DNA of 64,000 nucleotides from Acidobacteriota bacterium (lineage in GTDB: Bacteria; Acidobacteriota; Vicinamibacteria; Vicinamibacterales; CAVVIG01). Positions within the stretch are counted from its first letter, which is position 1; every line of letters begins with the position of its first letter. This document shows positions 1-64,000 of the stretch, one piece after another. The notes beneath the pieces are model-generated. The model was not told the origin of the DNA. It was given only the letters and a program-made list of their open reading frames with translations, and made no database searches. Both the position numbers and the translations under genes were made by a program. The stretch covers positions 1 to 64,000 of the forward strand of contig QHWJ01000237.1 in the NCBI GenBank assembly GCA_003222535.1. The letters are read 5' to 3'.

Positions 1-2032
1 CCGCCGGGGCCGGACCGTCGATCGGCATCTCGCCAACGCCCTTCGCGCCGAACGGTCCATGCTTGTACGGGTTGCCGCGCATCACGATGTCCATCGCCGG
101 CGCATCGAGCGTCGTCGGAATGATGTAGTTCGTGAGCGAGGCGTTCGCCATCCGGCCGTCGCGCATGACGACCTCTTCGAGCAGCGCGTAGCCCAGTCCC
201 TGCGCGCTGCCGCCCTCGATCTGCCCGGCGGCGAGCAGCGGATGAATCGCCCTGCCAAACTCGTGCACGCTCGTGAACGTGATCGGCTTCACTTCCCACG
301 TGTCGCGATCGACCTCCAGCTCCACGACGTCGCAGGCCCAGCCGTAGGTGCCATAGGCATCGCCCCGGTAGCTGGTGTCGTCCCACGACATGCCGGCTGG
401 CCGCTCGTACTCCTTCGTGACGACCAGCGGCCCGTTCTTGCGCAGATACTCCCTCGGGGTGAGCCTGCCCAGGCGCGCGCGCATCTCCTCCGCGCACCGC
501 TGCAGGATACGGCCGACCACCATGCAGGTGCGCGAGGCGACGGTCGGCCCGCTGTCGGGCACGACGCCGGTGTCGGCGGCGTTCACCTCGATGCAGTCGT
601 ACGGCAGGCCCAGCGTATCTGCCACGATCTGCGCATGCATCGTCCGGGTGCCCTGACCGATCTCGGTGCTCGCGACCAGGATCCTGGCGCCGCGATCCGT
701 GAGCGCCAGTGACGCCTTCGACGCGAGCTTCACTTCACCCCCGCCGGTGAAGCCCGAACCGTGAAAGAAGAGCGAGAGGCCGATGCCGCGATTGGTGCCG
801 GCGAGCGCTCGACGGCGTTCGGTGAAGTCCGTGCGTTTCACCGCCTCGCGCAGCACCTGGCGGGCGCTGCAGTCGCGCCCGAGCCGCTGGCCGGTGGCCG
901 TCGTGTCGCCGGGCCGCAGGGCGTTGATCTCCCGCACGCGGACCGGGTCGACGCCGAGCTCCGCAGCGATGCGGTCCATATGGACTTCGACCGCGAACTG
1001 CGTCTGCGGCGCGCCGAAGCCGCGAAACGCCCCGTTCGGCGGTGTGTTGGTCATCGTCGCGCGTCCGTGGATGCGGACGTGATCGCACCGGTAGGGTCCG
1101 CTCGCGTGGATGACGCCGCGCGACAGCACCACGGCGCTGAGCGTCGCATACGCGCCGGCGTCGAACACCGCGTCAATCTCCATCGCGGTGAGACGCCCGG
1201 TGCGCGTGACGCCCGTGCGGTGCCGGATGACGGCCGGATGCCGCTTCGTCGTCGCCAGCATGTCCTCGACACGGTCGTAAATCAGCTTCACGGGGCGGCC
1301 CGACTTGCGCGCGAGCAGCGCCGCATGGCCCGCGATCATCGACGGATACTCTTCCTTGCCGCCGAAGCCGCCGCCGGTTTCGGTCTGGACGACGCGAAGC
1401 TTGTCGTCGGGCAGATCGAGCAACACCTTGAGCGCCCGATGCACGTAGTAGGGACACTGCATCGACCCGTACACCGTCATCTCGCCGTCCGGCCCCGGCA
1501 CCGCGATGACGCCGTTGGTCTCGATGTAGAGCTGCTCCTGGTGCCCGGCGCGGTACTCGCCCTCGACGACGACGTCCGCAGCCGCGAACCCCTGGCCGAG
1601 ATCGCCTTTCGCAATGGTGACGGTCTTGAACGTGGTCGCCGACGCCTCCGGATCGTAGTTGGGCGTCGTCTCCCGGTAGTCGACGCGGACCTCCGCCGCG
1701 TGCAGCGCGTCCCTGTCGTGATGCGCGATCAGGACGATCGGCTCGGCGAAGTGGCGGATGGTCCGCTCGGCGAGACACGGCTGATCGTCGTCGATGAGCG
1801 CGACGATGTTCCGGCCGGGGATGTCCCGGTGGCTCACGATCGTGTAACCGGGGGTGCTGAAGTCCGGCCGGACGTCGACGATGTCGCCGGCGGGAATCGT
1901 CGAGCGGATCGTCCGCCCGTACAGCATGCCGGGGAACGCGAGGTCGTCGATGTAGCGGGCGGCACCGGTCACCTTCTCGACGCCCTCTTTGCGAAGGACG
2001 TTGCGGCCGACCGCTTTCGCGGCGCGAGGCAT
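1..2032 (-). CDS. Xanthine dehydrogenase family protein, molybdopterin-binding subunit (3' end beyond window)
   Basis: Own translation of the minus strand from ATG at 2032: MPRAAKAVGRNVLRKEGVEKVTGAARYIDDLAFPGMLYGRTIRS...ETGGGFGGKEEYPSMIAGHAALLA...NTPPNGAFRGFGAPQ...; open to the window edge, so absent from the ORF track. Confidence 0.9.
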   Translation of the reverse strand, partial: MPRAAKAVGRNVLRKEGVEKVTGAARYIDDLAFPGMLYGRTIRSTIPAGDIVDVRPDFSTPGYTIVSHRDIPGRNIVALIDDDQPCLAERTIRHFAEPIVLIAHHDRDALHAAEVRVDYRETTPNYDPEASATTFKTVTIAKGDLGQGFAAADVVVEGEYRAGHQEQLYIETNGVIAVPGPDGEMTVYGSMQCPYYVHRALKVLLDLPDDKLRVVQTETGGGFGGKEEYPSMIAGHAALLARKSGRPVKLIYDRVEDMLATTKRHPAVIRHRTGVTRTGRLTAMEIDAVFDAGAYATLSAVVLSRGVIHASGPYRCDHVRIHGRATMTNTPPNGAFRGFGAPQTQFAVEVHMDRIAAELGVDPVRVREINALRPGDTTATGQRLGRDCSARQVLREAVKRTDFTERRRALAGTNRGIGLSLFFHGSGFTGGGEVKLASKASLALTDRGARILVASTEIGQGTRTMHAQIVADTLGLPYDCIEVNAADTGVVPDSGPTVASRTCMVVGRILQRCAEEMRARLGRLTPREYLRKNGPLVVTKEYERPAGMSWDDTSYRGDAYGTYGWACDVVELEVDRDTWEVKPITFTSVHEFGRAIHPLLAAGQIEGGSAQGLGYALLEEVVMRDGRMANASLTNYIIPTTLDAPAMDIVMRGNPYKHGPFGAKGVGEMPIDGPAPA

Positions 2033-2097
2033 TTCGCGCCATTATGTACGAAAGGGGGCCGTACCCCTTTTCAGCGTTGTCGCTTACGCCGTCTTGT

Positions 2098-2153
2098 GGG
2101 GGCGACCCTTTCACGCTCGCCGCCTGTTGTAGGGCGACGCTTTCAGGGTCGCC
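2098..2153. repeat. Two REP-like hairpins (ggcgaccctttcacgctcgcc and gtagggcgacgctttcagggtcgcc) between divergent genes
   Basis: Direct reading; same family as 23299-23352, 28200-28400, 40350-40375, 42004-42088. Confidence 0.7.
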
Positions 2154-2158
2154 TTCTA

Positions 2159-3754
2159 ATGAGCAAGAATGTCGCCGTGCGCACACGACTCATCCTTTGC
2201 TGCACCATCCTCCTCGCGCTGACGGCGGCGCCCTTCACACAGACTCCGGCGCGGTACGACGTGCTGATCCGTCACGGCCGGGTGCTGGACGGCAGCGGCA
2301 ACCCGTGGCTTGCCACCGACATCGGCATCCGCGGGGGACGCATCGCCGACATGGGTCGGCTCGGCAATGCCGCGGCGACGCGCGTGATCGATGCCGGCGG
2401 GCTGACGATCACCCCTGGCTTCATCGACGTCCACTCGCACGCATCGACGGGGCTGGCCGGCAGCCTGAAGGAAGCGCGACAGCTCATCGCTCAGGGCATC
2501 ACGACGGTGGCGATCAACCCGGACGGTGGCGGGACGCCGGATCTCCGGGCCCAGCGGGCGGGAATCGAGCAGCGCGGCGCCGGTGTGAACGTCGCGCTGT
2601 ATGTGCCGCATGGGTCGATTCGGCGCGAAGTGCTGGGCATGGCAGACCGCCAGGCGACGCCCGCGGAACTGGATCGCATGGTCACACTTGCGCGCAACGG
2701 GATGGAAGCGGGCGGCATCGGCCTGTCGTCCGGGCTGTACTACGCGCCCGGCAGCTATGCGAAGACCGAGGAAGTGATCGCGCTCGCGAAAGTCGTCGGC
2801 GAGATGGGCGGGGTCTACGAGAGCCACATCCGCGACGAAGCCGACTACAGTGTCGGCGTGGTTGCCGCCGTCCAGGAAGTCATTCGCATCGCCGAGGAAG
2901 GCCACCTCCCCGGCATCGTCGCGCACATGAAGGCGCTCGGGCCCGCGAGCTGGGGCCTGTCGATGGCGCTCGTCGAGCGGATCAAGCAGGCGCGCGAACG
3001 CGGCGTGGAGGTATACGCGGACCAGTATCCCTACGAGGCCAGCGGCACAGGCATCGTCGGCGCGCTGATCCCGCGGTGGGCCGAAGTCGGCGGACGCGAC
3101 GAGCTCCACAAGCGGATTCAAGGCGCCGAGCACGACCGCCTCGCCGCCGACATCCGGCGGAACTTCGAGCGGCGTGGCGGCCCGGAGAAGCTCGTGATCT
3201 CGCGGTACGCGGTGAACCCCACGTTCGAAGGTCGGACGCTCGCGCAGGTCTCGAAGACGCTCGGCAAGCCGCCCGAGGAGACGGCGATGGAGCTGCTGCT
3301 GAAGGGCGACGCGAGCCTCGTCTCGTTCAACATGACCGACAGCGACATCGACTTGATCATGCGGCAGCCGTTCACGATGACGTGCACCGACGGCGATCTG
3401 ATCCCGTTCGGTCAGGGCAAACCGCACCCGCGCGGCAACGGGGCGTTCGCGAGGAAGATCCGCGTATACGTGAACGAGCGCAGCGTCATCGACCTGCCGT
3501 TTGCGATTCGGTCGATGACGAGCCTGCCGGCGTCAGTGTTCGGGCTCAAAGATCGTGGCGTGCTCCGCCCGGGCGCATGGGCGGACATCCTCGTCTTCGA
3601 TCCCGCCAAGGTCCGCGACGCCGCCACGTACCTGGAACCGCACCAGATGTCGGAGGGGATGGAGTACGTGCTCGTGAACGGCGTCATCGAAAAGGACGCC
3701 GGTGCATTCACAGGCAGGCTCGGCGGACGCGTCGTCACGCCGGAACGCAGATAG
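2159..3754 (+). CDS. N-acyl-D-amino-acid deacylase / amidohydrolase family protein, secreted
   Basis: MSKNVAVRTRLILCCTILLALTAAPFTQTPARYDVLIRHGRVLDGSGNPW...GFIDVHSHAS...; ATG at 2159 preferred over the long ORF start at 761. Confidence 0.88.
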   Translation: MSKNVAVRTRLILCCTILLALTAAPFTQTPARYDVLIRHGRVLDGSGNPWLATDIGIRGGRIADMGRLGNAAATRVIDAGGLTITPGFIDVHSHASTGLAGSLKEARQLIAQGITTVAINPDGGGTPDLRAQRAGIEQRGAGVNVALYVPHGSIRREVLGMADRQATPAELDRMVTLARNGMEAGGIGLSSGLYYAPGSYAKTEEVIALAKVVGEMGGVYESHIRDEADYSVGVVAAVQEVIRIAEEGHLPGIVAHMKALGPASWGLSMALVERIKQARERGVEVYADQYPYEASGTGIVGALIPRWAEVGGRDELHKRIQGAEHDRLAADIRRNFERRGGPEKLVISRYAVNPTFEGRTLAQVSKTLGKPPEETAMELLLKGDASLVSFNMTDSDIDLIMRQPFTMTCTDGDLIPFGQGKPHPRGNGAFARKIRVYVNERSVIDLPFAIRSMTSLPASVFGLKDRGVLRPGAWADILVFDPAKVRDAATYLEPHQMSEGMEYVLVNGVIEKDAGAFTGRLGGRVVTPERR

Positions 3755-3756
3755 CT

Positions 3757-3802
3757 CAACTCTCAAGTCTCATTGACAGTTGAGAGTTGAGAGTTGACAG
3801 TT
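3757..3802. repeat. Short-unit inverted repeat (caactctcaag / gttgagagttgagagttgacagttg) between convergent genes
   Basis: Direct reading: unit about 7-8 nt (TTGAGAG) in both orientations. Confidence 0.6.
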
Positions 3803-3804
3803 GA

Positions 3805-5085
3805 TTACCAACCGACCATCGCGCCCTCGAACAAGGCCGCCAGCTCATCGGGTCCCGCCAATCGTGGCGAGAGCTTCGTCACCCGGTGCTGAGGCAGCGT
3901 CCCTTCGACCAGCGCGGGAATGTCAGAGGATGAATAGCCGATCGCGCGCAGGCCATTCGGCGTGCTCAACCGCTGCATGAACCACATGATCCGATCCGCG
4001 AGAATCTGTCCGGCATCGGCGGCTTGCGCGCGCGACACGTCGGCGCCGAGCGCGCCGGCCGCCTGCAGATGGCGAGCAGGATTCGCCTGCGCGGTGAATC
4101 GGAAAACGGCGGGCGCGTTGAGGATCACCGAAATCCCGTGCGGCACGAGCGGGTGATCCGGGAGGTAACCCGGCGCGCGGTAGCTCTTCACGTGACCCGA
4201 CACCGGATACGACATGCCGTGCGGCAGATGCACCCCCGCGTTCCCAAAGCCGACGCCCGCGTAGGACGAAGCCAGCAGCATGTTCGCCCGCGCCTCATCG
4301 TCTGACGGATCATCGACAGCGCGAACCAGATACTGCGTGACCATGCGCAGCGCCTGCATCGACCAGATGTCGCTGATCGGGTTCGACCCCTGGTACGCCG
4401 GGCGCAGGGCGGGGCGATCGGGCAGCGGCCGATCGGTGAACGGCATCGCGGTGAAGGACTCGACGGCGTGGCTGAGGATGTCGAGACCCGTGGAGGCCGC
4501 GACCTGCGGCGGCATCGTGCGCGTGTTGTCCGGATCGAGATACCCGAGCGTCGGCTTGAGTCGGCGATTGGCGATGCCGGTCTTCGCGTGCATTCGCTTC
4601 AGATCGAAGATGGCCACTCCGGTCGTTTCGCTCCCGGTCCCGGCCGTCGTCGGAATCGCCATGAGCGGCTTCAGCGGTCCAGGTACGGGCAGGCCTTTGC
4701 CGATCGGCGGGTTCACGTAATCGAGAAAATCGGCGGGAGGATATGTCGTATAGAGGTTCACCGCCTTCGCAGTGTCGATGGTCGATCCGCCCCCGACGGC
4801 GACGAAGGCGTCGAAAGAACGCTCTTTCGCGGACGCGATCGCGTCGAGAAACGATTCGTCGCTCGGCTCGATACGCACGCGATCGTAGAGCGCGTACGCG
4901 ACGCCGCTCCGCTCCAGCGAATCGATCACGGTGCGCACAGGCCGCAACTTCGCGACCACCGGATCGGTCAGCACCATCACGAGCCGCGCGCCCAGCTCCT
5001 CGAGATCCATGCCGACCTCGCGCGTCACGCCGACGCCGAAGCGGACGCTGGAGACAGCCATCTCAAATGCGATGTCGTTGCCCAT
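3805..5085 (-). CDS. Iron-containing alcohol dehydrogenase, hydroxyacid-oxoacid transhydrogenase (ADHFE1)-like
   Basis: AFEMAVSSVRFGVGVTREVGMDLEELGAR..AVGGGSTIDTAKAVNLY..IPTTAGTGSETTGVAIFDL..RPAYQGSNPISDIWSMQALR..GNAGVHLPHGMSYPVSG; closely resembles remembered eukaryotic ADHFE1. Confidence 0.9.
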   Translation of the reverse strand: MGNDIAFEMAVSSVRFGVGVTREVGMDLEELGARLVMVLTDPVVAKLRPVRTVIDSLERSGVAYALYDRVRIEPSDESFLDAIASAKERSFDAFVAVGGGSTIDTAKAVNLYTTYPPADFLDYVNPPIGKGLPVPGPLKPLMAIPTTAGTGSETTGVAIFDLKRMHAKTGIANRRLKPTLGYLDPDNTRTMPPQVAASTGLDILSHAVESFTAMPFTDRPLPDRPALRPAYQGSNPISDIWSMQALRMVTQYLVRAVDDPSDDEARANMLLASSYAGVGFGNAGVHLPHGMSYPVSGHVKSYRAPGYLPDHPLVPHGISVILNAPAVFRFTAQANPARHLQAAGALGADVSRAQAADAGQILADRIMWFMQRLSTPNGLRAIGYSSSDIPALVEGTLPQHRVTKLSPRLAGPDELAALFEGAMVGW

Positions 5086-5163
5086 CGGAGCTCGATTATC
5101 TCAAAGTCACGGGGGCGCACGGGACAGGGAACCTCGGCGGACGCGTCGCGACGCCGACGGACG

Positions 5164-5730
5164 TCAATGAGAGGAGTCTGACAGGTCGCACGGCCGGAGG
5201 TGGAGCTCCGGCAGCAACGTCGATCTGACGGGCTCGCCGCCGCGCGCCGTACCCTCCAGGACAAATCGCTCCCCTGAGAGTCGATAGACCTCGATGGTCA
5301 CGCCATCCGGATCGACCAGCCAGTACTCCTTCACACGATGCCGCGCGAGCAGCTGCATCTTACGTCCGCGGTCGTTCGCCGAGGTGCTCGGCGACAGAAT
5401 TTCAATCGCGAGGTCGGGCGCGTGGCGGATGACCTTTCGAGGATCGATGAGATGCTGACGGTCGCGCGTGAACACTATCAGATCCGGCTGCACGACATCG
5501 AAGTCGGTCAGCACGATATCGAGCGGCGCGTACAGGACGACGCCACCGTATGCGCGCGTGTGTTCCTCCAACGCAAGGTAAAGGCGCGCCGACACGATCT
5601 GGTGCAGCGGAATCGGTGATGGAACCACGTAGACCTCGCCGTCGTACAGTTCGTACCGGCGGCCGTCTTCGGGCCATCGCTCCAGATCCGCAAAGCTCAC
5701 CCGCGGAATCGCAGCCTGCACGCCGGTCAT
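5164..5730 (-). CDS. Uma2 family endonuclease (DUF820)
   Basis: MTGVQAAIPRVSFADLERWPEDGRRYELYDGEVYVVPSPIPLHQ...PDLIVF...PDLAIEILSPSTSANDRGRKMQLLARHRVKEYWLVDPD. Confidence 0.88.
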   Translation of the reverse strand: MTGVQAAIPRVSFADLERWPEDGRRYELYDGEVYVVPSPIPLHQIVSARLYLALEEHTRAYGGVVLYAPLDIVLTDFDVVQPDLIVFTRDRQHLIDPRKVIRHAPDLAIEILSPSTSANDRGRKMQLLARHRVKEYWLVDPDGVTIEVYRLSGERFVLEGTARGGEPVRSTLLPELHLRPCDLSDSSH

Positions 5731-5969
5731 TGTACATCGTCGAAGTGCGAAAGCTATGCCACGCGAAATTCCTCGAGAACCGCGAAGCCAGCAAAAAAAC
5801 GTCGCAGATTCTGCAGCGCTCGATGAGGCCGATAGTGGAGAAAAGGAGTGTGGGACCGTGTCGAGCGGTGCGGTGGCGGGCGGATCCGTCGGCGCCGTCG
5901 TGAGCGGGGCGGGCACAGTCGTCAGCGGCCTCGACCAGCCGACGGAAGTCGTCGTGACCGATGCCGACG

Positions 5970-7286
5970 TCAGCGGCGTGCGGGTGATGGTCCGGCGTCC
6001 CGCTCGCCGGTAATCAGACGGACGCGTCGCTGGAGCGAGAAGTAGGCCCAGGCCCACTCGGTCATGACGACGAAGCGGTTGCGAAATCCTATCAGCCAGA
6101 AGATGTGGAGAAAGATCCAGAAGAGCCACGCGAAGAAGCCGGAGATCTTGAGGCCGAACACGTCGCCGACCGCGGATCCCCGGCCGATGGTCGCCATGAT
6201 GCCGTAGTCATGGTAGCGAAACGGCTCGAGCCCCTGCCCCTGGATGGCGCGGCGGATGTTGCGCCCCGCGCGGGCGCCCTGCTGCATCGCCACCTGCGCC
6301 ACGCCGGGCAGCGGCTTGCCATCCTGGACGAACGCGCAGATGTCACCGACGACGAAGATGCCGGGATGCGCGGCGAGGGCGAGCGTGGGCTCCGGCGTCA
6401 CGCGGCCGACGCGGTCCAGCGGCACGCCCAGCGTTTTCGCGAGCGGCGAGGCCGCCACGCCGGCCGCCCAGAGTACTGTCTCGGCGGCGATGCGCTCAAT
6501 GATCTCCGGGGGCCGGGCCCCGGGGTCTGACCCCGGCGCCCGGCTCCGTACTCCGCACGTGACGCCGTCGGCGTCGATGTCGACGACGACCGATTCCGTC
6601 TTCACTTCGATCCCGAGGCGTTCGAGCGCCTGCCGCGCCGCGGCGCGGAGCGGATCGGGAAACGGCCCGAGCACGTGCGGGCTACCCTCGATCAGCACGA
6701 TGCGGGCGGACTCGGGGCGAATGCTCCGGAAATCCTCGACCAGCGATTGCCGCGCGATTTCGGCGAGCGCGCCGGCAAGCTCGACGCCGGTCGGCCCGGC
6801 GCCGACGATCACGAACGTCAGCAGCCGCTGCTGCTTCTCCGGATCCGTCTCGCGCTCCGCCGCTTCGAACGCCAGCAACACACGCCGCCGCATCTCGAGC
6901 GCATCGTCCAGCGTCTTGAGCCCGGGCGCGCGCTCGGCCCACTCGGGATGACCGAAGTACGCATGCGCCGAACCGGTGGCGACAACAAGATAGTCGTACG
7001 ACAACGAATCGTGGTCGAGGATGACGCGCCGTCCGATCGGATCGATCTCGCGCGCCGCGGCCAGCAGGACCTGGACGTTCTTCTGATGCCGCAGAATCCA
7101 TCGGATCGGCGATGCAACATCGCCGGGCGACAGCGACGCTGTGGCGACCTGATAGAGGAGCGGCTGAAAGAGATGGTAGTTGTGGCGATCGAGGAGCGTG
7201 ACCCGAGCGGCGGCGCCGTCGAGCGCGCGCGCCGCATGAAGCCCCGCAAAGCCGCCGCCGAGGATGACGACGTGGGGAGGGTTCAA
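5970..7286 (-). CDS. ndh: NAD(P)/FAD-dependent oxidoreductase, type II NADH dehydrogenase (NDH-2)
   Basis: MNPPHVVILGGGFAGLHAARAL..LLDRHNYHLFQPLLYQVATASLSPGDVASPIRWILR..FVIVGAGPTGVELAGALAEI..FVVGDICAF..VAMQQG. Confidence 0.92.
   Translation of the reverse strand: MNPPHVVILGGGFAGLHAARALDGAAARVTLLDRHNYHLFQPLLYQVATASLSPGDVASPIRWILRHQKNVQVLLAAAREIDPIGRRVILDHDSLSYDYLVVATGSAHAYFGHPEWAERAPGLKTLDDALEMRRRVLLAFEAAERETDPEKQQRLLTFVIVGAGPTGVELAGALAEIARQSLVEDFRSIRPESARIVLIEGSPHVLGPFPDPLRAAARQALERLGIEVKTESVVVDIDADGVTCGVRSRAPGSDPGARPPEIIERIAAETVLWAAGVAASPLAKTLGVPLDRVGRVTPEPTLALAAHPGIFVVGDICAFVQDGKPLPGVAQVAMQQGARAGRNIRRAIQGQGLEPFRYHDYGIMATIGRGSAVGDVFGLKISGFFAWLFWIFLHIFWLIGFRNRFVVMTEWAWAYFSLQRRVRLITGERDAGPSPARR
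6507..6548. repeat. Palindromic GGGTC(A/T)GACCCCGG-type micro-repeat, in-frame in the NDH-2 gene
   Basis: cgggggccgggccccggggtctgaccccggcgcccggctccg; encodes RSRAPGSDPGARPPE. Confidence 0.6.
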
Positions 7287-7315
7287 GGTTCAGCGTTCAC
7301 AGTTCAGCGTGTCCT

Positions 7316-7424
7316 TAACCACGAAAACACGAAGCTCAACGAAGAACGCGAAGAAGGCTTTGTACAAAGAATTCTCTTCGTGATCTTCGTTGGCTTTCGT
7401 GCCTTCGTGGTGGCTTTGTCGCTC
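7316..7424. repeat. Imperfect inverted repeat of CACGAAGxx units (about 48-bp arms)
   Basis: Left arm ACCACGAAAACACGAAGCTCAACGAAGAACGCGAAG...CTTTGTAC; reverse complement of right arm ACCACGAAGGCACGAAAGCCAACGAAGATCACGAAG...CTTTGTAC. Confidence 0.8.
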
Positions 7425-7465
7425 TGCATTGCAGGTTCCGAGTTCCGGGTACGAAATGCTATCGT

Positions 7466-9526
7466 ATGCGGATGGCGACGCCAGGCAAACTTGATCGTTC
7501 TGCACGCGAAGCGCTCGGCGGTCCGGTGTCCGTCGTGGAGACGGCGTGCCCGCTCGATTGTCCCGATGCTTGCAGCCTCGCAGTCACGGTGCAGCAGGGC
7601 AAGGTGGTCACGATTGACGGCTCGCACAGGAACCCGGTGACGGACGGCTACATCTGCGCCAAGGTGCGGAAATTCGGCGAGCGCGTCTACGGGCCGGATC
7701 GGTTGCTGTATCCTGCGGTTCGCAGCGGACGCAAAGGCGCAGGCACGTTCAAGCGCGTGTCGTGGGACGAGGCGCTCGAGATGGTGGCCTCCCGGTTCGA
7801 GAAGGCCAAAGCGGAGACCGGCGGCGCCTCGATTCTTCCGTACTCCTACGGAGGATCCAACGGACTGCTCACCCAGGACAACATCGACGCGCAGCTCTGG
7901 CGTCGCTTCGGCACGTCGCGGCTCGCCCGCACGGTGTGCGCGGCGCCGACTGGCGCGGCGAACACGGCGTTATACGGCAAGATGCCGTCAATCACCTATC
8001 AGGACTATCCCGAGGCGCAACTGATCATCCTGTGGGGCGTGAATCCGTCCGCGTCCGGCATTCACCTCGTGCCGTACGTGCGCGAGGCGCAGAAGCGGGG
8101 GGCGACGCTCGTGGTGATCGATCCGCGGACGACGCCGCTGGCACGGTCGGCGAGTGTGCATCTCGCCGTCAAACCCGGCACCGACGTCGTCGTGGCGTTA
8201 GCCATTCACCGATACCTCTTCGCGAACGGGCACGCAGACGAGGCGTTCCTGCGAGCGCACACGCACGGGGCGGGCACGCTTTGCGAGCGCGCCGAGCCAT
8301 GGACGTTCGAGCGGGCGGCCGGCGTCGCCGGCGTCGACCCGGCTCTGCTCGAACGGGTCGCCGAGTTGTACGCCAGGAGCACGCCCGCCCTCGTGCGTTG
8401 CGGGTGGGGCCTCGAGCGGAATCGGAACGGCGGCAACGCCGCGATGGCCGTCCTCGCGCTGCCGGCGGTCGGCGGCAAGTTCGGTGTCCGCGGCGGCGGC
8501 TACTCGATGAGCAACTCCGCGTCGTGGAACATCGACCGCACGTGGATCGGCACGGCCGAGCCCGACACGCGTGTGGTGAACATGAACCATCTCGGGCGCG
8601 CGTTGACGGAGTACGACGACCCGGCCGTCAACGTGCTCTTCGTCTACAACTGCAATCCCGCGGTCACCGTTCCGGATCAGCGGCGCATCCTGCACGGTCT
8701 CGAGCGCGAGGATCTGTTCACGGTCGTCTTCGAGCAGGTGATGACGGATACCGCGTTGTACGCCGACGTCCTGCTGCCGGCGACGACGTTCCTCGAAGGC
8801 TACGATTTCGCGAAGGGCTACGGCCCGATCAGCCTGGATCTCGGGAAGGCGGTCATCGATGCGGTGGGCGAGGCACGCTCCAACGCGGATGTCTTCGGCG
8901 ACCTCTGCTCTCGCCTCGGCCTGTTGACCAGCGATGAGCCGGCGGGCGAGCTCGACCTGCTCGTCCACGTCCTCGACCGGCTGCCGGAGTCAATCGGCTC
9001 CGAGCTGCGCGCGGGCGGACTGCCGTCGCCGCCGTGCGGGTTTGCGCCGATCCAGTTCGTCGACGTCTTTCCGAACACGCCGGACCAGAAAGCCGATCTT
9101 TTCCCCGCCGCGCTGGATCCGGGCACGCCGATGGGCCTCTATCGTTTCCAGCCGGACCCGGCGACCGACCGTTATCCGCTTGCGTTGATCTCTCCCGCGA
9201 GCGAGCGGACGATCAGCTCGACGCTCGGCGAGCTGCCGCGGCCGGACGTCAAGCTCCTCATGCACCCAGACGACGCGCGGGCGAGGGGGCTGGCGGAGAA
9301 CGATCTCGTGCGGATCTTCAACGAGCTCGGCGAGGTGCACTGCACGCTCACCGTCGCGCCCGACGTCCGGCCGGGCACCGTCAGCCTGCCGAAAGGCACC
9401 TGGCGCCGCAGCACGCGGAACAACACGACGGGGACGGCCCTCGTGCCGGACACGCTCACGGATCTCGGCGGCGGGGCATGTTTCAATGACGCTCGCGTTC
9501 AGGTCGGCTCGCTCGCGAACGCATAG
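7466..9526 (+). CDS. Molybdopterin-dependent oxidoreductase (DMSO reductase superfamily)
   Basis: ETACPLDCPDACSLAVTVQQGKVVTIDGSHRNPVTDGYICAKVRKFGERVYGPDRLLYP...FKRVSWDEALE...LPKGTWRRSTRNNTTGTALVPDTLTDLGGGACFNDARVQV. Confidence 0.92.
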   Translation: MRMATPGKLDRSAREALGGPVSVVETACPLDCPDACSLAVTVQQGKVVTIDGSHRNPVTDGYICAKVRKFGERVYGPDRLLYPAVRSGRKGAGTFKRVSWDEALEMVASRFEKAKAETGGASILPYSYGGSNGLLTQDNIDAQLWRRFGTSRLARTVCAAPTGAANTALYGKMPSITYQDYPEAQLIILWGVNPSASGIHLVPYVREAQKRGATLVVIDPRTTPLARSASVHLAVKPGTDVVVALAIHRYLFANGHADEAFLRAHTHGAGTLCERAEPWTFERAAGVAGVDPALLERVAELYARSTPALVRCGWGLERNRNGGNAAMAVLALPAVGGKFGVRGGGYSMSNSASWNIDRTWIGTAEPDTRVVNMNHLGRALTEYDDPAVNVLFVYNCNPAVTVPDQRRILHGLEREDLFTVVFEQVMTDTALYADVLLPATTFLEGYDFAKGYGPISLDLGKAVIDAVGEARSNADVFGDLCSRLGLLTSDEPAGELDLLVHVLDRLPESIGSELRAGGLPSPPCGFAPIQFVDVFPNTPDQKADLFPAALDPGTPMGLYRFQPDPATDRYPLALISPASERTISSTLGELPRPDVKLLMHPDDARARGLAENDLVRIFNELGEVHCTLTVAPDVRPGTVSLPKGTWRRSTRNNTTGTALVPDTLTDLGGGACFNDARVQVGSLANA

Positions 9527-9705
9527 CCACGAAACAGGCGAAACACACCAACCGAAAACCGCGACATCGTTCATGTCGAGCGCGAGCCTTTCACCCGAGC
9601 GTGCCTGGCGAACGTCGCCCGCCTCCGCGCGCCCGATGATTCGGCGAGCTGCGGCGAGGCTCGCCAAAGCGCCGAAGGCGCGACGGCGGCAGCCATCAGC
9701 CATTC

Positions 9706-9990
9706 TTAGAACGCCTGTCCGATGCTGAAGTGAAAGCGGATGCGGCGTGTCTGGGCGTTTCCGTTCACGAGCAGTCCGGGCATCGGATTGAGCTGATAGC
9801 CCACGTCGATGCGCCTGGCGCCAACCGGCGTCTGATACCGGAATCCGGGACCGATCGCGTACCGCAGCTCGCCCCGCTCGAAGGCCCACGGATCGGCCCA
9901 CACGTTGCCGGCGTCGACGAACAGCACGCCGCCGAAGTTGCCACTCAGCATCGCGCGCAGCTCCGCGCTGAACGCCAGCATGCTGTCGCC
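9706..9990 (-). pseudogene. BamA/TamA (Omp85) C-terminal beta-barrel remnant
   Basis: GGDSMLAFSAELRAMLSGNFGGVLFVDAGNVWADPWAFERGELRYAIGPGFRYQTPVGARRIDVGYQLNPMPGLLVNGNAQTRRIRFHFSIGQAF*; only the last ~95 aa of the barrel, no POTRA or upstream barrel in frame. Confidence 0.72.
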
Positions 9991-10198
9991 GCCGATAGGG
10001 AGGCCGATCCGCAGGCAACGGCGGAAATTGCGAGGGCGACGAGGCCGAGAACGCGGACCTTGGCACACATGGCTGTGACGAGAGGACCATAACCCGTGCC
10101 GGTGCCTTTCGCCTTCTGCTTTCCCTTTTAACATCCAACTTGACTGACTTCTGACGAACTTTTGAGTCTCGCGTGCGATGACGCCTTATCGACCGCGC

Positions 10199-11128
10199 TC
10201 AATGGCGCGCCGTTTGCCGCGCCTCCGCAGGAGCGCCTGGCGGGACGGCCCCTCCAAGCACGCTGAACGCAACAGTGCCCCTGCCTTTGCGTTTGACGTC
10301 GTACATCACTGCATCCGCGGCGTCGACCGCTTTTGCCACCGACACGTCCGGATTCAAGAATGTGACGACTCCAATGCTGAAGCCAACCTCCAACTTACTC
10401 GAGGTGAGAGCCTTCTGAAGCCCGCGAGCGAGGTTCGCGATAACCTCCTGCGCGCCGCGGTTGTCGGTACCGGGTAGGACCAGGGCGAATTCGTCGCCTC
10501 CAATCCGTGCCGCGGTGTCTGCCAGGCGCACTGAGTCTTTCAACACCCGGCCTGTCGTTCGCAGCACCCGATCTCCTTCGTTGTGACCATAAGTGTCGTT
10601 TACGGCCTTGAAGTTATTCAAGTCGACATAAGCAAGCGTGACCGCGGTCTGGTGACGCTGTGCAAGTGCAAGGTCGTGCTCCAGTCTGTCCTCGAACGCA
10701 CGACGGCCGTACAGTTCGGTCAAGCCGTCCGTCTCAGCCAGATGCCGCTGATGGAGAGAGCTGGCCCGGAGGGCAGTCAACAGCAAACTGGTGACGAGAC
10801 AGAATGCGAATCGGATGAACGCGTTCCAAATCGGGATTGTGTGATGAGAATACTGGCTGTCGGAAACGATGTCTGAGATGTACCAGCCAACGCCGAAAAT
10901 CAATGAGATGGCAACGCCCGCCCAACGTCCGACATACCAGGCTGCCACCGCGAATGGTCCGAGGTAGAAAAAGGAGACCGAGGCTGAGATTTCTTGTCCC
11001 GTGAAATAGTCCACACCTCCGATAACGACGACGCCGAAGGCTGCCAATCCCAACATCACGGCGCGAGCATGGCGATCCAGGGACCGATTCAAGAACGCTA
11101 GCGCACGTATCAGGCTTCGGCGGGTCAC
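10199..11128 (-). CDS. GGDEF-domain diguanylate cyclase, N-terminal membrane region
   Basis: GTG at 11128 overlaps the TGA of the upstream gene (GTGA); ...AETDGLTELYGRRAFEDRLEHDLALAQ..YVDLNNFKAVNDTYGHNEGDRVL..RIGGDEFALVLPGT..DAADAVMYDVKRKGRG. Confidence 0.92.
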   Translation of the reverse strand: MTRRSLIRALAFLNRSLDRHARAVMLGLAAFGVVVIGGVDYFTGQEISASVSFFYLGPFAVAAWYVGRWAGVAISLIFGVGWYISDIVSDSQYSHHTIPIWNAFIRFAFCLVTSLLLTALRASSLHQRHLAETDGLTELYGRRAFEDRLEHDLALAQRHQTAVTLAYVDLNNFKAVNDTYGHNEGDRVLRTTGRVLKDSVRLADTAARIGGDEFALVLPGTDNRGAQEVIANLARGLQKALTSSKLEVGFSIGVVTFLNPDVSVAKAVDAADAVMYDVKRKGRGTVAFSVLGGAVPPGAPAEARQTARH

Positions 11129-12861
11129 CTCAAATTCACCACCAGCGCAGCGCGGCGGTTGAGCCGGCGCGTTTCTTCGCGCGAGTTGTCGTACTTCGGC
11201 CGCTCCTCGCCGTAACTCACCGTGCGCAGCCGGTCGGCCGTGACGCCGCGGCTCACCAGGTAGTCCTTGACGGCGTTCGCGCGGCGATCGCCGAGGGCGA
11301 GGTTGTATTCGGCCGTGCCGATGCTGCAGGTGTGGCCTTCGATCTCGACCCGCAACGTCGCGTTCTCCCGCATGGCCGTGACCGCCTCGTCCAGCACCCG
11401 GGTCGCTTCCGGCCGCAGCGAGTAGCGGTCGAAGTCGAAATACACGTCCTCGAATGTGTAGGTCCGCACCGGCGGCCGCGTCACCTGGATGTTGACGGTG
11501 TCGGACGCCGTCTTGTTGTCGGTCGGGCACGTCACGGTGACCGTCACCGGCACGCTGCCTTCCTGCTGCGGCGCCGTCCACAGCGTCTGCCGTTCCGCCG
11601 GCTGCGCCAGCGTACCGATCGGTGCGGTCCACCGATACGTGACGGAGCAGCTCGTCGAGTCCTGCACGGTCGCGGTCACCGTGGAGCTCTTGCCCACCTC
11701 CACTGAACATGGATTGCAATCCGCTTTCACGGTCAGGTTGTGCACCGGCGCCGGCAGCGGCGGCGGGGGTGGCGGCGGCGGCGGCGGGGGCGGCGGCGGC
11801 ACCCAGACTCGCACGCCCGGGTGATACCCGATCCGGAACTGCCAGTCGTAATAGTCGCCGAGGAGATCACCGGTGTCGGTGAAGCGCGTGTCGCGCGCCT
11901 TCGAGGGCACATTCCAGCTCGCACCGGCGCCGAAGAAGAAACCTTTCTTCGACTGGACTGTAAGGCCGACGGTCGCCCGCGTGATGTGCTCCGTGTCGGA
12001 TAGCAGCGGCGAGATGGTTCCATCGGTGCCGACGATGCGCGAACCTGTAATCGTCGCGCTGTCGCCCGACGGCACGTAGCCGTTCAGCTCGCCGGTGACC
12101 CGCACGATATTGCGGGATGGGAAGCCAATGCCGGTTCCCCAGCGGAACGCACCCTGGGCGGTATCGAAGCCGTCGGGCTTGCCGCGGAACTCGTAACCGC
12201 CGAAGCCGGCCCACTCGACCGTCCGCGCGAGCTCCTTGCTCGCGATCAGGTCCACCGAGACGTCGGCCTTGCCCGTGCCGTTGCCGGCGTCCTTGTCGGC
12301 GGTCGGCAGCTTGACCATCCCGCGCAGCGCGATCGCGGCCGGATTGAGGCGATACTCGGACCACAGGTTGAGCTTGGCGCCGGCGTAAAAGTCGCCGAGG
12401 TTATCGCCGGTCCAATGCTGGTTCACGCGCGGATAGCGGTCGATTACTCCGCCGAGGCTCGAGTCGTTGATGAAGAGCGGGTATGTGTCCCGGTCGATGC
12501 GCGTGTCGAAGAGGAAGGCGCCAAAGATCTCCGCGCGATCGCCGACGCCGACGCCGAACGTGCCGTCGAAGTCGCCGACGTTGGTGTACCCCTGCACCCA
12601 GTTCGTGCCGCGCCGATACCCGCTAACCGACCACCTTCCGCGGGGCAGCACTTCGGCGGTGGGCACAAACCACAACCCAGTGTCGCCGAAGAACGTCGTC
12701 GTGGCCGGTCGTGTTTGGTCCGCCGTTGCGGTCGACGAGGACTGTGTTTGGCTGGTGGTGGGACTCTGCCCCGTGGATGTCCCTGAAGACCCTGTTTGTC
12801 CGCGGGCGCTCGCTGCTGCAACGAGCGCCAGCAGACAGACCATGGCTGCGCGTCTTGCCAT
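11125..12861 (-). CDS. OmpA family outer membrane protein: beta-barrel-like N-terminus, polyproline hinge, OmpA peptidoglycan-binding C-terminus
   Basis: Signal peptide; VWVPPPPPPPPPPPPPPLPAP hinge; YTFEDVYFDFDRYSLRPEATRVLDEAV..VEIEGHTCSIGTAEYNLALGDRRANAVKDYLVSRGV. Confidence 0.9.
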   Translation of the reverse strand: MARRAAMVCLLALVAAASARGQTGSSGTSTGQSPTTSQTQSSSTATADQTRPATTTFFGDTGLWFVPTAEVLPRGRWSVSGYRRGTNWVQGYTNVGDFDGTFGVGVGDRAEIFGAFLFDTRIDRDTYPLFINDSSLGGVIDRYPRVNQHWTGDNLGDFYAGAKLNLWSEYRLNPAAIALRGMVKLPTADKDAGNGTGKADVSVDLIASKELARTVEWAGFGGYEFRGKPDGFDTAQGAFRWGTGIGFPSRNIVRVTGELNGYVPSGDSATITGSRIVGTDGTISPLLSDTEHITRATVGLTVQSKKGFFFGAGASWNVPSKARDTRFTDTGDLLGDYYDWQFRIGYHPGVRVWVPPPPPPPPPPPPPPLPAPVHNLTVKADCNPCSVEVGKSSTVTATVQDSTSCSVTYRWTAPIGTLAQPAERQTLWTAPQQEGSVPVTVTVTCPTDNKTASDTVNIQVTRPPVRTYTFEDVYFDFDRYSLRPEATRVLDEAVTAMRENATLRVEIEGHTCSIGTAEYNLALGDRRANAVKDYLVSRGVTADRLRTVSYGEERPKYDNSREETRRLNRRAALVVNLR

Positions 12862-12905
12862 TGTTGGTCGCCTCCAAAGTCGCCGTCAGCGATCGAGCGT
12901 GTCGT

Positions 12906-13166
12906 TCATTCACCACGATTCGTAGCCCCGCCGTCATCGGCGGCTTCGGGACCCGGCGTCGCGTCCGACGGGACGACGAGGCGACCCCTCCCGCCACGGC
13001 TGACCTGGCCGCCTTTCCGGCCTGCGTTGCGGGCTTCGTCTGCGGTCCACTCATGGGCCGTGCCCTTTTCGTGCGCCGCCCGCCCCCCTTTGCTCGCGAT
13101 CTCCCGCTGCTTTTCGGCGGACATCGACGCGAACCCTCGTCGCTCTTTGCGTTCTGATGTATTCAC
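12906..13166 (-). CDS. KGG-repeat stress-induced protein (con-10/GsiB-like)
   Basis: RRGFASMSAEKQREIASKGGRAAHEKGTAHEWTADEARNAGRKGG. Confidence 0.88.
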   Translation of the reverse strand: MNTSERKERRGFASMSAEKQREIASKGGRAAHEKGTAHEWTADEARNAGRKGGQVSRGGRGRLVVPSDATPGPEAADDGGATNRGE

Positions 13167-13558
13167 CGCTAGGCCCTCCGTCTATTTACTGACACGGCAT
13201 TCGAATCGCGTGCTCCCGTGCAGTACCAACGCTGCCCCATAAGTCATCAAAGTCTGTGCCCGTCGGGACGTTTGGCCCTTTACCGTAAATGCTTGATTTA
13301 GTGACGATTTCGCGCGGGGTCGCGAAACACAGGGGCGCAGTGTTGCAGCAGTTTGCTACAGAAGGGCTGGTAAAGGTAGCGATTGACTGTCGAGTTTGCC
13401 CCTAACAGCCGGTGGTAGGGAATCTCGAGACTCGGAGGGGATCTGATTCTGTTCGCCTGGCAGCCGAATGCCCTAAATTGCCCGTCGATCGGCAGACGTT
13501 GGCCAGCCGATTCCCCTTGGTTTGCGCGGGCTCTGGCGCGAGGCCTGGGAGCGGCGGG

Positions 13559-13894
13559 CTATTTGGACTGCTGCGGCACGTAACCAGGCGGCAGCGCGGC
13601 GCCGTCGCCGAAGAAGAAATCCTCCATGTGCTTGGCGACGAGATCCTGTGCTTCCTTCTGCCACGGCATGAGCCGGTACTCGTTGAGGATCATCTTCATG
13701 CGCTCCTCCCAGAGCTTCCAGGCATCTTTCGAGACGTGGTCGAAAATGCGCTGACCGAGCTCGCCGGGCCACGGCACCGAATCGAGGCCGGGCAGCTCCT
13801 TCTGGAATTTCACGCACATGACCTTGCGGCCGCTCTCGTTGCCGGCGGCGCCGGACGGGGCCGAGTGTGAGGTATGTCCGCAGGAATCAGCCAT
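13559..13894 (-). CDS. yggX: Oxidative damage protection protein / Fe(2+)-trafficking protein YggX, with N-terminal extension
   Basis: MCVKFQKELPGLDSVPWPGELGQRIFDHVSKDAWKLWEERMKMILNEYRLMPWQKEAQDLVAKHMEDFFFG. Confidence 0.88.
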   Translation of the reverse strand: MADSCGHTSHSAPSGAAGNESGRKVMCVKFQKELPGLDSVPWPGELGQRIFDHVSKDAWKLWEERMKMILNEYRLMPWQKEAQDLVAKHMEDFFFGDGAALPPGYVPQQSK

Positions 13895-14027
13895 GGTGCA
13901 GATTGTAGTGTATTTGCGTCCGGGACCATGTCCGACGCTCCCGGTAAGCGGGCTCCGGCGAAAAGCGGGCCGAATTCGCGAGTCGTTCCGCGCGAAGCGC
14001 GGCTGCTACGAGCCCGCGAGGCACGCC

Positions 14028-15356
14028 TCAAACGGGCGCCTCGGTGAGTACCGGGAATTCCGGATCGATGGCGAATGCGAGGCGCGCGTGCGCTGTACGC
14101 AAGGCTTGCTCGACGCCGGCTGCGCGATCGGCGCGCGCGAAAATAAATCCGAGGTAGCTCGCGCCTTCGGGCAGCGGCAGCAGCAGCTGATCCACCTTCG
14201 CCGTGATGAGGACGTCCTCCACACCGGGCGCCTGACGAGCGGCGTCGATGCCTTGCACGCCGCGGAAGATACCGCGCCGTGGAATCGGGATCATCATGAC
14301 GCCCGACGCATCACTCTCGCGGCGCCACGCGCCGGGATTTTCGCCGAGCGCGTGACGCAGGAGAAGTTCCTCCAACGAGATGGCGGATTGCGGATTGGAG
14401 ATCGCGGATTGGAGACGAAGCGCTCGCGCGCAGAGGCCGCCAATGGGGCGAGCCGCCACCTCCAGTACGAAGACCTCGGCCTGCCCGGATCCTGTCGACG
14501 GGTTCACCCGGCATTCCGCGTGAACGGGACCGTGATGGAGGCCGATGGCGTCGGCGGCGCTGGCCACGGTGGAAACGATCCGGGTCTGTACGTCCGCCGG
14601 GGCGGATGACGGGGTGACGTAAATCGTCTCCTCGAAGAATGGGCCGTCCAGCGGGTCGGGCTTGTCGAAGATCGCGAGCACGTTCAACGCGCCGCGATGC
14701 AGCAGCCCTTCAACCGCGTACTCGCGTCCGGGGATGAAACCCTCGACCAGCACCGTGTCGTGCGCTTCGTTGCGCTCGGCGCGAACCTCGCGCGTCCGCA
14801 TGAGCGCGCGAAGGCGTTCGAGCGCCGCGCGAAACGTCGACGGATCATCCGCGCGCATCACCCCTCGGCTCCCCGAGAGGGCCACAGGCTTCACGATGCA
14901 CGGATAGGTCAATGGTGCCCTGTCAAGGGCTGAGGGCTGGGGGCTGAGGGCTGAGGACTGAGGGTCGATGGCCACTGGAAAGAACCACGGGACCGGCAAG
15001 CCGGCGTCGCGCAAACGTTCGCGCGTGAGCTGTTTGTGCCGCGCAATCGCCGCGGCTTCCGGCGGATGACCCGGCAGGCCGAACGCCTGCGCCACGCGCG
15101 CGCCGATGACCGTGGGCAGATCGCCGACCACCAGCACGCCGTCGATCGGGCGCGCCTTCGCCACCTGGACGATCGCGGCCACCGACGCGTCTTCGTCGTA
15201 GAACCGAATCGGGATTGCGTGGTCCTGCCAGGGATCCTCGATCAGGTGACACCGATCCGTCGCGAAGACGAGATCCACCCCGAGCCGTTCGGCGGCTTCG
15301 CCGAATGCGCGCGTCTGATAGCCGGTCGTCGTCGCCAATAGAAGAACACGTGTCAT
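14028..15356 (-). CDS. ATP-grasp domain carboxylate-amine ligase-like protein
   Basis: TYPCIVKPVALSGSRGVMRADDPSTF...VLVEGFIPGREYAVEGLLHRG...VFVLEVAARPIGGLC; three in-frame micro-repeat segments. Confidence 0.88.
   Translation of the reverse strand: MTRVLLLATTTGYQTRAFGEAAERLGVDLVFATDRCHLIEDPWQDHAIPIRFYDEDASVAAIVQVAKARPIDGVLVVGDLPTVIGARVAQAFGLPGHPPEAAAIARHKQLTRERLRDAGLPVPWFFPVAIDPQSSALSPQPSALDRAPLTYPCIVKPVALSGSRGVMRADDPSTFRAALERLRALMRTREVRAERNEAHDTVLVEGFIPGREYAVEGLLHRGALNVLAIFDKPDPLDGPFFEETIYVTPSSAPADVQTRIVSTVASAADAIGLHHGPVHAECRVNPSTGSGQAEVFVLEVAARPIGGLCARALRLQSAISNPQSAISLEELLLRHALGENPGAWRRESDASGVMMIPIPRRGIFRGVQGIDAARQAPGVEDVLITAKVDQLLLPLPEGASYLGFIFARADRAAGVEQALRTAHARLAFAIDPEFPVLTEAPV
14385..14416. 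repeat. GGATTGCGGATTGGAGATC tandem micro-repeat, in-frame in the ATP-grasp gene
   Basis: gcggattgcggattggagatcgcggattggag; encodes LQSAISNPQSAIS. Confidence 0.65.
14479..14503. repeat. CTGTCGA(C/A)-core micro-repeat, in-frame in the ATP-grasp gene
   Basis: gcctgcccggatcctgtcgacgggtt; encodes NPSTGSGQAE. Confidence 0.6.
14924..14967. repeat. GGGCTGAG tandem micro-repeat, in-frame in the ATP-grasp gene
   Basis: caagggctgagggctgggggctgagggctgaggactgagggtcg; encodes DPQSSALSPQPSALD. Confidence 0.65.
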
Positions 15357-15357
15357 G

Positions 15358-15446
15358 GCTCAGGGCTGAGGGCTAATGGCTATAGGTTGATGGTTGCTGG
15401 TGGTCCATTTCACCATTGCCATCAGCCATGAGCCATCGGCCATGTC
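15358..15446. repeat. Inverted array of GGCTGA/ATGGCT units between the ATP-grasp and radical SAM genes
   Basis: gctcagggctgagggctaatggctataggttgatgg ... ccatcagccatgagccatcggccatg. Confidence 0.65.
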
Positions 15447-15447
15447 G

Positions 15448-16932
15448 CTATAGCAGAGCAACCTGCTCTGCATTCGGCTCGGCTCAACAGTACCAAGGCT
15501 CGTTGAGATACGGGACGGTGGCGCGGTGGCGCGCGGGCCTCCCATCGGCCTGCCCTGAGCGAAGTCGAAGGGCCTGCTCTGAGCGGAGTCGACGAGTGGA
15601 CGGAGTCGGAACGCCGGCGCGCTCGTGCGCGAGGGCGCTGACCTGGTTGAACAGTGTCCGTCGATCCGCGATCAACTGCGTGCCCACCAACGCCATCGCA
15701 TCGCGCTGCAGCGCGTCGACGCGAGGGTCGGGGTGGGTCCAGGGGTGCGTCAACGTCGCCGGATCGAACGCGCCGATGTGGGGGCGCATCTCGTCCACTG
15801 CCAGCAGCCCCGAGCCTCGGGGAATCAGCAGCCGGATGGCGAGCTGGATCGGCGACACGTGCTCGATGAGATCAAGGCTCTCGATCGTGTCGAGCAGCTC
15901 GCAGTACGACGCCAGCGTGAGCCACGGGTGAAACGCCACGAAGGTCGGCACCAGCGTCACCCCGGCCTCACGACACAACGCGACCGTCTGGAAGAAATCC
16001 GCGCGCGTGTGCCCCTTGCCGAGGAGCGCCAGCACGCGATCGTCGACCGATTCGATCGCGCTCGTCACGAACGCGCAGCCGGTGTCCGCCAGCCGGGGCG
16101 CCAGATCGCGGTGGCGCAGGAGGTGCTCGACCTTGATCGTCACGTCGTAGCTGACCGCCGGATACGCCTCGTGCATCGCCGACACGATTCGCATCGCGTG
16201 CGTCGGGCCGTTGAAAAAATCGGGATCGCCGAACGTGATGTGCTCGGCGCCCGCGGCGATCTGCGCCGCCACGTCGGCCAGCACGATGTCCGGCTGCACG
16301 ACGCGGAACTGCCCCTGGTAGACCGGTACGACGGGACAATGCCGGCAGAGATGAAGGCATCCGCGGCTCGCCTCGGTGTAGCCGACCAGCCGTCGCTGGC
16401 CATCGGGCATCTGCAGCGTCGCGTAGCGCGAGAGCGGAGGCAGCCCGGTGCGATCGGGAAGGCGGAAATGAATCCGCGGTAACGGACGACGATCGAACGC
16501 GGAGCCCGCAAAGCCCGCAGAGAACGCATCGCTTGGCGCCCTTTGCGCGCTTCGCGCTCCTCGTTCGCCCGCCATCGACCTCGCGACCTCCGCCAGATCC
16601 TCTTCGAACTCCCCGCCGAGCACCTCGTCGGCTCCGAGCGATCGCAGCCAGTCCGCGTTGAGCGGCGCATACAACCCGAACACGCAGATCCGCGCCGACG
16701 GGTTCAGACGCCTGGCGGTGGCGATGATCGGCGCAGCCAGACGCGTCGCCGTATGCATCGGCAGGTGGAAGCCGATGAGGTCGGCGGAGACGAGATTCGC
16801 CTCCTGCAGTCGTTCCTTCGCTGCGTCCACCGGCGCCACGTCCCATCCCGCCGCACGCAGCCACGCCGCAGCGGAGGCGAGGGCGAATGGTTGACGGCCC
16901 ATTTCGTACGTGCTGATGAGGACCGCGAACAT
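15448..16932 (-). CDS. CUAEP-tail radical SAM protein, predicted selenoprotein (UGA at 15484-15486 read as Sec)
   Basis: Cx3Cx2C motif (GCLHLCRHCP); frame continues through TGA: TVPYLNEPWYC-U-AEPNAEQVALL then TAG (15448-15450); SECIS-like hairpin 15453-15471. Confidence 0.85.
15453..15471 (-). promoter_or_regulatory. Candidate bacterial SECIS element (perfect 8-bp stem, GGU loop)
   Basis: Minus strand GCAGAGCA-GGT-TGCTCTGC, beginning 12 nt after the in-frame UGA. Confidence 0.75.
15548..15594. repeat. Two tandem copies of the CTGAGCGAAGTCGAAG/CTGAGCGGAGTCGACG repeat, in-frame near the 3' end of the radical SAM gene
   Basis: gcctgccctgagcgaagtcgaag + ggcctgctctgagcggagtcgacg; encodes RRLRSEQALRLRSGQA. 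Confidence 0.7.
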
Positions 16933-16955
16933 GCCTAGTATTGTAGACTCCGCGC

Positions 16956-18227
16956 ATGGTTTCACGCCGCCATCCGCCGGGACTCTACGTGCTGTTCTTC
17001 ACCGAGCTGTGGGAGCGCTACAGCTTCTATTCGATGATGGCCATCCTGTCGCTCTACATGAACGAGGCGCTGCAGTTCGACGTGGCCCACGTCGGGCGCG
17101 TGTACGGCGCGTACACCGCCGGAGTGTACTTCCTGCCGCTCTTCGGCGGCCTGCTCGCCGACCGCGTCCTCGGCTTCAACCGGGCCGTGATTGCCGGCGG
17201 CGTGCTGATGATGCTCGGTCACCTCGTCCTTGGCGTCGAATCTCTGCCATTTTTCTACGCGGGGCTGGTCCTGCTCGCCTGCGGCAGTGGCTTGCTCAAG
17301 CCGAACGTGTCGACGCTCGTCGGGAATCTGTATCGCGACCGGCCGGAGCTGCGCGATCAGGGATTCAACATCTTCTATATGGGCATCAACCTCGGCGCGT
17401 TCATCTCGCCGCTGACCGTCTCGTGGCTGCGGACGCACTACGGCTGGGGACCCGCGTTCATGTCGGCGGCGGGCGCGATGGTCATCTCGCTCCTCGTATT
17501 CATCGTGTTCAACCGCCACGTGGCCGACGCGGCCGTCAAGGTGGAGGAAAACTCCGTGGAGGCGCGGGCGTTGAGCCCCGAGGAGGCGCGATCGCGCGTC
17601 CTCACGCTCGTGGCGGTCTTCGCGATCTCGATGGTGTTCTGGCTCGCGTTCTACCAGATCTTCTACACCTTCACGTTCTGGGCGCGGGACAACACGCTGA
17701 CCACGATCCCGCCGGAGCGGTTCCAGGTCTTCGAGCCGCTGGGCGTCATCCTGCTCTCACCCGTCCTGGTTGCCGTCTGGAGGTGGCTGCAACGCCGCAA
17801 CGCCGAGCCGTCCACGCCGGTCAAGATGCTGTTGGGCGTCGTGCTCGTCGCCATCGCCTTTGGCATGCTGGCGTACGCCGGCATGACCGGCGGCGATGCC
17901 GGGCGTGTGTCGGCTCAGTGGCTGATCTGGGCGAACGTGATCATCGCGCTGGGCGAGATCTCCCTCAGCCCGATGGGGCTCTCGCTCGTCAACATGCTGG
18001 CGCCGCCGCGCAACCGCGGACTCCTGATGGGCGGCTGGTTCGCCAGCCTCGCCACCGGCGGCTACCTGGCCGGATACATCGGCGGCTACTGGGACCGGAT
18101 GCCGCACAGCCGGTTCTTCCTGATGGTCACCCTTATTCTGATCGCGACGGCCGTGCCGTTGAGCCTGATGACGCTGCAAATCAAACGGACCATCGCGCGA
18201 AGCCAGACTGTGCCGGTGGGACAATAG
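16956..18227 (+). CDS. POT family (proton-dependent oligopeptide) MFS transporter
   Basis: LYVLFFTELWERYSFYSMMAILSLYMNEAL...GSGLLKPNVSTLVGNLY...QGFNIFYMGINLGAF. Confidence 0.92.
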   Translation: MVSRRHPPGLYVLFFTELWERYSFYSMMAILSLYMNEALQFDVAHVGRVYGAYTAGVYFLPLFGGLLADRVLGFNRAVIAGGVLMMLGHLVLGVESLPFFYAGLVLLACGSGLLKPNVSTLVGNLYRDRPELRDQGFNIFYMGINLGAFISPLTVSWLRTHYGWGPAFMSAAGAMVISLLVFIVFNRHVADAAVKVEENSVEARALSPEEARSRVLTLVAVFAISMVFWLAFYQIFYTFTFWARDNTLTTIPPERFQVFEPLGVILLSPVLVAVWRWLQRRNAEPSTPVKMLLGVVLVAIAFGMLAYAGMTGGDAGRVSAQWLIWANVIIALGEISLSPMGLSLVNMLAPPRNRGLLMGGWFASLATGGYLAGYIGGYWDRMPHSRFFLMVTLILIATAVPLSLMTLQIKRTIARSQTVPVGQ

Positions 18228-18230
18228 ACC

Positions 18231-19070
18231 ATGGCGCTCGAAGAGTACAAACGCAAACGCGACTTCAGGAAGACGCCCGAGCCGGAAGGCACGGTCGCCG
18301 CGAAACAGGCGGAACGTGAACGCTTCTTCTGCGTGCAGAAGCATCTGGCGACCCACTTGCACTACGATTTCCGGCTCGAGCACAACGGCGTCCTGTTGTC
18401 GTGGGCCGTACCGAAGGGCCCGTCGCTCGACCCGACGGTCAAGCGGCTCGCAATGAAAGTTGAAGATCACCCGATCGAGTACGGCGAGTTCGAAGGCGTG
18501 ATCCCCGAGGGCTACGGCGCCGGGATCGTGATGCTCTGGGATCGCGGCACGTGGACGTCCGAGACAGGGGATGTCGACCGGGCGCTGACGAAGGGCGACC
18601 TGAAGCTCACGCTGAACGGCTACAAGCTGAAAGGCTCGTGGGTCCTGGTGCGGACCGGCGGGCGCTATGCCCGTGCGCGAGGCGGCGGCGATCGATCGTG
18701 GTTGCTGATCAAGCACCGCGACGACTGGGCGGGTGATCTCGACATCACCGAGTTCGCGCCGCGCAGCGTGAAGAGCGACGGCGACTTCGAGGACATCCTC
18801 GCGGAGGACAACCCCGCGATCTGGCACACGAACCGACCGGCCAAGGGCGGCGAGACCGGTACGATGTTCACCGGGATCATCGAGCGCGCGGCCGCATTGA
18901 AAGCCGCGCGCTCCACAAAGGACACAAAGGTTACAAAGGACACAAAGGTTACAAAGGACACAAAGGTTACCAAGGACACAAAGGTTGCGCGAGAATCAAA
19001 GAAAAAGGCCGTCCCCGCCAGCATGACGTCGAAGACCAAGAGCGGACGGAAACCACCAGGACAGAAGTAG
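18231..19070 (+). CDS. Stand-alone DNA ligase D 3'-phosphoesterase domain protein with repeat-derived basic tail
   Basis: RFFCVQKHLATHLHYDFRLEHNGVLLSWAVPKGPSLDPTVKRLAMKVEDHPIEYGEFEGVIPEGYGAGIVMLWDRGTW; tail TKDTKVTKDTKVTKDTKVTKDTKV. Confidence 0.92.
   Translation: MALEEYKRKRDFRKTPEPEGTVAAKQAERERFFCVQKHLATHLHYDFRLEHNGVLLSWAVPKGPSLDPTVKRLAMKVEDHPIEYGEFEGVIPEGYGAGIVMLWDRGTWTSETGDVDRALTKGDLKLTLNGYKLKGSWVLVRTGGRYARARGGGDRSWLLIKHRDDWAGDLDITEFAPRSVKSDGDFEDILAEDNPAIWHTNRPAKGGETGTMFTGIIERAAALKAARSTKDTKVTKDTKVTKDTKVTKDTKVARESKKKAVPASMTSKTKSGRKPPGQK
18914..18987 (+). repeat. Direct tandem array (ACAAAGGACACAAAGGTT)n within CDS
   Basis: cacaaaggacacaaaggttacaaaggacacaaaggttacaaaggacacaaaggttaccaaggacacaaaggtt; 18-bp period. 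Confidence 0.85.
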
Positions 19071-19076
19071 CTCTGC

Positions 19077-22070
19077 GTGCCCAGCGGGCTCTGCGTTGAT
19101 CGTCGTCTTCTCGGACTCGCCGCGTGTGCAGCTCTGACGCTCGCCCTCGGCGGCGCTCAGGACTTCTCGTCCACGCGCCAGATCGATCTCACGCTGACCG
19201 AAGGCACATCGATGTCGGCGGCCGCGTCGCCCGATCGCCAGTGGATTGCGATCGATCTCGTCGGCAGCCTGTGGATCCTGCCGATGCGTGGGGGCGAGGC
19301 GAAACGAATTTCGCCCGAGCTGCTCGAAGCGCGTCTGCCCACGTGGTCGCCGGACAGCCAGTCCATCGCCTTCCAGGGGTACGACGATGGGAGCTGGCAC
19401 GTCTATGTGATCCGGCGCGACGGCGGCGATGCCAGGCCGCTCACGCGAGGCGAGTTCGACGACCGCGAGCCCGCGTGGTCGCACGACGGCACGCGCATCG
19501 CCTTCTCGTCGGACCGGTTCGGCGGCATCACGACGATCTGGGAACTGACGGTCGCGACCGGAGAGCTGCGGCGCGTCAGCACCCGGGACGGCGCGATGCC
19601 GAGCTGGGCGCCGAACGACCGGGAGATCACGTTCGTGTCGCGCGACCGGGAGCGCGAGGGCCCGGCCGATCGGCGCGACAGCGCGCCGGGGCTGTGGGCC
19701 GTCAACACCGAGGGCCGTGAGCGGCTCGTGATGGACGGCAGGCGTGACGGCATGCCGGCAGCAGCGGCGTGGAATCCCGACGGCATAGAGGTCGCGTACA
19801 CGAGCGCCGGCGGTCATCTCGGCGTCAACGGACGCGCGCTGAGCGGCCGCGACGAGGACGTCTTTCCATTCCGGCCCCATTGGATCTCCCGGACCGAGGT
19901 CCTTTACACAGCCGACGGCCACATCAAGCACCGATCGCTCGTGCCCGGCGCCGCGGCCACCGTCATTCCGTTCTCCGCCAGCGTCTCGCTCCACCGCAGC
20001 ACCTTTCCGATCGCACACCGCGTGCTCGAACCGGCCGAGCCGCAGCGGCTCGCCGGCATCGTGAACCCCGTCGTCTCGCCGGACGGCCGCACCATCGCCT
20101 TTACGGCGATGGGCGATCTCTGGATGCTGCCGGTCGGGGGGGATGCAGTGCAGGTCACCAACGATCCAGCCGTCGAGCTCGACCCGGCATGGTCGCCGGA
20201 CGGGACGCGGCTCGCGTTCTCGAGCGATCGGGGCGGGCACATGGATCTCTGGCTCTACGACTTCCGGACGAACGTGATCACGCAGGTCACGCACGAACGC
20301 GCCGCGGTCTCGGGCGCGGCGTGGTCGCCGGACGGTTCGCACATCGCGTACCTCGGCGATCGACGCGACGTCCACTCGGTCCGTGTCTCACCCGGTGATT
20401 GCCTCGGCGGCGGCGACAGGAGCACGAGTGCCCGAGAGCTTGGCCGGCCGACGTGGGCGCCGGGCTGCAGATCGGTTGCGGTCGGCTCGTTGTTTCCGTA
20501 CTCGGATCGATACCGCGAGGGGCTGAATCAACTGCTCCTGTATTCGTTCGACTCCGGCTCCTGGTCCCAGTCCCTGATCTTTCCCCAACACTCGGCGGGC
20601 AATCGTCAAGACAACGGGCCGGTGTGGTCACCGAACGGCACCGAGATGGTGTTCGTCACCGAGGGCAGGCTCTGGTCGATCAACGTCGACCAGGGCGGCG
20701 GCGCGATCGGGCCGCCCAGACCGATTGCCGACGACCAGCCCGAGTCGCCCAGCTGGGAAGGCGACTCACGCCACATCGTTTATCAGACGCCGAATGGCCT
20801 GCGCCGCATCCTGGCCGACGGCAGCCTTCCCGATCCGATCGCGCTCGACCTCACCTGGAAAGCGGCCCCGACACCCGGCCGCATCGTGGTCCACGCCGGC
20901 CATGTGCTGGACGGAACGATGGATGCGCTCCGCGGCGAATCGGACATCGTGATCGAACACGGCGTCATTCGCAGCATCGAGGGTCATCGCGACGAGCTGC
21001 ACGCGGGCGCCGTCGTGGACGCGCCCGCCGAGACCGTGATCCCCGGCCTGATCGACATGCACGCGCATCTCGACGAAGGGTACGGCGGCAACTTCGGCCG
21101 CATCTGGCTGGCGTATGGGATTACCAGCCTGCGGATTCCCGGCGTCAACCCGCATGCCGGCCTCGAAGAGCGCGAGGCATTCGACGCGGGCCGGCGTCCC
21201 GGCCCGCGCGTGTTCCTCGCGGGCGATCCGCTCGACGGTGCTCGCGTCTTTTACCCCGGCGGCGTGTCCGTGACCTCAGACGCGCAGCTCGATCAGGAGC
21301 TGGATCGCGCATCGGCGCTCGGCGTCGATTTCTTCAAGACCGACGTCCGGCTGCCCGATCGCCTGCAGAAGCGCGTGGTCGAGTATGCGCATGCGCAGGG
21401 CAAGCCGGTCACGTCGCACGAGCTGTATCCCGCCGTGGCGTTCGGTATCGACGGCGTCGAGCACCTGCGCGATTCCAGCCGGCGCGGCTATTCGCCGACG
21501 CTGAGCGCGACGAACCACGCGTACAAAGATGTGATCGATCTCATCGCCAGGTCCGGGGTCACGCTGACGCCGACCCTCGGCATCCAGGGCGGATTCCAGG
21601 CCCGTGCCACCGGCGACAAGACGCTGCTGTTCGATCAGCGTCTCGGTTTGTTTCCGCTGCCCGTTGTCGCGACGCTGACCGATCTCGCCGCGGCGCGCCC
21701 GGACCCGTTGCGCGATCTGGCCGTGAAGCCGTACGAAGCGGCGCTGAAAGCCATCTTCGCGGCCGGCGGGAAGATCATCGCGGGCACCGACTCACCTGTG
21801 GTGCCGTACGGCCTCGGACTCCATGTGGAGCTCGAGGCATACGTGCACGCCGGCCTGACGCCGTTTCAGGCGCTCCAGACGGCCACGATCAACGCGGCGC
21901 AGGCGCTCGGGCTGGGCGACGCGCTCGGGACGATCGAGCCGGGCAAGATCGCGGACCTGACGTTCCTCGGCAGCGATCCGCTCCTCGACATTCGCAACAC
22001 GCGCGACGTGAAACGGGTGATGCGGGGCGGTCGGATCTTCGCGGTCAGCGAGCTTGTCACGAAGAAATGA
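19077..22070 (+). CDS. TolB-like (PD40) propeller plus amidohydrolase fusion, secreted
   Basis: Multiple WSPDG/FSSDR motifs; AETVIPGLIDMHAHLDEG..., NAAQALGLGDALGTIEPGKIADLTFLGSDPL. Confidence 0.9.
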   Translation: MPSGLCVDRRLLGLAACAALTLALGGAQDFSSTRQIDLTLTEGTSMSAAASPDRQWIAIDLVGSLWILPMRGGEAKRISPELLEARLPTWSPDSQSIAFQGYDDGSWHVYVIRRDGGDARPLTRGEFDDREPAWSHDGTRIAFSSDRFGGITTIWELTVATGELRRVSTRDGAMPSWAPNDREITFVSRDREREGPADRRDSAPGLWAVNTEGRERLVMDGRRDGMPAAAAWNPDGIEVAYTSAGGHLGVNGRALSGRDEDVFPFRPHWISRTEVLYTADGHIKHRSLVPGAAATVIPFSASVSLHRSTFPIAHRVLEPAEPQRLAGIVNPVVSPDGRTIAFTAMGDLWMLPVGGDAVQVTNDPAVELDPAWSPDGTRLAFSSDRGGHMDLWLYDFRTNVITQVTHERAAVSGAAWSPDGSHIAYLGDRRDVHSVRVSPGDCLGGGDRSTSARELGRPTWAPGCRSVAVGSLFPYSDRYREGLNQLLLYSFDSGSWSQSLIFPQHSAGNRQDNGPVWSPNGTEMVFVTEGRLWSINVDQGGGAIGPPRPIADDQPESPSWEGDSRHIVYQTPNGLRRILADGSLPDPIALDLTWKAAPTPGRIVVHAGHVLDGTMDALRGESDIVIEHGVIRSIEGHRDELHAGAVVDAPAETVIPGLIDMHAHLDEGYGGNFGRIWLAYGITSLRIPGVNPHAGLEEREAFDAGRRPGPRVFLAGDPLDGARVFYPGGVSVTSDAQLDQELDRASALGVDFFKTDVRLPDRLQKRVVEYAHAQGKPVTSHELYPAVAFGIDGVEHLRDSSRRGYSPTLSATNHAYKDVIDLIARSGVTLTPTLGIQGGFQARATGDKTLLFDQRLGLFPLPVVATLTDLAAARPDPLRDLAVKPYEAALKAIFAAGGKIIAGTDSPVVPYGLGLHVELEAYVHAGLTPFQALQTATINAAQALGLGDALGTIEPGKIADLTFLGSDPLLDIRNTRDVKRVMRGGRIFAVSELVTKK

Positions 22071-22097
22071 ACGGCTCCGCGGTCGCACGTACAGATC

Positions 22098-22194
22098 GCT
22101 CGTGGTGAGCTTGTCGAACCACGAGCAAACGGCTCATCATCCGACAGGCCTGTCCTGAGCGAGCGGCTCATCCTTCGACAAGCTCAGGATGAGC
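22098..22194. repeat. Palindromic repeats with GAGCTTGTCGA core and different, self-complementary arms
   Basis: GCTCGTGGT-GAGCTTGTCGA-ACCACGAGC (22098-22126) and GCTCATCCT-TCGACAAGCTC-AGGATGAGC (22166-22194). Confidence 0.8.
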
Positions 22195-22222
22195 GGTGTA
22201 TCGAAGCGTCACACCCGCCCCT

Positions 22223-23293
22223 TCAGCTCTCGCCCAGCAACCGCCTGGAGAGCACGCTCCAGACGGCGTACGCGAGCCGCTGGCGATCGTGCCTCGCGAT
22301 GTCGCTGGTCCAGAATTCTCCGCCCACCAGCTCGCAGTAATCCGGCAGCCGGCCCGGTGCGAGCGGCTCCTTGTGCTCCATCGCGTACCGGGCGAGCACC
22401 TGGAGCGACGGCCATTTCATGTTGGTGATGACGACGTCGACCTTGCGCCCCGAGGCCTCCTCGATGCGCGCCACCGCATCGGCCGCCGTGAAGCCGACCA
22501 TGCCGCGCCCTTCGGTCAGCAGATTGGCGATGAGAATGATCGGGCCTTTCATGGTCACCAGCGCCTCGGCGACGCCGCGGACGAGAAAAATCGGCATCAA
22601 GCTCGTGTAGAAGCTGCCGGGCCCGATGATGACGGCGTCGAACTCGCTGATCGCCGCCGCCACGGCCGGATAAATCGAGACCGGCGGCTCGAGCCAGATG
22701 CGCCGGACGAACTGCCCTGATGACTGCCCCGCATCGACCTCCACTTCGCCACGGGTCGCCGATCCGTCGCCGTATTCGGCGCAGACCGACGCCTGCTGCA
22801 CGCTGACCGGCCACACGCGGCCGCGGCAGCCGAGCAGCGCGCGCAGCCCGTCGATGGCGTCGAGGAAATCGCCGCTGTAGCGCTGCATCATCGACAGCAG
22901 CAGATTCCCGCCGGTATGCCCGCCGAGCCTTGCATGCTCGAGCGTGGGGAGCCGCGCGAGAAGCACGCGGCGGGCCTCTCGACCGTTGCGCGACAGCGCG
23001 AGCGCGCACTTGAGGACGTCGCCAGGCGGCAGCACGCCGAGCTCATCGCGCAGTTGCCCGGAGCTTCCGCCGCTGTCGAACATCGTGACGACTGCGTTCA
23101 GGTGCAGCCAGGGATTGTGCTTCAACCCACCCAGCAGACTCGGCAGTCCCGTACCGCCGCCGAAGCAGCCGACGTTCACCTGGCGCAGTCGCATCGGGTT
23201 CACATTGTAGTCCGTGGTCCAGTGACGAAGCGTCGCCTCAACCGCCGGGTCACGCGTCTGCGGGCGCACCGGCGAATCCTCATTACCAGGCAT
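22223..23293 (-). CDS. YvcK/CofD family gluconeogenesis factor-like protein
   Basis: GCFGGGTGLPSLLGGLK...TMFDSGGSSGQLRDELGVLPPGDVLKCALAL...GHTGGNLLL...IGPGSFYTSLMPIFLV. Confidence 0.92.
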   Translation of the reverse strand: MPGNEDSPVRPQTRDPAVEATLRHWTTDYNVNPMRLRQVNVGCFGGGTGLPSLLGGLKHNPWLHLNAVVTMFDSGGSSGQLRDELGVLPPGDVLKCALALSRNGREARRVLLARLPTLEHARLGGHTGGNLLLSMMQRYSGDFLDAIDGLRALLGCRGRVWPVSVQQASVCAEYGDGSATRGEVEVDAGQSSGQFVRRIWLEPPVSIYPAVAAAISEFDAVIIGPGSFYTSLMPIFLVRGVAEALVTMKGPIILIANLLTEGRGMVGFTAADAVARIEEASGRKVDVVITNMKWPSLQVLARYAMEHKEPLAPGRLPDYCELVGGEFWTSDIARHDRQRLAYAVWSVLSRRLLGES

Positions 23294-23298
23294 GCGTC

Positions 23299-23352
23299 GT
23301 AGGGCGACCCTTTCAGGGTCGCCGAAAGTGTAGGGCGACGCCTTCGCCCTAC
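23299..23352. repeat. Two REP-like hairpins (gtagggcgaccctttcagggtcgcc; gtagggcgacgccttcgccctac)
   Basis: Direct reading, palindromic; same family as 2098-2153. Confidence 0.8.
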
Positions 23353-23411
23353 ATTTTCATCCGCCCTAGTTCCCCGTGGTCAGGGGCGCACCTTCGATGT
23401 GAGACCGTACA

Positions 23412-24161
23412 ATGAGAGACATGATCATTCCCGACGCGGTGCACGCACTGGATCGTGAGCTCCGCGGAATCTTCGGTGCTCGCCTGCAATCGCTCAGCAT
23501 CTACGGCGGGCGTACGGACGCCGGGGCGCAGCCGCACGGCGCGTCCGCTGCGCACGGACACGACGGACCCCCGACGCAAACGCTCGCCGTCGTCGACTCG
23601 CTGACGCAGGACGACCTGCGGGGTTGCGCGAGGCACGTCGAGGCATGGCACGACGCCGGCCTGGCGACGCCGCTGCTCATCGCCGAGCGTGAGCTCGAGC
23701 GCTCGCTCGATGCCTTTCCGCTCGAGCTCGGGGCAATCCTCGCGGATCACGTCGTCGTCTCGGGCGGCAACCCGTTCGCGTCGCTCGCGGTCGATGCCGC
23801 CGACATGCGCCGTGCGTGTGAAGTGCAGGCGCGCAGCCATCTGCTGCATCTGCGCGAAGGGTTTCTGGAAACCCGCGGCCGCGCCGACGCGCTGGCCGTC
23901 CTGATCGTTCAGTCGGCCGGGGCCTTCGCCGCGCTGGTCTCGAGCATCGCACGGCTCGAAGGGCACACGAGCTCCGATGCCGCCGCAGCCGCGCGCCACG
24001 TGGAACGGATCCTCAATCTCCCCGGGGGCCCGGTCACCGAGGTGACCAAGCTCGTCGGCGTCCGCGAAATCGCGTCCGCCGACGCGGAGCGACTGTTCCC
24101 GTCCTATCTCGACGCGGTGGAACGGCTCGTGACCTACGTGGATGGATGGAGCTCACGTTGA
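23412..24161 (+). CDS. Hypothetical protein, possible nucleotidyltransferase-like fold
   Basis: 249 aa ORF, four bases apart in frame from the neighbouring TPM gene overlap; LQSLSIYGG..LAVVDSLTQDDL..TPLLIAERELERSLDAFPLEL. Confidence 0.65.
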   Translation: MRDMIIPDAVHALDRELRGIFGARLQSLSIYGGRTDAGAQPHGASAAHGHDGPPTQTLAVVDSLTQDDLRGCARHVEAWHDAGLATPLLIAERELERSLDAFPLELGAILADHVVVSGGNPFASLAVDAADMRRACEVQARSHLLHLREGFLETRGRADALAVLIVQSAGAFAALVSSIARLEGHTSSDAAAAARHVERILNLPGGPVTEVTKLVGVREIASADAERLFPSYLDAVERLVTYVDGWSSR

Positions 24162-25024
24162 GAAAAGCGCTTGTCATGGCTAATGGCTCAGGGCAAATGG
24201 CTAGCTCGTCCGGTAGCCATCGGCGATCAGCCATCAGCCATGTCTCGGCACTCGTCGTTGTGGCCCTCGTCTTTGCGCTCGCGCCCCTCCGTGCCGCGGA
24301 CCCGCTCCCCGAGCTCACTCAGCCAGTGAACGACTTCGCGAGGGTCATCGATCCTGAAAGCGCCCGGGAGATGGACCGCATGATTCGCGCGCTGCAGGCC
24401 GCGACCGGCGACGTCGTTGTCGTGGCGACAGTCCCGACGATCGAGCCGTTCGGTGACATCGTCGAGTACGCGGTCAAGCTGTTCGAGAACCACGGCCGCG
24501 GAATCGGGCAGAAAGGCAAGAACAACGGCGTGCTGACCGTGCTCGCGGTGAAGGAGCGGCGCGTCCGGGTCGAGGTCGGCTACGACCTCGAGCAGTGGAT
24601 CACCGATGGGTTCGCCGGCGAGACGAGCCGCGAGCACATGGCACCGGAGTTCAGAAACGGCCGCTACGGCGCGGGCCTGCGCGCCGGAACGGAGCGCATC
24701 ATCGGACGCATCGCGCAGGGAAGGAACGTCACCCTCGAAGGCGTGCGCGTGCCGCGCGAGACCACGGGCGATCGCGGCATGCCTGTACCGGTCTCGATCC
24801 CGTTCCTGATCTTCATCGCCATCCTGATCATCAGCCGCATCGGCGGCGGTGGGGGCCGGGGCCGGCGCTTCTGGGGCGGCGGAGGCTGGAGCGGATGGTC
24901 GAGCGGCGTGGGACCTTTCGGCGGCGGCTGGAGTGGCGGCGCGGGTGGAGGTGGAGGGTTCGGCGGCGGATTCGGCGGTTTTGGCGGCGGCCGGAGCGGC
25001 GGGGGCGGCGGCGCGAGTTGGTAG
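24146..25024 (+). CDS. TPM domain (DUF477) protein with Gly-rich C-terminus
   Basis: LTQPVNDFARVIDPESAREMDRMIRALQAATGDVVVVATVPTIEPFGDIVEYAVKLFENHGRGIGQKGKNNGVLTVLAVKERRVRVEVGYDLEQ..WITDGFAG. Confidence 0.88.
   Translation: MELTLRKALVMANGSGQMASSSGSHRRSAISHVSALVVVALVFALAPLRAADPLPELTQPVNDFARVIDPESAREMDRMIRALQAATGDVVVVATVPTIEPFGDIVEYAVKLFENHGRGIGQKGKNNGVLTVLAVKERRVRVEVGYDLEQWITDGFAGETSREHMAPEFRNGRYGAGLRAGTERIIGRIAQGRNVTLEGVRVPRETTGDRGMPVPVSIPFLIFIAILIISRIGGGGGRGRRFWGGGGWSGWSSGVGPFGGGWSGGAGGGGGFGGGFGGFGGGRSGGGGGASW
24174..24243. repeat. Inverted ATGGCT/AGCCAT micro-repeat inside the TPM gene signal-peptide region
   Basis: catggctaatggctcagggcaaatggctagc ... ggtagccatcggcgatcagccatcagccatg. Confidence 0.7.
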
Positions 25025-25033
25025 AATGACTGT

Positions 25034-25612
25034 ATGACGATGACGAGAAGAACGTTGCTGCGGATCGCCGTGGTCACGGCCGTCGCGATGCCGCTGACCG
25101 GCTGCTCCTACAACAGATTCGTCGGCCAGGAAGAGGCGATCAAAGCGCAGTGGGCGCAGGTCGAGAACCAGCTGCAGCGTCGAAACGACCTCATCCCGAA
25201 CCTCGTGGAAACCGTAAAGGGCTATGCGCTGCACGAGGAAAGCGTCTACAAGGACATCGCTGACGCCCGCTCGCAGTTGCTGAGCGCGAAGTCGCCCGAG
25301 GAGAGCATTGCCGCGGCGAATCGCCAGAGCTCCGCCCTTGGACGGCTGCTCGCCGTCGTCGAAAACTATCCGCAGCTCAAAGCCAACGAACAGTTCAACC
25401 GCTTGATGGACGAGCTGGCCGGCACGGAGAATCGCCTCGCCGTCGAGCGCATGCGCTACAACGAGCGTGTGCAGGAGTACAACACGTCGCGCCGCCAGTT
25501 CCCCGCCAACGTGACGGCGAAGTTGTTCGGCTTCAAGGAATACCCCTTCTTCCAGGCACCGGCCGAGGCGAAGCAGGTGCCCAAGGTCAACTTCGGCAGG
25601 CAGCCTTCGTAA
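25034..25612 (+). CDS. lemA: LemA family protein
   Basis: CSYNRFVGQEEAIKAQWAQVENQLQRRNDLIPNLVETVKGYALHEESVYKDIADARSQL. Confidence 0.93.
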   Translation: MTMTRRTLLRIAVVTAVAMPLTGCSYNRFVGQEEAIKAQWAQVENQLQRRNDLIPNLVETVKGYALHEESVYKDIADARSQLLSAKSPEESIAAANRQSSALGRLLAVVENYPQLKANEQFNRLMDELAGTENRLAVERMRYNERVQEYNTSRRQFPANVTAKLFGFKEYPFFQAPAEAKQVPKVNFGRQPS

Positions 25613-25622
25613 GACAGATCCC

Positions 25623-26552
25623 GTGAATCCTCAGATACCGCTGCCATGGGAACGGCTGCTCTGGAGCAGCCGTCCGTGGCGGCTTGCGCCGCGAATCGCC
25701 GGCGAGCGATATCTGCTGACCGACTTTCGTCTGTTGCGCGTCACCCGGCGCGGCGGAGAGGAGATCGCTCTCGACGACATGGGCGAGATCCAACGCATCG
25801 AGTCGCCGGTCGATCGCGCGCTCGGCACGTCGACGATCGTCGTTCATCCCCGCCGGCCGAGAGTGCACCCCGTCGTCCTCACCGGCGTCCGCCGTGGCGC
25901 CCAATTCGCGGCCCTGCTCGAGTTGCTCTCGCAGGATCCGCACGCCCCGCGTGACCGCGACGCCGTACGTTCGGCGCTCGCCTGGGAACCGCGGCACCCG
26001 GCCGTTGGTCGGCGTCAGGCGCTGGCCGGTTTCCTTGCCGTGCTGATCGCGATTCTCGCCGTCGCGATCGGCTTGCACGGAAACACGCCGGCGGTCACAT
26101 ACGCACCCGACGATGCGATTGCGCCGAACGGTGACAAGCGGAGCCAGGCCGAGATCGTGCGCTTCATGGAGGCCGAGGTGCTGCCGTGGGCGCGGACGAC
26201 GCTGGGCCGTCTCAAAGGCGGAGCCGATCGCGTGACGTGCGCCACGTGCCACGCCTCGCACGCCGAGACGCGGGGCTGGCGGATGCCGGGAGTGGCGGCG
26301 CTGCCGCAGCCCGACGTGAAGGATCGCGGCTGGGAGACGTACTCGAGCGCCATGGACGCGCAGATGCGGAACGCCATTTACGGGTACGTCGCCGAGTCGG
26401 AGAAGCAGGCGAAGGCCGCGTACATGCGGGAAGTCGTCATGCCGGGCATGGCGCGTATCCTTCATCGTCCGGCCTACGATTTCACGCGATCGTACGAATT
26501 CAATCGCTCACAAGGCGCGCTGGGCTGCTATCATTGCCACAGCGTCAAGTGA
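25623..26552 (+). CDS. PH-like domain + TM + two-CxxCH (diheme cytochrome c-like) hypothetical protein
   Basis: N-terminal GERYLLTDFRLLRVTRRGGEEIALDDMGEIQRIE; TM LAGFLAVLIAILAVAIGL; CATCH and CYHCH. Confidence 0.7.
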   Translation: MNPQIPLPWERLLWSSRPWRLAPRIAGERYLLTDFRLLRVTRRGGEEIALDDMGEIQRIESPVDRALGTSTIVVHPRRPRVHPVVLTGVRRGAQFAALLELLSQDPHAPRDRDAVRSALAWEPRHPAVGRRQALAGFLAVLIAILAVAIGLHGNTPAVTYAPDDAIAPNGDKRSQAEIVRFMEAEVLPWARTTLGRLKGGADRVTCATCHASHAETRGWRMPGVAALPQPDVKDRGWETYSSAMDAQMRNAIYGYVAESEKQAKAAYMREVVMPGMARILHRPAYDFTRSYEFNRSQGALGCYHCHSVK

Positions 26553-26947
26553 CTCGCGAGCATCAAACGTCAGCCGATGGTCCCGTCGCGGTCCCTGCCT
26601 CGGGCCTGCTGTGCGCCTGGAGCTCGCACGACTGGCGTGACGGCGTGCAGGTCGACGAGCTGCTCGCGCTCGATCGCCTGATCGTCCGGACCGAGAACAG
26701 CACATACGAAATCGTCCTGCTTTCGCCGACCGCCGCACATGTACTGGTTCGCGGCGGCGCCTACTTTCCAGTGTTCACTCCCGCCCGCCTGGCCGGCAGC
26801 TCGCTCGGCGGCAGCTTTCTGAAGCTGCGCAGCATCCATGTCGGCTTCCGAATGGAGCTCGGCACCGACAGCGGGTTCATCATCACCAGCTCCGTACGAA
26901 CGGTCGCCATCGCGCCTGCGGTCACCAATCCCAACGACATCATGTAA
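26549..26947 (+). CDS. Hypothetical protein, translationally coupled
   Basis: GTG start at 26549 overlaps the TGA of the preceding gene (GTGA); 132 aa in frame to 26947. Confidence 0.6.
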   Translation: MTREHQTSADGPVAVPASGLLCAWSSHDWRDGVQVDELLALDRLIVRTENSTYEIVLLSPTAAHVLVRGGAYFPVFTPARLAGSSLGGSFLKLRSIHVGFRMELGTDSGFIITSSVRTVAIAPAVTNPNDIM

Positions 26948-26961
26948 GGGCTCTCTGAGGG

Positions 26962-28191
26962 ATGTCGCGACTCTGGCCCCCGCTGGCGCTCGCGTGCGCG
27001 CTCGTCGGCGCGTCCCCTGCGGCGCAACGGCGGCCTGCCCCCGAGCCGATCCTGATTCTGATCTCGTTCGACGGCTGGCGGTGGGACTACATCGATCGCG
27101 TGCCGGCGCCGAACCTGCGAGCGCTCGCCTCGCGCGGCGTCCGCGCGAAGGAGTTGATCCCGTCGTTCCCGTCGTTCACGTTCCCCAACCACTACACGAT
27201 CGTCACCGGGCTGTATCCCCAGCATCACGGCATTGTGGCGAACACCATGGCCGACCCGGGGTTTCCGGAGCGGTTCACGATGTCGTCTGGCACGGCGAAG
27301 GATCCCCGGTGGTGGGGAGGCGAGCCGATCTGGGTCACAGCGTCCCTCCAGGGACGCCGGGCAGCGCCGATGTTCTGGCCGGGGAGCGAGGCCCCCATCC
27401 GCGGCGTGCGGCCCACGTATTGGGTTCCGTTCGATGACAAGGTCACGAACGCCGGGCGCGTGGCGCAGTCGCTCGGCTGGCTGGCGCTGCCTGAATCGCA
27501 GCGGCCGGCGTTCCTCACGGTGTATTTCAGCGAGGTCGATCATGCCGGTCACGACTACGGACCGGAGTCGGCGGAGCTGCGGACGGCGGCGACGCACCTC
27601 GACGAGGCGCTCGGAGGGATCATCGAGGGCGTGAAGCGGCTCGGCCTCGACGATCGGACAACCGTCGTGGTCGTGTCCGATCACGGCATGACGCCGGTCG
27701 CCGACGACCGCCTGATCTTTATCGACGACTACGTCGACTTGCGCCTCGTCGATGTGGTCGAATCGGGCGCGCTGCTCCAGGCGGCGCCGCGAACCGGGAC
27801 TGTTGACGCGATTTACCGGCTGCTGCACGGGAAGAACCCTCATCTCGCGATCTACAAGCGCGAGCAGCTGCCCGCCCGCTTTCACTATCGAAACAACCCC
27901 CGGATTCAGCCGATCGTGGGGGTGCCCGATGAAGGGTGGACGGTGACGACGCACGAAGCGGAAGCCAACCGGAAACCGGACGCGAAGCCGAGACGCGGTG
28001 CGCATGGGTATGACACCAGGCTCCGGTCGATGCACGGTTTGTTCGTCGCCGCCGGACCGCCGATTCGCCGCGGCATCATCGCGGCGCCGTTCGAGAACGT
28101 CCACATCTACGACCTGCTGTGCGCAGTGCTGAAGCTCACGCCTGCAGCTAATGACGGCGATCCGGCGGTCACGCGTCGATTCTTGCGGTGA
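26962..28191 (+). CDS. Alkaline phosphatase family / ectonucleotide pyrophosphatase-phosphodiesterase-like protein
   Basis: PILILISFDGWRWDYIDRVPAPNLRALASRGVRAKELIPSFPSFTFPNHYTIVTGLYPQHHGIVANTMAD...VVVVSDHGMTPV. Confidence 0.92.
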   Translation: MSRLWPPLALACALVGASPAAQRRPAPEPILILISFDGWRWDYIDRVPAPNLRALASRGVRAKELIPSFPSFTFPNHYTIVTGLYPQHHGIVANTMADPGFPERFTMSSGTAKDPRWWGGEPIWVTASLQGRRAAPMFWPGSEAPIRGVRPTYWVPFDDKVTNAGRVAQSLGWLALPESQRPAFLTVYFSEVDHAGHDYGPESAELRTAATHLDEALGGIIEGVKRLGLDDRTTVVVVSDHGMTPVADDRLIFIDDYVDLRLVDVVESGALLQAAPRTGTVDAIYRLLHGKNPHLAIYKREQLPARFHYRNNPRIQPIVGVPDEGWTVTTHEAEANRKPDAKPRRGAHGYDTRLRSMHGLFVAAGPPIRRGIIAAPFENVHIYDLLCAVLKLTPAANDGDPAVTRRFLR

Positions 28192-28199
28192 AGCGCGGC

Positions 28200-28394
28200 G
28201 GCACCGCTGAAGCGGTGCCCTACGTACGGGGGCGCAGCGTGGCACCGCTGAAGCGGTGCCCTACGTACGAAGTGCGTATGGCGTCGCGCGAGGCTGCAAT
28301 GCGTTCGTACGTACGGCGCAGCTTTAGCCGTGCCGCATGTAGGGCGCGGCTTTAGCCGTGCCGTACGGAGGGCGTAGCTTCAGCCGTGCCGCAC
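28200..28394. repeat. Cluster of about five REP-like hairpins between convergent genes
   Basis: Exact 28-bp duplicate ggcaccgctgaagcggtgccctacgtac at 28200-28227 and 28241-28268, followed by three opposite-oriented copies (..ctttagccgtgccgcatgtagggcgcggctttagccgtgccgtacggagggcgtagcttcagccgtgcc). Confidence 0.9.
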
Positions 28395-28435
28395 GTGGGC
28401 CACGCACGAAGGACGGAGGACCAAGGACTCGAGCT

Positions 28436-30091
28436 CTAGCGCCTCGGAATCAGCGTGAGCGTCACCTCGGCGTTCGCCTGAACGGCGCGGTCGCTGAACA
28501 CGAGTGCGAAGGAGTCGCCGGCGGCCCAGATCTGTGCGAGATCAGAAAAGTGCGCGCTTTCCGGCGACCCTGCCTGCCCCGGTGCGTTGATCGCGACCGA
28601 ACGATCCCAGTCCGCGGCGTCGAAGGTCGCGCTGAAAGGCGCCCCGGCGTGGGCGCTCGGCGTCAGGGGCCCGACGTTGAACCGTTGTCGTGCGGCGTCG
28701 GTGATGCCGAGCGGATGTGCGAAAACCGCCGCGTCGCTCTGCTGTGCCGGAAGGGCCGCCGCGGGAGCCGCAGTATTGAAGGCGTGCGGCAGATCGTCCA
28801 GTATCCGCCAGCCGGTCCACTCCGACGCTCGGCGGATGGGCACCAGCGCGGCGACTTGAAACCCCCTATTGTGGTCCACGTCCGAATAGAGGATCTTCCG
28901 CGCCGGCATTTTCCATCGTGCGGCGGCTTCGCGGAATTCCGTCCAGGAGCGCGCGCGATCGATGGCCAGCGCGCCCAATTCCGCCGCCGCGCCGGGCTCC
29001 ATTCCGCTCCACCGCACGGTGAACGCCAGGTTCCGCGCGCGGTCCGACGCGACGACAACGCCGTGAGGCGTGTGCTCGATGTCGAAGACGAACGGCTTCG
29101 AACGGCCCTTGACGACGATCGGCTCCTTGACGATCTCGCGAGTCGATTGACCCACCGGCTCGGTGTACACGTCCTCGGTGTCCGCATCGAACGGCGCGGG
29201 ATTCCATGCGATCCGCTCGTTGTGACCGATTGCAACGCCCGGCAGCCACGGGGACGTGGCGCCGATGACGTTCCATCGGGGCGCATTGAGGTGCACCAGA
29301 TACCGGGGCGATGGGTGAGCGAGCGTTCGCGCAGGCTTGGGCGTCGCGGCGTCGGTCGCGTCCGCCTTCAGGCGAACCTGGACGGGTGCGGCGAGGCCTA
29401 CAAAAAACGGCGGCGTCCCGACGCGCCGGATCGCGTCGACGACGACACCGCTCAAGCGCTTTCGGGATGTCTCATCGATCGCATCGCCGCTCGCCACGAA
29501 GGCGTCGGTCCGGTTCAACAGGTCGGCGGGCGCCCAGAGCTCGGGCTTCCATCCCGCGAGGACGAATTCCTCCGGCGGCCGCTCGCGGGCGAGCGTCACC
29601 CATGCGTTGATACCGCCGACGAACGCGGCCGCGATCGTCTTCGCGTCCGGCCCGTAGCTCGCCCACTCCGCGTTGAGATCACCGCGGTACTGTACACGCC
29701 GCGTCATCGCGTCGCGGTCGACGAAGTTCGCGCCGAGCACTTCGGACAGCCGTCCCTGCACTGATCGCCGCCACAGATCCATCTGGAACAACCGGTCCTG
29801 CGCCTGGACGAAGCCTTGCCCGAAGAAAAGATCGTCCTGGTTCTGCGCGTAGATATGCGGCACCCCCCACTTGTCGCGGACGATGCGGACGGGGGCGGAG
29901 AGTCCGGCGGTCTCGAACGTGCCCGAGACTCGAGCCACCAGCGGCGGCGACGGGGGTGGCGCGCGACGGCAGGCGTCGAAGACACAGAGTGGACAGAGGA
30001 CACAGAGAATCAAAAGCCACGGAGACACCGAGACACGGAGATATTTCGAACAGAAGATCAAAAGATCAGGAGTTGTGTCGTTCTTCAACAA
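28436..30091 (-). CDS. Penicillin acylase family protein (start uncertain)
   Basis: APVRIVRDKWGVPHIYAQNQDDLFFGQGFVQAQDRLFQMDLWRR...NVIGATSPWLPGVAIGHNERIAWNPAPFDADTEDVY. Confidence 0.9.
   Translation of the reverse strand: MLKNDTTPDLLIFCSKYLRVSVSPWLLILCVLCPLCVFDACRRAPPPSPPLVARVSGTFETAGLSAPVRIVRDKWGVPHIYAQNQDDLFFGQGFVQAQDRLFQMDLWRRSVQGRLSEVLGANFVDRDAMTRRVQYRGDLNAEWASYGPDAKTIAAAFVGGINAWVTLARERPPEEFVLAGWKPELWAPADLLNRTDAFVASGDAIDETSRKRLSGVVVDAIRRVGTPPFFVGLAAPVQVRLKADATDAATPKPARTLAHPSPRYLVHLNAPRWNVIGATSPWLPGVAIGHNERIAWNPAPFDADTEDVYTEPVGQSTREIVKEPIVVKGRSKPFVFDIEHTPHGVVVASDRARNLAFTVRWSGMEPGAAAELGALAIDRARSWTEFREAAARWKMPARKILYSDVDHNRGFQVAALVPIRRASEWTGWRILDDLPHAFNTAAPAAALPAQQSDAAVFAHPLGITDAARQRFNVGPLTPSAHAGAPFSATFDAADWDRSVAINAPGQAGSPESAHFSDLAQIWAAGDSFALVFSDRAVQANAEVTLTLIPRR
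29351..29392. repeat. VRLKADAT-encoding micro-repeat, in-frame in penicillin acylase 1
   Basis: gtcggtcgcgtccgccttcaggcgaacctggac; encodes VQVRLKADATDA. Confidence 0.5.
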
Positions 30092-30190
30092 GAACCTCCT
30101 GGCCTCCTGATCTCCTGTTCAAGAAAACCCTCTGCGTCTCTGTGGCTGTTTCGGTCTCTGTGATCTCACGAGTCTCAGTGTTCTACACTG
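29968..30190. repeat. Long imperfect inverted repeat of ACACAGAG/ACGGAG(ACAC) units covering the 5' end of penicillin acylase 1
   Basis: gacacagagtggacagaggacacagag..gccacggagacaccgagacacggag ... aggagttgtgtcgttcttcaacaagaacctcctg ... ctctgcgtctctgtggctgtttcggtctctgtgatctc. Confidence 0.8.
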
Positions 30191-30195
30191 TCGCC

Positions 30196-30690
30196 ATGGC
30201 GATCAAAGACGCTCTGCTGGCCGACTACGATCACGAGATGGGAACGACAAGAAAGCTGCTCGAGCGTCTCCCCGACGACCGACTGTCCTGGAAGCCGCAT
30301 GCGAAATCGATGTCCCTCGGCGGGCTGGCGACGCATCTCAGCACCATCCCGCACTGGGCGGGCACCATCCTGAACGAGCCGTTCTTCGACCTGGCGGGCG
30401 CCCCGCCGAACCAGCCGGAAAGGACGTCACGCGCCGAGCTGCTCGCGGCGTTCGACGAGACGCGGACGCGGACGCGGACGTGGATGGACAAGAGCGACGC
30501 CGAGTACCTGTCGAACTGGACACTGAAGCGCGGCGGTCAGGTGATGTTCTCGGTGCCGCGGGTCTCGGCTTTTCGCAGCTTCGTTCTGCATCACATCATC
30601 CACCATCGCGGGCAGCTGAGCGTCTACCTGCGGTTGAACGACATCCCGGTGCCCGCGATCTACGGTCCGTCGGCCGACGAGGGCTCGTAG
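30196..30690 (+). CDS. DinB family protein
   Basis: LLADYDHEMGTTRKLLERLPDDRLSWKPHAKSMSLGGLATHLSTIP..FVLHHIIHHRGQLSVYLRLNDIPVPAIYGPSADE. Confidence 0.93.
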   Translation: MAIKDALLADYDHEMGTTRKLLERLPDDRLSWKPHAKSMSLGGLATHLSTIPHWAGTILNEPFFDLAGAPPNQPERTSRAELLAAFDETRTRTRTWMDKSDAEYLSNWTLKRGGQVMFSVPRVSAFRSFVLHHIIHHRGQLSVYLRLNDIPVPAIYGPSADEGS

Positions 30691-30759
30691 GGCGGGTAAC
30701 CCATGCGACCTACCCGACCCACGCGACCTACTCGACCCACCAGACCTACTTGACCTCGC
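30688..30759. repeat. 9-bp periodic array (CGACCTACC/CGACCCACG-type) between convergent genes
   Basis: tagggcgggtaacccatgcgacctacccgacccacgcgacctactcgacccaccagacctacttgacctcg. Confidence 0.8.
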
Positions 30760-33157
30760 GGGACCCGCTTGCCGCGCCCGGCAACAGCGTTTGACTCGCC
30801 TCCGTGACCGAATCCACTTTCGCGCGGCTGTAGAAGATCGGGAAGTACTTGTCTCGCGACCAGAGCTCGAAGAGATCGCGGTAATGCGGGCTCGCCGGAT
30901 CGCCGGACTGTCCCGGATTGTTCAAGGCGACCGAGTTGTCCCAGTTCTCGGCGTCCGCGATGATTTTCAGCGAGCCGCCGGACGTCTGATTGTCGGCGTT
31001 CCCCGTTGCACTGACGGTGTAGCCGTCGCCGCCGCGGGGATACGGACCCACGTTCAAGCGGCCGCGCATCTCTGGCGTCGCGATCTCGGCGAGCGGGTGG
31101 CGGATGAGCGCGTGGTGATATTTCTCCTGGCCCCAGCGCCAGGCGCTCAGATCCGGCCCGAGCTTCTTCGTCAGCTCAGCGACCGCTTCCGCCAAGCTGC
31201 GTGACAGGATCTCGTCCCTGCCCTTGACCGGGTCGTCGCCGAACCGTCCGTCCGGCGCGTTCAACCAGTCGATCACCCGCTTCATGCTGGGCTGCCCCAC
31301 AAATGACTGCGCGGCTTTGGGCACGACGAGGGCGCGGACGTTCGCGGTCAGGCGCCGCTGCCACATCTCGTAAATCCCCGCAGCGATGGAATCCGCGTCG
31401 ACGCTGAAGTTCCACTCGAGCAGCATCTGCCGCGCCTTTGTCACGGTTTGCCAGGTGTCTGACGCCGTGGCGGAAGTCGCGACGCCGCGCAAAAGCGGGA
31501 CCAGACTGCGCGCCGGAAGCGACACGTTGTCGTTCTGGAGCCGCATCATGTCGGCAACTGTGTGCAACCGTCCCGACCCCAGCACCTCGCTGATCCGCGA
31601 GACACGATACGGATCCGCGCCTGTGTAATGCAGCGCCTCTTTGTAGGGATAGTCCGGTGGGAACAGATAGTTGTTGGCGGTCGCCACGTAGCCCTTTTCC
31701 GGATTCGCGATGTGCGGCAGGGCGTTGATCGGCAGATAGCCATTCCACTCGTAGCGGCCGTCGCCCGGCACCGGCACAAGGCCCGACCAGTTCGGGCGGA
31801 GCGGCGTGATGGCCACCGCCTGATAGCCGATGTTGCCCTGCCGATCGGCCCAGACCATGTTTTCCGACGGCACGCGGCTGAACGTGCACGCCGCGACGAA
31901 CTCGTCCCAGGTTCTTGCCTGATCCATCCGCAGGCTCGCCAGGTAGGGCGCCGACCCCGGCTCCATCCACGCCGCGCGCAGGGCATACGCTTTGTGATGG
32001 GTCGCATCTTCGGACAGCACCGGCCCGTGCCGAGTGAACTTGAGCGTGACGGCCACCGGCGCTTCGCCCTTCACGGGAATCGTGTCCGCGATCACGCGCA
32101 TGTCCTCCCAGGCGCCACGGTACTTGTACTGATTCGCATTCGCCGGGTTGGTGTCGTACACGTAGAGATCTTCCGTGTCCGACCCGAAGATGGTCAACCC
32201 CCACGCGCCGTACTCATTGTGACCGATCGAAATGCCCGGCAGCACCGGTTCGCCTCCGCCGATCACGTTCCAGCCTGGCGCGACCAGATGCACCCAGTAG
32301 CGCAGCGAAGGGGCGCTCTGGTTGCGATGCGGATCGTTCATCATCAGCGGATAGCCGCTCTGGGTCCGTGCGCCGCTCACCACCCAGTTGTTGCTGCCGA
32401 TGTCCTCGTCCCGCTGGCTCAGCTCGATGGGCGTCGGCTCCTCGGCCGGCGATGCCGAGCCGAACGCAAGCGGCCGCCGGAACGCGTTGTACAGATCGAG
32501 GATCGACGCGTTCAGCAGCGAGAGATCGATCGCCCCATCCGGCGTGATGTCCGGATCGCCCCCCTGAAAGTACTGCAGCTCCTTCACCTTCTCGGCGCCG
32601 AGCACGCGGACGGCCTGCGCGATGTTCAACTCCTGGCCGATGTTGGCGAGCAGCGCGTTGTGCCGCGAGATGACGACATCGGGCGTCCACGGCGCCGGCC
32701 TGATCCCGAGCATGGCGAATTCGACCGGCAGCCCGGACGGATTCGTCAAGGCCCCGGCGATGTACGCGTTCACGCCGCGGACATACGCAGCGATGATCGC
32801 TTCGCCGCGCGGGTGATACCAGTTCAACTCCGCCTTGAGATCGCCGCGGAACATGTGCAGCCGCGTGCCGATGTCGCGCTTCAGCTCCTTGCGGCCGAGG
32901 ATCTCCGCGACCGTGCCGGTCGCCTGGCGGCGCCACAGCTCGAACTGGAACAGCCGATCGCGCGCGGCGGCGTAGCCCTGCGCGAAGAACAGATCGCTCT
33001 CGCTCTTCGCGTAGATGTGATTGATGCCCCAGCGGTCGCGCAGAATCTCGACCGGCTCACGCAGCCCGTCGACACGCAGCGTGGCGCCGGTGGGCGCCGC
33101 GCCGGTCGAGCCGGCGGCCGCAGCCAGGACGACAGCGAAGAAAACCATTTTTCGCAT
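30746..33157 (-). CDS. Penicillin acylase family protein (second copy)
   Basis: EPVEILRDRWGINHIYAKSESDLFFAQGYAAARDRLFQFELWRRQ..GSNNWVVSGARTQSGYPLMMNDPHR..NVIGGGEPVLPGISIGHNEYGAWGLTIF. Confidence 0.93.
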   Translation of the reverse strand: MRKMVFFAVVLAAAAGSTGAAPTGATLRVDGLREPVEILRDRWGINHIYAKSESDLFFAQGYAAARDRLFQFELWRRQATGTVAEILGRKELKRDIGTRLHMFRGDLKAELNWYHPRGEAIIAAYVRGVNAYIAGALTNPSGLPVEFAMLGIRPAPWTPDVVISRHNALLANIGQELNIAQAVRVLGAEKVKELQYFQGGDPDITPDGAIDLSLLNASILDLYNAFRRPLAFGSASPAEEPTPIELSQRDEDIGSNNWVVSGARTQSGYPLMMNDPHRNQSAPSLRYWVHLVAPGWNVIGGGEPVLPGISIGHNEYGAWGLTIFGSDTEDLYVYDTNPANANQYKYRGAWEDMRVIADTIPVKGEAPVAVTLKFTRHGPVLSEDATHHKAYALRAAWMEPGSAPYLASLRMDQARTWDEFVAACTFSRVPSENMVWADRQGNIGYQAVAITPLRPNWSGLVPVPGDGRYEWNGYLPINALPHIANPEKGYVATANNYLFPPDYPYKEALHYTGADPYRVSRISEVLGSGRLHTVADMMRLQNDNVSLPARSLVPLLRGVATSATASDTWQTVTKARQMLLEWNFSVDADSIAAGIYEMWQRRLTANVRALVVPKAAQSFVGQPSMKRVIDWLNAPDGRFGDDPVKGRDEILSRSLAEAVAELTKKLGPDLSAWRWGQEKYHHALIRHPLAEIATPEMRGRLNVGPYPRGGDGYTVSATGNADNQTSGGSLKIIADAENWDNSVALNNPGQSGDPASPHYRDLFELWSRDKYFPIFYSRAKVDSVTEASQTLLPGAASGSREVK

Positions 33158-33192
33158 GGCGCGATGCTAGCACGGGCTACAATGCCTCTACC

Positions 33193-34338
33193 ATGAACGC
33201 TCGCCCGGCCTCGCTGCTCGCGGCACTGGCTTTCGTGTGCACCGTCGTCCAGACGCCGCAGGCCCAGAAGGCGCCCAGCGCTCAGCCGAAAAAGAATCCG
33301 CTGCTGAAGCTGGCCGAGCCGTGGCCGGAGGCCGAGGTCCTCAAGGCCCGACGCGCCGAAGCAGAGGCGCGTCCGTTGTTCCAGAGCGCGGCCCCCATCG
33401 AGTTCACGCTGACGGCACGCTTCAACGACATCAACAAGGATCACAACCCCGAGAGCACGAAGCGTTATCCGGGCGTCCTCACGGTGGCCGGATCGGATGG
33501 CCTGCCCAAGAGCATCGCCGTCCAATTGAGCGCCCGCGGACACTTCCGCCGGATGGCGCGCAACTGCAGCATGGTCCCGCTGCGCGTGGAGTTCCCGAAG
33601 ACGGGCGAGATGGCCGGCACGCCGTTCGACGGGCAGACGACGCTGAAGCTCGGCAGGGGTTGCGAGAGCTCGAAGGAGTTCGAGCAGTACACGCTGCGCG
33701 AGTACCTGGCGTACTCCCTGTACAACATGGTGACGCCACTGTCGTTTCGTGCCCGGCTGGCCCGCGCCACGTACGCCGAGGAGAAGTCCGCGAAGAAGAC
33801 CAATGCCCGCTACGCCATCTTCATCGAGCACGAGAACGACATGGCCCGCCGGAACGAAGGCCGGACCGTGGAGCTCTCGCGAGTCGTGTTCAACGACCTC
33901 GAACCCGAGACGCTCACGCGGACGATGTTGTATGAGTACATGATCGGAAATACCGACGTGTCGATCTGGGCGCTGCACAACGTGCGCATCGTGCAGAACC
34001 CGGCGCGCACGCTCTTCCTCGTGCCGTACGACTTCGATCTGTCGGGTCTCGTACACGCGCCGTACGCGATCCCGGACCGGCGGCTCGGCCTCCGGAGCGT
34101 GCTCGATCGGATGTATCGCGGACCGTGCCGGGGGATCGAGGAGCTCGACGCGGCCGCGGCGCCATTCCGCGCCAGGAAAACAGACATGCTGGCGCTGGTG
34201 GAGTCGATGCGCGATCTCGAGTCGAGGGGCCGCATCGAGGTGAAGGACTATCTCGAAAGCTTCTTCCGGACGATCGAACGGCCCGCCTCGATCAAGAAGC
34301 AGTTCGTCGACGGCTGCAAGGCGACTCCTACCGTGTGA
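33193..34338 (+). CDS. Secreted hypothetical protein
   Basis: Signal peptide and 381 aa; FTLTARFNDINKDHNPESTKRYPGVL..RGHFRRMARNCSMVPLRVEFPK..LVPYDFDLSGLVHAPYA; long codon-biased ORF. Confidence 0.75.
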   Translation: MNARPASLLAALAFVCTVVQTPQAQKAPSAQPKKNPLLKLAEPWPEAEVLKARRAEAEARPLFQSAAPIEFTLTARFNDINKDHNPESTKRYPGVLTVAGSDGLPKSIAVQLSARGHFRRMARNCSMVPLRVEFPKTGEMAGTPFDGQTTLKLGRGCESSKEFEQYTLREYLAYSLYNMVTPLSFRARLARATYAEEKSAKKTNARYAIFIEHENDMARRNEGRTVELSRVVFNDLEPETLTRTMLYEYMIGNTDVSIWALHNVRIVQNPARTLFLVPYDFDLSGLVHAPYAIPDRRLGLRSVLDRMYRGPCRGIEELDAAAAPFRARKTDMLALVESMRDLESRGRIEVKDYLESFFRTIERPASIKKQFVDGCKATPTV

Positions 34339-34391
34339 ATCTCGAGGTGCGAGGCGCGCGACACGTGCGAGGTGCGACGCGTGCGAGGGCC

Positions 34392-34470
34392 GAGGTGGGA
34401 GGCGCGAAGTCTGAAGTCCGAGCGTTTCAGACTTCAGACTTCAGCCTTCAGACTTCAGACTTTAAGTTAA
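34392..34470. repeat. TTCAGAC(TTCAGAC)n micro-repeat with inverted copy between convergent genes
   Basis: gaagtctgaagtccgagcgtttcagacttcagacttcagccttcagacttcagactttaag. Confidence 0.75.
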
Positions 34471-34473
34471 GCG

Positions 34474-35706
34474 TCAGCGCTGCTGTGGTGGTGTGAACGC
34501 TGCGGCCGGCGTGTCGACCACGGTCGAGTAGAAACCTATCATCATTTCTTCCCAGGTCTGATCGCCCCACCGGACGTCCTTCGACGGATCCGGATTGAAC
34601 TTGTTGCTGGTCGAGTTGTCGTAGTGCGCGATCACCTCGATCTCGGTGCCTTTCGGAAGCAGCTTCGGCTTCGCGAGCTGGTAGGTGATCTGCCAGTTGA
34701 AGTCCCACTTCGGCACCGACAGCAGCGTCTCGGAAGTACCATCCGCATAGTGCGCGATGTAGATCATGTCCTTTCCGCGGACGTGCATGTGCGGCGTCAA
34801 CGACGTGACGAGCGTGTCCCTCGCGAGAATCTGGGTGGCCTTCACTTCGGCGTTTCCGTCGTTCGCCGGAATCACGAATCGCGGGTTGATCACCAGGCCC
34901 CCCGCCGCCAGCTTCGTCGGCGGCTGCCTGGCGTAGACCACCGCGACGGTCGTGCGATCGGCCGCCTCGGTGCCGTTGGTCGTGTAATGGATCTGCAAAA
35001 CGATATCCGAGTTGCCGCGGAACAGCCTCGCCACGCCGGGCTCGAACACGAGACCCGGCTTGTTCGGCGTCACGCCGCCGATATTCGTGGGACCGAGCAC
35101 CGCTCCGGGATTCACCGGTTTGTCCGAGGGCTGCGTGAACGCGATGACGTGATGCACGTGTGCACGCGCGCCCGGCTTGATCTCGATCGCCTGAATCCAT
35201 TTGTCTTCCGTGAGATGCGTCGGCACGCGGAAATACAGGTACGGGATCGTGCCGGTCGCCGGAATCTTGTACTCTTCTTCCATCGTGAAGACGGCGTCCG
35301 GCTTGCCGATCGTCCAGCCTTCGGCGAACCGCGGCGCATCGGGCAGGTCCTTGTCGTCCCCCTTCGGCGCGCCGCCATCCACCCACGCGGTGATGGTGTC
35401 GATTTCGCTCTGCGACAGACGCGGATCGTTCTTGAACGTGCCGTGCGCGGGATCGGCGCCCCACGGCGGCATCGCGCGCGAGACGACGCGCTGCTTGATG
35501 GACCGGGCCCACGGCCTCGCGTCCTCGAACGTCACCAGCGACATCGGCGCGAACATCGTCGGCCGGTGACACTCCACGCAGCTCTTGTAGAAAATCGGCG
35601 CGACGTCTTTCGTGAAGGTAACAGGGGCATCGGCTGCGCGGACGGCTGCCGGAAGTCCGAATATCACCACGAGCATGGCACCGAGGATCGTTCGTCCAAT
35701 CACCAC
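34474..35706 (-). CDS. Cytochrome c (CVECH) fused to Cu type II ascorbate-dependent monooxygenase-like domain
   Basis: FTKDVAPIFYKSCVECHRPTMFAPMSLVTFEDARPWARSIKQRV..MPPWGADPAHGTFKNDPRLSQSEIDTITAWVDGGAPKGD; TPHMHVRGKDM. Confidence 0.85.
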   Translation of the reverse strand: MVIGRTILGAMLVVIFGLPAAVRAADAPVTFTKDVAPIFYKSCVECHRPTMFAPMSLVTFEDARPWARSIKQRVVSRAMPPWGADPAHGTFKNDPRLSQSEIDTITAWVDGGAPKGDDKDLPDAPRFAEGWTIGKPDAVFTMEEEYKIPATGTIPYLYFRVPTHLTEDKWIQAIEIKPGARAHVHHVIAFTQPSDKPVNPGAVLGPTNIGGVTPNKPGLVFEPGVARLFRGNSDIVLQIHYTTNGTEAADRTTVAVVYARQPPTKLAAGGLVINPRFVIPANDGNAEVKATQILARDTLVTSLTPHMHVRGKDMIYIAHYADGTSETLLSVPKWDFNWQITYQLAKPKLLPKGTEIEVIAHYDNSTSNKFNPDPSKDVRWGDQTWEEMMIGFYSTVVDTPAAAFTPPQQR

Positions 35707-35766
35707 AGGATTTTCTCCTCGGTCATAGTCTAATGATGGACTGTGAAGCTGACGCGCGGCTCAGAG

Positions 35767-35918
35767 ACCCAACCTACTCGACCTATCCGACCTACACAAC
35801 CTACCCAACCTACCCGACCTACCTGACCTACCCGGCCTACCCAACCTACCCGACCTATCCGACCTATCCGACCTATCCGACCTATCCGACCTACTGGACC
35901 TACTGGACCTGCCTGACC
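35767..35918. repeat. 9-bp periodic array (CCGACCTAT/CCTACCCGA) running into the stop codon of the M20 gene
   Basis: acctactcgacctatccgacctacacaacctacccaacctacc...cgacctatccgacctatccgacctatccgacctactggacctactggacctg. Confidence 0.9.
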
Positions 35919-37528
35919 GTGGGATATTTGATCCCGAGCTGCTCGAGGTACGACTTGTACTTCGTCGGATCGTAGTAGTACTTCTTCATCTCAGGCCGGT
36001 ATCGCGCCATCGTCTGCTCATTCAGCCAGATCGCCGGTTTGTCTTCGGGCCGAATCAGCGGAATGTACTTCGTGTTCTTCGTCTGCACATTCCTGAAGTA
36101 GTCCCACGCCTGGGTGACGAGCTCGGGCCTCATCAGGAAATCGAGCACGGTCAGCGCGACGACCTTGGCGCCGGCCTGGATGCCCTTGTGCGCGATGGGC
36201 GTCGCCATCGAGATGGCGTTCGCCCAGTTATGACCGGGCCCGGCCGCCATGTTGGACGGATACCGCAACGTCACTGTCGGCACGTTCCACGAGATGTCGC
36301 CGATATCGTCCGAGCCGCCGCCGCGCTTTTCCTCGTCAGGAACAGACTCGCGGCCCCGCAGCGGCTGGAGCTTCGTGGCCATGCCGACCTCCGGCACCTT
36401 GAGCTCGTGCTGCAGCGCCTTCGCCAGCGTCTGATCGGCCTCGGACCACTGCGGCAGGCCAACTTTCTCGATATTCGCGTGCATCGTTTCCGCGATCGTC
36501 TTGTTGAAATGCCCGGGCCACGCGGAGCCGAGCACCTTCATCGATACGTCCGTGTCGGTCATCATCGAGGCGGCTTTCGCCATCCGATCGCCGATCTCCC
36601 ACATCGCCTTGATGTGCGCGTAGTCGGTTTCGCGGAAGTAGTACCAGACCGACGCGTTCGGTGGGACGACGTTGGGCTGGTCGCCGCCGTTGGTGATGAC
36701 GTAGTGCGACCGCTGCTGAATCCGCAGATGTTCGCGGCGGAAGTTCCAGCCGATGTCCATCAGCTCCGCGGCATCGAGCGCCGACTTGCCGCGCCACGGC
36801 GCGCTGGCGGCGTGCGCGCTTTCGCCCTTGAACGTGTACTCGACCGAGACGAGGCCGTTCTGGTTGCCGTCGCCCCAGCCGACGCCAAGGTTGTCGCCCA
36901 CGTGCGCGAAGATCGAAATGTCGACGTCCCTGAAGACGCCCGCGCGCACGTAGTACGCCTTGGCGCCCACCAATTCTTCGGCGATGCCGGGCCACAGCAT
37001 CAGCGTCCCCTGCAGATGCTGCTGCTCCATGATCTTCTTCACGGCGAGCGCCGCGGCGAGCTGCAGCGGCATCCCGGAGTTGTGTCCCTCGCCGTGGCCG
37101 GGTGCCCCCTCGATGATCGGATCGTGGTACGCCACGCCGGGCTTCTGCGACGCCTGTGGAATGCAGTCGACGTCCGAGCCGAGTGCGATCACCGGCTTGC
37201 CCGACCCCCAGCGTGCGGTCCACGCGGTGGGAATGCCGGCGATCCCCTGCTGGACGGCGAAGCCGTTCTGCTTCAGGATGTCGGTGAGATACTTCGTCGT
37301 CTCGACTTCCTGGAAGCCGAGCTCGCCGAAGCTGAAAACAGAGTCATTCCATTTCTGAATGTTCTCCTGCATCGCGTCGACCTCGAGGCCGACGTTCCGC
37401 TTGTATTGATCCAGCTGCGGGTTGGGGGGCGCAGCGTTCGCGGCCGGCGGCTGGGGCGGCTGCGCCGCGTCAAGGGATACGGCGACGCCGACCGCGGCCG
37501 CCAGTGCTGACCATCTGATGACGCACAT
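35900..37528 (-). CDS. M20 family amidohydrolase (AbgB-like), copy 1
   Basis: VIALGSDVDCIPQASQKPGVAYHDPIIEGAPGHGEGHNSGMPLQLAAALAVKKIM...NVVPPNASVWYYFRETDYAH. Confidence 0.92.
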   Translation of the reverse strand: MCVIRWSALAAAVGVAVSLDAAQPPQPPAANAAPPNPQLDQYKRNVGLEVDAMQENIQKWNDSVFSFGELGFQEVETTKYLTDILKQNGFAVQQGIAGIPTAWTARWGSGKPVIALGSDVDCIPQASQKPGVAYHDPIIEGAPGHGEGHNSGMPLQLAAALAVKKIMEQQHLQGTLMLWPGIAEELVGAKAYYVRAGVFRDVDISIFAHVGDNLGVGWGDGNQNGLVSVEYTFKGESAHAASAPWRGKSALDAAELMDIGWNFRREHLRIQQRSHYVITNGGDQPNVVPPNASVWYYFRETDYAHIKAMWEIGDRMAKAASMMTDTDVSMKVLGSAWPGHFNKTIAETMHANIEKVGLPQWSEADQTLAKALQHELKVPEVGMATKLQPLRGRESVPDEEKRGGGSDDIGDISWNVPTVTLRYPSNMAAGPGHNWANAISMATPIAHKGIQAGAKVVALTVLDFLMRPELVTQAWDYFRNVQTKNTKYIPLIRPEDKPAIWLNEQTMARYRPEMKKYYYDPTKYKSYLEQLGIKYPTVRQVQ

Positions 37529-37552
37529 GAATCAGTCCCTTCGATGCGTCCG

Positions 37553-39226
37553 CTATTGCTGTGCCGACGGCTTGGTCGCCGGCTTGACCGTCGTCGGATA
37601 CTTGATCCCGAGCTGCTCGAGGTACGTCTTGTACTTCGTCGGGTCGTAGTAGTACTTCTTCATCTCGGGGCGGTACTTCTCCATCCGTTCCTTGTTCAGC
37701 CAGATGGCCGGCTGGTCCTCGGGACGGATGAGCGGGACGTACTTCTTGTTCTTCGTCTGCACGTTGTTGAAGTAGTCCCACGCCTGCGCGACGAGCTCAG
37801 GGCGCGTGAGGAGATCGAGGATGGTGAGCGCCATGACTTTGGCGCCGTACTGGATGCCTTTGTGCGCGATCGGCGTCGCCATCGAGATCGCGTTGGCCCA
37901 GTTGTGACCCGGGCCAGCCTGCATGTTCGACGGGTAGTTCAGCGTGACCGTCGGGACATTCCACGAAATGTCGCCGATATCGTCGGAGCCGCCGCCGCGC
38001 TTTTCATCGTCGGGGATCACCTCGCGGCCGCGCAGCGGGTTGAGCTTCGTCGCGAGGCCGACCTCGGGCACCTTCAGCTCGTGCTGGAGCGCTTTGGCGA
38101 GCGCGATGTCCGCCTCGCTCCACTGCGGGAGCCCCACTCTCTCGATGTTCGCGTACATGGTCTCGGCAACGGTCTTGTTGAAATGGCCCGGCCACGCCGA
38201 ACCAAGTACGCGCATCGTGTACTCGGTGTCGGTCATCATCGCGGCCGCCTTCGCCATGGTGTTGCCGATGTCCCAGAGCTTCTTGATTTCGTCGTAGCTG
38301 GTCTCGCGGAAGTAGTACCAGACCGACGCGTTCGGCGGGACGACGTTCGGCTGGTCGCCGCCGTTGGGGATGACGTAGTGCGAGCGCTGCTGGAGCCGGA
38401 GATGCTCGCGCCGGAAGTTCCAGCCGATGTCCATCAGCTCAACGGCGTCGAGCGCCGAGCGGCCGCGCCACGGCGCACCGGCGGCGTGCGCGCTTTCGCC
38501 CTTGAAGGTGTACTCGACCGACACCATCCCGTTGCCGCCGCTGTCGCCCCAGCTCACCTGCATGTTCGCCCCGACGTGGGCGAAGATGCAGATGTCGACG
38601 TCCTTGAACGCCCCCGCGCGCACGTAATACGCCTTCGTGCCGAGCAGTTCTTCGGCCACGCCGGGCCAGAGCTTCAGCGTGCCCTGCAGGTGCTGCTGCT
38701 CCATGATCTTCTTGACCGCGAGCGCGGCCGCGATCTGAAGCGGCATGCCGGAGTTGTGTCCTTCGCCGTGGCCCGGCGCGCCTTCGATGATCGGCTCGTG
38801 CCACGCCACACCGGGCTTCTGCGACGCCTGCGGGATGTCGTCGATGTCCGATCCGAGCGCGATGACCGGCTTGCCGGTGCCCCACGTGGCCGTCCACGCC
38901 GTCGGGATCCCTGCGAGATTCTCCTGAATCAAGAAGCCGTTCTGTTTGAGGATGCCCGTGAGGTACTTCGATGTCTCGAATTCCTGAAAACCGGGCTCGG
39001 CGAAACTGAACACCGTGTCGTTCCACTTCTGAATGTTTTCCTGCATGGCGTCGACTTCGAGGCCGACATCGCGCTTGTACTGATCGAGCTTCGGATTGAC
39101 CTGCCCTGAGCTTGTCGAAGGGGGCGCCGCCTGCGCCGTCGCGGCGGCCGGCGGTTGCGGCGCGGCAGCGAGCGAAACAGTGATCGCAGCGGTGAATGCG
39201 ATCAACAACAGTCGGGATGCGCGCAT
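37553..39226 (-). CDS. M20 family amidohydrolase (AbgB-like), copy 2, tandem paralogue
   Basis: MRASRLLLIAFTAAITVSLAAAPQPPAAATAQAAPPSTSSGQVNPKLDQYKRDVGLEVDAMQENIQKWND...; highly similar throughout to 35900-37528. Confidence 0.92.
   Translation of the reverse strand: MRASRLLLIAFTAAITVSLAAAPQPPAAATAQAAPPSTSSGQVNPKLDQYKRDVGLEVDAMQENIQKWNDTVFSFAEPGFQEFETSKYLTGILKQNGFLIQENLAGIPTAWTATWGTGKPVIALGSDIDDIPQASQKPGVAWHEPIIEGAPGHGEGHNSGMPLQIAAALAVKKIMEQQHLQGTLKLWPGVAEELLGTKAYYVRAGAFKDVDICIFAHVGANMQVSWGDSGGNGMVSVEYTFKGESAHAAGAPWRGRSALDAVELMDIGWNFRREHLRLQQRSHYVIPNGGDQPNVVPPNASVWYYFRETSYDEIKKLWDIGNTMAKAAAMMTDTEYTMRVLGSAWPGHFNKTVAETMYANIERVGLPQWSEADIALAKALQHELKVPEVGLATKLNPLRGREVIPDDEKRGGGSDDIGDISWNVPTVTLNYPSNMQAGPGHNWANAISMATPIAHKGIQYGAKVMALTILDLLTRPELVAQAWDYFNNVQTKNKKYVPLIRPEDQPAIWLNKERMEKYRPEMKKYYYDPTKYKTYLEQLGIKYPTTVKPATKPSAQQ
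39099..39119. repeat. 21-bp CTGAGCTTGTCGAA micro-repeat, in-frame in M20 copy 2 and absent from copy 1
   Basis: acctgccctgagcttgtcgaa; encodes STSSGQV. Confidence 0.85.
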
Positions 39227-39256
39227 GAGTGCCTCCGGATGGCGCGATTGTAGCGC

Positions 39257-40360
39257 ATGTATGATCGCCCGATGGACGTTTTCGAGCCGCGCGCGTCGCT
39301 GCGCAACGCCCACCGGATGACGCTCTACAGCTGGGGAAACCCCCGGCACTTCCCGCGCCTGCCGGCTCCGACGCGGCGCTACTTCGACGTCGCGCCGGCG
39401 ACACGGGTTGTCGCCGATTGTCATTGGCATGAGCGGCCGTGGGAGCATGTGACGCTCGTCGCGCTGCACGGCCTGAACGGGTCGAGCGAGGCGCACTACA
39501 TGCGCGGGCTTGCCGCGAAGGGCTTCGCGCGCGGGATGAACGTCGTGCGGCTGAACCAGCGCAACTGCGGCGACACCGAACATCTCGCCGAAGGGCTCTT
39601 TCACTCGGGATTGACGGCCGACGCCGCGCACGTGGTCCACGAACTGACGCACATCGACGGGTTGCCGGCGATCGGTGTGGCTGGCTACTCGCTCGGCGGC
39701 AACCTCGCGCTGAAGCTCGCCGGCGAGTACGGCGCGTTCGCGCCGAAGACCGTGCTCGGCGTCGCCGCCGTGTCGCCCATCATCGAGATCAGCGAGTGCA
39801 CACGCGCACTCGAGCGGCCGGGGAACGCGTTGTATCAATGGAATTTCGTCAGGGATTTGAAGCGCCGGATGCGCCGCAAGGAGCGCTTTCATTCCGGGCG
39901 CTTCGATCTGACGAAGCTGAACGCGGTCAGGACCGTCCGCGAGTTCGACGAGACCTACACCGCGCCGTACTTCGGCTTCAGGAACGCCGAGGACTATTAC
40001 CATCGCGCGAGCTCGATGCGCGTGATCGATCGCATCCGCGTCCCGGCGCTCATCATCACCGCCGAGGACGATCCGTTCGTGCCTTCGCGCCCCTTCCACG
40101 ATCCGAAGGTCACCGGGAACCCGCACATCGATCTGAGGGTCAGCCCGCACGGGGGCCACTGCGGCTTCGTCGGCGCGCGCTCGGGCGAGGACGATGGGTA
40201 CTGGGCGGAGAACCGGATTGTCGAGTTCATCTGGGGACTGGGGACTGGGGACGGGTTGCCAGGGACCGGCACTCGGCACCTGCTGCGCGTCGATACCGAC
40301 TCACCACGGTTTCAAAACGTGGAGGGGGACCCTTTTAGGGTCGTCGTGCGGCGAGGCTGA
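39257..40360 (+). CDS. Alpha/beta fold hydrolase (YheT-like); start may be 39272
   Basis: LVALHGLNGSSEAHYMRGLAAKGFARGMNVVRLNQRNCGDTEHLAEGLFHSGLTADAAHVV..GVAGYSLGGNLALKLAGEYG. Confidence 0.88.
   Translation: MYDRPMDVFEPRASLRNAHRMTLYSWGNPRHFPRLPAPTRRYFDVAPATRVVADCHWHERPWEHVTLVALHGLNGSSEAHYMRGLAAKGFARGMNVVRLNQRNCGDTEHLAEGLFHSGLTADAAHVVHELTHIDGLPAIGVAGYSLGGNLALKLAGEYGAFAPKTVLGVAAVSPIIEISECTRALERPGNALYQWNFVRDLKRRMRRKERFHSGRFDLTKLNAVRTVREFDETYTAPYFGFRNAEDYYHRASSMRVIDRIRVPALIITAEDDPFVPSRPFHDPKVTGNPHIDLRVSPHGGHCGFVGARSGEDDGYWAENRIVEFIWGLGTGDGLPGTGTRHLLRVDTDSPRFQNVEGDPFRVVVRRG
40229..40252. repeat. GGGGACT tandem repeat coding the C-terminus of the hydrolase
   Basis: atctggggactggggactggggac; encodes WGLGTGD. 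Confidence 0.65.
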
Positions 40361-40388
40361 AAGCCTCGCCCTACGGTTTTGAAAACCG
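40303..40388. repeat. Cluster of hairpins between convergent genes, including ggcgaggctgaaagcctcgccctacg (40350-40375) and cggttttgaaaaccg (40374-40388)
   Basis: Direct reading of palindromes. Confidence 0.8.
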
Positions 40389-40398
40389 GCAAAAGCGG

Positions 40399-41994
40399 CT
40401 AGCGACTTCGACGAGTTCCCCCGAGAATCGAACCGAGGGCGCCACGGAGAATCGCGCGGCCGAGGCCTGAGCCGACCGACCGCGCGGCGCTCTTCGCGGC
40501 GGATTGCACGAGGCCGTCGTGCTTGCCGCCGCGCGGGCCCGTCGTCCCGAACAGGATGTCCGACAGCAACCCACCAGTCCTACCCGCCTCACCCGCACCT
40601 GCCGCACCGGCTGCACCTTCCGCACTCGACCCACTTGCCCGCTCGGCTAACGCCTTCGCGCTCCGTTCCCCAGGCGACCCGCCCGGCCCACTGGACGCAC
40701 CCGCCCTCGTCCTCAGCTTCTCGTAGGCTGATTCCCGGTCGACGGCTTGCTCGTACTGGCCGTACAACGCGGTCGCCTTTTTGCGGATCGCGGCGCGTTC
40801 CGGCTCGGCGATCGGTCCCATTCGCGAGGCGGGGGGGACGATCCATGCGCGCTCGGTGACCGTGGGGCTTCCGTGCTCGTCGAGCAGCGACACCAGCGCT
40901 TCGCCGACGGCGAGCTCGCTGATGGCGCGGGCGGTGTCGATCTTCGGGTTGGGGCGCAGCGTGTCCGCGGCGGTTTTCACCGCCTTTTGATCGTGCGGCG
41001 TGAAGGCGCGCAGCGCGTGCTGCACGCGGTTGCCGAGCTGGCCCAGCACCGTCTCCGGCACATCACCAGGGCTCTGGGTGACGAAGTACACGCCCACGCC
41101 CTTTGATCGAATCAGCCGCACCACCTGCTCGATCTTCTCGATGAGCGGCGCCGGCGCCTCGTCGAACAGCAGGTGCGCCTCGTCGAAGAAGAAGACGAGC
41201 GCCGGCCTGTCCGGGTCCCCGACCTCGGGCAGCCGTTCGAACAGCTCGGAGAGCAGCCAGAGGAGAAACGTCGCATACGGCTTCGGCGAGCGAATGAGCT
41301 CCTCCGCCGAGAGGACGTTCACTATTCCCAGGCCGCGCGCGTCGATCTGCAGCAGATCGTCAACGTTCAGCATCGGCTCGCCGAAGAAGGCGGCGCCGCC
41401 CTGCTGATCGATCTCGACGAGCGCGCGCTGAATGGCGCCGATCGAAGCGACCGAGACATTGCCGTACTCGGTCGTGAACTGCCGCGCGCTGTCGCCGACC
41501 CATTGCAGCATCGCGCGAAGATCCTTCAGGTCGAGCAGCAGCAGCCCGTTGTCGTCGGCGATCTTGAAGACGAGAGCGAGCACGCCCTGTTGCGTGGCGT
41601 TCAACCCGAACAGCCGCCCGAGGATGAGCGGTCCGAGGTCGGAAATCGTCGCACGGACCGGAAACCCGCGGCGGCCGAACACGTCCCAGAACACCACTGG
41701 ACTTGCCGCCCACGCCGGTTCGGCCATGCCGGTCCCCTTCAACCACTCCCGCAGCTTCGGCGACGGCGAACCGGCTGCCGCGAGGCCGGAGAGATCCCCT
41801 TTGACGTCGGCGAGAAAGACCGGCACGCCGAGCCGCGAGAAATGCTCCGCCAGCACCTGGAGCGTGACCGTCTTGCCGGTTCCAGTGGCGCCGGTGACGA
41901 GGCCGTGCCGATTCGCGAGCGCAGGATGAAACAGCACGTCCTTCCCAACCGATGTTTTCGCGATAACGAACGGTTCGGCCACTTTTTGCTCCAC
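40399..41994 (-). CDS. HerA-like helicase / DUF853 ATPase
   Basis: [115 protein letters not shown]. Confidence 0.95.
40567..40656. repeat. Degenerate 9-bp periodic array, in-frame in the HerA C-terminal linker
   Basis: caacccaccagtcctacccgcctcacccgcacctgccgcaccggctgcaccttccgcactcgacccacttgcccgctcgg; encodes a 3-residue-periodic Ala/Gly linker. Confidence 0.6.
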
Positions 41995-42003
41995 GGTCCC
42001 GTT

Positions 42004-42088
42004 GCCGGGCGACTCTGTCGGGGTCGCCGATGGCGGGCCCTGAAATGCCCGCCTTGCAAATGCCGTCCGGCCGAAGCCGGACCCTACG
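42004..42088. repeat. Three consecutive REP-like hairpins ending ...gtccggccgaagccggaccctacg
   Basis: gggcgactctgtcggggtcgcc; ggcgggccctgaaatgcccgcc; gtccggccgaagccggaccctacg. Confidence 0.8.
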
Positions 42089-42791
42089 TTGTCAGTCCCA
42101 GATGCCCCATCAGCAGCCTGGCAAGCTCGGGGCCCTTGCCTTCCTCTTCATGCTTGAAATACACGAACACTTCTTTCGCCGACGCCGTCTCGCGAGTGAT
42201 GGTGTCGCCCCAGCGCTTGATGTCGTCCGGCGAGTAGCCCTCGTCGCGCAGCCGGAAGTAGGCGTAATCGGCCGTCATCCTCACAGGCGTTGACATCTTC
42301 TCGCTGTCCGCGACACAGAGGGCAAGATTTCGCGCGGCCAATCGCGCGAAGATCTCGTCGTCGAGCCACGACGCGTGGCGGAACTCGAACGCACCGCAGA
42401 CCTTCGGCGGCAGCTCCGCGAGGAACGCATCGAACGTCGTCAGATCCTTCTTCAGATTGGGCGGCAGCTGGAACAGCAGCGCGCCGAGCCGGTCGCCGAG
42501 CGTGCCGGCGACCTGGCAGAACCCGCTCACGAGCGACCCGCAGTTCTTCAGCCGGTTGTCGTGTGTGATGCGGCGTGGCGCCTTCAACGTCAGCTTGTAG
42601 GGCGACGGCGTTTGCGCGGCCCATCCGCTGACGAGTTTTTCGTTCGGCATCCGGTAGAAGGTGTAGTTGATCTCGACGGTCGGAAACCGCGCCGCGTAGT
42701 ACGGCAGCATCTTCGCCGCGGGCAGATCCTGCGGATAGAAACTGCCCTTCCACTCGGGATAGTTGTAGCCCGACGTCCCAATCCAGATCAT
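42084..42791 (-). CDS. DUF72 domain protein (YecE-like)
   Basis: [77 protein letters not shown]. Confidence 0.95.
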
Positions 42792-42835
42792 GTTGTCGTT
42801 CCCCGGTCGCTCGCCAGGCTAAAGCGCTCCGATCC

Positions 42836-42884
42836 CCACCCGACCCACGCGACCCACCTGACCCACCTGACCCACCTGAGGGTC
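42836..42884. repeat. 9-bp periodic array (CGACCCACC/TGACCCACC) between divergent genes
   Basis: ccacccgacccacgcgacccacctgacccacctgacccacctgagggtc. Confidence 0.85.
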
Positions 42885-42909
42885 GTTGGTCGACTGTAAA
42901 CTAGGTGAC

Positions 42910-43809
42910 ATGCGCCCTCATATCGTTTTCTCCCTTTGCCTTGCACTCGCGGCCCTGGCGTGCGGGAAAGCGCCCGATCGGCGGAGCTTCACGCTCCAGG
43001 GCCAGGTCGAATCGGTCGACCCGGCGAAGAAAACCGTCGTGGTGAAGCACGAGGAGATCAGAGGCTTCATGCCGGCAATGACGATGCCTTACCAGGTGCA
43101 GGACGGGAAAGCGCTGGACGGTCTTGCCCCCGGCGACCTGATCAACGCCACGCTCGTCGTCGTCTCGAACGGCGCCTACCTCACGAACTTCAAGAAGGTC
43201 GGGACGGCGCCGCTCGAGAAGCCGCCGGCCGAGGCGTCCAATCCGCCGGCGGCGGCGTCGGGCTTCGAGCTACTGAAGCCCGGCGAAGCGGTGCCCGAGG
43301 GATCGTTCGTCGATCAGGACGGCGGGAAACGACGCTTCAGCGCGTTCAAAGGCTCGCCCCTTGTCATGACATTCATCTACACGAGGTGTCCGCTGCCAAC
43401 CTTCTGTCCGCTGATGGATCGGCACTTCGTCACTCTTCAGAAAACGCTGAAAGAGGATCCGTCTCTGCAGGGCGTACGTCTGGTCACGGTGAGCTTCGAC
43501 CCGGTCACCGATACCCCGGCGGTGCTCAAACAGCACGCGAAGAGACTGAGCGCGGACCATACCCGCTGGACGTTCCTGACGGGCGACCGCGACGACGTGG
43601 ATCAGTTTGCCGCGCGGTTCGGGGTCTCGGTGGCGCGCGCGCTCAACGATCAGCGCGACATCACGCACAACCTGCGGACCGCGATCATCGGCGCCGACGG
43701 CACGCTGGTGAAGGTGTATACGGGCAACGACTGGTCACCGGAACAGGTCCTCGCGGATCTTCGGGGACTGCGGACTGTGCGGGAACTGGGGACTGGGGAC
43801 CGGGGCTGA
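42910..43809 (+). CDS. CusF-like copper-binding domain + SCO1/SenC thioredoxin-fold lipoprotein
   Basis: LALAALACGKAPDRRSFTLQGQVESVDPAKKTVVVKHEEIRGFMPAMTMPYQVQD; FIYTRCPLPTFCPLMDRHFVTLQ; VTVSFDPVTDTPAVLKQHAKRL. Confidence 0.93.
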   Translation: MRPHIVFSLCLALAALACGKAPDRRSFTLQGQVESVDPAKKTVVVKHEEIRGFMPAMTMPYQVQDGKALDGLAPGDLINATLVVVSNGAYLTNFKKVGTAPLEKPPAEASNPPAAASGFELLKPGEAVPEGSFVDQDGGKRRFSAFKGSPLVMTFIYTRCPLPTFCPLMDRHFVTLQKTLKEDPSLQGVRLVTVSFDPVTDTPAVLKQHAKRLSADHTRWTFLTGDRDDVDQFAARFGVSVARALNDQRDITHNLRTAIIGADGTLVKVYTGNDWSPEQVLADLRGLRTVRELGTGDRG

Positions 43810-43813
43810 CGAC

Positions 43814-44482
43814 TTGAGGGCTCAGGGCTTCACTCCGAGAGAGCGGAGGCTCGTCGCGCGATTGCGCACACCGCTCGCCGTCCAGAAGTATCTCAACCAG
43901 CTGCCGTACAACCAGGAACCCGGCGGACGAGCCACGCTGCGCAGTTTCCGCGGCGTTGTCCGCAACGGTTGCGCACATTGCCTCGAAGCGGCGCTGTTCG
44001 CCGCGGTCGTCCTCGAAACACACGGCTATCCCCCGCTCGTCCTCAGCTTCGAGTCCATCGACGAGCTCGATCACGTGATGTTCGTCTACGAGCGCGGCGG
44101 GCGCTGGGGCTCGGTGGCGCGCTCCCGCGACCCCGGGCTGCACGGAAGAAAGGCGGCCTACGCGACGCCTCGCGCCCTTGCGCTCAGCTACTTCGACCCA
44201 TACATCGATTTCACGGGGCGGATCACCGGTTACGCGCTGGTGAACCTCGCCGCCTTGATGGGCGATTACGACTGGCGGCTGGCCGAGACCAATGTCTGGA
44301 AGGTGGAGCGGATGCTGCTCGATCATCCGCACAGCCGCATCCGGTCGTCGGATCGTCGGGTGGAGGCCCTGCGGGCTCGATATCGTGCGTTCAGGGCGCG
44401 GTTTCCAAGCCGAAAGCCGCTGTTCTATCGACAGCGCGACCGCTGGACGCCATTGCCCGAAGAATTCCGCTATGAGGGTTGA
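43814..44482 (+). CDS. Transglutaminase-like hypothetical protein (TTG start)
   Basis: CAHCLEAALFAAVVLETHGYPPLVLSFESIDELDHVMFVYERGGRWGSVARSRDPGLHGRK; plausible Cys-His-Asp triad. Confidence 0.7.
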   Translation: MRAQGFTPRERRLVARLRTPLAVQKYLNQLPYNQEPGGRATLRSFRGVVRNGCAHCLEAALFAAVVLETHGYPPLVLSFESIDELDHVMFVYERGGRWGSVARSRDPGLHGRKAAYATPRALALSYFDPYIDFTGRITGYALVNLAALMGDYDWRLAETNVWKVERMLLDHPHSRIRSSDRRVEALRARYRAFRARFPSRKPLFYRQRDRWTPLPEEFRYEG

Positions 44483-44518
44483 TCGGAGCGCCGGGGTCCA
44501 TTATTCTTTTTCGTCCTC

Positions 44519-44638
44519 GTGCTGTCCGTCCTGATCATCGTCGTCCTGATCGTGGCGATCTTTGCCTTCGACATCGGCAGCCGGTGGTGGCGCGAAAACG
44601 AATGGAAGCGCCGCTGGCGCCAGAAAGATGAGGACTGA
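44519..44638 (+). CDS. Small single-TM membrane protein, 39 aa (GTG start)
   Basis: VLSVLIIVVLIVAIFAFDIGSRWWRENEWKRRWRQKDED*, own translation. Confidence 0.35.
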   Translation: MLSVLIIVVLIVAIFAFDIGSRWWRENEWKRRWRQKDED

Positions 44639-44664
44639 GCCGGGCGTCGGCGCAGGTGGCGCGC

Positions 44665-44967
44665 TCAATCGAGATCGAAGTCTCGCGTCGGCCGGGTCAC
44701 CGGTTCTTCGCGCGCCTGATTGAGCGCTTCCTCGAACCGTTTCGACAAGGCATCCCCGCGCCCCTTCTCCGCGTCCACCGACTGCTGGAAAATCGCCTCG
44801 CGGCGCTCGGCTTCCCGCGCGAGAATCCGCTGCGCGTCGCTGAGCTCCGGCTTGTTCCCGCGATCAGGCTCCTTGTGGGACACGACGCGGCCGAGGTTCG
44901 TGTCGATCACCAGAATGGCCTGACAGCAGGGGCAGGGCACCTCGATTTCCGATTTCAGCTTCGCCAT
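44665..44967 (-). CDS. Hypothetical protein with N-terminal CPCC zinc-ribbon-like motif
   Basis: MAKLKSEIEVPCPCCQAILVIDTNLGRVVSHKEPDRG; directly abuts 44968-45357. Confidence 0.7.
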   Translation of the reverse strand: MAKLKSEIEVPCPCCQAILVIDTNLGRVVSHKEPDRGNKPELSDAQRILAREAERREAIFQQSVDAEKGRGDALSKRFEEALNQAREEPVTRPTRDFDLD

Positions 44968-45357
44968 CTACGGTTTTCTCCCCAGGACCCCGGCGAGCCC
45001 ACCGACCTCGAACGCCTTCTTCAGCTCGAACGGCGTGCCGTCGGGCAGCTTCGCCGTCAGCCGGAGATCCGTTACCTGCATGCGATGAAAGTCGAAACGC
45101 TGGCCGAAGCCGGCGACGAAGGTGTCGAGCGGCGCCTGGAGCCGCCCGCCAGCCGGCACCGACGACGTTGTGACGCGGTAATAGGTGTTCAGCCAGATCT
45201 CGACGCTCCTCCAGTCGCGCGACGATTGATTGGTGACCGTCAGCATGTTGCGCTCGAGCGACAGCGGCTCGACCGGCAGCTTGCGGCAGCCCGCTGTCGT
45301 GACGGCCGCCAGCACTGCGCATCCGAGAAGACGACCGGCCAGTAAGCGCGTCACCAC
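44968..45357 (-). CDS. Hypothetical lipoprotein
   Basis: Lipobox-like TTAGC; NMLTVTNQSSRDWRSVEIWLNTYYRVT. Confidence 0.7.
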   Translation of the reverse strand: MVTRLLAGRLLGCAVLAAVTTAGCRKLPVEPLSLERNMLTVTNQSSRDWRSVEIWLNTYYRVTTSSVPAGGRLQAPLDTFVAGFGQRFDFHRMQVTDLRLTAKLPDGTPFELKKAFEVGGLAGVLGRKP

Positions 45358-45373
45358 GGACTATCATAGCGTA

Positions 45374-46108
45374 GTGACTCAGGGGCCGCGCCCGACGTTG
45401 CGCGTCGCGACCTACAACATCCATCGCTGCCGCGGCATCGACGGCCGCACGCGTCCGGAGCGGATCGCCTCGGTGCTCCGCGCGGTAGACGCGGACGTGG
45501 TCGCGCTGCAGGAGGTCGTCGGCGCCGGGCCTCGCGGCGGCGGGCACGCGGAAGCGATCGGCGCTTCGCTCGGCATGGGGTGGGTGATGGCGCCGGCGCG
45601 GCAGTTTCGCGGTCACCAGTTCGGCAATGCGGTGCTCAGCCGGCTGCCGATCACGCAGCATCTCGCGCACGACCTGTCATGGAAGACGTGCGAGCCGCGC
45701 CACATGCAGCGCGTGGACATCTCGGCCCACGGCACCACGCTGCACCTGTACAACGTGCATCTCGGCACGGCGATCCTCGAACGGCGCAGCCAGGCGCGGC
45801 GGCTGGCGATCATCGTGTGCGACCGCCACGTCACCGGTCCGAAGCTGGTGCTCGGTGATTTCAACGAATGGATGCGCGGACTGGCGACCTCGCTGCTGAA
45901 CGAGAAGCTCAGCAGCGTGGACCTGCGGGATTTTCTCCGGCGCAAGCGGACACAGAGGACCTATCCCGGCCTCTTCCCCATCCTGCACCTCGATCGTATC
46001 TACTACGCCGGACGCGTCGAAGTCGTCGCCGTCGAGCTGCCCCGCACGCGCCTGTCGCTCGTCGCCTCGGATCATCTGCCGCTGGTGGCCGATGTCAGGC
46101 TGGGCTAG
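45374..46108 (+). CDS. Endonuclease/exonuclease/phosphatase family protein
   Basis: LRVATYNIHRCRGIDGRTRPERIASVLRAVDADVVALQEV..LVLGDFNEW..HLDRIYYAG..SDHLPLVADVRL; GTG start 45374. Confidence 0.9.
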   Translation: MTQGPRPTLRVATYNIHRCRGIDGRTRPERIASVLRAVDADVVALQEVVGAGPRGGGHAEAIGASLGMGWVMAPARQFRGHQFGNAVLSRLPITQHLAHDLSWKTCEPRHMQRVDISAHGTTLHLYNVHLGTAILERRSQARRLAIIVCDRHVTGPKLVLGDFNEWMRGLATSLLNEKLSSVDLRDFLRRKRTQRTYPGLFPILHLDRIYYAGRVEVVAVELPRTRLSLVASDHLPLVADVRLG

Positions 46109-46346
46109 CAGGGCGGATAGGCCAGGGAGGTCACATAGGTCGGGTAGGCTAGGTGGGTCTGGTAGGTCGGGTGGGTCGGGTAGGTCGCGTAGCGCAGTCG
46201 GTCGGGTAGGGCAGGTAGGTCAGGTGGGTCAGGTGGGTCGCGTAGCGCAGTCGGTCGGGTAGGGCAGGTAGGTCAGGTGGGTCGCGTAGGGCACGTCGGT
46301 CGGGTAGGACAGGTAGGTCGGGTCGGTCGCGTAGGACGGGTGGGAT
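46109..46346. repeat. Long 9-bp periodic array (GGTCGGGTA/GGTCAGGTG...) with a 54-bp (6 x 9) higher-order duplication, between convergent genes
   Basis: ggtcgcgtagcgcagtcggtcgggtagggcaggtaggtcaggtgggtc occurs at 46183 and 46237 (54-bp spacing). Confidence 0.92.
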
Positions 46347-46401
46347 GCCCCACCGGACTTACGCGGCCGGGGATTCGTTTAGAGTCGACGGGCGCCGGCC
46401 T

Positions 46402-47298
46402 TCACTCGGCTTCCTCGGCGAGCTCGAGCATCGGCATTGCATCGACGACGCTCGGCATCCTCCGCGTGGCGCGCTGTGCCGTCGCGGCGCGCGCTTCCTC
46501 ATACACACGCTTCGGGACGGCCTGAACGTCCCACGCGAGGCCGACCGCGGCCATCGCCCTGATCGTGTACCACGTCAGATCGAGCTCCCACCAGTAGAAC
46601 CCGTTCCGCGCGGCCCGCTGGTAGCGGTGATGGTTGTTGTGCCACCCCTCGCCGGCCGCGAAGAACGCGGTGAGCGGGTTGTTGCGCGACTCGTCGAGCG
46701 TTTCGAAACGCCGCGATCCGAACATGTGGTTGACCGTGTTGATCGCGAACGTGGCGTGCGCCAGCGTCATCGTCGGCAGGCAGAAGCCCCAGACGAGCCA
46801 GGGCCATCCCCCCGTGAGAAAGAGCGTCAGCGCGAGCGCAAGCGGCGGGAAAAAGAAATAGCGCTCGAGCCAGGCGATTTCAGGCACCTTCGAGAAATCG
46901 CGGATGACCGGGTTGGTCGCCTCCACGCGATCGTACTTCGTGTCGTTCAGGAACCAGCCGATGTGCGCGTAGTAGAAGCCGCTGATCATCGGGCTGTGCG
47001 GATCGCCGTCACGGTCGGCGAACTTGTGATGGTTCACGTGGTGCCCGGCCCACCAGAGAGGCCCCTTCTGCATCGCGGCGGTCGCGATGAGGGTCCAGAC
47101 GAACCGCGCGGAGCGGTTCATCTTGAACGCCCGATGCGCGAAGTATCTGTGGAACGCCAGCGTGAGGCCGACGGCTCGGAGGAAGTGTGACACGGCCCAG
47201 AGCGCGACGAACGCCCACCTGAACGGGACCGCGAACACGAGAAGCGCCGACACCTGAACGAGCCAGAAAATCGAGACTTGAAGAATGTTTGGAAGCAC
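46402..47298 (-). CDS. Fatty acid (acyl-CoA delta-9-like) desaturase
   Basis: LAFHRYFAHRAFK; WAGHHVNHHKFAD; GEGWHNNHHRYQRAARNGFYWWELD. Confidence 0.95.
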   Translation of the reverse strand: MLPNILQVSIFWLVQVSALLVFAVPFRWAFVALWAVSHFLRAVGLTLAFHRYFAHRAFKMNRSARFVWTLIATAAMQKGPLWWAGHHVNHHKFADRDGDPHSPMISGFYYAHIGWFLNDTKYDRVEATNPVIRDFSKVPEIAWLERYFFFPPLALALTLFLTGGWPWLVWGFCLPTMTLAHATFAINTVNHMFGSRRFETLDESRNNPLTAFFAAGEGWHNNHHRYQRAARNGFYWWELDLTWYTIRAMAAVGLAWDVQAVPKRVYEEARAATAQRATRRMPSVVDAMPMLELAEEAE

Positions 47299-47301
47299 GG
47301 A

Positions 47302-48468
47302 TTAAATCTCTCGCAGCGCACGGGCGACGGGGATGCGGGCCGCGCGAATCGCAGGGAGCAGGCCGCCGACTGCCCCCATCACGACGGAGAAGATGAGACC
47401 GCCGGCGAGCAGGGCCGGTGTGATTCTGAACTTGAATGCCACTTCGCTGAAGCTGGAAAAATTCGTGGTGCCGGTCGACATCCCGTGCACCGGCAGCGCC
47501 AGGAGGCAGCCGAGCACGCCGCCGACGAGCGCCAGCGCCATGGACTCGGCGAGGAACGCGGCGACGATGCGGGAACCGGAGAAGCCGAGAGCCCGCAGCG
47601 TGCCGATCTCCCGCGTGCGGTAGGCGACCGCCGCGTACATGGTGTTCATGGCGCCGAACACGGCGCCGATCGCGAGGATGAGCGTCACGAATGTGCCGAA
47701 CACGCGAATCACCGTGGTCAGGGCGCGCGACTGTTCCGCGTAGTAGTCCTGCTCGCGCTGCGCCTCGAGATACAGGCGCGGATCGCCGGTGACCGTCGCG
47801 TTGAACGATTCGAACATCGAAGGATCGGCCAGCTTGACGGTCATCGACTGGTAGCCGTCGCGCTGGAACGCCGGCATCATCAAATCGACGTCGCCCCACA
47901 CTTCCGACTCGAACGCGGCATCGTCGGCCGTGAAGATGCCGACGACGTTCCACGTCGCGCTGCCGAACTTGACGGTGCTGCCGAGCGTCAGCCCCTTGAA
48001 GCGGCCGACGGCGGCCTTGCCGACGTTGATCTCGCGCGTGCCGGGCGCGAAGCGCCGCCCGTCGACGACCTTCAGGTTGTCGCGGACTTCGAAGGCCTTC
48101 GGGCCGACGCCGCGCGCCGGCACGTTTGCCGGCTGGTTGTCGGACTGGCGTGGCAGCGCGATGATCACGACGAGCTCGGACGAGGACAACGGGCGTCCGT
48201 CCGGACCGCGCGCCACCTGCGGCAGCGCTTCGACGATCGGCACGTCGGACCGCAGGACCGCGCTGACGGTCTCGGCGGTCGCGCTCTTGCGGAGCACGAT
48301 CGCGTTCTGCGGCGATCCGCTGACGACGAGCGTCTGCCGGAACCCCTGCGCGATCGCGAGCGTCATCACGAACACCGCGACGACCATCGCGATGCCGCCG
48401 GCCGTCATCGCCGCCGTGCCCTTCCGCACGATCATCGATCGCAGGTTATAACTTGCTATAAGACCCAT
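47302..48468 (-). CDS. ABC transporter permease (MacB/FtsX family)
   Basis: Four-TM FtsX layout; VFGAMNTMYAAVAYRTREIGTLRALGFSGSRIVAAFLAESMALALVGGVLG. Confidence 0.9.
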   Translation of the reverse strand: MGLIASYNLRSMIVRKGTAAMTAGGIAMVVAVFVMTLAIAQGFRQTLVVSGSPQNAIVLRKSATAETVSAVLRSDVPIVEALPQVARGPDGRPLSSSELVVIIALPRQSDNQPANVPARGVGPKAFEVRDNLKVVDGRRFAPGTREINVGKAAVGRFKGLTLGSTVKFGSATWNVVGIFTADDAAFESEVWGDVDLMMPAFQRDGYQSMTVKLADPSMFESFNATVTGDPRLYLEAQREQDYYAEQSRALTTVIRVFGTFVTLILAIGAVFGAMNTMYAAVAYRTREIGTLRALGFSGSRIVAAFLAESMALALVGGVLGCLLALPVHGMSTGTTNFSSFSEVAFKFRITPALLAGGLIFSVVMGAVGGLLPAIRAARIPVARALREI

Positions 48469-48733
48469 GCTGTACTGTTTTGCACTTAGTATCCCGTCCC
48501 CGTGGTTCGCGACATAACTCCCGGGCGGGGCATCCCGGCTGGCGGCGTTGCTCCTCCCTCACATATTCCCGATATGCTCGGTCGTCGCGCCTTGCCATCC
48601 GGGCGCCGCGCTCCGGGATTTATGCCACGATCCACGGAGACGGGACACTCGTCACCGCTGAGCATGGTGCGACGCGCTCACCATGAGCGCTCGAGCCCGA
48701 CCCGGTCGAACGGTGCGAGCGCGGCGTGCCCGT

Positions 48734-49885
48734 TCACGCGGCCCGCCGCAACGCATCGACGATCTTCAGCCGCGAGGCCATCGTCGCCGGAATGAGGCCG
48801 GCGAGGAGGCCGATGAGCACGCTGAGCCCGAGCCCCGTGATCATGTTCGCGCCGTTGACGCCGACAGCCGGGATGAACGTGCCCGCGTTGAGGAACTCGG
48901 GGTTGACGATCGCCCGGGCGAGGCCGGCGCCGACGACGCCGCCGAGGATGGCCATCATCAGACCCTCGCCGGCGATCAGCAGAAAAATCGTCGACGACGG
49001 GAAGCCGAGGGTGCGCATCACGGCGATCTCGGTGGTGCGCTCGCGGACCGACATCGCCATCGTGTTGCCGGCCACGAACAGCGTCGTGATCACGACGGCG
49101 ATGCCGATGCTGCCGAGCAGCAGGTTGAGGTTGCCGAACATCGATACGAACGAGCTCTGGAACGCGCGCTCGGTCTCGGTCTTCGTCTCGTAAGGCGAGT
49201 TGGCGAACTTCTGATCGATTGCGGCCGAGACTTGCGCCGCATGATCGGGGTTGGCGATCTGCATCACGTACCAGCCGGCCTGGCCTTTCACGACCGACCG
49301 CTCGTCGGCGTACTTCCAGTGGAACCACATCGACTGGTTGTCCACCGACCCGCCGCCGCTGCGATAGATCCCGCGGACGTTGAAGTCGAAGTCCTGCCGG
49401 CCGTACGTCGGGATGCCGACCTTCAGCGTGATCTTGTCGCCGATCTTGAAGCCGTAGACTTTCGCGAGGCCGTCGCCGACGATGCAGCCGGTTCGATCGT
49501 CGAGAAAGGCTTTCCGCTCGTCCGGCGTCAGCAGGATCTCCGGGTATATCCGCAGGTAGCTCTCGGGCTCGATGGCGAACTGCGCGAAGAAGTTCCGGGG
49601 ATCCTTGTAGATCCCGCCGAACCAGCTGGCCCACGTCAGATCCTGCACGCCGGGCGTGTTCCGGATCTGCTCGGCGTGGCTGGTCGGCATCGAGAAGATG
49701 AGGGACGTCGAACGCTGCGTGACGATCCTCGTGGACGAGCTCCCTTCCGCGCCGGCGTTGAATCCGTCGAGGACGGCGCGCAGCGCGGCAAACAGGAATA
49801 CCGCGATCGCCACGCTGATGACCGTCAGCAGCGTGCGCCGTTTGCTCCGCCGCGCGCTCTTGAGAATGAGACCGATGAACTTCAT
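48734..49885 (-). CDS. ABC transporter permease (MacB/FtsX family)
   Basis: [53 protein letters not shown]. Confidence 0.9.
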
Positions 49886-50571
49886 GCGCCCACCTTGACC
49901 TGCTCGACGAGCGTGCCCTTTTCGAGGTGCAGCAAACGGGCGGCGCGCTCGGCCGCGTGCGGGTCGTGCGTCACCATGACGATCGTCTTCTTGAATTCCT
50001 GGTTCAGCCGCTGCAGCAGCGTCAGCACCTCGCCGGCCGACTTCGCGTCCAGATCGCCCGTTGGCTCGTCGGCCAGCAGCAGCGTGGGGTCCGTGACGAT
50101 CGCGCGCGCGATCGCGACCCGTTGCTCCTGCCCGCCCGAGAGCTGCCGGGGATAGTGCTTCTCGCGGTCGCCGAGGCCGACGATGCCGAGCGCGGTCATG
50201 ACGTGATCGCGGCGCTGCTTCTTCGACAGGCTGGTGAGCAGCAGCGGCAGCTCGACGTTCTCGAACGCCGTCAGCACCGGAATCAGGTTATACAGCTGGA
50301 AGATGAAGCCGATGTGCCGCGCGCGCCACCCCGCGAGCGCGCGCTCCGAGAGGCGGCTGATCTCGACCTCGCCGATGCGGATCGACCCGCGCGTCGGCCG
50401 GTCGATGCCGGCGAGCAGGTTCAACAGCGTCGACTTGCCGGACCCCGACGGTCCCATCAGCCCGAGGAAGTCGCCGCCGTCCACGGTGATCGTCACGCCG
50501 TCGAGGACCGGAATCTCGATCTGGTCGCGCCGGTACGACTTCGTCACGTCCCGCAGGTCGATGAGCGCCAT
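49882..50571 (-). CDS. ABC transporter ATP-binding protein (LolD/MacB type)
   Basis: [60 protein letters not shown]. Confidence 0.95.
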
Positions 50572-50576
50572 GCAGC

Positions 50577-51863
50577 CTATGTTCCTTTCACGCGGACGAG
50601 CGCGCGGTCGGCGAGTCCCGCCGGTGGATTCAGGATGACGGCGTCTCCCCTCATCACGCCGCTGCGGACTTCGATTTGGTCGAGGCGGTCGGCTCCAAGC
50701 GTCACAGGGCGCCGGACCGCGCTTCCGCCCGTCACGACCCAGACATGCGATTGCCCGTTCTGCTCCGTCACCGCGCGTTTGGGCACGAGGACGACGGGCA
50801 CCGGCGGCACCTGGGCCACGGCGCTCGCGGCTCCGCGTCCCGCGTCCGCCCTGTGCGGCTCCTGGAACGTAACGCTCGCGGTCATCTCCGGCTTCACGTG
50901 CGCATCCGCATTCAGGATGGTCACGCGGACTTCGACGATCGCCTTCGCGCGATCGGCGGACGGAAAGATCTGCCGCAACCGTCCCCTGTACACCTGATCC
51001 TGATAGGCCTGCAGCTTCACCTCGGCGGGCATGGCCGGCGTGAGCTTCGCGACGCTGTTCTCGCTGACCTCCGTCTGGACCTCGAGCTCGGCGAGATCCG
51101 CGATCGTCGCGATCGCGCCGCCTTCACGCGACGCCTGCCCCGCCACGCCGAAGGGCGACACGGTCTCCCCGACTTCCGCGCGCTTCTTGATGACGACGCC
51201 GTCGAAGGGCGCGCGGACGCTGGTGTTCTCGACCGCCTCCTCGGTCACCCGCACGCGCGCGCGCGCCGACGCGATGGCGGCTTCCGCGGTTTTCACCCGC
51301 GCAGTGGACACCGCCGCTGCCGACCCAGCCCCGCTCAGCGCCGCGTCCGTCGTGATGCCGTCCTTCGCCAGCGCACGCTGCCGTTCCAGGTTGCGGACGT
51401 CCTCTTCGCGTGCCGCGACGGCCTGTGCGAGCTGCGCCTCGGCCTCCGCCACGGCGCGGCGCGAGGCCTCGAGCTGCGCATCGATGTCGGCGTGCTCGAT
51501 CTCGGCGATCACCTCGCCCTTCCGCACGCGCGTGCCCTCTTCGAACTTGAGCCGCGCCAGGCGTCCGCCCGTCTTCACGCCCACGTCGCTGCTGTGGCGG
51601 GCGACGACGTATCCCGTAGCGACCAGCACCGGCAGATCGGTCGAGCCGCCCGCCGTCACGACCACATGCGTCGCGTGCGCGATTTCCACCTCCGGCGCCC
51701 GGCGCTCCGCCAGATACGCCCGCGCGGTCGGATACACCGCGGCTCCGGCGACGGCGAGCGCTACCAGCATGGCCCACGGGAGCCAGCGCCGGCGCGGGGC
51801 GGCGTCGCGATCGATGCGCAGGCGCGATAAGTCGCCAGCCGGCGAGTCAGAGCGAATTGTCAC
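50577..51863 (-). CDS. Periplasmic adaptor (membrane fusion) subunit, MacA-like
   Basis: [82 protein letters not shown]. Confidence 0.92.
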
Positions 51864-51872
51864 GGAAAAAAA

Positions 51873-51962
51873 CAGGATCGGCGATCGAAAGATCGGGTGA
51901 TCGGCGATCTTGACGGTGATCTTAGCCTACTTCGCCGATCATCCGATTGCCCGATCGCCGAT
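51873..51962. repeat. Inverted array of GATCGGC units
   Basis: caggatcggcgatcgaaagatcgggtgatcggcgatcttgacggtgatc...cgccgatcatccgattgcccgatcgccgatg. Confidence 0.75.
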
Positions 51963-51966
51963 GCGG

Positions 51967-52191
51967 CTAGCCTTCCTCTTCGAACTCTTCTTCTTCCGGC
52001 GGGCCGAGACGCGTCGACGGACGCAGCGCTTCCCGGTAGTCGAACAGCGGCAGATCGCGCACGTGCAGCGAAAGCGTGCAGGCTGGCGACTTCTGGTCAA
52101 CGACGACGGTGACGGGACTGCCTTCGACGCCCTCTCGGAACGCGAGGCGGCAGCCGCAGGCAAGCCGGGCGTGAGTGAACCCCTTCAACAT
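51967..52191 (-). CDS. Small hypothetical protein
   Basis: 74 aa, MLKGFTHARLACGCRLAFREGVEGSPVTVVVDQKSPACTLSLHVRDLPLFDYREALRPS; Cys pairs. Confidence 0.55.
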   Translation of the reverse strand: MLKGFTHARLACGCRLAFREGVEGSPVTVVVDQKSPACTLSLHVRDLPLFDYREALRPSTRLGPPEEEEFEEEG

Positions 52192-52200
52192 CGCCCCCGA

Positions 52201-52800
52201 TCATACTACAGGCGGGCCCGAAGACCCGCGCTCCAAAAGAGACTTAATCTCGTGTTCGAACGCGTCTTTCGACGAGAGCCCCGTGTGCTTGGTGCACATC
52301 CGCCCGTCGCGCGAAATCAGGACCGTGACCGGAATGCCGAAAATCGGACCGAAGGCGTCCTGCAGGTCGTCATGATCGAGCCCCTGCAGGACCAGATAGT
52401 TCATTTTCATCTGCGCGACGTACGGTTTGAGCTTGTCGATCGTGTCGTCCACCGACACGCCGACGACCTGCAAGCCGTCCTTGCCGTACTTCTGCTGGAA
52501 CTCGATGAACCAGGGAATCTCGATCTTGCACGGGCCGCACCAGGTGGCCCAGAAGTCGAGCAGCACCACCTTGCCCTTCAGCGACGCCAGCGGCACCTCC
52601 GTGTTGTTGATGTCCTTGAGGGTGAAGTTCAGGTTCGCCGGTTTCGCCGCCGCGGGGCAGGCGTAGGTTGCCGGCGCCCCGGTCGGGGCCGCCGAAGCCT
52701 CGTCCCGATGGAAGCCCCACTCCGGCGTCGCGTTCAGCGTCAGCAGCGCCAGCGCGAGGGCGCCAACCGCTGCGATCGCCCATCGAATGCTCATGTGCAT
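52201..52800 (-). CDS. TlpA/ResA family thiol-disulfide oxidoreductase
   Basis: FTLKDINNTEVPLASLKGKVVLLDFWATWCGPCKIEIPWFIEFQQKYGKDGLQVVGVSVDD. Confidence 0.95.
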   Translation of the reverse strand: MHMSIRWAIAAVGALALALLTLNATPEWGFHRDEASAAPTGAPATYACPAAAKPANLNFTLKDINNTEVPLASLKGKVVLLDFWATWCGPCKIEIPWFIEFQQKYGKDGLQVVGVSVDDTIDKLKPYVAQMKMNYLVLQGLDHDDLQDAFGPIFGIPVTVLISRDGRMCTKHTGLSSKDAFEHEIKSLLERGSSGPPVV

Positions 52801-52807
52801 CTCCGTT

Positions 52808-52886
52808 GGGACCGGGGACTAGGGGACTGGGGGACTCAGCTACTAGCGCGCAGTCTATAGTCCCCAGGTCCCCAGTCCCCAATCCT
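52808..52886. repeat. Inverted GGGGACT / AGTCCCC micro-repeat array
   Basis: gggaccggggactaggggactgggggactcagctactagcgcgcagtctatagtccccaggtccccagtccccaatcc. Confidence 0.85.
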
Positions 52887-52889
52887 ATC

Positions 52890-53708
52890 TCACCGAAGCG
52901 ACGCCCGAACGAACGACGCGATGCGCTCGACCTCCGGGCGTGGTTCCCGTGCGACGACGACGAACGTCCGGTTGCCGACGCACCAGATCGCGGCCTCGTG
53001 ACCGAGCACTTCGACGAGTTGCTGCGCGCGGGCGGTCTTCGGCAGCATGAACAGCGACAATGGATGTCCCTGGTGACGGTACATGATGTGCGCGATCTTG
53101 CCTTCGCCGTAGAGACACGGCCGGGCACCGACCAGCTCGAGCCCGGCGCGCGACGGATTGTCGGGCAGATGCATGCGCCAGTCGAACCCCGACGCCATCG
53201 AGCTCTCGACGGCCGCAGCCATCTGGTGGGTCCCGAGCGCGCTGTTCATGGCGAAGCACTTCAGATGATCGGCTGTGAGCTCGACCGCCAGCACACGCGC
53301 CGATTGAGCGGTCGCCTGGTACAGGAAGGCGCCGCCGACGACGAGCACGAGTGACGCCGCGAGCGCGAACGGCGCCACACGGGCCGTCCGCGACCGGTGG
53401 GCGACGCGGCGATCGAAAACGAGGCTCCGAGGATGCGCGGCCGGATGGCGGACAGCGTCTCCCAAGCTCAGCCGCGCCATCTCAACGCACTTCTCTCGCA
53501 GCGGCCCCGGCGCGGAGGCGTCGAGCGCGTGACATCGTGCGCGGATGAGATCATGCACCGCCTGCTCGGCGATGACGCGCGAGTGGCACGGCGCACACAC
53601 GCGCAGATGTTCTTCCACCGCCCGGCGGTCGTCGCGGGGCAGCTGGCCGTCGATGAACGCCGTCACGAGCGGGTCGATACGTTGACAATCAGCCATGTGC
53701 GTCTTCAA
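52890..53708 (-). CDS. Anti-sigma factor with zinc-finger (HC2-like) N-terminus
   Basis: DCQRIDPLVTAFIDGQLPRDDRRAVEEHLRVCAPCHSRVIAEQAVHDLIRARC; adjacent to an ECF sigma gene. Confidence 0.88.
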   Translation of the reverse strand: MKTHMADCQRIDPLVTAFIDGQLPRDDRRAVEEHLRVCAPCHSRVIAEQAVHDLIRARCHALDASAPGPLREKCVEMARLSLGDAVRHPAAHPRSLVFDRRVAHRSRTARVAPFALAASLVLVVGGAFLYQATAQSARVLAVELTADHLKCFAMNSALGTHQMAAAVESSMASGFDWRMHLPDNPSRAGLELVGARPCLYGEGKIAHIMYRHQGHPLSLFMLPKTARAQQLVEVLGHEAAIWCVGNRTFVVVAREPRPEVERIASFVRASLR

Positions 53709-53794
53709 TTGCCGTCAGAGCCATCAGCCAGTTTACCTGTCAGAACAACCGGTTGCGATCGGAACAATCTGTCGTCAGCGATCCGGTGCCGTCC

Positions 53795-54286
53795 TCACGC
53801 GTCGGTCACTCCAACAGGCGATGGGCGCCTTCCGGCCCGCGCCTGCAGGCGCTCATAGAGCGCCTGCCTGCCGCGCGAGATGCGCGACATGACGGTGCCG
53901 ACCGGGATCGAGAGCATCTCGGCGATTTCGGCGTAGGAAAACTCTTCCACGTCACGTAACCACACGGCCTGACGAAACGCGTCCGGCAGCGCGTCGATCG
54001 CCGCCTGCAGGTCGGGTGCGAGCGTGTCGCGAAGCAGCAAGGTCTCGGGCGTCTCCGCTGCGCCCGCCGAGGCCCCGCCGGCCGGCGGGCCGTCGGCCGC
54101 GCGATCAACGAATTCGCTGTCGACGGACACGGTGTCGCGCGCGCGATCGCGGGCCAGGTTCCGGGCCGTGTTATGGAGAATCGTGAACAGCCACGCCCTC
54201 AGATTCGTGCCCGGCTCGAACCGGCCGGCGGCACGAAACGCCTTGAGATACGTCTCCTGGACCAGATCCTCGGCGTCGGCCGGCAC
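53795..54286 (-). CDS. ECF RNA polymerase sigma factor, N-terminus apparently missing the start of sigma-2
   Basis: [49 protein letters not shown]...[48 protein letters not shown]. Confidence 0.88.
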
Positions 54287-54597
54287 AACGCAGGCGGTAC
54301 CACTTCTAAACCCTGGGCCCTCATCATTTATTCCAGCCTTCGCGCGCCGGCCCTCGACCGCCCTTCAGCTGGCAAGCCAGCGAAGGCAGTCCGCCGCCGC
54401 GCGTCCGGGAACACAAAAGCGCGGAGGCGGACCAGTATAGCCTTGTCGCCCAAAGGAGTCGGGCGTCGCCGTCCCGAGGGGACAACCCGCGCGGACCTGC
54501 GGCGAGACAATCGAGCACGGCGTTTGCAGGGTCCTCCGCGTCAACAGTAAGATCGCAGCCTGTCCGCACCCACTGTTGCTTTTGCGAGGTACTAGCC

Positions 54598-57500
54598 ATG
54601 CGCACACGCGTGCCGCTGTCCTCCCGCCTGGTCGCCGCACTCGTCGTTGCGATGTGCGGTCACGCGAGCCGCGCCACGGCTCAGACCTCGATGGTGCCGT
54701 ATTTCGGCAAGAACAATGTCCACTACGACAAGTTCGTATGGAGCATCTACACGACGGATCACTTCGAGATCTACTACTACCCGCAGCTCGAGCAGCATCT
54801 CGAGCGGATCGCCGGCTACGCCGAAAGCGCCTACCAGCAGGTCAGCGCGGATTTGAAGCACGATCTGTCGTTCAAGGTGCAGCTCATTCTGTTCAAGACG
54901 CACAGCGAGTTCGAACAGGAGAACATCGATCCGGGCGCCGGGCAGGAAGGGGTCGGCGCGTTCGCCGAGCCCGTCCGCCAGCGGATTGTCGCGCCCATCG
55001 ATGATCCGCCGGACCGCCTGTACGGCCTCATCGTGCACGAGCTCACGCACCAGTTCGAGTTCGACATCATCCCGCAGGGGCTGATCCGCCGCAGCGTGCC
55101 GCTGTGGGTGAACGAAGGGCTGTCGGATTACGAGCGCGGGCAATGGGAGCCGATCGATCTGATGCAGGTGCGCGACGCGGCGGTCGCCGACATCATCCCG
55201 AAAATGACCGAGCTCGAAGGCTACGGCGGTGGCGGCGGACCGTCCCGGCTGATCTACAACCTCGGCCACGCGGTGTTCGAGTACATCGAGGCCAAGTTCG
55301 GGAAGGAAGGCATTCGACAGTTCCTCTTCTCGCTGCGCAAGAGCGTGATCGGGGGCGGCGAGGACGCGTACGAAGAAGCGCTGCGGATGAAGAAGGACGA
55401 GTTCGACCAGAACTTCGAGCGCTATCTGAAGGACCGCTTCAAGCCGTTCCGCGACAAGGAACGGCCGGCCGACTACGGGCGCGACCTGTCGCCGAACAAG
55501 GAGAAGACGCATTATGCCGAGGCGCTCTCCATCGCGCCGTCGCCCTCCGGCGATCTGATCGCCGTGGTCACGGCAAACCGCAAGGATCAGGAGCTCGACA
55601 TCGTGCTCATCTCGTCGAAGGACGGATCGATCGTCCGCAACCTGACGAGCGGGTTCGACAAGGACATGGGGTTCGACCACCTCGTGCAGCTCGGGGTCGA
55701 CCAGATGGCCAACCCCTGGATGGCATGGTCTCCCAAAGGCGATCGTCTCGCCTATTTCGTGCGCACCGAAAAAGAGCGGACGCTCATCATCCAGAACGTG
55801 CTCACGAAGAAGATCGAAGATCGGATCGCGATGAAGTCGGTGGACGAGCCCGAGTCCCCGAATTTCGCGCCAGACGGCCGAACGATCGCGTTCGACGCGC
55901 TGCGCGGCGCCGTCGGCGACATCTTCACCGTCAACGTCGAGACCAAGGCGGTCGTCAACCTCACCGACGATGCCTTCGCCGACCGGGCCCCCACGTACTC
56001 GCCCGACGGCAAGTTCATCGTCTATACGGCGCGGGTCAGCGGCAACGAGAAGCTGTTCCGGCTCGATCTCGACACGAAGAAGAAGACGCAGATCACGTTC
56101 GGCACGCAGGACGAGACGGCGGCGCAGTTCATCGACGACCATACGCTCGTCTTCGCGTCGACCGCCACCGACCCGGCGGTGCCGCTCGAGCCCGAGGTCG
56201 CCAAGAACGGCAACATCTACAACATCTGGACGCTCGACCTGAAGTCGGGCGAGCTGCGGCAGTACACCGACGCGGTCGGCGGCAACTGGTCGCCGATCGT
56301 GCTGAACGAGGGGAAGACGAGCCGCATCGCGTTCGTCAGCTACTTCAAGAACGAGTACAGCATCCGCACGCTCGAGCGGAAGGAGCCGCTGCACACGGCG
56401 GCGTCGGCCGATTTCGGCGCGCCCGGGCCGATCATCGATTTCGTGCCGCCGCTGCAGCACACGCTCGTGAAGGAGAACCAGCGCAAGAAGGGCACGTTCG
56501 AGAAGATGTTTCTCGAGGGACGCCCGCCGGTGAACGTCGGCGTGACGAACAACGGCGACGTGTTCGGCGGCACGCAGGTCAGCTTCGGCGACGTCCTCGG
56601 CGACAAGCAGGTGAACCTGTTCGCCGCGTCGATTTCACAGTACCGGACGATGTCGCTCTCCTACGTCGACCTGTCGCGCCGCTTCCAGTTCGCGCTGCAG
56701 GGCTACTCGCAGACCCAGTTCTTCTACGGGCAGCTCGGGGGGCTCTTCTACGATCCCGCGTTCGCGCCGTTCCTCAGCCGCAGCGACGCCATCGCCACCC
56801 GAACGGTCCGCGGTGGCAGCGCGTTCGGCATCTATCCATTCAGCCGCTACCGCCGGGTCGAGCTGTCCGGCGGCCTCGTCCAGCTCAACGAGGAATACAA
56901 CGACCCGGGGCTGCAGGCGTACTCGGAGGCCTACCAGACCGCGCTGTACGGACGGTCGGTGCTCTCCAACGGCACCCTGATGCCGCTGGGCGCGGCGTTC
57001 ATTCAGGAGACGACGATCTTCCGCGAATTCGGGCCGCTGGCCGGCAACACGATGCGCCTGGCGTACGACATCGCGCCGAAAGTCGCCGGGATGCTCTCGC
57101 GGCAGACGCTGGACGGCGATGTCCGGCACTACCTGCGTCTGGGCGGCACCGGCCTGCTCGCCACGCGCATCCGCGGCTTCAAGAGCCTGGGCGACTTCCC
57201 CGACTTCCAGTACTTCGGCGGCAACTCGGAGCTGCGCGGCTACGACTTCCTCCAGTTCGCCGGGCAGAACGTCGTCTTTGCCAACGCGGAGCTGCGCTTC
57301 CCGCTGATTGAGGCGGCGCTCACGCCGATTGGCGTCATCGGCGGCATCCGCGGCGTGTTCTTCGCGGGCATCGGCGGCGCGTGGTTCCAGAATCAGCCGT
57401 CAGCCGATCCCTGCAACACCGGCGGCTACAAGTTCATGACGAGCAAAGCCGAAATCTGCCAGCCGGTCGTCGACTACCAGCGTGATCCGCGCGGCTTCGC

Positions 57501-57753
57501 GGTCCAGGATCCGGTCACGGGGAACCCGATTCTCATCTACGGGCCGCCACAGACGATCAGCGGCTTCCGGCTGAAGGACGGCCGGCTGGGCTTCCCGATT
57601 CACTTCGACTGGTCGTGGCGCACGCTGTTCAACCAGGGATGGGAAGACGTGGTGTTCGGCTGCACCAGCGTGGCGTCGAACCTCCAGTGCGTGAACACCG
57701 CGGCCGATTGGCGCAAGCCGCGCTTCGCGGTCTGGATCGGGTACGACTTCTAA
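54598..57753 (+). CDS. Secreted/outer-membrane fusion: HExxH metallopeptidase (peptidase MA-like) + TolB PD40 propeller + Omp85-like barrel
   Basis: LIVHELTHQFEFDIIP..LWVNEGLSDY; repeated SPDGK/APDGR blades; GGNSELRGYDFLQFAGQNVVFANAELRFPL. Confidence 0.88.
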   Translation: MRTRVPLSSRLVAALVVAMCGHASRATAQTSMVPYFGKNNVHYDKFVWSIYTTDHFEIYYYPQLEQHLERIAGYAESAYQQVSADLKHDLSFKVQLILFKTHSEFEQENIDPGAGQEGVGAFAEPVRQRIVAPIDDPPDRLYGLIVHELTHQFEFDIIPQGLIRRSVPLWVNEGLSDYERGQWEPIDLMQVRDAAVADIIPKMTELEGYGGGGGPSRLIYNLGHAVFEYIEAKFGKEGIRQFLFSLRKSVIGGGEDAYEEALRMKKDEFDQNFERYLKDRFKPFRDKERPADYGRDLSPNKEKTHYAEALSIAPSPSGDLIAVVTANRKDQELDIVLISSKDGSIVRNLTSGFDKDMGFDHLVQLGVDQMANPWMAWSPKGDRLAYFVRTEKERTLIIQNVLTKKIEDRIAMKSVDEPESPNFAPDGRTIAFDALRGAVGDIFTVNVETKAVVNLTDDAFADRAPTYSPDGKFIVYTARVSGNEKLFRLDLDTKKKTQITFGTQDETAAQFIDDHTLVFASTATDPAVPLEPEVAKNGNIYNIWTLDLKSGELRQYTDAVGGNWSPIVLNEGKTSRIAFVSYFKNEYSIRTLERKEPLHTAASADFGAPGPIIDFVPPLQHTLVKENQRKKGTFEKMFLEGRPPVNVGVTNNGDVFGGTQVSFGDVLGDKQVNLFAASISQYRTMSLSYVDLSRRFQFALQGYSQTQFFYGQLGGLFYDPAFAPFLSRSDAIATRTVRGGSAFGIYPFSRYRRVELSGGLVQLNEEYNDPGLQAYSEAYQTALYGRSVLSNGTLMPLGAAFIQETTIFREFGPLAGNTMRLAYDIAPKVAGMLSRQTLDGDVRHYLRLGGTGLLATRIRGFKSLGDFPDFQYFGGNSELRGYDFLQFAGQNVVFANAELRFPLIEAALTPIGVIGGIRGVFFAGIGGAWFQNQPSADPCNTGGYKFMTSKAEICQPVVDYQRDPRGFAVQDPVTGNPILIYGPPQTISGFRLKDGRLGFPIHFDWSWRTLFNQGWEDVVFGCTSVASNLQCVNTAADWRKPRFAVWIGYDF

Positions 57754-57765
57754 GAGCGGGGACTT

Positions 57766-59280
57766 TTACGAAACGTTCTTCAGCCGAAGAACCGAACGTT
57801 CCAGATCGATGCCCACGCGGTACTTGCTGAGGAACTTGTGCCCGACGATTCCGCCGAGCTGGAACCCGAGGAGCGCGCTCGGCGCGTTCAGGTTCAATAC
57901 GACGACGGGAAAGTTCTTGTAACTGATGGTGTCGAACAGGAGATCGACGCCGGGCATCAGGAACGCATCCGGATCCCAGCCGGAGGTGCCGTACACCTTC
58001 AGCGCGATCCGCCGGCCCGTTTCCGGCTTGTTCAGCGACGTCGCGGTGGCCTGGCTGATCGAAATGACCTCTCCTCCGGTGTCGACGACGAAGTTCGCCT
58101 GATGATTGCCGTCGACGGTCCCGCGCACGGTCGCCAGCCGGTGCAGCCGCATCGGCAGCTCGAAGTCCTTCGGCTCTTCGGGCAGGTGCTTGCCGAAGGT
58201 CAGCTTGTGGGTCTTGTAGTCGATGACCATCGAGTAGCCGAGAGCGATCGGCGACAGCCCCTCGGTCTCCTTCACCGGGATGTCGCGGAGCGGCGGGTTC
58301 TTGATGAGACACGGCACGTTCCGCAGCTTCAGCGATCCCAGCTCCAGTGAATCGATCCGGGCGAGCTGCAGCCCGCGCAGACCCGCGCGGCCGACGCCCG
58401 CGCTGAGCGTGTAGGTGATCGGCGTGATGCCGAGCCGCTGAGCCGTCGGGCGCGTGATCACCGTGTTCTCCGATCCGGTGTCGACGACGAAGTCCTGCGC
58501 GGCCGCGTCGTTCACCTTCGCGCGCACGACGACTTTCTCGTTCACGAGCCGGAAGTCGACGGTGTAGATCCTGTCCTCGGTGCCCGCGTCGCTCTCGAAC
58601 GGCACGCGCTGGCCGAACGAGCGCAGGAAGCGGATCTCCGCGCGCGACCAGTCGGCCTTCTCGCTGTGGTCCTTGTTCGGGAGCAGGTTGACGTAGTTCG
58701 AGTAGGCGGCGGCCGCTTCCTCGTACCGGTGCTGCCGCTCGAAGATCGTGCCGACCGTGTGATGGATCTCGAGGTCGCGCGGCGAGAGCCGCAGCGCCAT
58801 CTGCCCCTCGTTCAGCGCCTCGTCGAGGCGGCTGCGCGCGGCGAGCGCCTTCGCCATGCCGTGGTGGCCGCGCGCCAGAGCCGGCGCCACCCCCAGCGCG
58901 TCGTGATACTTCGTCTCGGCCTCCTGGAACAGACCAGACGACCAGAGCGCATCGCCGTAAAGAGTCATCGCATCCGGCGCTTTGGGATCCGCCTGGTAGA
59001 GCTTCTCGGCTTCGTCGCGCGCGAGGACGAATTCGGCCACGCGCAGCGCCGAGGCGATGACGCCCATGCGCGGCCGCCGGAGGCCGTCCGAGGGCGCGAC
59101 ATTCAGGGCATTGCGGTACGCCGCGAGCGAATCGAGGTACTTCCCCTCGGAGAACAGCAGATCGCCAAGCTGGAGCTGTATTTCGGCCGCCTGCGAGGGA
59201 GGCGTGACATCGGCGCGAATAGCGAAAGAGGCTGCCGCGACAACGACCGACGCGGCGGCGACTCGAAAGGCGCTGTGCAT
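57766..59280 (-). CDS. TPR + two retropepsin-like aspartyl protease domains, secreted
   Basis: MHSAFRVAAASVVVAAASFAIRADV; TPR region; FVVDTGSENTVIT and FVVDTGGEVISIS. Confidence 0.88.
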   Translation of the reverse strand: MHSAFRVAAASVVVAAASFAIRADVTPPSQAAEIQLQLGDLLFSEGKYLDSLAAYRNALNVAPSDGLRRPRMGVIASALRVAEFVLARDEAEKLYQADPKAPDAMTLYGDALWSSGLFQEAETKYHDALGVAPALARGHHGMAKALAARSRLDEALNEGQMALRLSPRDLEIHHTVGTIFERQHRYEEAAAAYSNYVNLLPNKDHSEKADWSRAEIRFLRSFGQRVPFESDAGTEDRIYTVDFRLVNEKVVVRAKVNDAAAQDFVVDTGSENTVITRPTAQRLGITPITYTLSAGVGRAGLRGLQLARIDSLELGSLKLRNVPCLIKNPPLRDIPVKETEGLSPIALGYSMVIDYKTHKLTFGKHLPEEPKDFELPMRLHRLATVRGTVDGNHQANFVVDTGGEVISISQATATSLNKPETGRRIALKVYGTSGWDPDAFLMPGVDLLFDTISYKNFPVVVLNLNAPSALLGFQLGGIVGHKFLSKYRVGIDLERSVLRLKNVS

Positions 59281-59415
59281 GACCCCTCCAGGAACGTGGT
59301 CCATCGTGCTTGGTTCAATCCCAGGTCCGGACAACCTCTACAAGAATCGGGCCGGCAGAAGTAGGCGCGCACGATGATGTACCGGGCGGGGGCCTTTCGA
59401 GAAGCGAAAAGTGTT

Positions 59416-59886
59416 TCAGTGGGTGTATTGCTCGATCTCAACCCCGTCGTACATCTCGTCGACGCGCAGAATCTGCTTGTCGCGGCTATAGCTACCCAAT
59501 TCGTAATCCTCGCTCATGATCAGCGCCTTGATCGGCTTGGTCGGGCAAACCTCCGCGCACAGCCCGCAGAAACTGCACCGGGACAGGTTGAAATCGAAAT
59601 AGTCCAGGACCTTGATCTTCAGACCCGGTTCGCGGTGCCCGCCGAGCGCGATCAAGTCGTCGGGACACGCCTTGGCGCACTGGTCGCACACGATACAGGT
59701 CTGCGCGCCGGTGCCGGGCTCGACCTGCAGGCGGAGGACGCCGCGGAACCGGGGCGCTGTCGGCCGCCGTTCCGCCGGATACTGAAAGGTGAACGCCGGC
59801 TGGGGTGTGTACTTCAGCGTGAGCCACATGCCCTTGACCAGATCGATGAGAAAGATGGTTTTCAGAAAACGGATGATGGTCTGCAT
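59416..59886 (-). CDS. nuoI: NADH-quinone oxidoreductase subunit I
   Basis: CIVCDQCAKACPDDLIAL...CSFCGLCAEVCPTKPIKALIMSEDYELGSYSR. Confidence 0.92.
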   Translation of the reverse strand: MQTIIRFLKTIFLIDLVKGMWLTLKYTPQPAFTFQYPAERRPTAPRFRGVLRLQVEPGTGAQTCIVCDQCAKACPDDLIALGGHREPGLKIKVLDYFDFNLSRCSFCGLCAEVCPTKPIKALIMSEDYELGSYSRDKQILRVDEMYDGVEIEQYTH

Positions 59887-59936
59887 GTGTGGTCGCTCGG
59901 CTGAAGCCTTCAGCGCTACGTCCTAAAGCCTTCCCG

Positions 59937-60473
59937 CTACACGCGGTCGCTGTTGAGCGTCGGTTCGGAGTGGCCCGACATGATCGTCCTCTCCTTGCGG
60001 AGCACGGTGCCTTCCTTCCGAATCTTGTCCTGGAGCCGCATCAGGCCATACAGCAGCGCCTCGGGTCGCGGCGGGCAGCCCGACACATAGACGTCCACCG
60101 GCACGACCTTGTCGACCCCCTGCAGCACGCTGTAAGTCGGGAAGGGACCGCCCGCGTTCGAGCAGCTCCCCATCGAGATCACCCACTTCGGCTCCGGCAT
60201 CTGGTCGTACAGCCGGCGCAGCACCGGCGCCATCTTCTTCGTCACTGTGCCGGCAACGATCATCAGATCCGACTGGCGCGGCGACGCGCGGAACACCTCG
60301 GCGCCGAACCGGGCGATGTCGTAGCGCGACGCCGATGCCGCCATCATCTCGATCGCGCAGCACGCCAGGCCGAATCCCATCGGCCAGATGGACGACTCGC
60401 GCGCCCAGTTGAGCACGCGATCGATGCTCGTGGTGATGAAGTTGTCCTCGAACTGGTGGTCTATGAGACCCAT
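59937..60473 (-). CDS. nuoB: NADH-quinone oxidoreductase subunit B
   Basis: [117 protein letters not shown]. Confidence 0.97.
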
Positions 60474-60484
60474 TCTGTGTTCCT

Positions 60485-60562
60485 TGTCGGGGACTGGGGA
60501 CTGGGGACTGGGGACTGAAGAATCGCTCGTCCTTAGTCCCCTAGTCCCCTAGTCCCCCGAGA
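60485..60562. repeat. Inverted GGGGACT / AGTCCCC array, reaching the ferredoxin stop codon
   Basis: cggggactggggactggggactggggactgaagaatcgctcgtccttagtcccctagtcccctagtcccccgag. Confidence 0.9.
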
Positions 60563-60833
60563 GTCCCTGCTCGTAGTATTCGCGGTTCTTCCCGATGTAA
60601 CGGCTCCACTGCTGGGGCGTCTCGTCGAGCGCGAAGATGGCGTCGACCGGGCACGCCGGCACACAGGCGCCGCAGTCGATGCATTCGTCCGGATGAATGT
60701 AAAGCATATCAGCTGTCGCGAACGCCGGCTCGTCCTTCCTGGGGTGAATACAGTCGACCGGACAGACGTCCACGCAGGCGGTATCCTTGGTGCCGATGCA
60801 CGGCTCACAAATGATATATGCCACGACCGTCAT
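60549..60833 (-). CDS. 7Fe/8Fe ferredoxin
   Basis: YIICEPCIGTKDTACVDVCPVDCIHP...YIHPDECIDCGACVPACPVDAIF. Confidence 0.95.
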   Translation of the reverse strand: MTVVAYIICEPCIGTKDTACVDVCPVDCIHPRKDEPAFATADMLYIHPDECIDCGACVPACPVDAIFALDETPQQWSRYIGKNREYYEQGLSGD

Positions 60834-61254
60834 GATACTCGCGACGCTGGCGGGCCTGGAAGCGCGCCAGCCGCCCCCCTACGCCTGCGATCCGGCGCTG
60901 ACCGCGCTCTTCACGCCGCGGCACCCGCAGCTGGGCCGCTACGAGGTCTGCACGACGAGCGAGCCCCTCGAGGTAGTGAACGCGAACAGCGGACCGGGTG
61001 ACAGGCCAGCCGCGATCGATTCGCTCGAGGCGCTCGACGCCTTCGGCGCGGCCGGCTCCTACGATCGGTGGGCGCTCGTCCGCCTGTACGGCGGCACGCG
61101 GGTCCGCGTCGCGCACGCCTGGACGGCTTCGGCGGACCGGTTCGAATCGATCACGCGGCTCTCACCGTACCCGAATGCGTCGCTCACCCGACTGAACCCT
61201 GGAACGATGATCATCCGCTGGACCGCCGCAAACATCGAGCGCAAAGACCGCTAG
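60832..61254 (+). CDS. Hypothetical exported protein (start uncertain)
   Basis: MILATLAGLEARQPPPYACDPALTALFTPRHPQLGRYEVCTTSEPLEVV...; 141 codons. Confidence 0.6.
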   Translation: MILATLAGLEARQPPPYACDPALTALFTPRHPQLGRYEVCTTSEPLEVVNANSGPGDRPAAIDSLEALDAFGAAGSYDRWALVRLYGGTRVRVAHAWTASADRFESITRLSPYPNASLTRLNPGTMIIRWTAANIERKDR

Positions 61255-61415
61255 CGATCTTCTAAACATCTTCTAAAGCCGTGTTCTGGCGAAATGACGC
61301 AAGTTTTTTCAAGTGAGGCTTCAGAAGCTCTCCTGGCAGCCGCACGGCGGTCGCCTGAACGATGGAGTTGCACCACGGACTGCAGAGGCTGGCGGACTAT
61401 AATTTGACCACAGGC

Positions 61416-62642
61416 ATGACATTCTGGAGCACGGCCGCACGGCTCGCGTGGCTGCTGGTCGTCGGCGGGCGCGCCGCGGGCGCCCAGACGCTGCCGTCGG
61501 AGCCGATCGCGCTTGCCGGCGATCGTGTGACGATCAGCGGCGACGTATCGGCGTCGTTCGGCTCTGACGATCCCGGCTTCTTCAACTACACCGATTACCA
61601 GCACTCGGCGCTGCGGCTGCTGCGGCTCGATCTGTCGGCCGCCGTCAGGATGAGCCCGCATTTCGCGCTGCTGGGCGAGGTGCGGACGGAGAATCTCGGC
61701 CGCGTGCGGCCTTATGCGTTCTATCTGCGCATCAGGCCCTGGACGGCCCGCGATTTCGACATCCAGGTCGGCCGGGTGCCGCCGACCTTCGGCGCGTTCG
61801 CGCGGCGGACTTACGCGAGCGACAACCCGCTGATCGGCTACCCGCTGGCGTACCAGTACCTCACGACCGTGCGGCCCGACGCGCTCGCCGCCAACGCCGA
61901 CGAGTTGCTCCGCAAACGGAGCCTGGGCTGGCTGGTGCGTTATTCGATCGGCGACTCGAACGCCGATCCCGGGGTGCCGCTCGTGAGCGCGTTCCGGTGG
62001 GACACGGGCGTGCAGATCCACGGCACGAAGGGGATTGCCAGCGCGACGGCGTCGGTGACTGCCGGCACGGTGTCGAACCCGCTTTTCGCGGACGACAACA
62101 GCGGCCGCCAGATCGCCGGGCGTCTCGAGCTGCGCCCGGCGAGCGGCCTGAGCGGTCTTGTGGTGGGCACGTCGCTGGCACGCGGCCCGTTCCTCAGCCA
62201 GGCCGCCGCGCGAGCCGCCGTCGGCGACGGCGACAGGGAAGCGTTCACGCAGACGGTGTGGGGCGGTGATCTGGAATATTCCCGCGGCCACTACCTGCTG
62301 CGATTGGAGACAATCGTCAGCGCGTGGCATCTGCCGATCGTGCAGGCGCCGGCGCTGGCGCAGCCGCTGCGCGCCGTGTCCACCTCGGTCGAGGGCCGCT
62401 ACCGGCTCATGCCGGGTCTCTACGCGGCGGCGCGCTACGATCAGCTCGGGTTCAACGACGTGGTCGGCACGCGGCTCACGGCACCGTGGGACGCGCCGGT
62501 CAGCCGCGTCGAGGCCGGCGCCGGCTACTCCCTCCAGCGCAACCTGCTGCTGAAAGTTTCGTACCAGCACGACAGCCGCGACGGCGGGGTGTTGCTGGAA
62601 GCGGCGCACATGATCGCCGCTCAACTGGTGTACTGGTTTTAG
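61416..62642 (+). CDS. Outer membrane porin-like protein
   Basis: MTFWSTAARLAWLLVVGGRAAGAQ signal; RPWTARDFDIQVGRVPPTFGAFARRTYASDNPLIGYPLAYQYLT; C-terminal aromatic LVYWF. Confidence 0.75.
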   Translation: MTFWSTAARLAWLLVVGGRAAGAQTLPSEPIALAGDRVTISGDVSASFGSDDPGFFNYTDYQHSALRLLRLDLSAAVRMSPHFALLGEVRTENLGRVRPYAFYLRIRPWTARDFDIQVGRVPPTFGAFARRTYASDNPLIGYPLAYQYLTTVRPDALAANADELLRKRSLGWLVRYSIGDSNADPGVPLVSAFRWDTGVQIHGTKGIASATASVTAGTVSNPLFADDNSGRQIAGRLELRPASGLSGLVVGTSLARGPFLSQAAARAAVGDGDREAFTQTVWGGDLEYSRGHYLLRLETIVSAWHLPIVQAPALAQPLRAVSTSVEGRYRLMPGLYAAARYDQLGFNDVVGTRLTAPWDAPVSRVEAGAGYSLQRNLLLKVSYQHDSRDGGVLLEAAHMIAAQLVYWF

Positions 62643-62650
62643 TGACGATG

Positions 62651-62816
62651 CCAAGGACGTTTTAAAGACGATGCCAAGGACACAGAGGGAACAAAGGACG
62701 CAGAGGACAGAACAGCGCGCGCCGCGAGATGTCTGGGCAGGGCATCTGTTCAACCTGGCGATCGCCCTCTCCGTTGTCCCCTTTGTGTCCTCTGTCCCCT
62801 TTGTGTCCTTTGTGAC
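62651..62816. repeat. Inverted array of ACAAAGGAC/ACAGAGG units over the 5' end of the next gene
   Basis: atgccaaggacacagagggaacaaaggacgcagaggacagaacag ... gttgtcccctttgtgtcctctgtcccctttgtgtcctttgtgac. Confidence 0.85.
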
Positions 62817-63441
62817 GCCGGGGCGCGCTGGCGGGGCCACGGCGGCCCGTCCCGGCGCGATCCGCGGACGCGTCGAGCTCCGCCGCATGGCCACACCGAT
62901 GGCGCGCCGTCCCGGCGTGGCGGATCTGGGCACTCCCGCGGGGCGCGATATTCCGGATCTGTTGCGGTCGGTCGTCTATCTGGAGTCGGCGCCGCGCGGC
63001 GCGTTCGAGACGAGCGAAGGCGGCCACGCGGTGATGGACCAGCGGAACGAGACGTTCGTCCCGCACATGCTGGCGATCACCAGGGGCACGACGGTGGACT
63101 TCCCGAACTCCGACAAGTTCTACCACAACGTCTTTTCGCTTTCGAAGCCGAGGCCGTTCGATCTCGGACGGTACGCCACCGGCCATTCGCGGCCGGTCCG
63201 CTTCGACCGTCCGGGCATCGTCCGCGTGTTCTGCGACATCCACTCGCACATGAGCGCGTTCATCCTGGTCTTCAGCCATCCCTTCTTCGCGATGACCGAC
63301 GGCGAGGGGCGCTATCGCATCGAGAACGTGCCGCCCGGCACCTACGGCGTCATCGCGTGGAACGAGGGCACCTCGTCGGAGCCGAAGCCGGCGACGGTGC
63401 CGGACGGCGGCGTCGCCGAGCTGGACTTCACGCTGCGATGA
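62671..63441 (+). CDS. Cupredoxin-like secreted protein with carboxypeptidase-regulatory-like tail (start uncertain)
   Basis: HMLAITRGTTVDFPNSDKFYHNVFSLSKPRPFDLGRYATGHSRPVRFDRPGIVRVFCDIHSHMSAFILVFSHPFFAMTDGEGRYRIENVPPGTY. Confidence 0.88.
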   Translation: MPRTQREQRTQRTEQRAPRDVWAGHLFNLAIALSVVPFVSSVPFVSFVTPGRAGGATAARPGAIRGRVELRRMATPMARRPGVADLGTPAGRDIPDLLRSVVYLESAPRGAFETSEGGHAVMDQRNETFVPHMLAITRGTTVDFPNSDKFYHNVFSLSKPRPFDLGRYATGHSRPVRFDRPGIVRVFCDIHSHMSAFILVFSHPFFAMTDGEGRYRIENVPPGTYGVIAWNEGTSSEPKPATVPDGGVAELDFTLR

Positions 63442-64000
63442 AGCTGCTCTCGTCGCTGCGGAGCCGGATCTTTCTCGCGAGCGCGCTGCTCGCGGTCCTC
63501 TGGATCGGCGGGGCGATTTATCTCGTCAACGTCCGCGTCACCGAGGAGGCCGAGCGGACGCTGCAGCGCGAGATCGTCGCCGCCGCCGCGCTCGTCGACA
63601 ATCTGCGGACGACGCGGACGGAGACGTTCATGCAGATGGCGCGCTTCATCGCGGACGCGCCGCCGCTCAAAGCGGCTGTGGACACCAACGACCCGGAGAC
63701 GGTGCAGGGCATCGCCAACACGTACCAGAATCAGGTCAAGTCGAACCTGCTGCTCGTCACGAACAGGAAGGGCGACATTCTCGCGACCGTCGGCGCGACC
63801 GGACGCACGGCCGCGATCATCGCGAACCAGCCCGCGGTTCACGACGGCCTCGCCGGACGCGAGAGCCTCAGCCTCCTGCCGCAGTCCGACGGCATGATTC
63901 AGCTCGTCACCGTGCCGGTGTACGTCGGCATCGTGCGGCCCGATATCCTCGGCACCCTGAGCGTCGGCTTCATGCTGGACAACGCGCTCGCGGCGCAGCT
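63438..64000 (+). CDS. Membrane sensor protein, N-terminal part (double-cache-like extracytoplasmic domain), 3' truncated
   Basis: ATG overlaps the TGA of the previous gene (ATGA); MKLLSSLRSRIFLASALLAVLWIGGAIYLVNVRVTEEAERTLQREIVAAAALVDNL... Confidence 0.8.
   Translation, partial: MKLLSSLRSRIFLASALLAVLWIGGAIYLVNVRVTEEAERTLQREIVAAAALVDNLRTTRTETFMQMARFIADAPPLKAAVDTNDPETVQGIANTYQNQVKSNLLLVTNRKGDILATVGATGRTAAIIANQPAVHDGLAGRESLSLLPQSDGMIQLVTVPVYVGIVRPDILGTLSVGFMLDNALAAQ

What the first reader, a model, noticed from the sequence alone, without database searches (positions are those of the whole stretch)
7316..7424. General syntax: inverted arrays of 7-9 nt units, a different unit at each locus
Many gene gaps contain [unit]n - spacer - [unit']n with a locus-specific unit: TTGAGAG (3757), CACGAAG (7316), GGCTGA (15358), ATGGCT (24174), ACACAGAG (29968), TTCAGAC (34392), GATCGGC (51873), GGGGACT (52808, 60485), ACAAAGGAC (62651). 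Unit length, degenerate tandem structure and inverted arrangement are shared although sequences are unrelated. This suggests a common generating process, such as templated hairpin synthesis or slippage at gene ends, rather than copies of one mobile element.
Basis: partly seen in the sequence, partly recalled or inferred. Interest (0 to 1): 0.75.

Follow-up and report, generated by a model that had tools for sequence, protein, structure and literature searches.

The report
Families of dispersed inverted short-repeat arrays
Roughly a fifth to a quarter of the gaps between genes in this bacterium hold little hairpin-shaped arrays built from 7-9-letter DNA words; they are not a new word made on the spot at each place but about a dozen families of small elements that appear to have been copied around the genome, always with the same word orientation, and one of the families turns up in at least ten phyla of bacteria.

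Summary
The arrays are real. In 1.11 Mb of the host genome 141 of 551 gene gaps hold a degenerate tandem array against 0-3 in Markov controls, and the period is confined to 7, 8 and 9 nt. 'A different unit at each locus' is wrong: units fall into about 12 families, each at many loci; the sites at 7316, 29968 and 62651 are variants of one superfamily (CAC-R-R-A-G), and 15358/24174 and 52808/60485 share units. Local generation is not favoured. Inverted pairs always point the same strand inward (32/32 here). Unit order is shared between loci but not mirrored between the arms of one locus. The CACGAAG element has a conserved outer sequence (CNAAATGCA); two other families share spacers. No reverse transcriptase was found. 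Exact runs of two heptamers occur 76-79 times here and in 1-2 of 246 other genomes of the phylum. I conclude: dispersed, lineage-specific families of short palindromic elements (REP/MITE-like in behaviour, mover unknown), reworked by slippage and tolerated mainly at gene 3' ends. The AACC-(CACGAAnn)n...GGTT family spans at least ten phyla. Heptamer arrays with inverted pairs are known from Xanthomonas; many families in one genome, with uniform polarity and rapid turnover, are the new part.

The parts
7317..7412 (.). CACGAAG element: AACC(ACGAAnn(n)C)4 arm, spacer GGCTTTGTACAAAGAATT, inverted arm ending TTCGTGGT; complete copies with the same spacer elsewhere
   Evidence: I2, 37-nt arms 81% complementary; 96%, 90% and 90% copies in C63, C225, C301
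7288..7314 (+). adjacent direct array of the GTTCAGC heptamer
3755..3804 (.). inverted array, CTCAACT/TTGAGAG heptamer, fills a convergent gap
15353..15444 (.). inverted array, GATGGCT heptamer, ends CATGGC/GCCATG
   Evidence: same family at the same gap in relative G016
24174..24242 (.). inverted array, GATGGCT heptamer
   Evidence: relative G014 has GGTTGCT at the same gap
18914..18986 (+). direct array, CACAAAGGA nonamer (CAC superfamily)
29979..30170 (.). cluster of CACAGAG/CACGGAG (8-9 nt) arrays with a CCTCCTG/CAGGAG hairpin; CAC superfamily
   Evidence: CACGGAG arrays at the same gap in G014 and G016
30699..30745 (.). direct array, GACCYACCY nonamer
34404..34463 (.). inverted array, AAGTCTG heptamer, convergent gap
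35767..35893 (.). direct array, ACCCGACCT nonamer, 14 units
42835..42879 (.). direct array, GACCCACCT nonamer; other genera carry different heptamers at this gap
46110..46345 (.). direct arrays, TAGGTCGGG nonamer with higher-order 53-nt period
51873..51962 (.). inverted array, GATCGGC
   Evidence: (I3)
52808..52886 (.). inverted array, GGGGACT (7/8 nt)
   Evidence: TCCCTAA in G014 and ATTCCGC in G016 at the same gap
60485..60558 (.). inverted array, GGGGACT / TAGTCCCC
62673..62815 (.). inverted array, ACAAAGGAC/CACAGAGG nonamer (CAC superfamily)
   Evidence: I1, I5

Best explanation
The arrays are about a dozen families of short (about 50-200 bp) non-coding, hairpin-forming elements. Each inverted element is compact: a 5' arm of 3-6 degenerate 7-9-nt units, a short spacer, and an inverted 3' arm. 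Ready-made elements are copied to new places in the genome (shown indirectly: uniform polarity, shared unit order between loci, shared ends or spacers, many loci per family, lineage-specific bursts). Once placed, an array grows, shrinks and drifts by slippage and by exchange or nesting with other arrays (shown: neighbouring units most alike; rapid change between sister species). Elements persist where they do least harm, mostly between convergent genes and after stop codons and rarely in shared promoter regions (enrichment shown, tolerance inferred). What moves them is not identified: no reverse transcriptase domain was found and the one REP-type transposase gene sits among a different palindrome, so mobilisation in trans by an unrecognised enzyme, or by recombination or template switching between arrays, is inferred. 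The CACGAAG element at 7317-7412 belongs to a family with AACC...GGTT termini found in at least ten bacterial phyla.
For: Multi-copy families. Full-length copies of the focal element with the same spacer in unrelated flanks. Conserved outer motif CNAAATGCA in 15 of 24 CAC elements, with information dropping to zero beyond it. F and H families share spacer sequence. Inverted-pair polarity 32/32 same in own genome, 8/8 in relatives, 10/12 in other phyla. Between-locus unit order mean percentile 0.60 over 770 pairs versus 0.536 within locus; AAGTCTG elements have a distinguishable left arm (AAGTCTGAAGTnnG...) and right arm at five loci. Lineage-specific bursts: 79 and 76 exact four-unit matches here, in 1 and 2 of 246 other genomes; other genera have their own units. 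Nested and replaced arrays at orthologous gaps of three Herpetosiphon species with 79-98% flank identity. Slippage signature. Gap-class bias. Cross-phylum AACC-CACGAA pattern in 120 or more stretches, about 0.5 expected by chance (my calculation), with unrequired TTCGTGGT right termini in 35 of 43.
Against: No clean empty/occupied site pair and no target-site duplication was demonstrated; the nearest relatives are other genera. Families AAGTCTG, GGGGACT, GATGGCT and GGATTGC show little or no conserved sequence outside the units, which is unusual for transposed elements. No mover gene was found. Uniform polarity could also come from a functional constraint on the hairpin strand: the inward arm is purine-rich in 13 of 15 loose families, though variants of the CAC superfamily are not independent. 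Many arrays are direct only.
Confidence: 0.6

Rival explanations
1. Local generation: arrays arise independently at gene ends by slippage, and the second arm by snap-back or template-switch synthesis, so that each locus makes its own unit.
For: Neighbouring units are most alike; period restricted to 7-9 nt; arrays recur at the same orthologous gap with different units (joint 14 vs 9.6 expected, P = 0.026), with period 8 kept at L028:16822 and L022:3718 while the unit changed in both arms.
Against: Same units at dozens of loci; polarity 32/32; arms not mirrored; shared spacers and ends in CAC, F and H families.
Confidence: 0.15
2. Functional hairpins (terminators or 3'-end protectors) kept by selection, with the unit sequence itself nearly neutral.
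For: Enrichment in convergent gaps and depletion in divergent gaps after length adjustment; inverted over direct neighbouring pairs 48 to 19; strong predicted hairpins, -49.2 and -55.0 kcal/mol; recurrence at orthologous gaps.
Against: Many arrays are direct only; no T-run visible beside the CAC elements; variable unit positions do not pair in register; orthologous gaps in relatives lack arrays in 22 of 37 comparisons in which this genome has one.
Confidence: 0.15
3. Telomerase-like or retron-type reverse transcription of short templates (DRT10-like tandem-repeat synthesis with a 9-nt unit, PMC12632851) writes the arrays.
For: Unit length 7-9 nt is like that of DRT10 products.
Against: No RVT_1 match in the 95.5%-complete genome, while the control search finds it in E. 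coli and two others; a dozen unrelated units would need a dozen templates.
Confidence: 0.03
4. REP/REPIN system: the arrays are mobilised by the genome's RAYT-like Y1 transposase.
For: One Y1_Tnp gene, C216:39994-40323; palindromic dispersed elements.
Against: The gene is flanked by four copies of GTCCGGCTTCAGCCGGACCT, a different palindrome, and not by any heptamer array.
Confidence: 0.05

Closest known systems
GGGAATC / GGGGA(C/T)T heptameric intergenic repeats of Xanthomonas and Nostoc (Rehm et al. 2015, PMC4692102)
   Same: Degenerate heptamer arrays in gene gaps; in Xanthomonas 70-75 close pairs in inverted, convergent orientation; GGGGACT is one of the Nostoc units and also a unit here.
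   Different: One unit type per genome there, selected for G-quadruplex potential; here about a dozen unrelated units of 7, 8 and 9 nt in one genome, with uniform polarity and shared unit order.
STRR heptanucleotide repeats of heterocystous cyanobacteria (three units in Calothrix, cited in PMC4692102; other details from memory)
   Same: Several heptamer families in one genome, intergenic.
   Different: Described as direct tandem repeats; inverted elements with polarity and unit turnover between genera were not part of what I could read.
TAACTGA heptamer repeats of marine Beggiatoaceae (PMC4679880)
   Same: Intergenic heptamers with a scattered distribution across phyla; no transfer mechanism evident.
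   Different: Single unit, directly upstream of start codons, one inverted repeat only; here 3' ends are favoured.
REP/REPIN elements (PMC3116915, PMC3733652)
   Same: Short palindromic dispersed non-coding elements in gene gaps.
   Different: REPs are single 20-40-bp palindromes with a GTAG or CGTC tag and (from general knowledge) a RAYT partner; here arms are tandem 7-9-nt arrays and no partner was found.
MITEs
   Same: Small, inverted-repeat, non-autonomous, multi-copy.
   Different: No target-site duplication and no parental transposon ends identified.

Membership tests
Heptameric intergenic SSRs (PMC4692102 type) | 7-nt degenerate tandem units enriched in intergenic DNA over random sequence | tested here: met
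   141/551 gaps vs 0-3 Markov; 11-19 in length-matched coding segments
Heptameric intergenic SSRs (PMC4692102 type) | inverted paired arrays | tested here: met
   44 inverted pairs in 1.11 Mb
Heptameric intergenic SSRs (PMC4692102 type) | single G-rich unit per genome with G-quadruplex potential | tested here: not met
   about 12 families, most not G-run units
REP/REPIN with RAYT | RAYT gene flanked by the element | tested here: not met
   single Y1 gene flanked by GGCTTCAGCC palindromes, not by arrays
REP/REPIN with RAYT | conserved tag 5' of the hairpin | tested here: inconclusive
   CAC elements carry CNAAATGCA on one side (15/24); most other families carry none
MITE | terminal inverted repeats matching an autonomous transposon | not tested
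   no parental element searched for beyond Y1 and RT domains
MITE | target-site duplication | tested here: inconclusive
   no consistent direct repeat seen by eye next to the CAC elements; no empty site available
DRT10/telomerase-like RT arrays | reverse transcriptase gene present | tested here: not met
   no PF00078 match in own genome
Intrinsic terminator | hairpin followed by a T-run | tested here: not met
   hairpin present, but flanks of the CAC elements show no T-run after the stem (by eye)

The most novel reading that the evidence does not exclude
Bacteria of many phyla share a dedicated but unrecognised activity that writes or copies DNA in 7-9-nt steps with one fixed strand polarity into inverted arrays, using different unit sequences in different lineages; the shared syntax, sharp 7-9-nt period, uniform polarity, purine-rich inward arm and concerted unit change in both arms at orthologous gaps would all follow from it.
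Probability: 0.12. Interest if true: 0.88.

Novelty: new variant of a known kind. Interest (0 to 1): 0.6.

Why it matters
Heptamer arrays have been reported as single-unit curiosities in Xanthomonas, Nostoc and Beggiatoa. Here one genome holds about a dozen unrelated families with one syntax and one polarity rule, turning over at genus level, and one family (AACC-CACGAA...GGTT) crosses at least ten phyla. This turns scattered reports into a class with testable rules: what sets the 7-9-nt step, why one strand always faces inward, and how a 25-base word can be written nearly 80 times in one genome and be almost absent from its relatives. It also matters for annotation and intergenic comparison, because the arrays cover about 6% of the sampled intergenic DNA.

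Tried and rejected
Arm mirroring by unit-order permutation: negative with a strong positive control. RAYT as mover: the gene exists but carries other palindromes. RT as writer: none found. Rfam: no match in the window. Plasmid collection with the focal element: no match in distant mode, so no evidence of plasmid carriage. Same-genus genomes for alignable comparison: none held for G010 and none appeared for the window's genus among the relatives; Herpetosiphon species were used instead. Unit clustering by local alignment of repeated consensus over-merged unrelated units and was replaced by exact doublets. The 'reversed pattern' control for AAGTCTG is not a control, because the reversed word is a rotation of itself. 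A literature search for CACGAAG found nothing relevant. Family strands were first labelled by eye; one search repeats the polarity test without that choice.

Full report
Setting. The window is contig C325 of an 8.06-Mb, 450-contig, 66% G+C genome, 95.5% complete. The matching relatives are other genera of one family, plus a 7.5-Mb single-contig genome of the same order. Twenty of those stretches came from contigs known to carry CACGAAG, 20 were taken blind, and 20 were mixed.

Is it there, and is it more than chance? Yes. In the first 726 kb, 88 of 368 gaps held a tandem array with period 6-10, against about 0.5 in Markov controls of order 1 to 3; 43 had an inverted partner against none. In 1.11 Mb, 141 of 551 gaps had one against 0-3 in controls and 11-19 in coding segments of the same lengths. 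The blind contigs gave 21 of 119. The period spectrum is sharp: 74 arrays at 7 nt, 34 at 8, 38 at 9, 20 at 18 (twice 9), and 0-3 at each of 4-6 and 10-13, with zero in the control. Arrays favour convergent gaps (37/92) over tandem (90/353) and divergent gaps (14/106); the difference survives adjustment for gap length. Extrapolated, the genome should hold some 700-1,000 array-bearing gaps (inference).

What is wrong in the observation. Units are not specific to a locus. Counting exact doublets, AAGTCTG occurs in 11 sampled gaps, GGGGACT in 10, GATGGCT in 8, AAAACACG in 8, GGAATTT in 6, and several others in 3-4. The window's 7316, 18914, 29968 and 62651 arrays are variants of one superfamily, CAC-R-R-A-G with 0-2 extra bases. 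The focal element has copies, including the spacer, at 96%, 90% and 90% identity in three other contigs, and about 45 weaker matches. Its closest copies sit in unrelated flanks.

Anatomy. The unit has a constant core and 1-3 variable positions, for example GAAGT+nn, CACGAA+nn(n), CTCAA+nn. Inverted pairs have spacers from 1 to about 195 nt, most under 35, and outnumber direct neighbours 48 to 19. The predicted RNA hairpins are strong, -49.2 kcal/mol for the focal element and -55.0 for 60485-60558. Some arrays, above all the nonamer GACCYACCY family, are direct only.

Copying or local making? Five tests. (1) Arms are not mirror copies unit by unit: mean percentile 0.525, n = 46, P = 0.55, while mutated mirror copies give 0.93-0.96. 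(2) Unit order is shared between loci of a family, mean percentile 0.60 over 770 pairs (not independent), more than between the two arms of a locus, 0.536; five AAGTCTG loci share a left arm with a variant second unit and a right arm that lacks it. (3) Polarity: with families formed automatically, 32 of 32 non-founder inverted pairs in this genome have the same strand inward as the founder, P = 5e-10; relatives 8/8, other phyla 10/12. (4) Ends: CAC elements carry CNAAATGCA outside one end in 15 of 24 (some rows are overlapping readings of one element) and CCCGG or CCCAG outside the other in 8 of 24, with no information beyond; families F (AATCTGGT) and H (GGACCAA) share spacer sequence, whereas A, B, C and E share little or nothing but the unit. 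(5) Distribution: exact four-unit runs of AAGTCTG and ATGGCTG occur 79 and 76 times here and in 1 and 2 of 246 other genomes of the phylum; other genera have their own multi-locus units (ACCAGCC in G016, AAAGGGC in G010, AACCAGC in G014). Together these favour copying of ready-made inverted arrays within a lineage.

What happens afterwards. Neighbouring units are more alike (0.21 mismatches per base) than units five apart (0.33), the mark of local duplication. In three Herpetosiphon species with 79-98% identical flanks the same gap shows changed unit numbers, replaced arms, and a GGCTNNN hairpin nested in the loop of a CACGAAG element. In 74 orthologous-gap comparisons with other genera, arrays coincide more than expected when both gaps are at least 45 nt (14 vs 9.6, P = 0.026), usually with different units; the unstratified table over all 74 is not significant (P = 0.13). 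Two gaps keep an 8-nt period while the unit differs (AATCTGGT / AATCTGAG / AGGATTTG), the best remaining support for a within-locus homogenising process, though these units also occur at other loci of their own genomes.

Breadth. Record titles include Cyanobacteria, Proteobacteria, Spirochaetes, Chloroflexi, Planctomycetes, Verrucomicrobia/Lentisphaerae/Kiritimatiellae, Acidobacteria, Bacteroidetes, Gemmatimonadetes, Nitrospinota, Cloacimonadota, KSB1 and Latescibacterota. The right terminus was not part of the pattern, yet TTCGTGGT ends 35 of the 43 loci with a second arm, 25 of them as TTCGTGGTT. The same stretches, at most 8 kb each, carry many other 7-mer arrays. Many records are MAGs, so single assignments may be wrong; isolate genomes such as Herpetosiphon aurantiacus carry the pattern too.

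Machinery. No RVT_1 domain was found in the genome. The one Y1 transposase is flanked by four copies of another palindrome, GTCCGGCTTCAGCCGGACCT. The mover is unknown.

Relation to known systems. Rehm et al. (PMC4692102) described GGGAATC arrays in Xanthomonas with 70-75 inverted pairs and GGGGA(C/T)T arrays in Nostoc; MacGregor (PMC4679880) described TAACTGA arrays with a scattered distribution and cites the idea that 7 nt reflects polymerase contact. This genome is the same kind of thing with many unit families, longer periods and a polarity rule. I therefore call it a new variant of a known kind. DRT10 (PMC12632851) makes 9-nt tandem repeats but needs an RT.

Limits. Gene calls are mine; families are short and degenerate; several tests use non-independent pairs; there is no strain-level comparison within the window's species and no expression data. 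Uniform polarity may reflect function rather than descent: the inward arm is purine-rich in 13 of 15 loose families (P = 0.004, but the CAC variants are not independent).

Noticed in passing
G000:C216:39994-40323 (L199 1501-1830), with palindromes at L199 1325, 1369, 1943, 2013: Single RAYT-like Y1 transposase gene flanked on both sides by GTCCGGCTTCAGCCGGACCT palindromes: a separate REP system in this genome.
   Followed up: partly
window 28200-28400: 28-nt tandem/inverted repeat ACGTAGGGCGCAGCTTTAGCCGTGCCGC with GGCACCGCTGAAGCGGTGCC hairpins; looks like a relative of the GGCTTCAGCC palindromes beside the Y1 transposase gene.
   Followed up: no
all inverted pairs: The arm that faces inward (5' arm on both strands) is purine-rich in 13 of 15 loose families and has more G than C in 10 of 14; no explanation.
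   Followed up: partly
L149 421-521 and L131 2006-2097 (Herpetosiphon): Chains of heptamers that change step by step along the array (AGCCAAA, AGCCCAG, AGCCTAC, AACCTGA, ACCCCAG, CCCCTGA, TCCCTGA, TCCCTAC, then TTCTATG).
   Followed up: no
window 42792-42909 and the orthologous gaps in G016 and G010: The downstream-gene end of the gap keeps GACTGTAAACT, possibly a promoter, and the heptamer arrays of the relatives (ACTAACG, CAACTGT) resemble duplicated pieces of it.
   Followed up: no
window 46110-46345: TAGGTCGGG nonamer array with a 53-nt higher-order repeat, direct only; the orthologous gap in G015 is 10 nt.
   Followed up: no
window 5970-7286 (-) and 7466-9526 (+): Genes flanking the focal element: an NDH-2-like pyridine nucleotide-disulphide oxidoreductase and a molybdopterin oxidoreductase.
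   Followed up: yes

Follow-up and report, generated by a model that had tools for sequence, protein, structure and literature searches.

The hairpins in the window, which is the whole 64,000-nucleotide stretch of Acidobacteriota DNA analysed here (order Vicinamibacterales, contig QHWJ01000237.1), are scattered copies of a known type of bacterial repeat, the REP, which travels with a single-strand DNA transposase; this identification is well supported. They are very probably GTAG REPs carried as non-autonomous passengers of Y1/HUH RAYTs, with the head and loop being recognised and the paired stem left to drift. Their sequence anatomy, copy numbers, covariation, association with RAYT genes and orientation rule were read directly from the DNA.

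Hairpins of the window and REP classes of the genome

The six hairpins of the original prediction, described as a family with interchangeable stems and a constant loop and tail, were all found at their coordinates (marked p in Table 1). Read on the opposite strand, they are REP elements headed by GTAG, with a loop of TTYA, TTTYA or TTCG and a stem of 7-8 bp, so that the tail CCTAC described earlier is the reverse complement of the 5' GTAG head. The stem starts directly after the head, except in class B, where one base lies between them. A scan of the window for a head, a 7-9 bp stem and a TTYA/TTTYA-type loop gave seven matches, while 100 dinucleotide-shuffled versions averaged 0.02 and never had more than 1; the seventh match, at 52234 (-), may have arisen by chance.

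Table 1. REP elements of the window and genes flanking the class A cluster (p, hairpin of the original prediction)
Feature	Position	Strand	Sequence or family	Remarks
Degenerate REP class C	2096..2121	+	head GTGG	repeat family D10
REP class C, one mismatch	2129..2153	+	GTAG GGCGACGC-TTTCA-GGGTCGCC	
REP class C	23299..23323	+	GTAG GGCGACCC-TTTCA-GGGTCGCC	p
Type I phosphodiesterase gene	26962..28191	+	Pfam PF01663	flanks class A cluster
REP class A	28200..28223	-	GGCACCGC-TTCA-GCGGTGCC	p; head GTAG at 28220-28223
REP class A	28241..28264	-		p; stem and loop identical to 28200 copy
Degenerate REP class A	28311..28334	+	head GTAC, GGCGCAGC-TTTA-GCCGTGCC	repeat family D12
REP class A	28339..28362	+	GTAG GGCGCGGC-TTTA-GCCGTGCC	p; one G.T
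Degenerate REP class A	28367..28390	+	head GGAG, GGCGTAGC-TTCA-GCCGTGCC	repeat family D12
Penicillin amidase family gene	28436..30091	-	PF01804	flanks class A cluster
Degenerate REP class C	40321..40345	+	head GGAG, GGGGACCC-TTTTA-GGGTCGTC	repeat family D10
REP class C	40350..40374	-	GTAG GGCGAGGC-TTTCA-GCCTCGCC	p
REP class B	42065..42087	-	GTAG-G-GTCCGGC-TTCG-GCCGGAC	p

The main class A cluster (28200-28390) sits between converging phosphodiesterase and penicillin amidase genes, and its copy at 28339 has the reverse orientation and another upper stem (GCGGC vs ACCGC) relative to the copies at 28200 and 28241. The region 40321-40374 is a class C dimer with 40321 as the left and 40350 as the right partner, and here also the upper stems differ (GACC vs GAGG).

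The source assembly comprises 8.06 Mb in 450 contigs and is 95.5% complete. The REP-like character of the predicted family held, while its unity did not: at least three classes occur in the genome, namely A (GGC... stem, loop TTYA), B (GTCCGGC, TTYA) and C (GGCGACCC, TTTYA), and part of the stem variety therefore lies between classes; a further part lies between the left and the right member of a REP pair. The 133 called REPs were distributed among class A (80), class C (26), class B (20) and others (7). The exact class A pattern, GTAGGGC-N4-C-TTYA-G-N4-GCC, was present in 131 copies genome-wide (63 with TTCA and 68 with TTTA) and its reversed form in none, although sequence reversal is a poor control, as it turns GTAG into the much commoner GATG, and permuted heads were used instead. 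Gene context was obtained for 126 of these copies from codon-usage gene calls made here, not from annotation; 36 of the 126 lay within called genes, while 80.5% of the DNA was called coding. Among the 133 REPs there were 39 neighbour pairs less than 150 bp apart, 16 of them in opposite orientation. The elements thus show the features by which GTAG REPs are recognised: a head (5' GTAG, or GTGG/GGAG) directly 5' of a palindrome, a foldable GC-rich unit of 20-40 nt, dispersed intergenic copies, and inverted doublets or clusters.

Several other repeats were observed in the window. A palindrome at 23329-23353, TGTAGGGCGA-CGCCT-TCGCCCTACA, resembles two REP heads fused together with the middle parts lost. 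Degenerate tandem arrays of a 9-base unit of the CGACCTACC type, on either strand, were found at four distant sites (30685-30783, 35749-35928, 42826-42888 and 46084-46352), and another 9-base array, ACAAAGGAC/ACAAAGGTT, at 18897-19004 and, in weaker form, around 29975 and 62664. A 300-base duplication with 84% identity (35918-36217 and 37592-37891) lies within two adjacent minus-strand reading frames, and a second gene of the penicillin-amidase family (30746-33157, -) neighbours the one that flanks the class A cluster.

Compensatory variation of the stems

Compensatory change of the stem under a fixed head and loop, the central claim of the original prediction, was borne out by an excess of pairing and by covariation. 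Class A alone presented 28 combinations of the inner four pairs among its 131 copies, rather than the one or two stem sequences that would have spoken against the claim. With G.T allowed, 120 of the 131 copies were fully paired, compared with a mean of 56.3 and a maximum of 70 when the arms were re-paired at random 2000 times. In 1.70 Mb of the same genome, GTAG-N8-TTYA-N8 anchors collected without a structure filter had at least six of seven inner Watson-Crick pairs in 97 of 127 cases, and control heads in 0/12, 0/41, 1/15, 1/81, 0/30 and 2/48. As to control loops, T[CT]TA was unusable because it includes TTTA itself, and TT[AG]A recovered a few REP-like TTGA/TTAA forms (6/13 in this genome).

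A covariation set of 110 GTAG-headed sequences out of 158 found, to which the structure filter was not applied, had 91.0% of its cells paired (61.9% after shuffling), both sides changed in 232 cells (65.2 after shuffling) and a covariation score of 0.736 (0.201 after shuffling); none of 500 shuffles reached the observed values of pairing, both-sided change or score, and slid controls were 25-44% paired. The closing pair was C-G in 100 of the 110 sequences, and pairs 4-7 were the most variable.

Comparison of 8-bp REPs within a RAYT locus (27 stem pairs) gave differences at positions 1-8 of 0, 4, 0, 7, 48, 44, 59 and 0%, and between loci of 61, 19, 36, 66, 67, 53, 62 and 0%, the zero at position 8 being built in, since the arms were chosen to end in C. 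Lower-half differences occurred at 2/10 loci and upper-half differences at 9/10; in these 10 loci, which represent few lineages, the lower half of the 8-bp stem follows the RAYT and the upper half is free to change. As a general rule, a fixed lower and a free upper zone was rejected, because it fails for 9-bp stems, in which the lower half differed at 8/11 loci and the upper half at 9/11. Stem type clustered by locus to some degree, with neighbouring class A copies sharing base pairs 5-7 in 27 of 33 pairs when 22 were expected.

Part of this variety could come from several independently acquired REP families being lumped together, as there are three classes in one genome and, in a maximum-likelihood tree of RAYTs, stems are alike within subclades. 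This explanation accounts for a part of the variation and is partly refuted by the variety within classes, since class A alone has 16 paired stem types and two to four stems occur at a single RAYT locus; it is doubtful as the source of the whole.

On the GTAG strand, the distinct single non-Watson-Crick inner pairs were 34 G.T/T.G and 12 A.C/C.A (p = 0.0016), or 25 and 6 in the RAYT loci alone, numbers that are softer than they look because the copies share ancestry; the outermost pair of the classes with a spacer base was left out of this count. Pair 4 of class A was A-T in 60 copies, G.T in 51, C-G in 13 and G-C in 4, and its G.T occurred beside several upper stems. Such an excess of G.T is expected of change by one step at a time under selection on the GTAG strand, and the relevant fold seems to be that of the GTAG-strand DNA.

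The original prediction had also suggested joint rewriting of the two arms. A mechanism of this kind could be template switching in replication, with one arm of the palindrome serving as template for the other. Rewriting of this kind would suit the many stem differences from C-G to G-C, which require two transversions. It would also suit the rarity of mismatched class A copies (10/126), which were not enriched for bridges between two stems (2/10 types, with 43% expected of random single mutants); these intermediates are too few, so that a simple stepwise path is not supported. However, 15 of the 16 paired types of class A can be connected to each other through wobble steps or exchanges of a single base pair, arm copying would not yield more G.T than A.C on the GTAG strand, and a fixed head and loop need recognition and not arm repair alone. 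Compensatory change, with recognition of the single strand, is enough to account for the pattern; rewriting of both arms is not needed, and we consider it unlikely.

RAYT genes, their remnants and the strand that folds

A RAYT-type Y1 transposase, whose presence the original prediction had left to be checked, was found as one protein genome-wide in a Pfam Y1 search. This intact RAYT (contig C216, locus L104) matched the REP-associated tyrosine transposase model NF047646 with 101.7 bits (cut-off 80), and both histidines of HUH and the tyrosine of Y..NP are invariant in A1. By sequence profile the best solved relative was 4er8, TnpArep, the E. coli protein. The hairpin upstream of the gene, GTGG-C-GTCCGAC-TTCA-GTCGGAC, and the one downstream, of the GTCCGGC type and in opposite orientation, assign it to class B. 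Flanking of a RAYT gene by its own REPs was thus seen on both sides for class B, and classes A and C were found only beside remnants.

The NF047646 search added two fragments: C169:55531-55680, which has class A REPs on either side, and C448:41275-41403, which has a class C REP nearby. Each retains WQ and Y..NP motifs; the 500-800 bases examined contained no match to HUH. The RAYT nearest to the class C remnant was that of L103, by a small margin (71.2 bits, the following two RAYTs scoring 68.2 and 67.0), and its REPs have the 5-base loop TTTCA, as in class C. The RAYT nearest to the class A remnant was that of L096 (GCCGGGTC), which is not a GGC-stem RAYT. Upstream of the class A remnant there is a run of shortened elements (L122:3101-3450), GGGCGCC-GTACGTA-GGGCGCC, without loop and 3' arm.

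Class A, the commonest class here, is without an intact RAYT in this assembly, which is incomplete (95.5%), so that an intact RAYT of class A or C may be missing from it. Classes A and C would appear to have lost their enzymes and are perhaps immobile now. One intact RAYT together with two remnants makes a useful case, in which REP populations may outlive their enzyme.

Related loci were found well beyond this genome. Among 60 genomes searched, 42 had a RAYT match, and 22, including this one, had the GGC pattern with differing inner stems, a pattern restricted to a single stem type. In named genomes, 80 loci were detected by scanning, many of them in Acidobacteria, with others in Planctomycetes (Scalindua, Brocadiaceae), Chloroflexi, Deltaproteobacteria and further groups. 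Removal of 18 duplicate proteins, 8 further short ones (<110 residues) and 25 scoring <130 bits to the clade profile reduced 136 RAYT loci to a core of 85. At 50 of the 85 core loci, a hairpin with a head, an 8/9-bp stem and a loop of 4 bases lay within 700 bp. All 4-base loops were scanned, and the loop was TTYA at 42 of these 50, followed by TTTC and TTTT with 3 loci each. On this sequence evidence, the loop TTNA is conserved while the stem varies, the 42 loci having 57 different 5' arms; permuted-head controls gave TTYA hairpins at 0-4 loci. Under the filters used, 43 of the 85 core loci had no TTYA hairpin within 700 bp; L104 itself was scored as 'other', since the one-base spacer of its REPs falls outside the hairpin filter. 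In the tree, made by a quick maximum-likelihood method with many weakly supported branches, TTYA occurred in the basal rows and onward to the tips, and clustering of the loop label was not significant.

At the RAYT loci, 5' arms were identical in 148 of 197 pairs of hairpins in the same orientation and in 65 of 178 pairs in opposite orientation. The link between orientation and stem was positive at 15 of 19 loci and reversed at 2, and 0 of 2000 within-locus permutations reached the observed value, although tandem duplication inflates the sharing of arms between copies of the same orientation. Perfect hairpins occurred in both orientations at 18 loci, and at 12 of these the two orientations had no stem in common. 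The rule was weak or marginal in the genome under study (p = 0.054), where some inverted pairs of class A have identical stems. Trial folds of two RAYT-locus stretches gave, in one of them, a longer hairpin joining two REPs of the same orientation, and were not used as evidence.

These data could be read, tentatively and with the odds against it, as showing that selection keeps the upper stems of left and right REPs different, as labels of the two ends, with head, loop and lower stem in common. If so, the two ends could not pair into one long hairpin and each would fold for the transposase, and the stem variety would be a maintained diversity, beyond tolerated drift.

Binding of gyrase, IHF or nucleoid proteins has been proposed for BIMEs, and roles of this kind are ascribed to E. 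coli REPs. The hairpins might likewise be DNA sites that the host selects and maintains, with no connection to mobility, a reading that would agree with their intergenic clusters and with the abundance of class A despite its RAYT being a remnant only. It leaves unexplained why the REP class beside each RAYT differs, and why head and loop are common across phyla with unrelated stems, and is improbable.

It is more improbable still that the hairpins act in RNA, as terminators or mRNA stabilisers whose pairing is kept by selection on transcripts: G.T pairs were taken as a sign of RNA function by Di Nocera and colleagues (PMC3733652), copies are intergenic (19/126 between converging genes) and sense copies were slightly richer in G.T than antisense ones (15/28 vs 7/23, p = 0.16), but with one copy per array the counts were 5/15 and 4/13 (p = 1.0), the 54 copies between same-direction genes were oriented 28 with and 26 against transcription, antisense class A copies, related by descent as they are, had 13 G.T and 0 A.C at pair 4 though only A.C gives a wobble in the transcript, and there was no Rfam match within the window. 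The strand bias of G.T provides a sequence-only test between a role of REPs in RNA and one in single-stranded DNA.

The preferred reading, GTAG REPs as passengers of RAYTs, can be put as a mechanism. The RAYT would act on the GTAG strand in single-stranded form, where it would recognise the GTAG head, the loop with its closing pair (C-TTYA-G) and a short stem that is intact. Within 8-bp stems, the enzyme would take little notice of pairs 5-7, and the four lower pairs would follow the RAYT lineage. Changes in the stem would consequently survive if pairing is kept, with head and loop remaining fixed, and drift would proceed stepwise, often via G.T wobbles. The REPs would occur as left and right partners whose upper stems tend to differ and whose loop is the same, and the three classes would coexist, B with its intact RAYT, and A and C beside RAYT remnants. 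Both the reading of head, loop and stem by the RAYT and the mobility of the REPs are what we infer from these patterns.

Comparison with known REP systems

No account of these repeats in Vicinamibacterales was found in searches of the open-access literature (REPIN/RAYT/Acidobacteriota since 2018; Vicinamibacter; RAYT with REP and Acidobacteria), and the present elements extend the GTAG REP/RAYT system to Acidobacteriota. The closest description is that of the GTAG families of REPs (Di Nocera et al. 2013, PMC3733652), which, in the portion of that text available, include sub-families with alternative complementary stem residues. They share with the elements described here the GTAG terminus, stems of 6-9 bp, short loops that in many cases fit TY (equivalent to TTYA when the closing T-A pair is counted into the loop), dimers including heterodimers, and repeat-specific RAYTs where several families coexist. 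The consensus list of that paper may already include a family with these stems. In contrast, the same portion ties Acidobacteria to TIR-flanked transposases and not to GTAG REPs, and it reads G.T as a sign of RNA function, whereas here G.T follows the GTAG strand. It gives no obvious explanation for heterodimers with different stems, for which the left/right stem rule offers a testable reason. This rule and the strand bias of the wobbles are the parts worth following up.

REPINs and the REP-RAYT systems of Stenotrophomonas and Pseudomonas, as far as described in the available parts of PMC2817692 and PMC3686654, are similar in having inverted REPs on either side of a RAYT gene, copies that are dispersed, and inverted doublets, and differ in belonging to another phylum. 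The E. coli REP/BIME system (y and z types) and its TnpA_REP (4er8) are similar in transposase family by sequence profile and in the pairing of REP types in mosaics. E. coli REPs differ in their long bulged stems and, according to the accessible text of PMC8266576, in a loop without sequence selection.

The Marinomonas REPtron Mb, a group 3 system (PMC8266576, 2021), has a short perfect palindrome, a loop TTTA, a GTAG head on the processed strand, and a need for a paired stem whose sequence is mostly tolerant, all of which resemble the present elements; its 5-bp stem lies two bases from GTAG, while here stems of 8-9 bp follow the head directly (7 bp after one base in class B). In the part of that work available, RAYT is a strand-specific enzyme, and TnpA_Mb requires T12, T13 and A15 of the loop but accepts any base at position 14; mismatches in the stem impair it, changes at stem positions 2-3 are tolerated, and changes at position 4 reduce cleavage. 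The natural stem and loop pattern, as judged from sequence comparison, matches this group 3 RAYT biochemistry, and is the natural counterpart, over several phyla, of the TTNA-loop reading by a group 3 RAYT in vitro.
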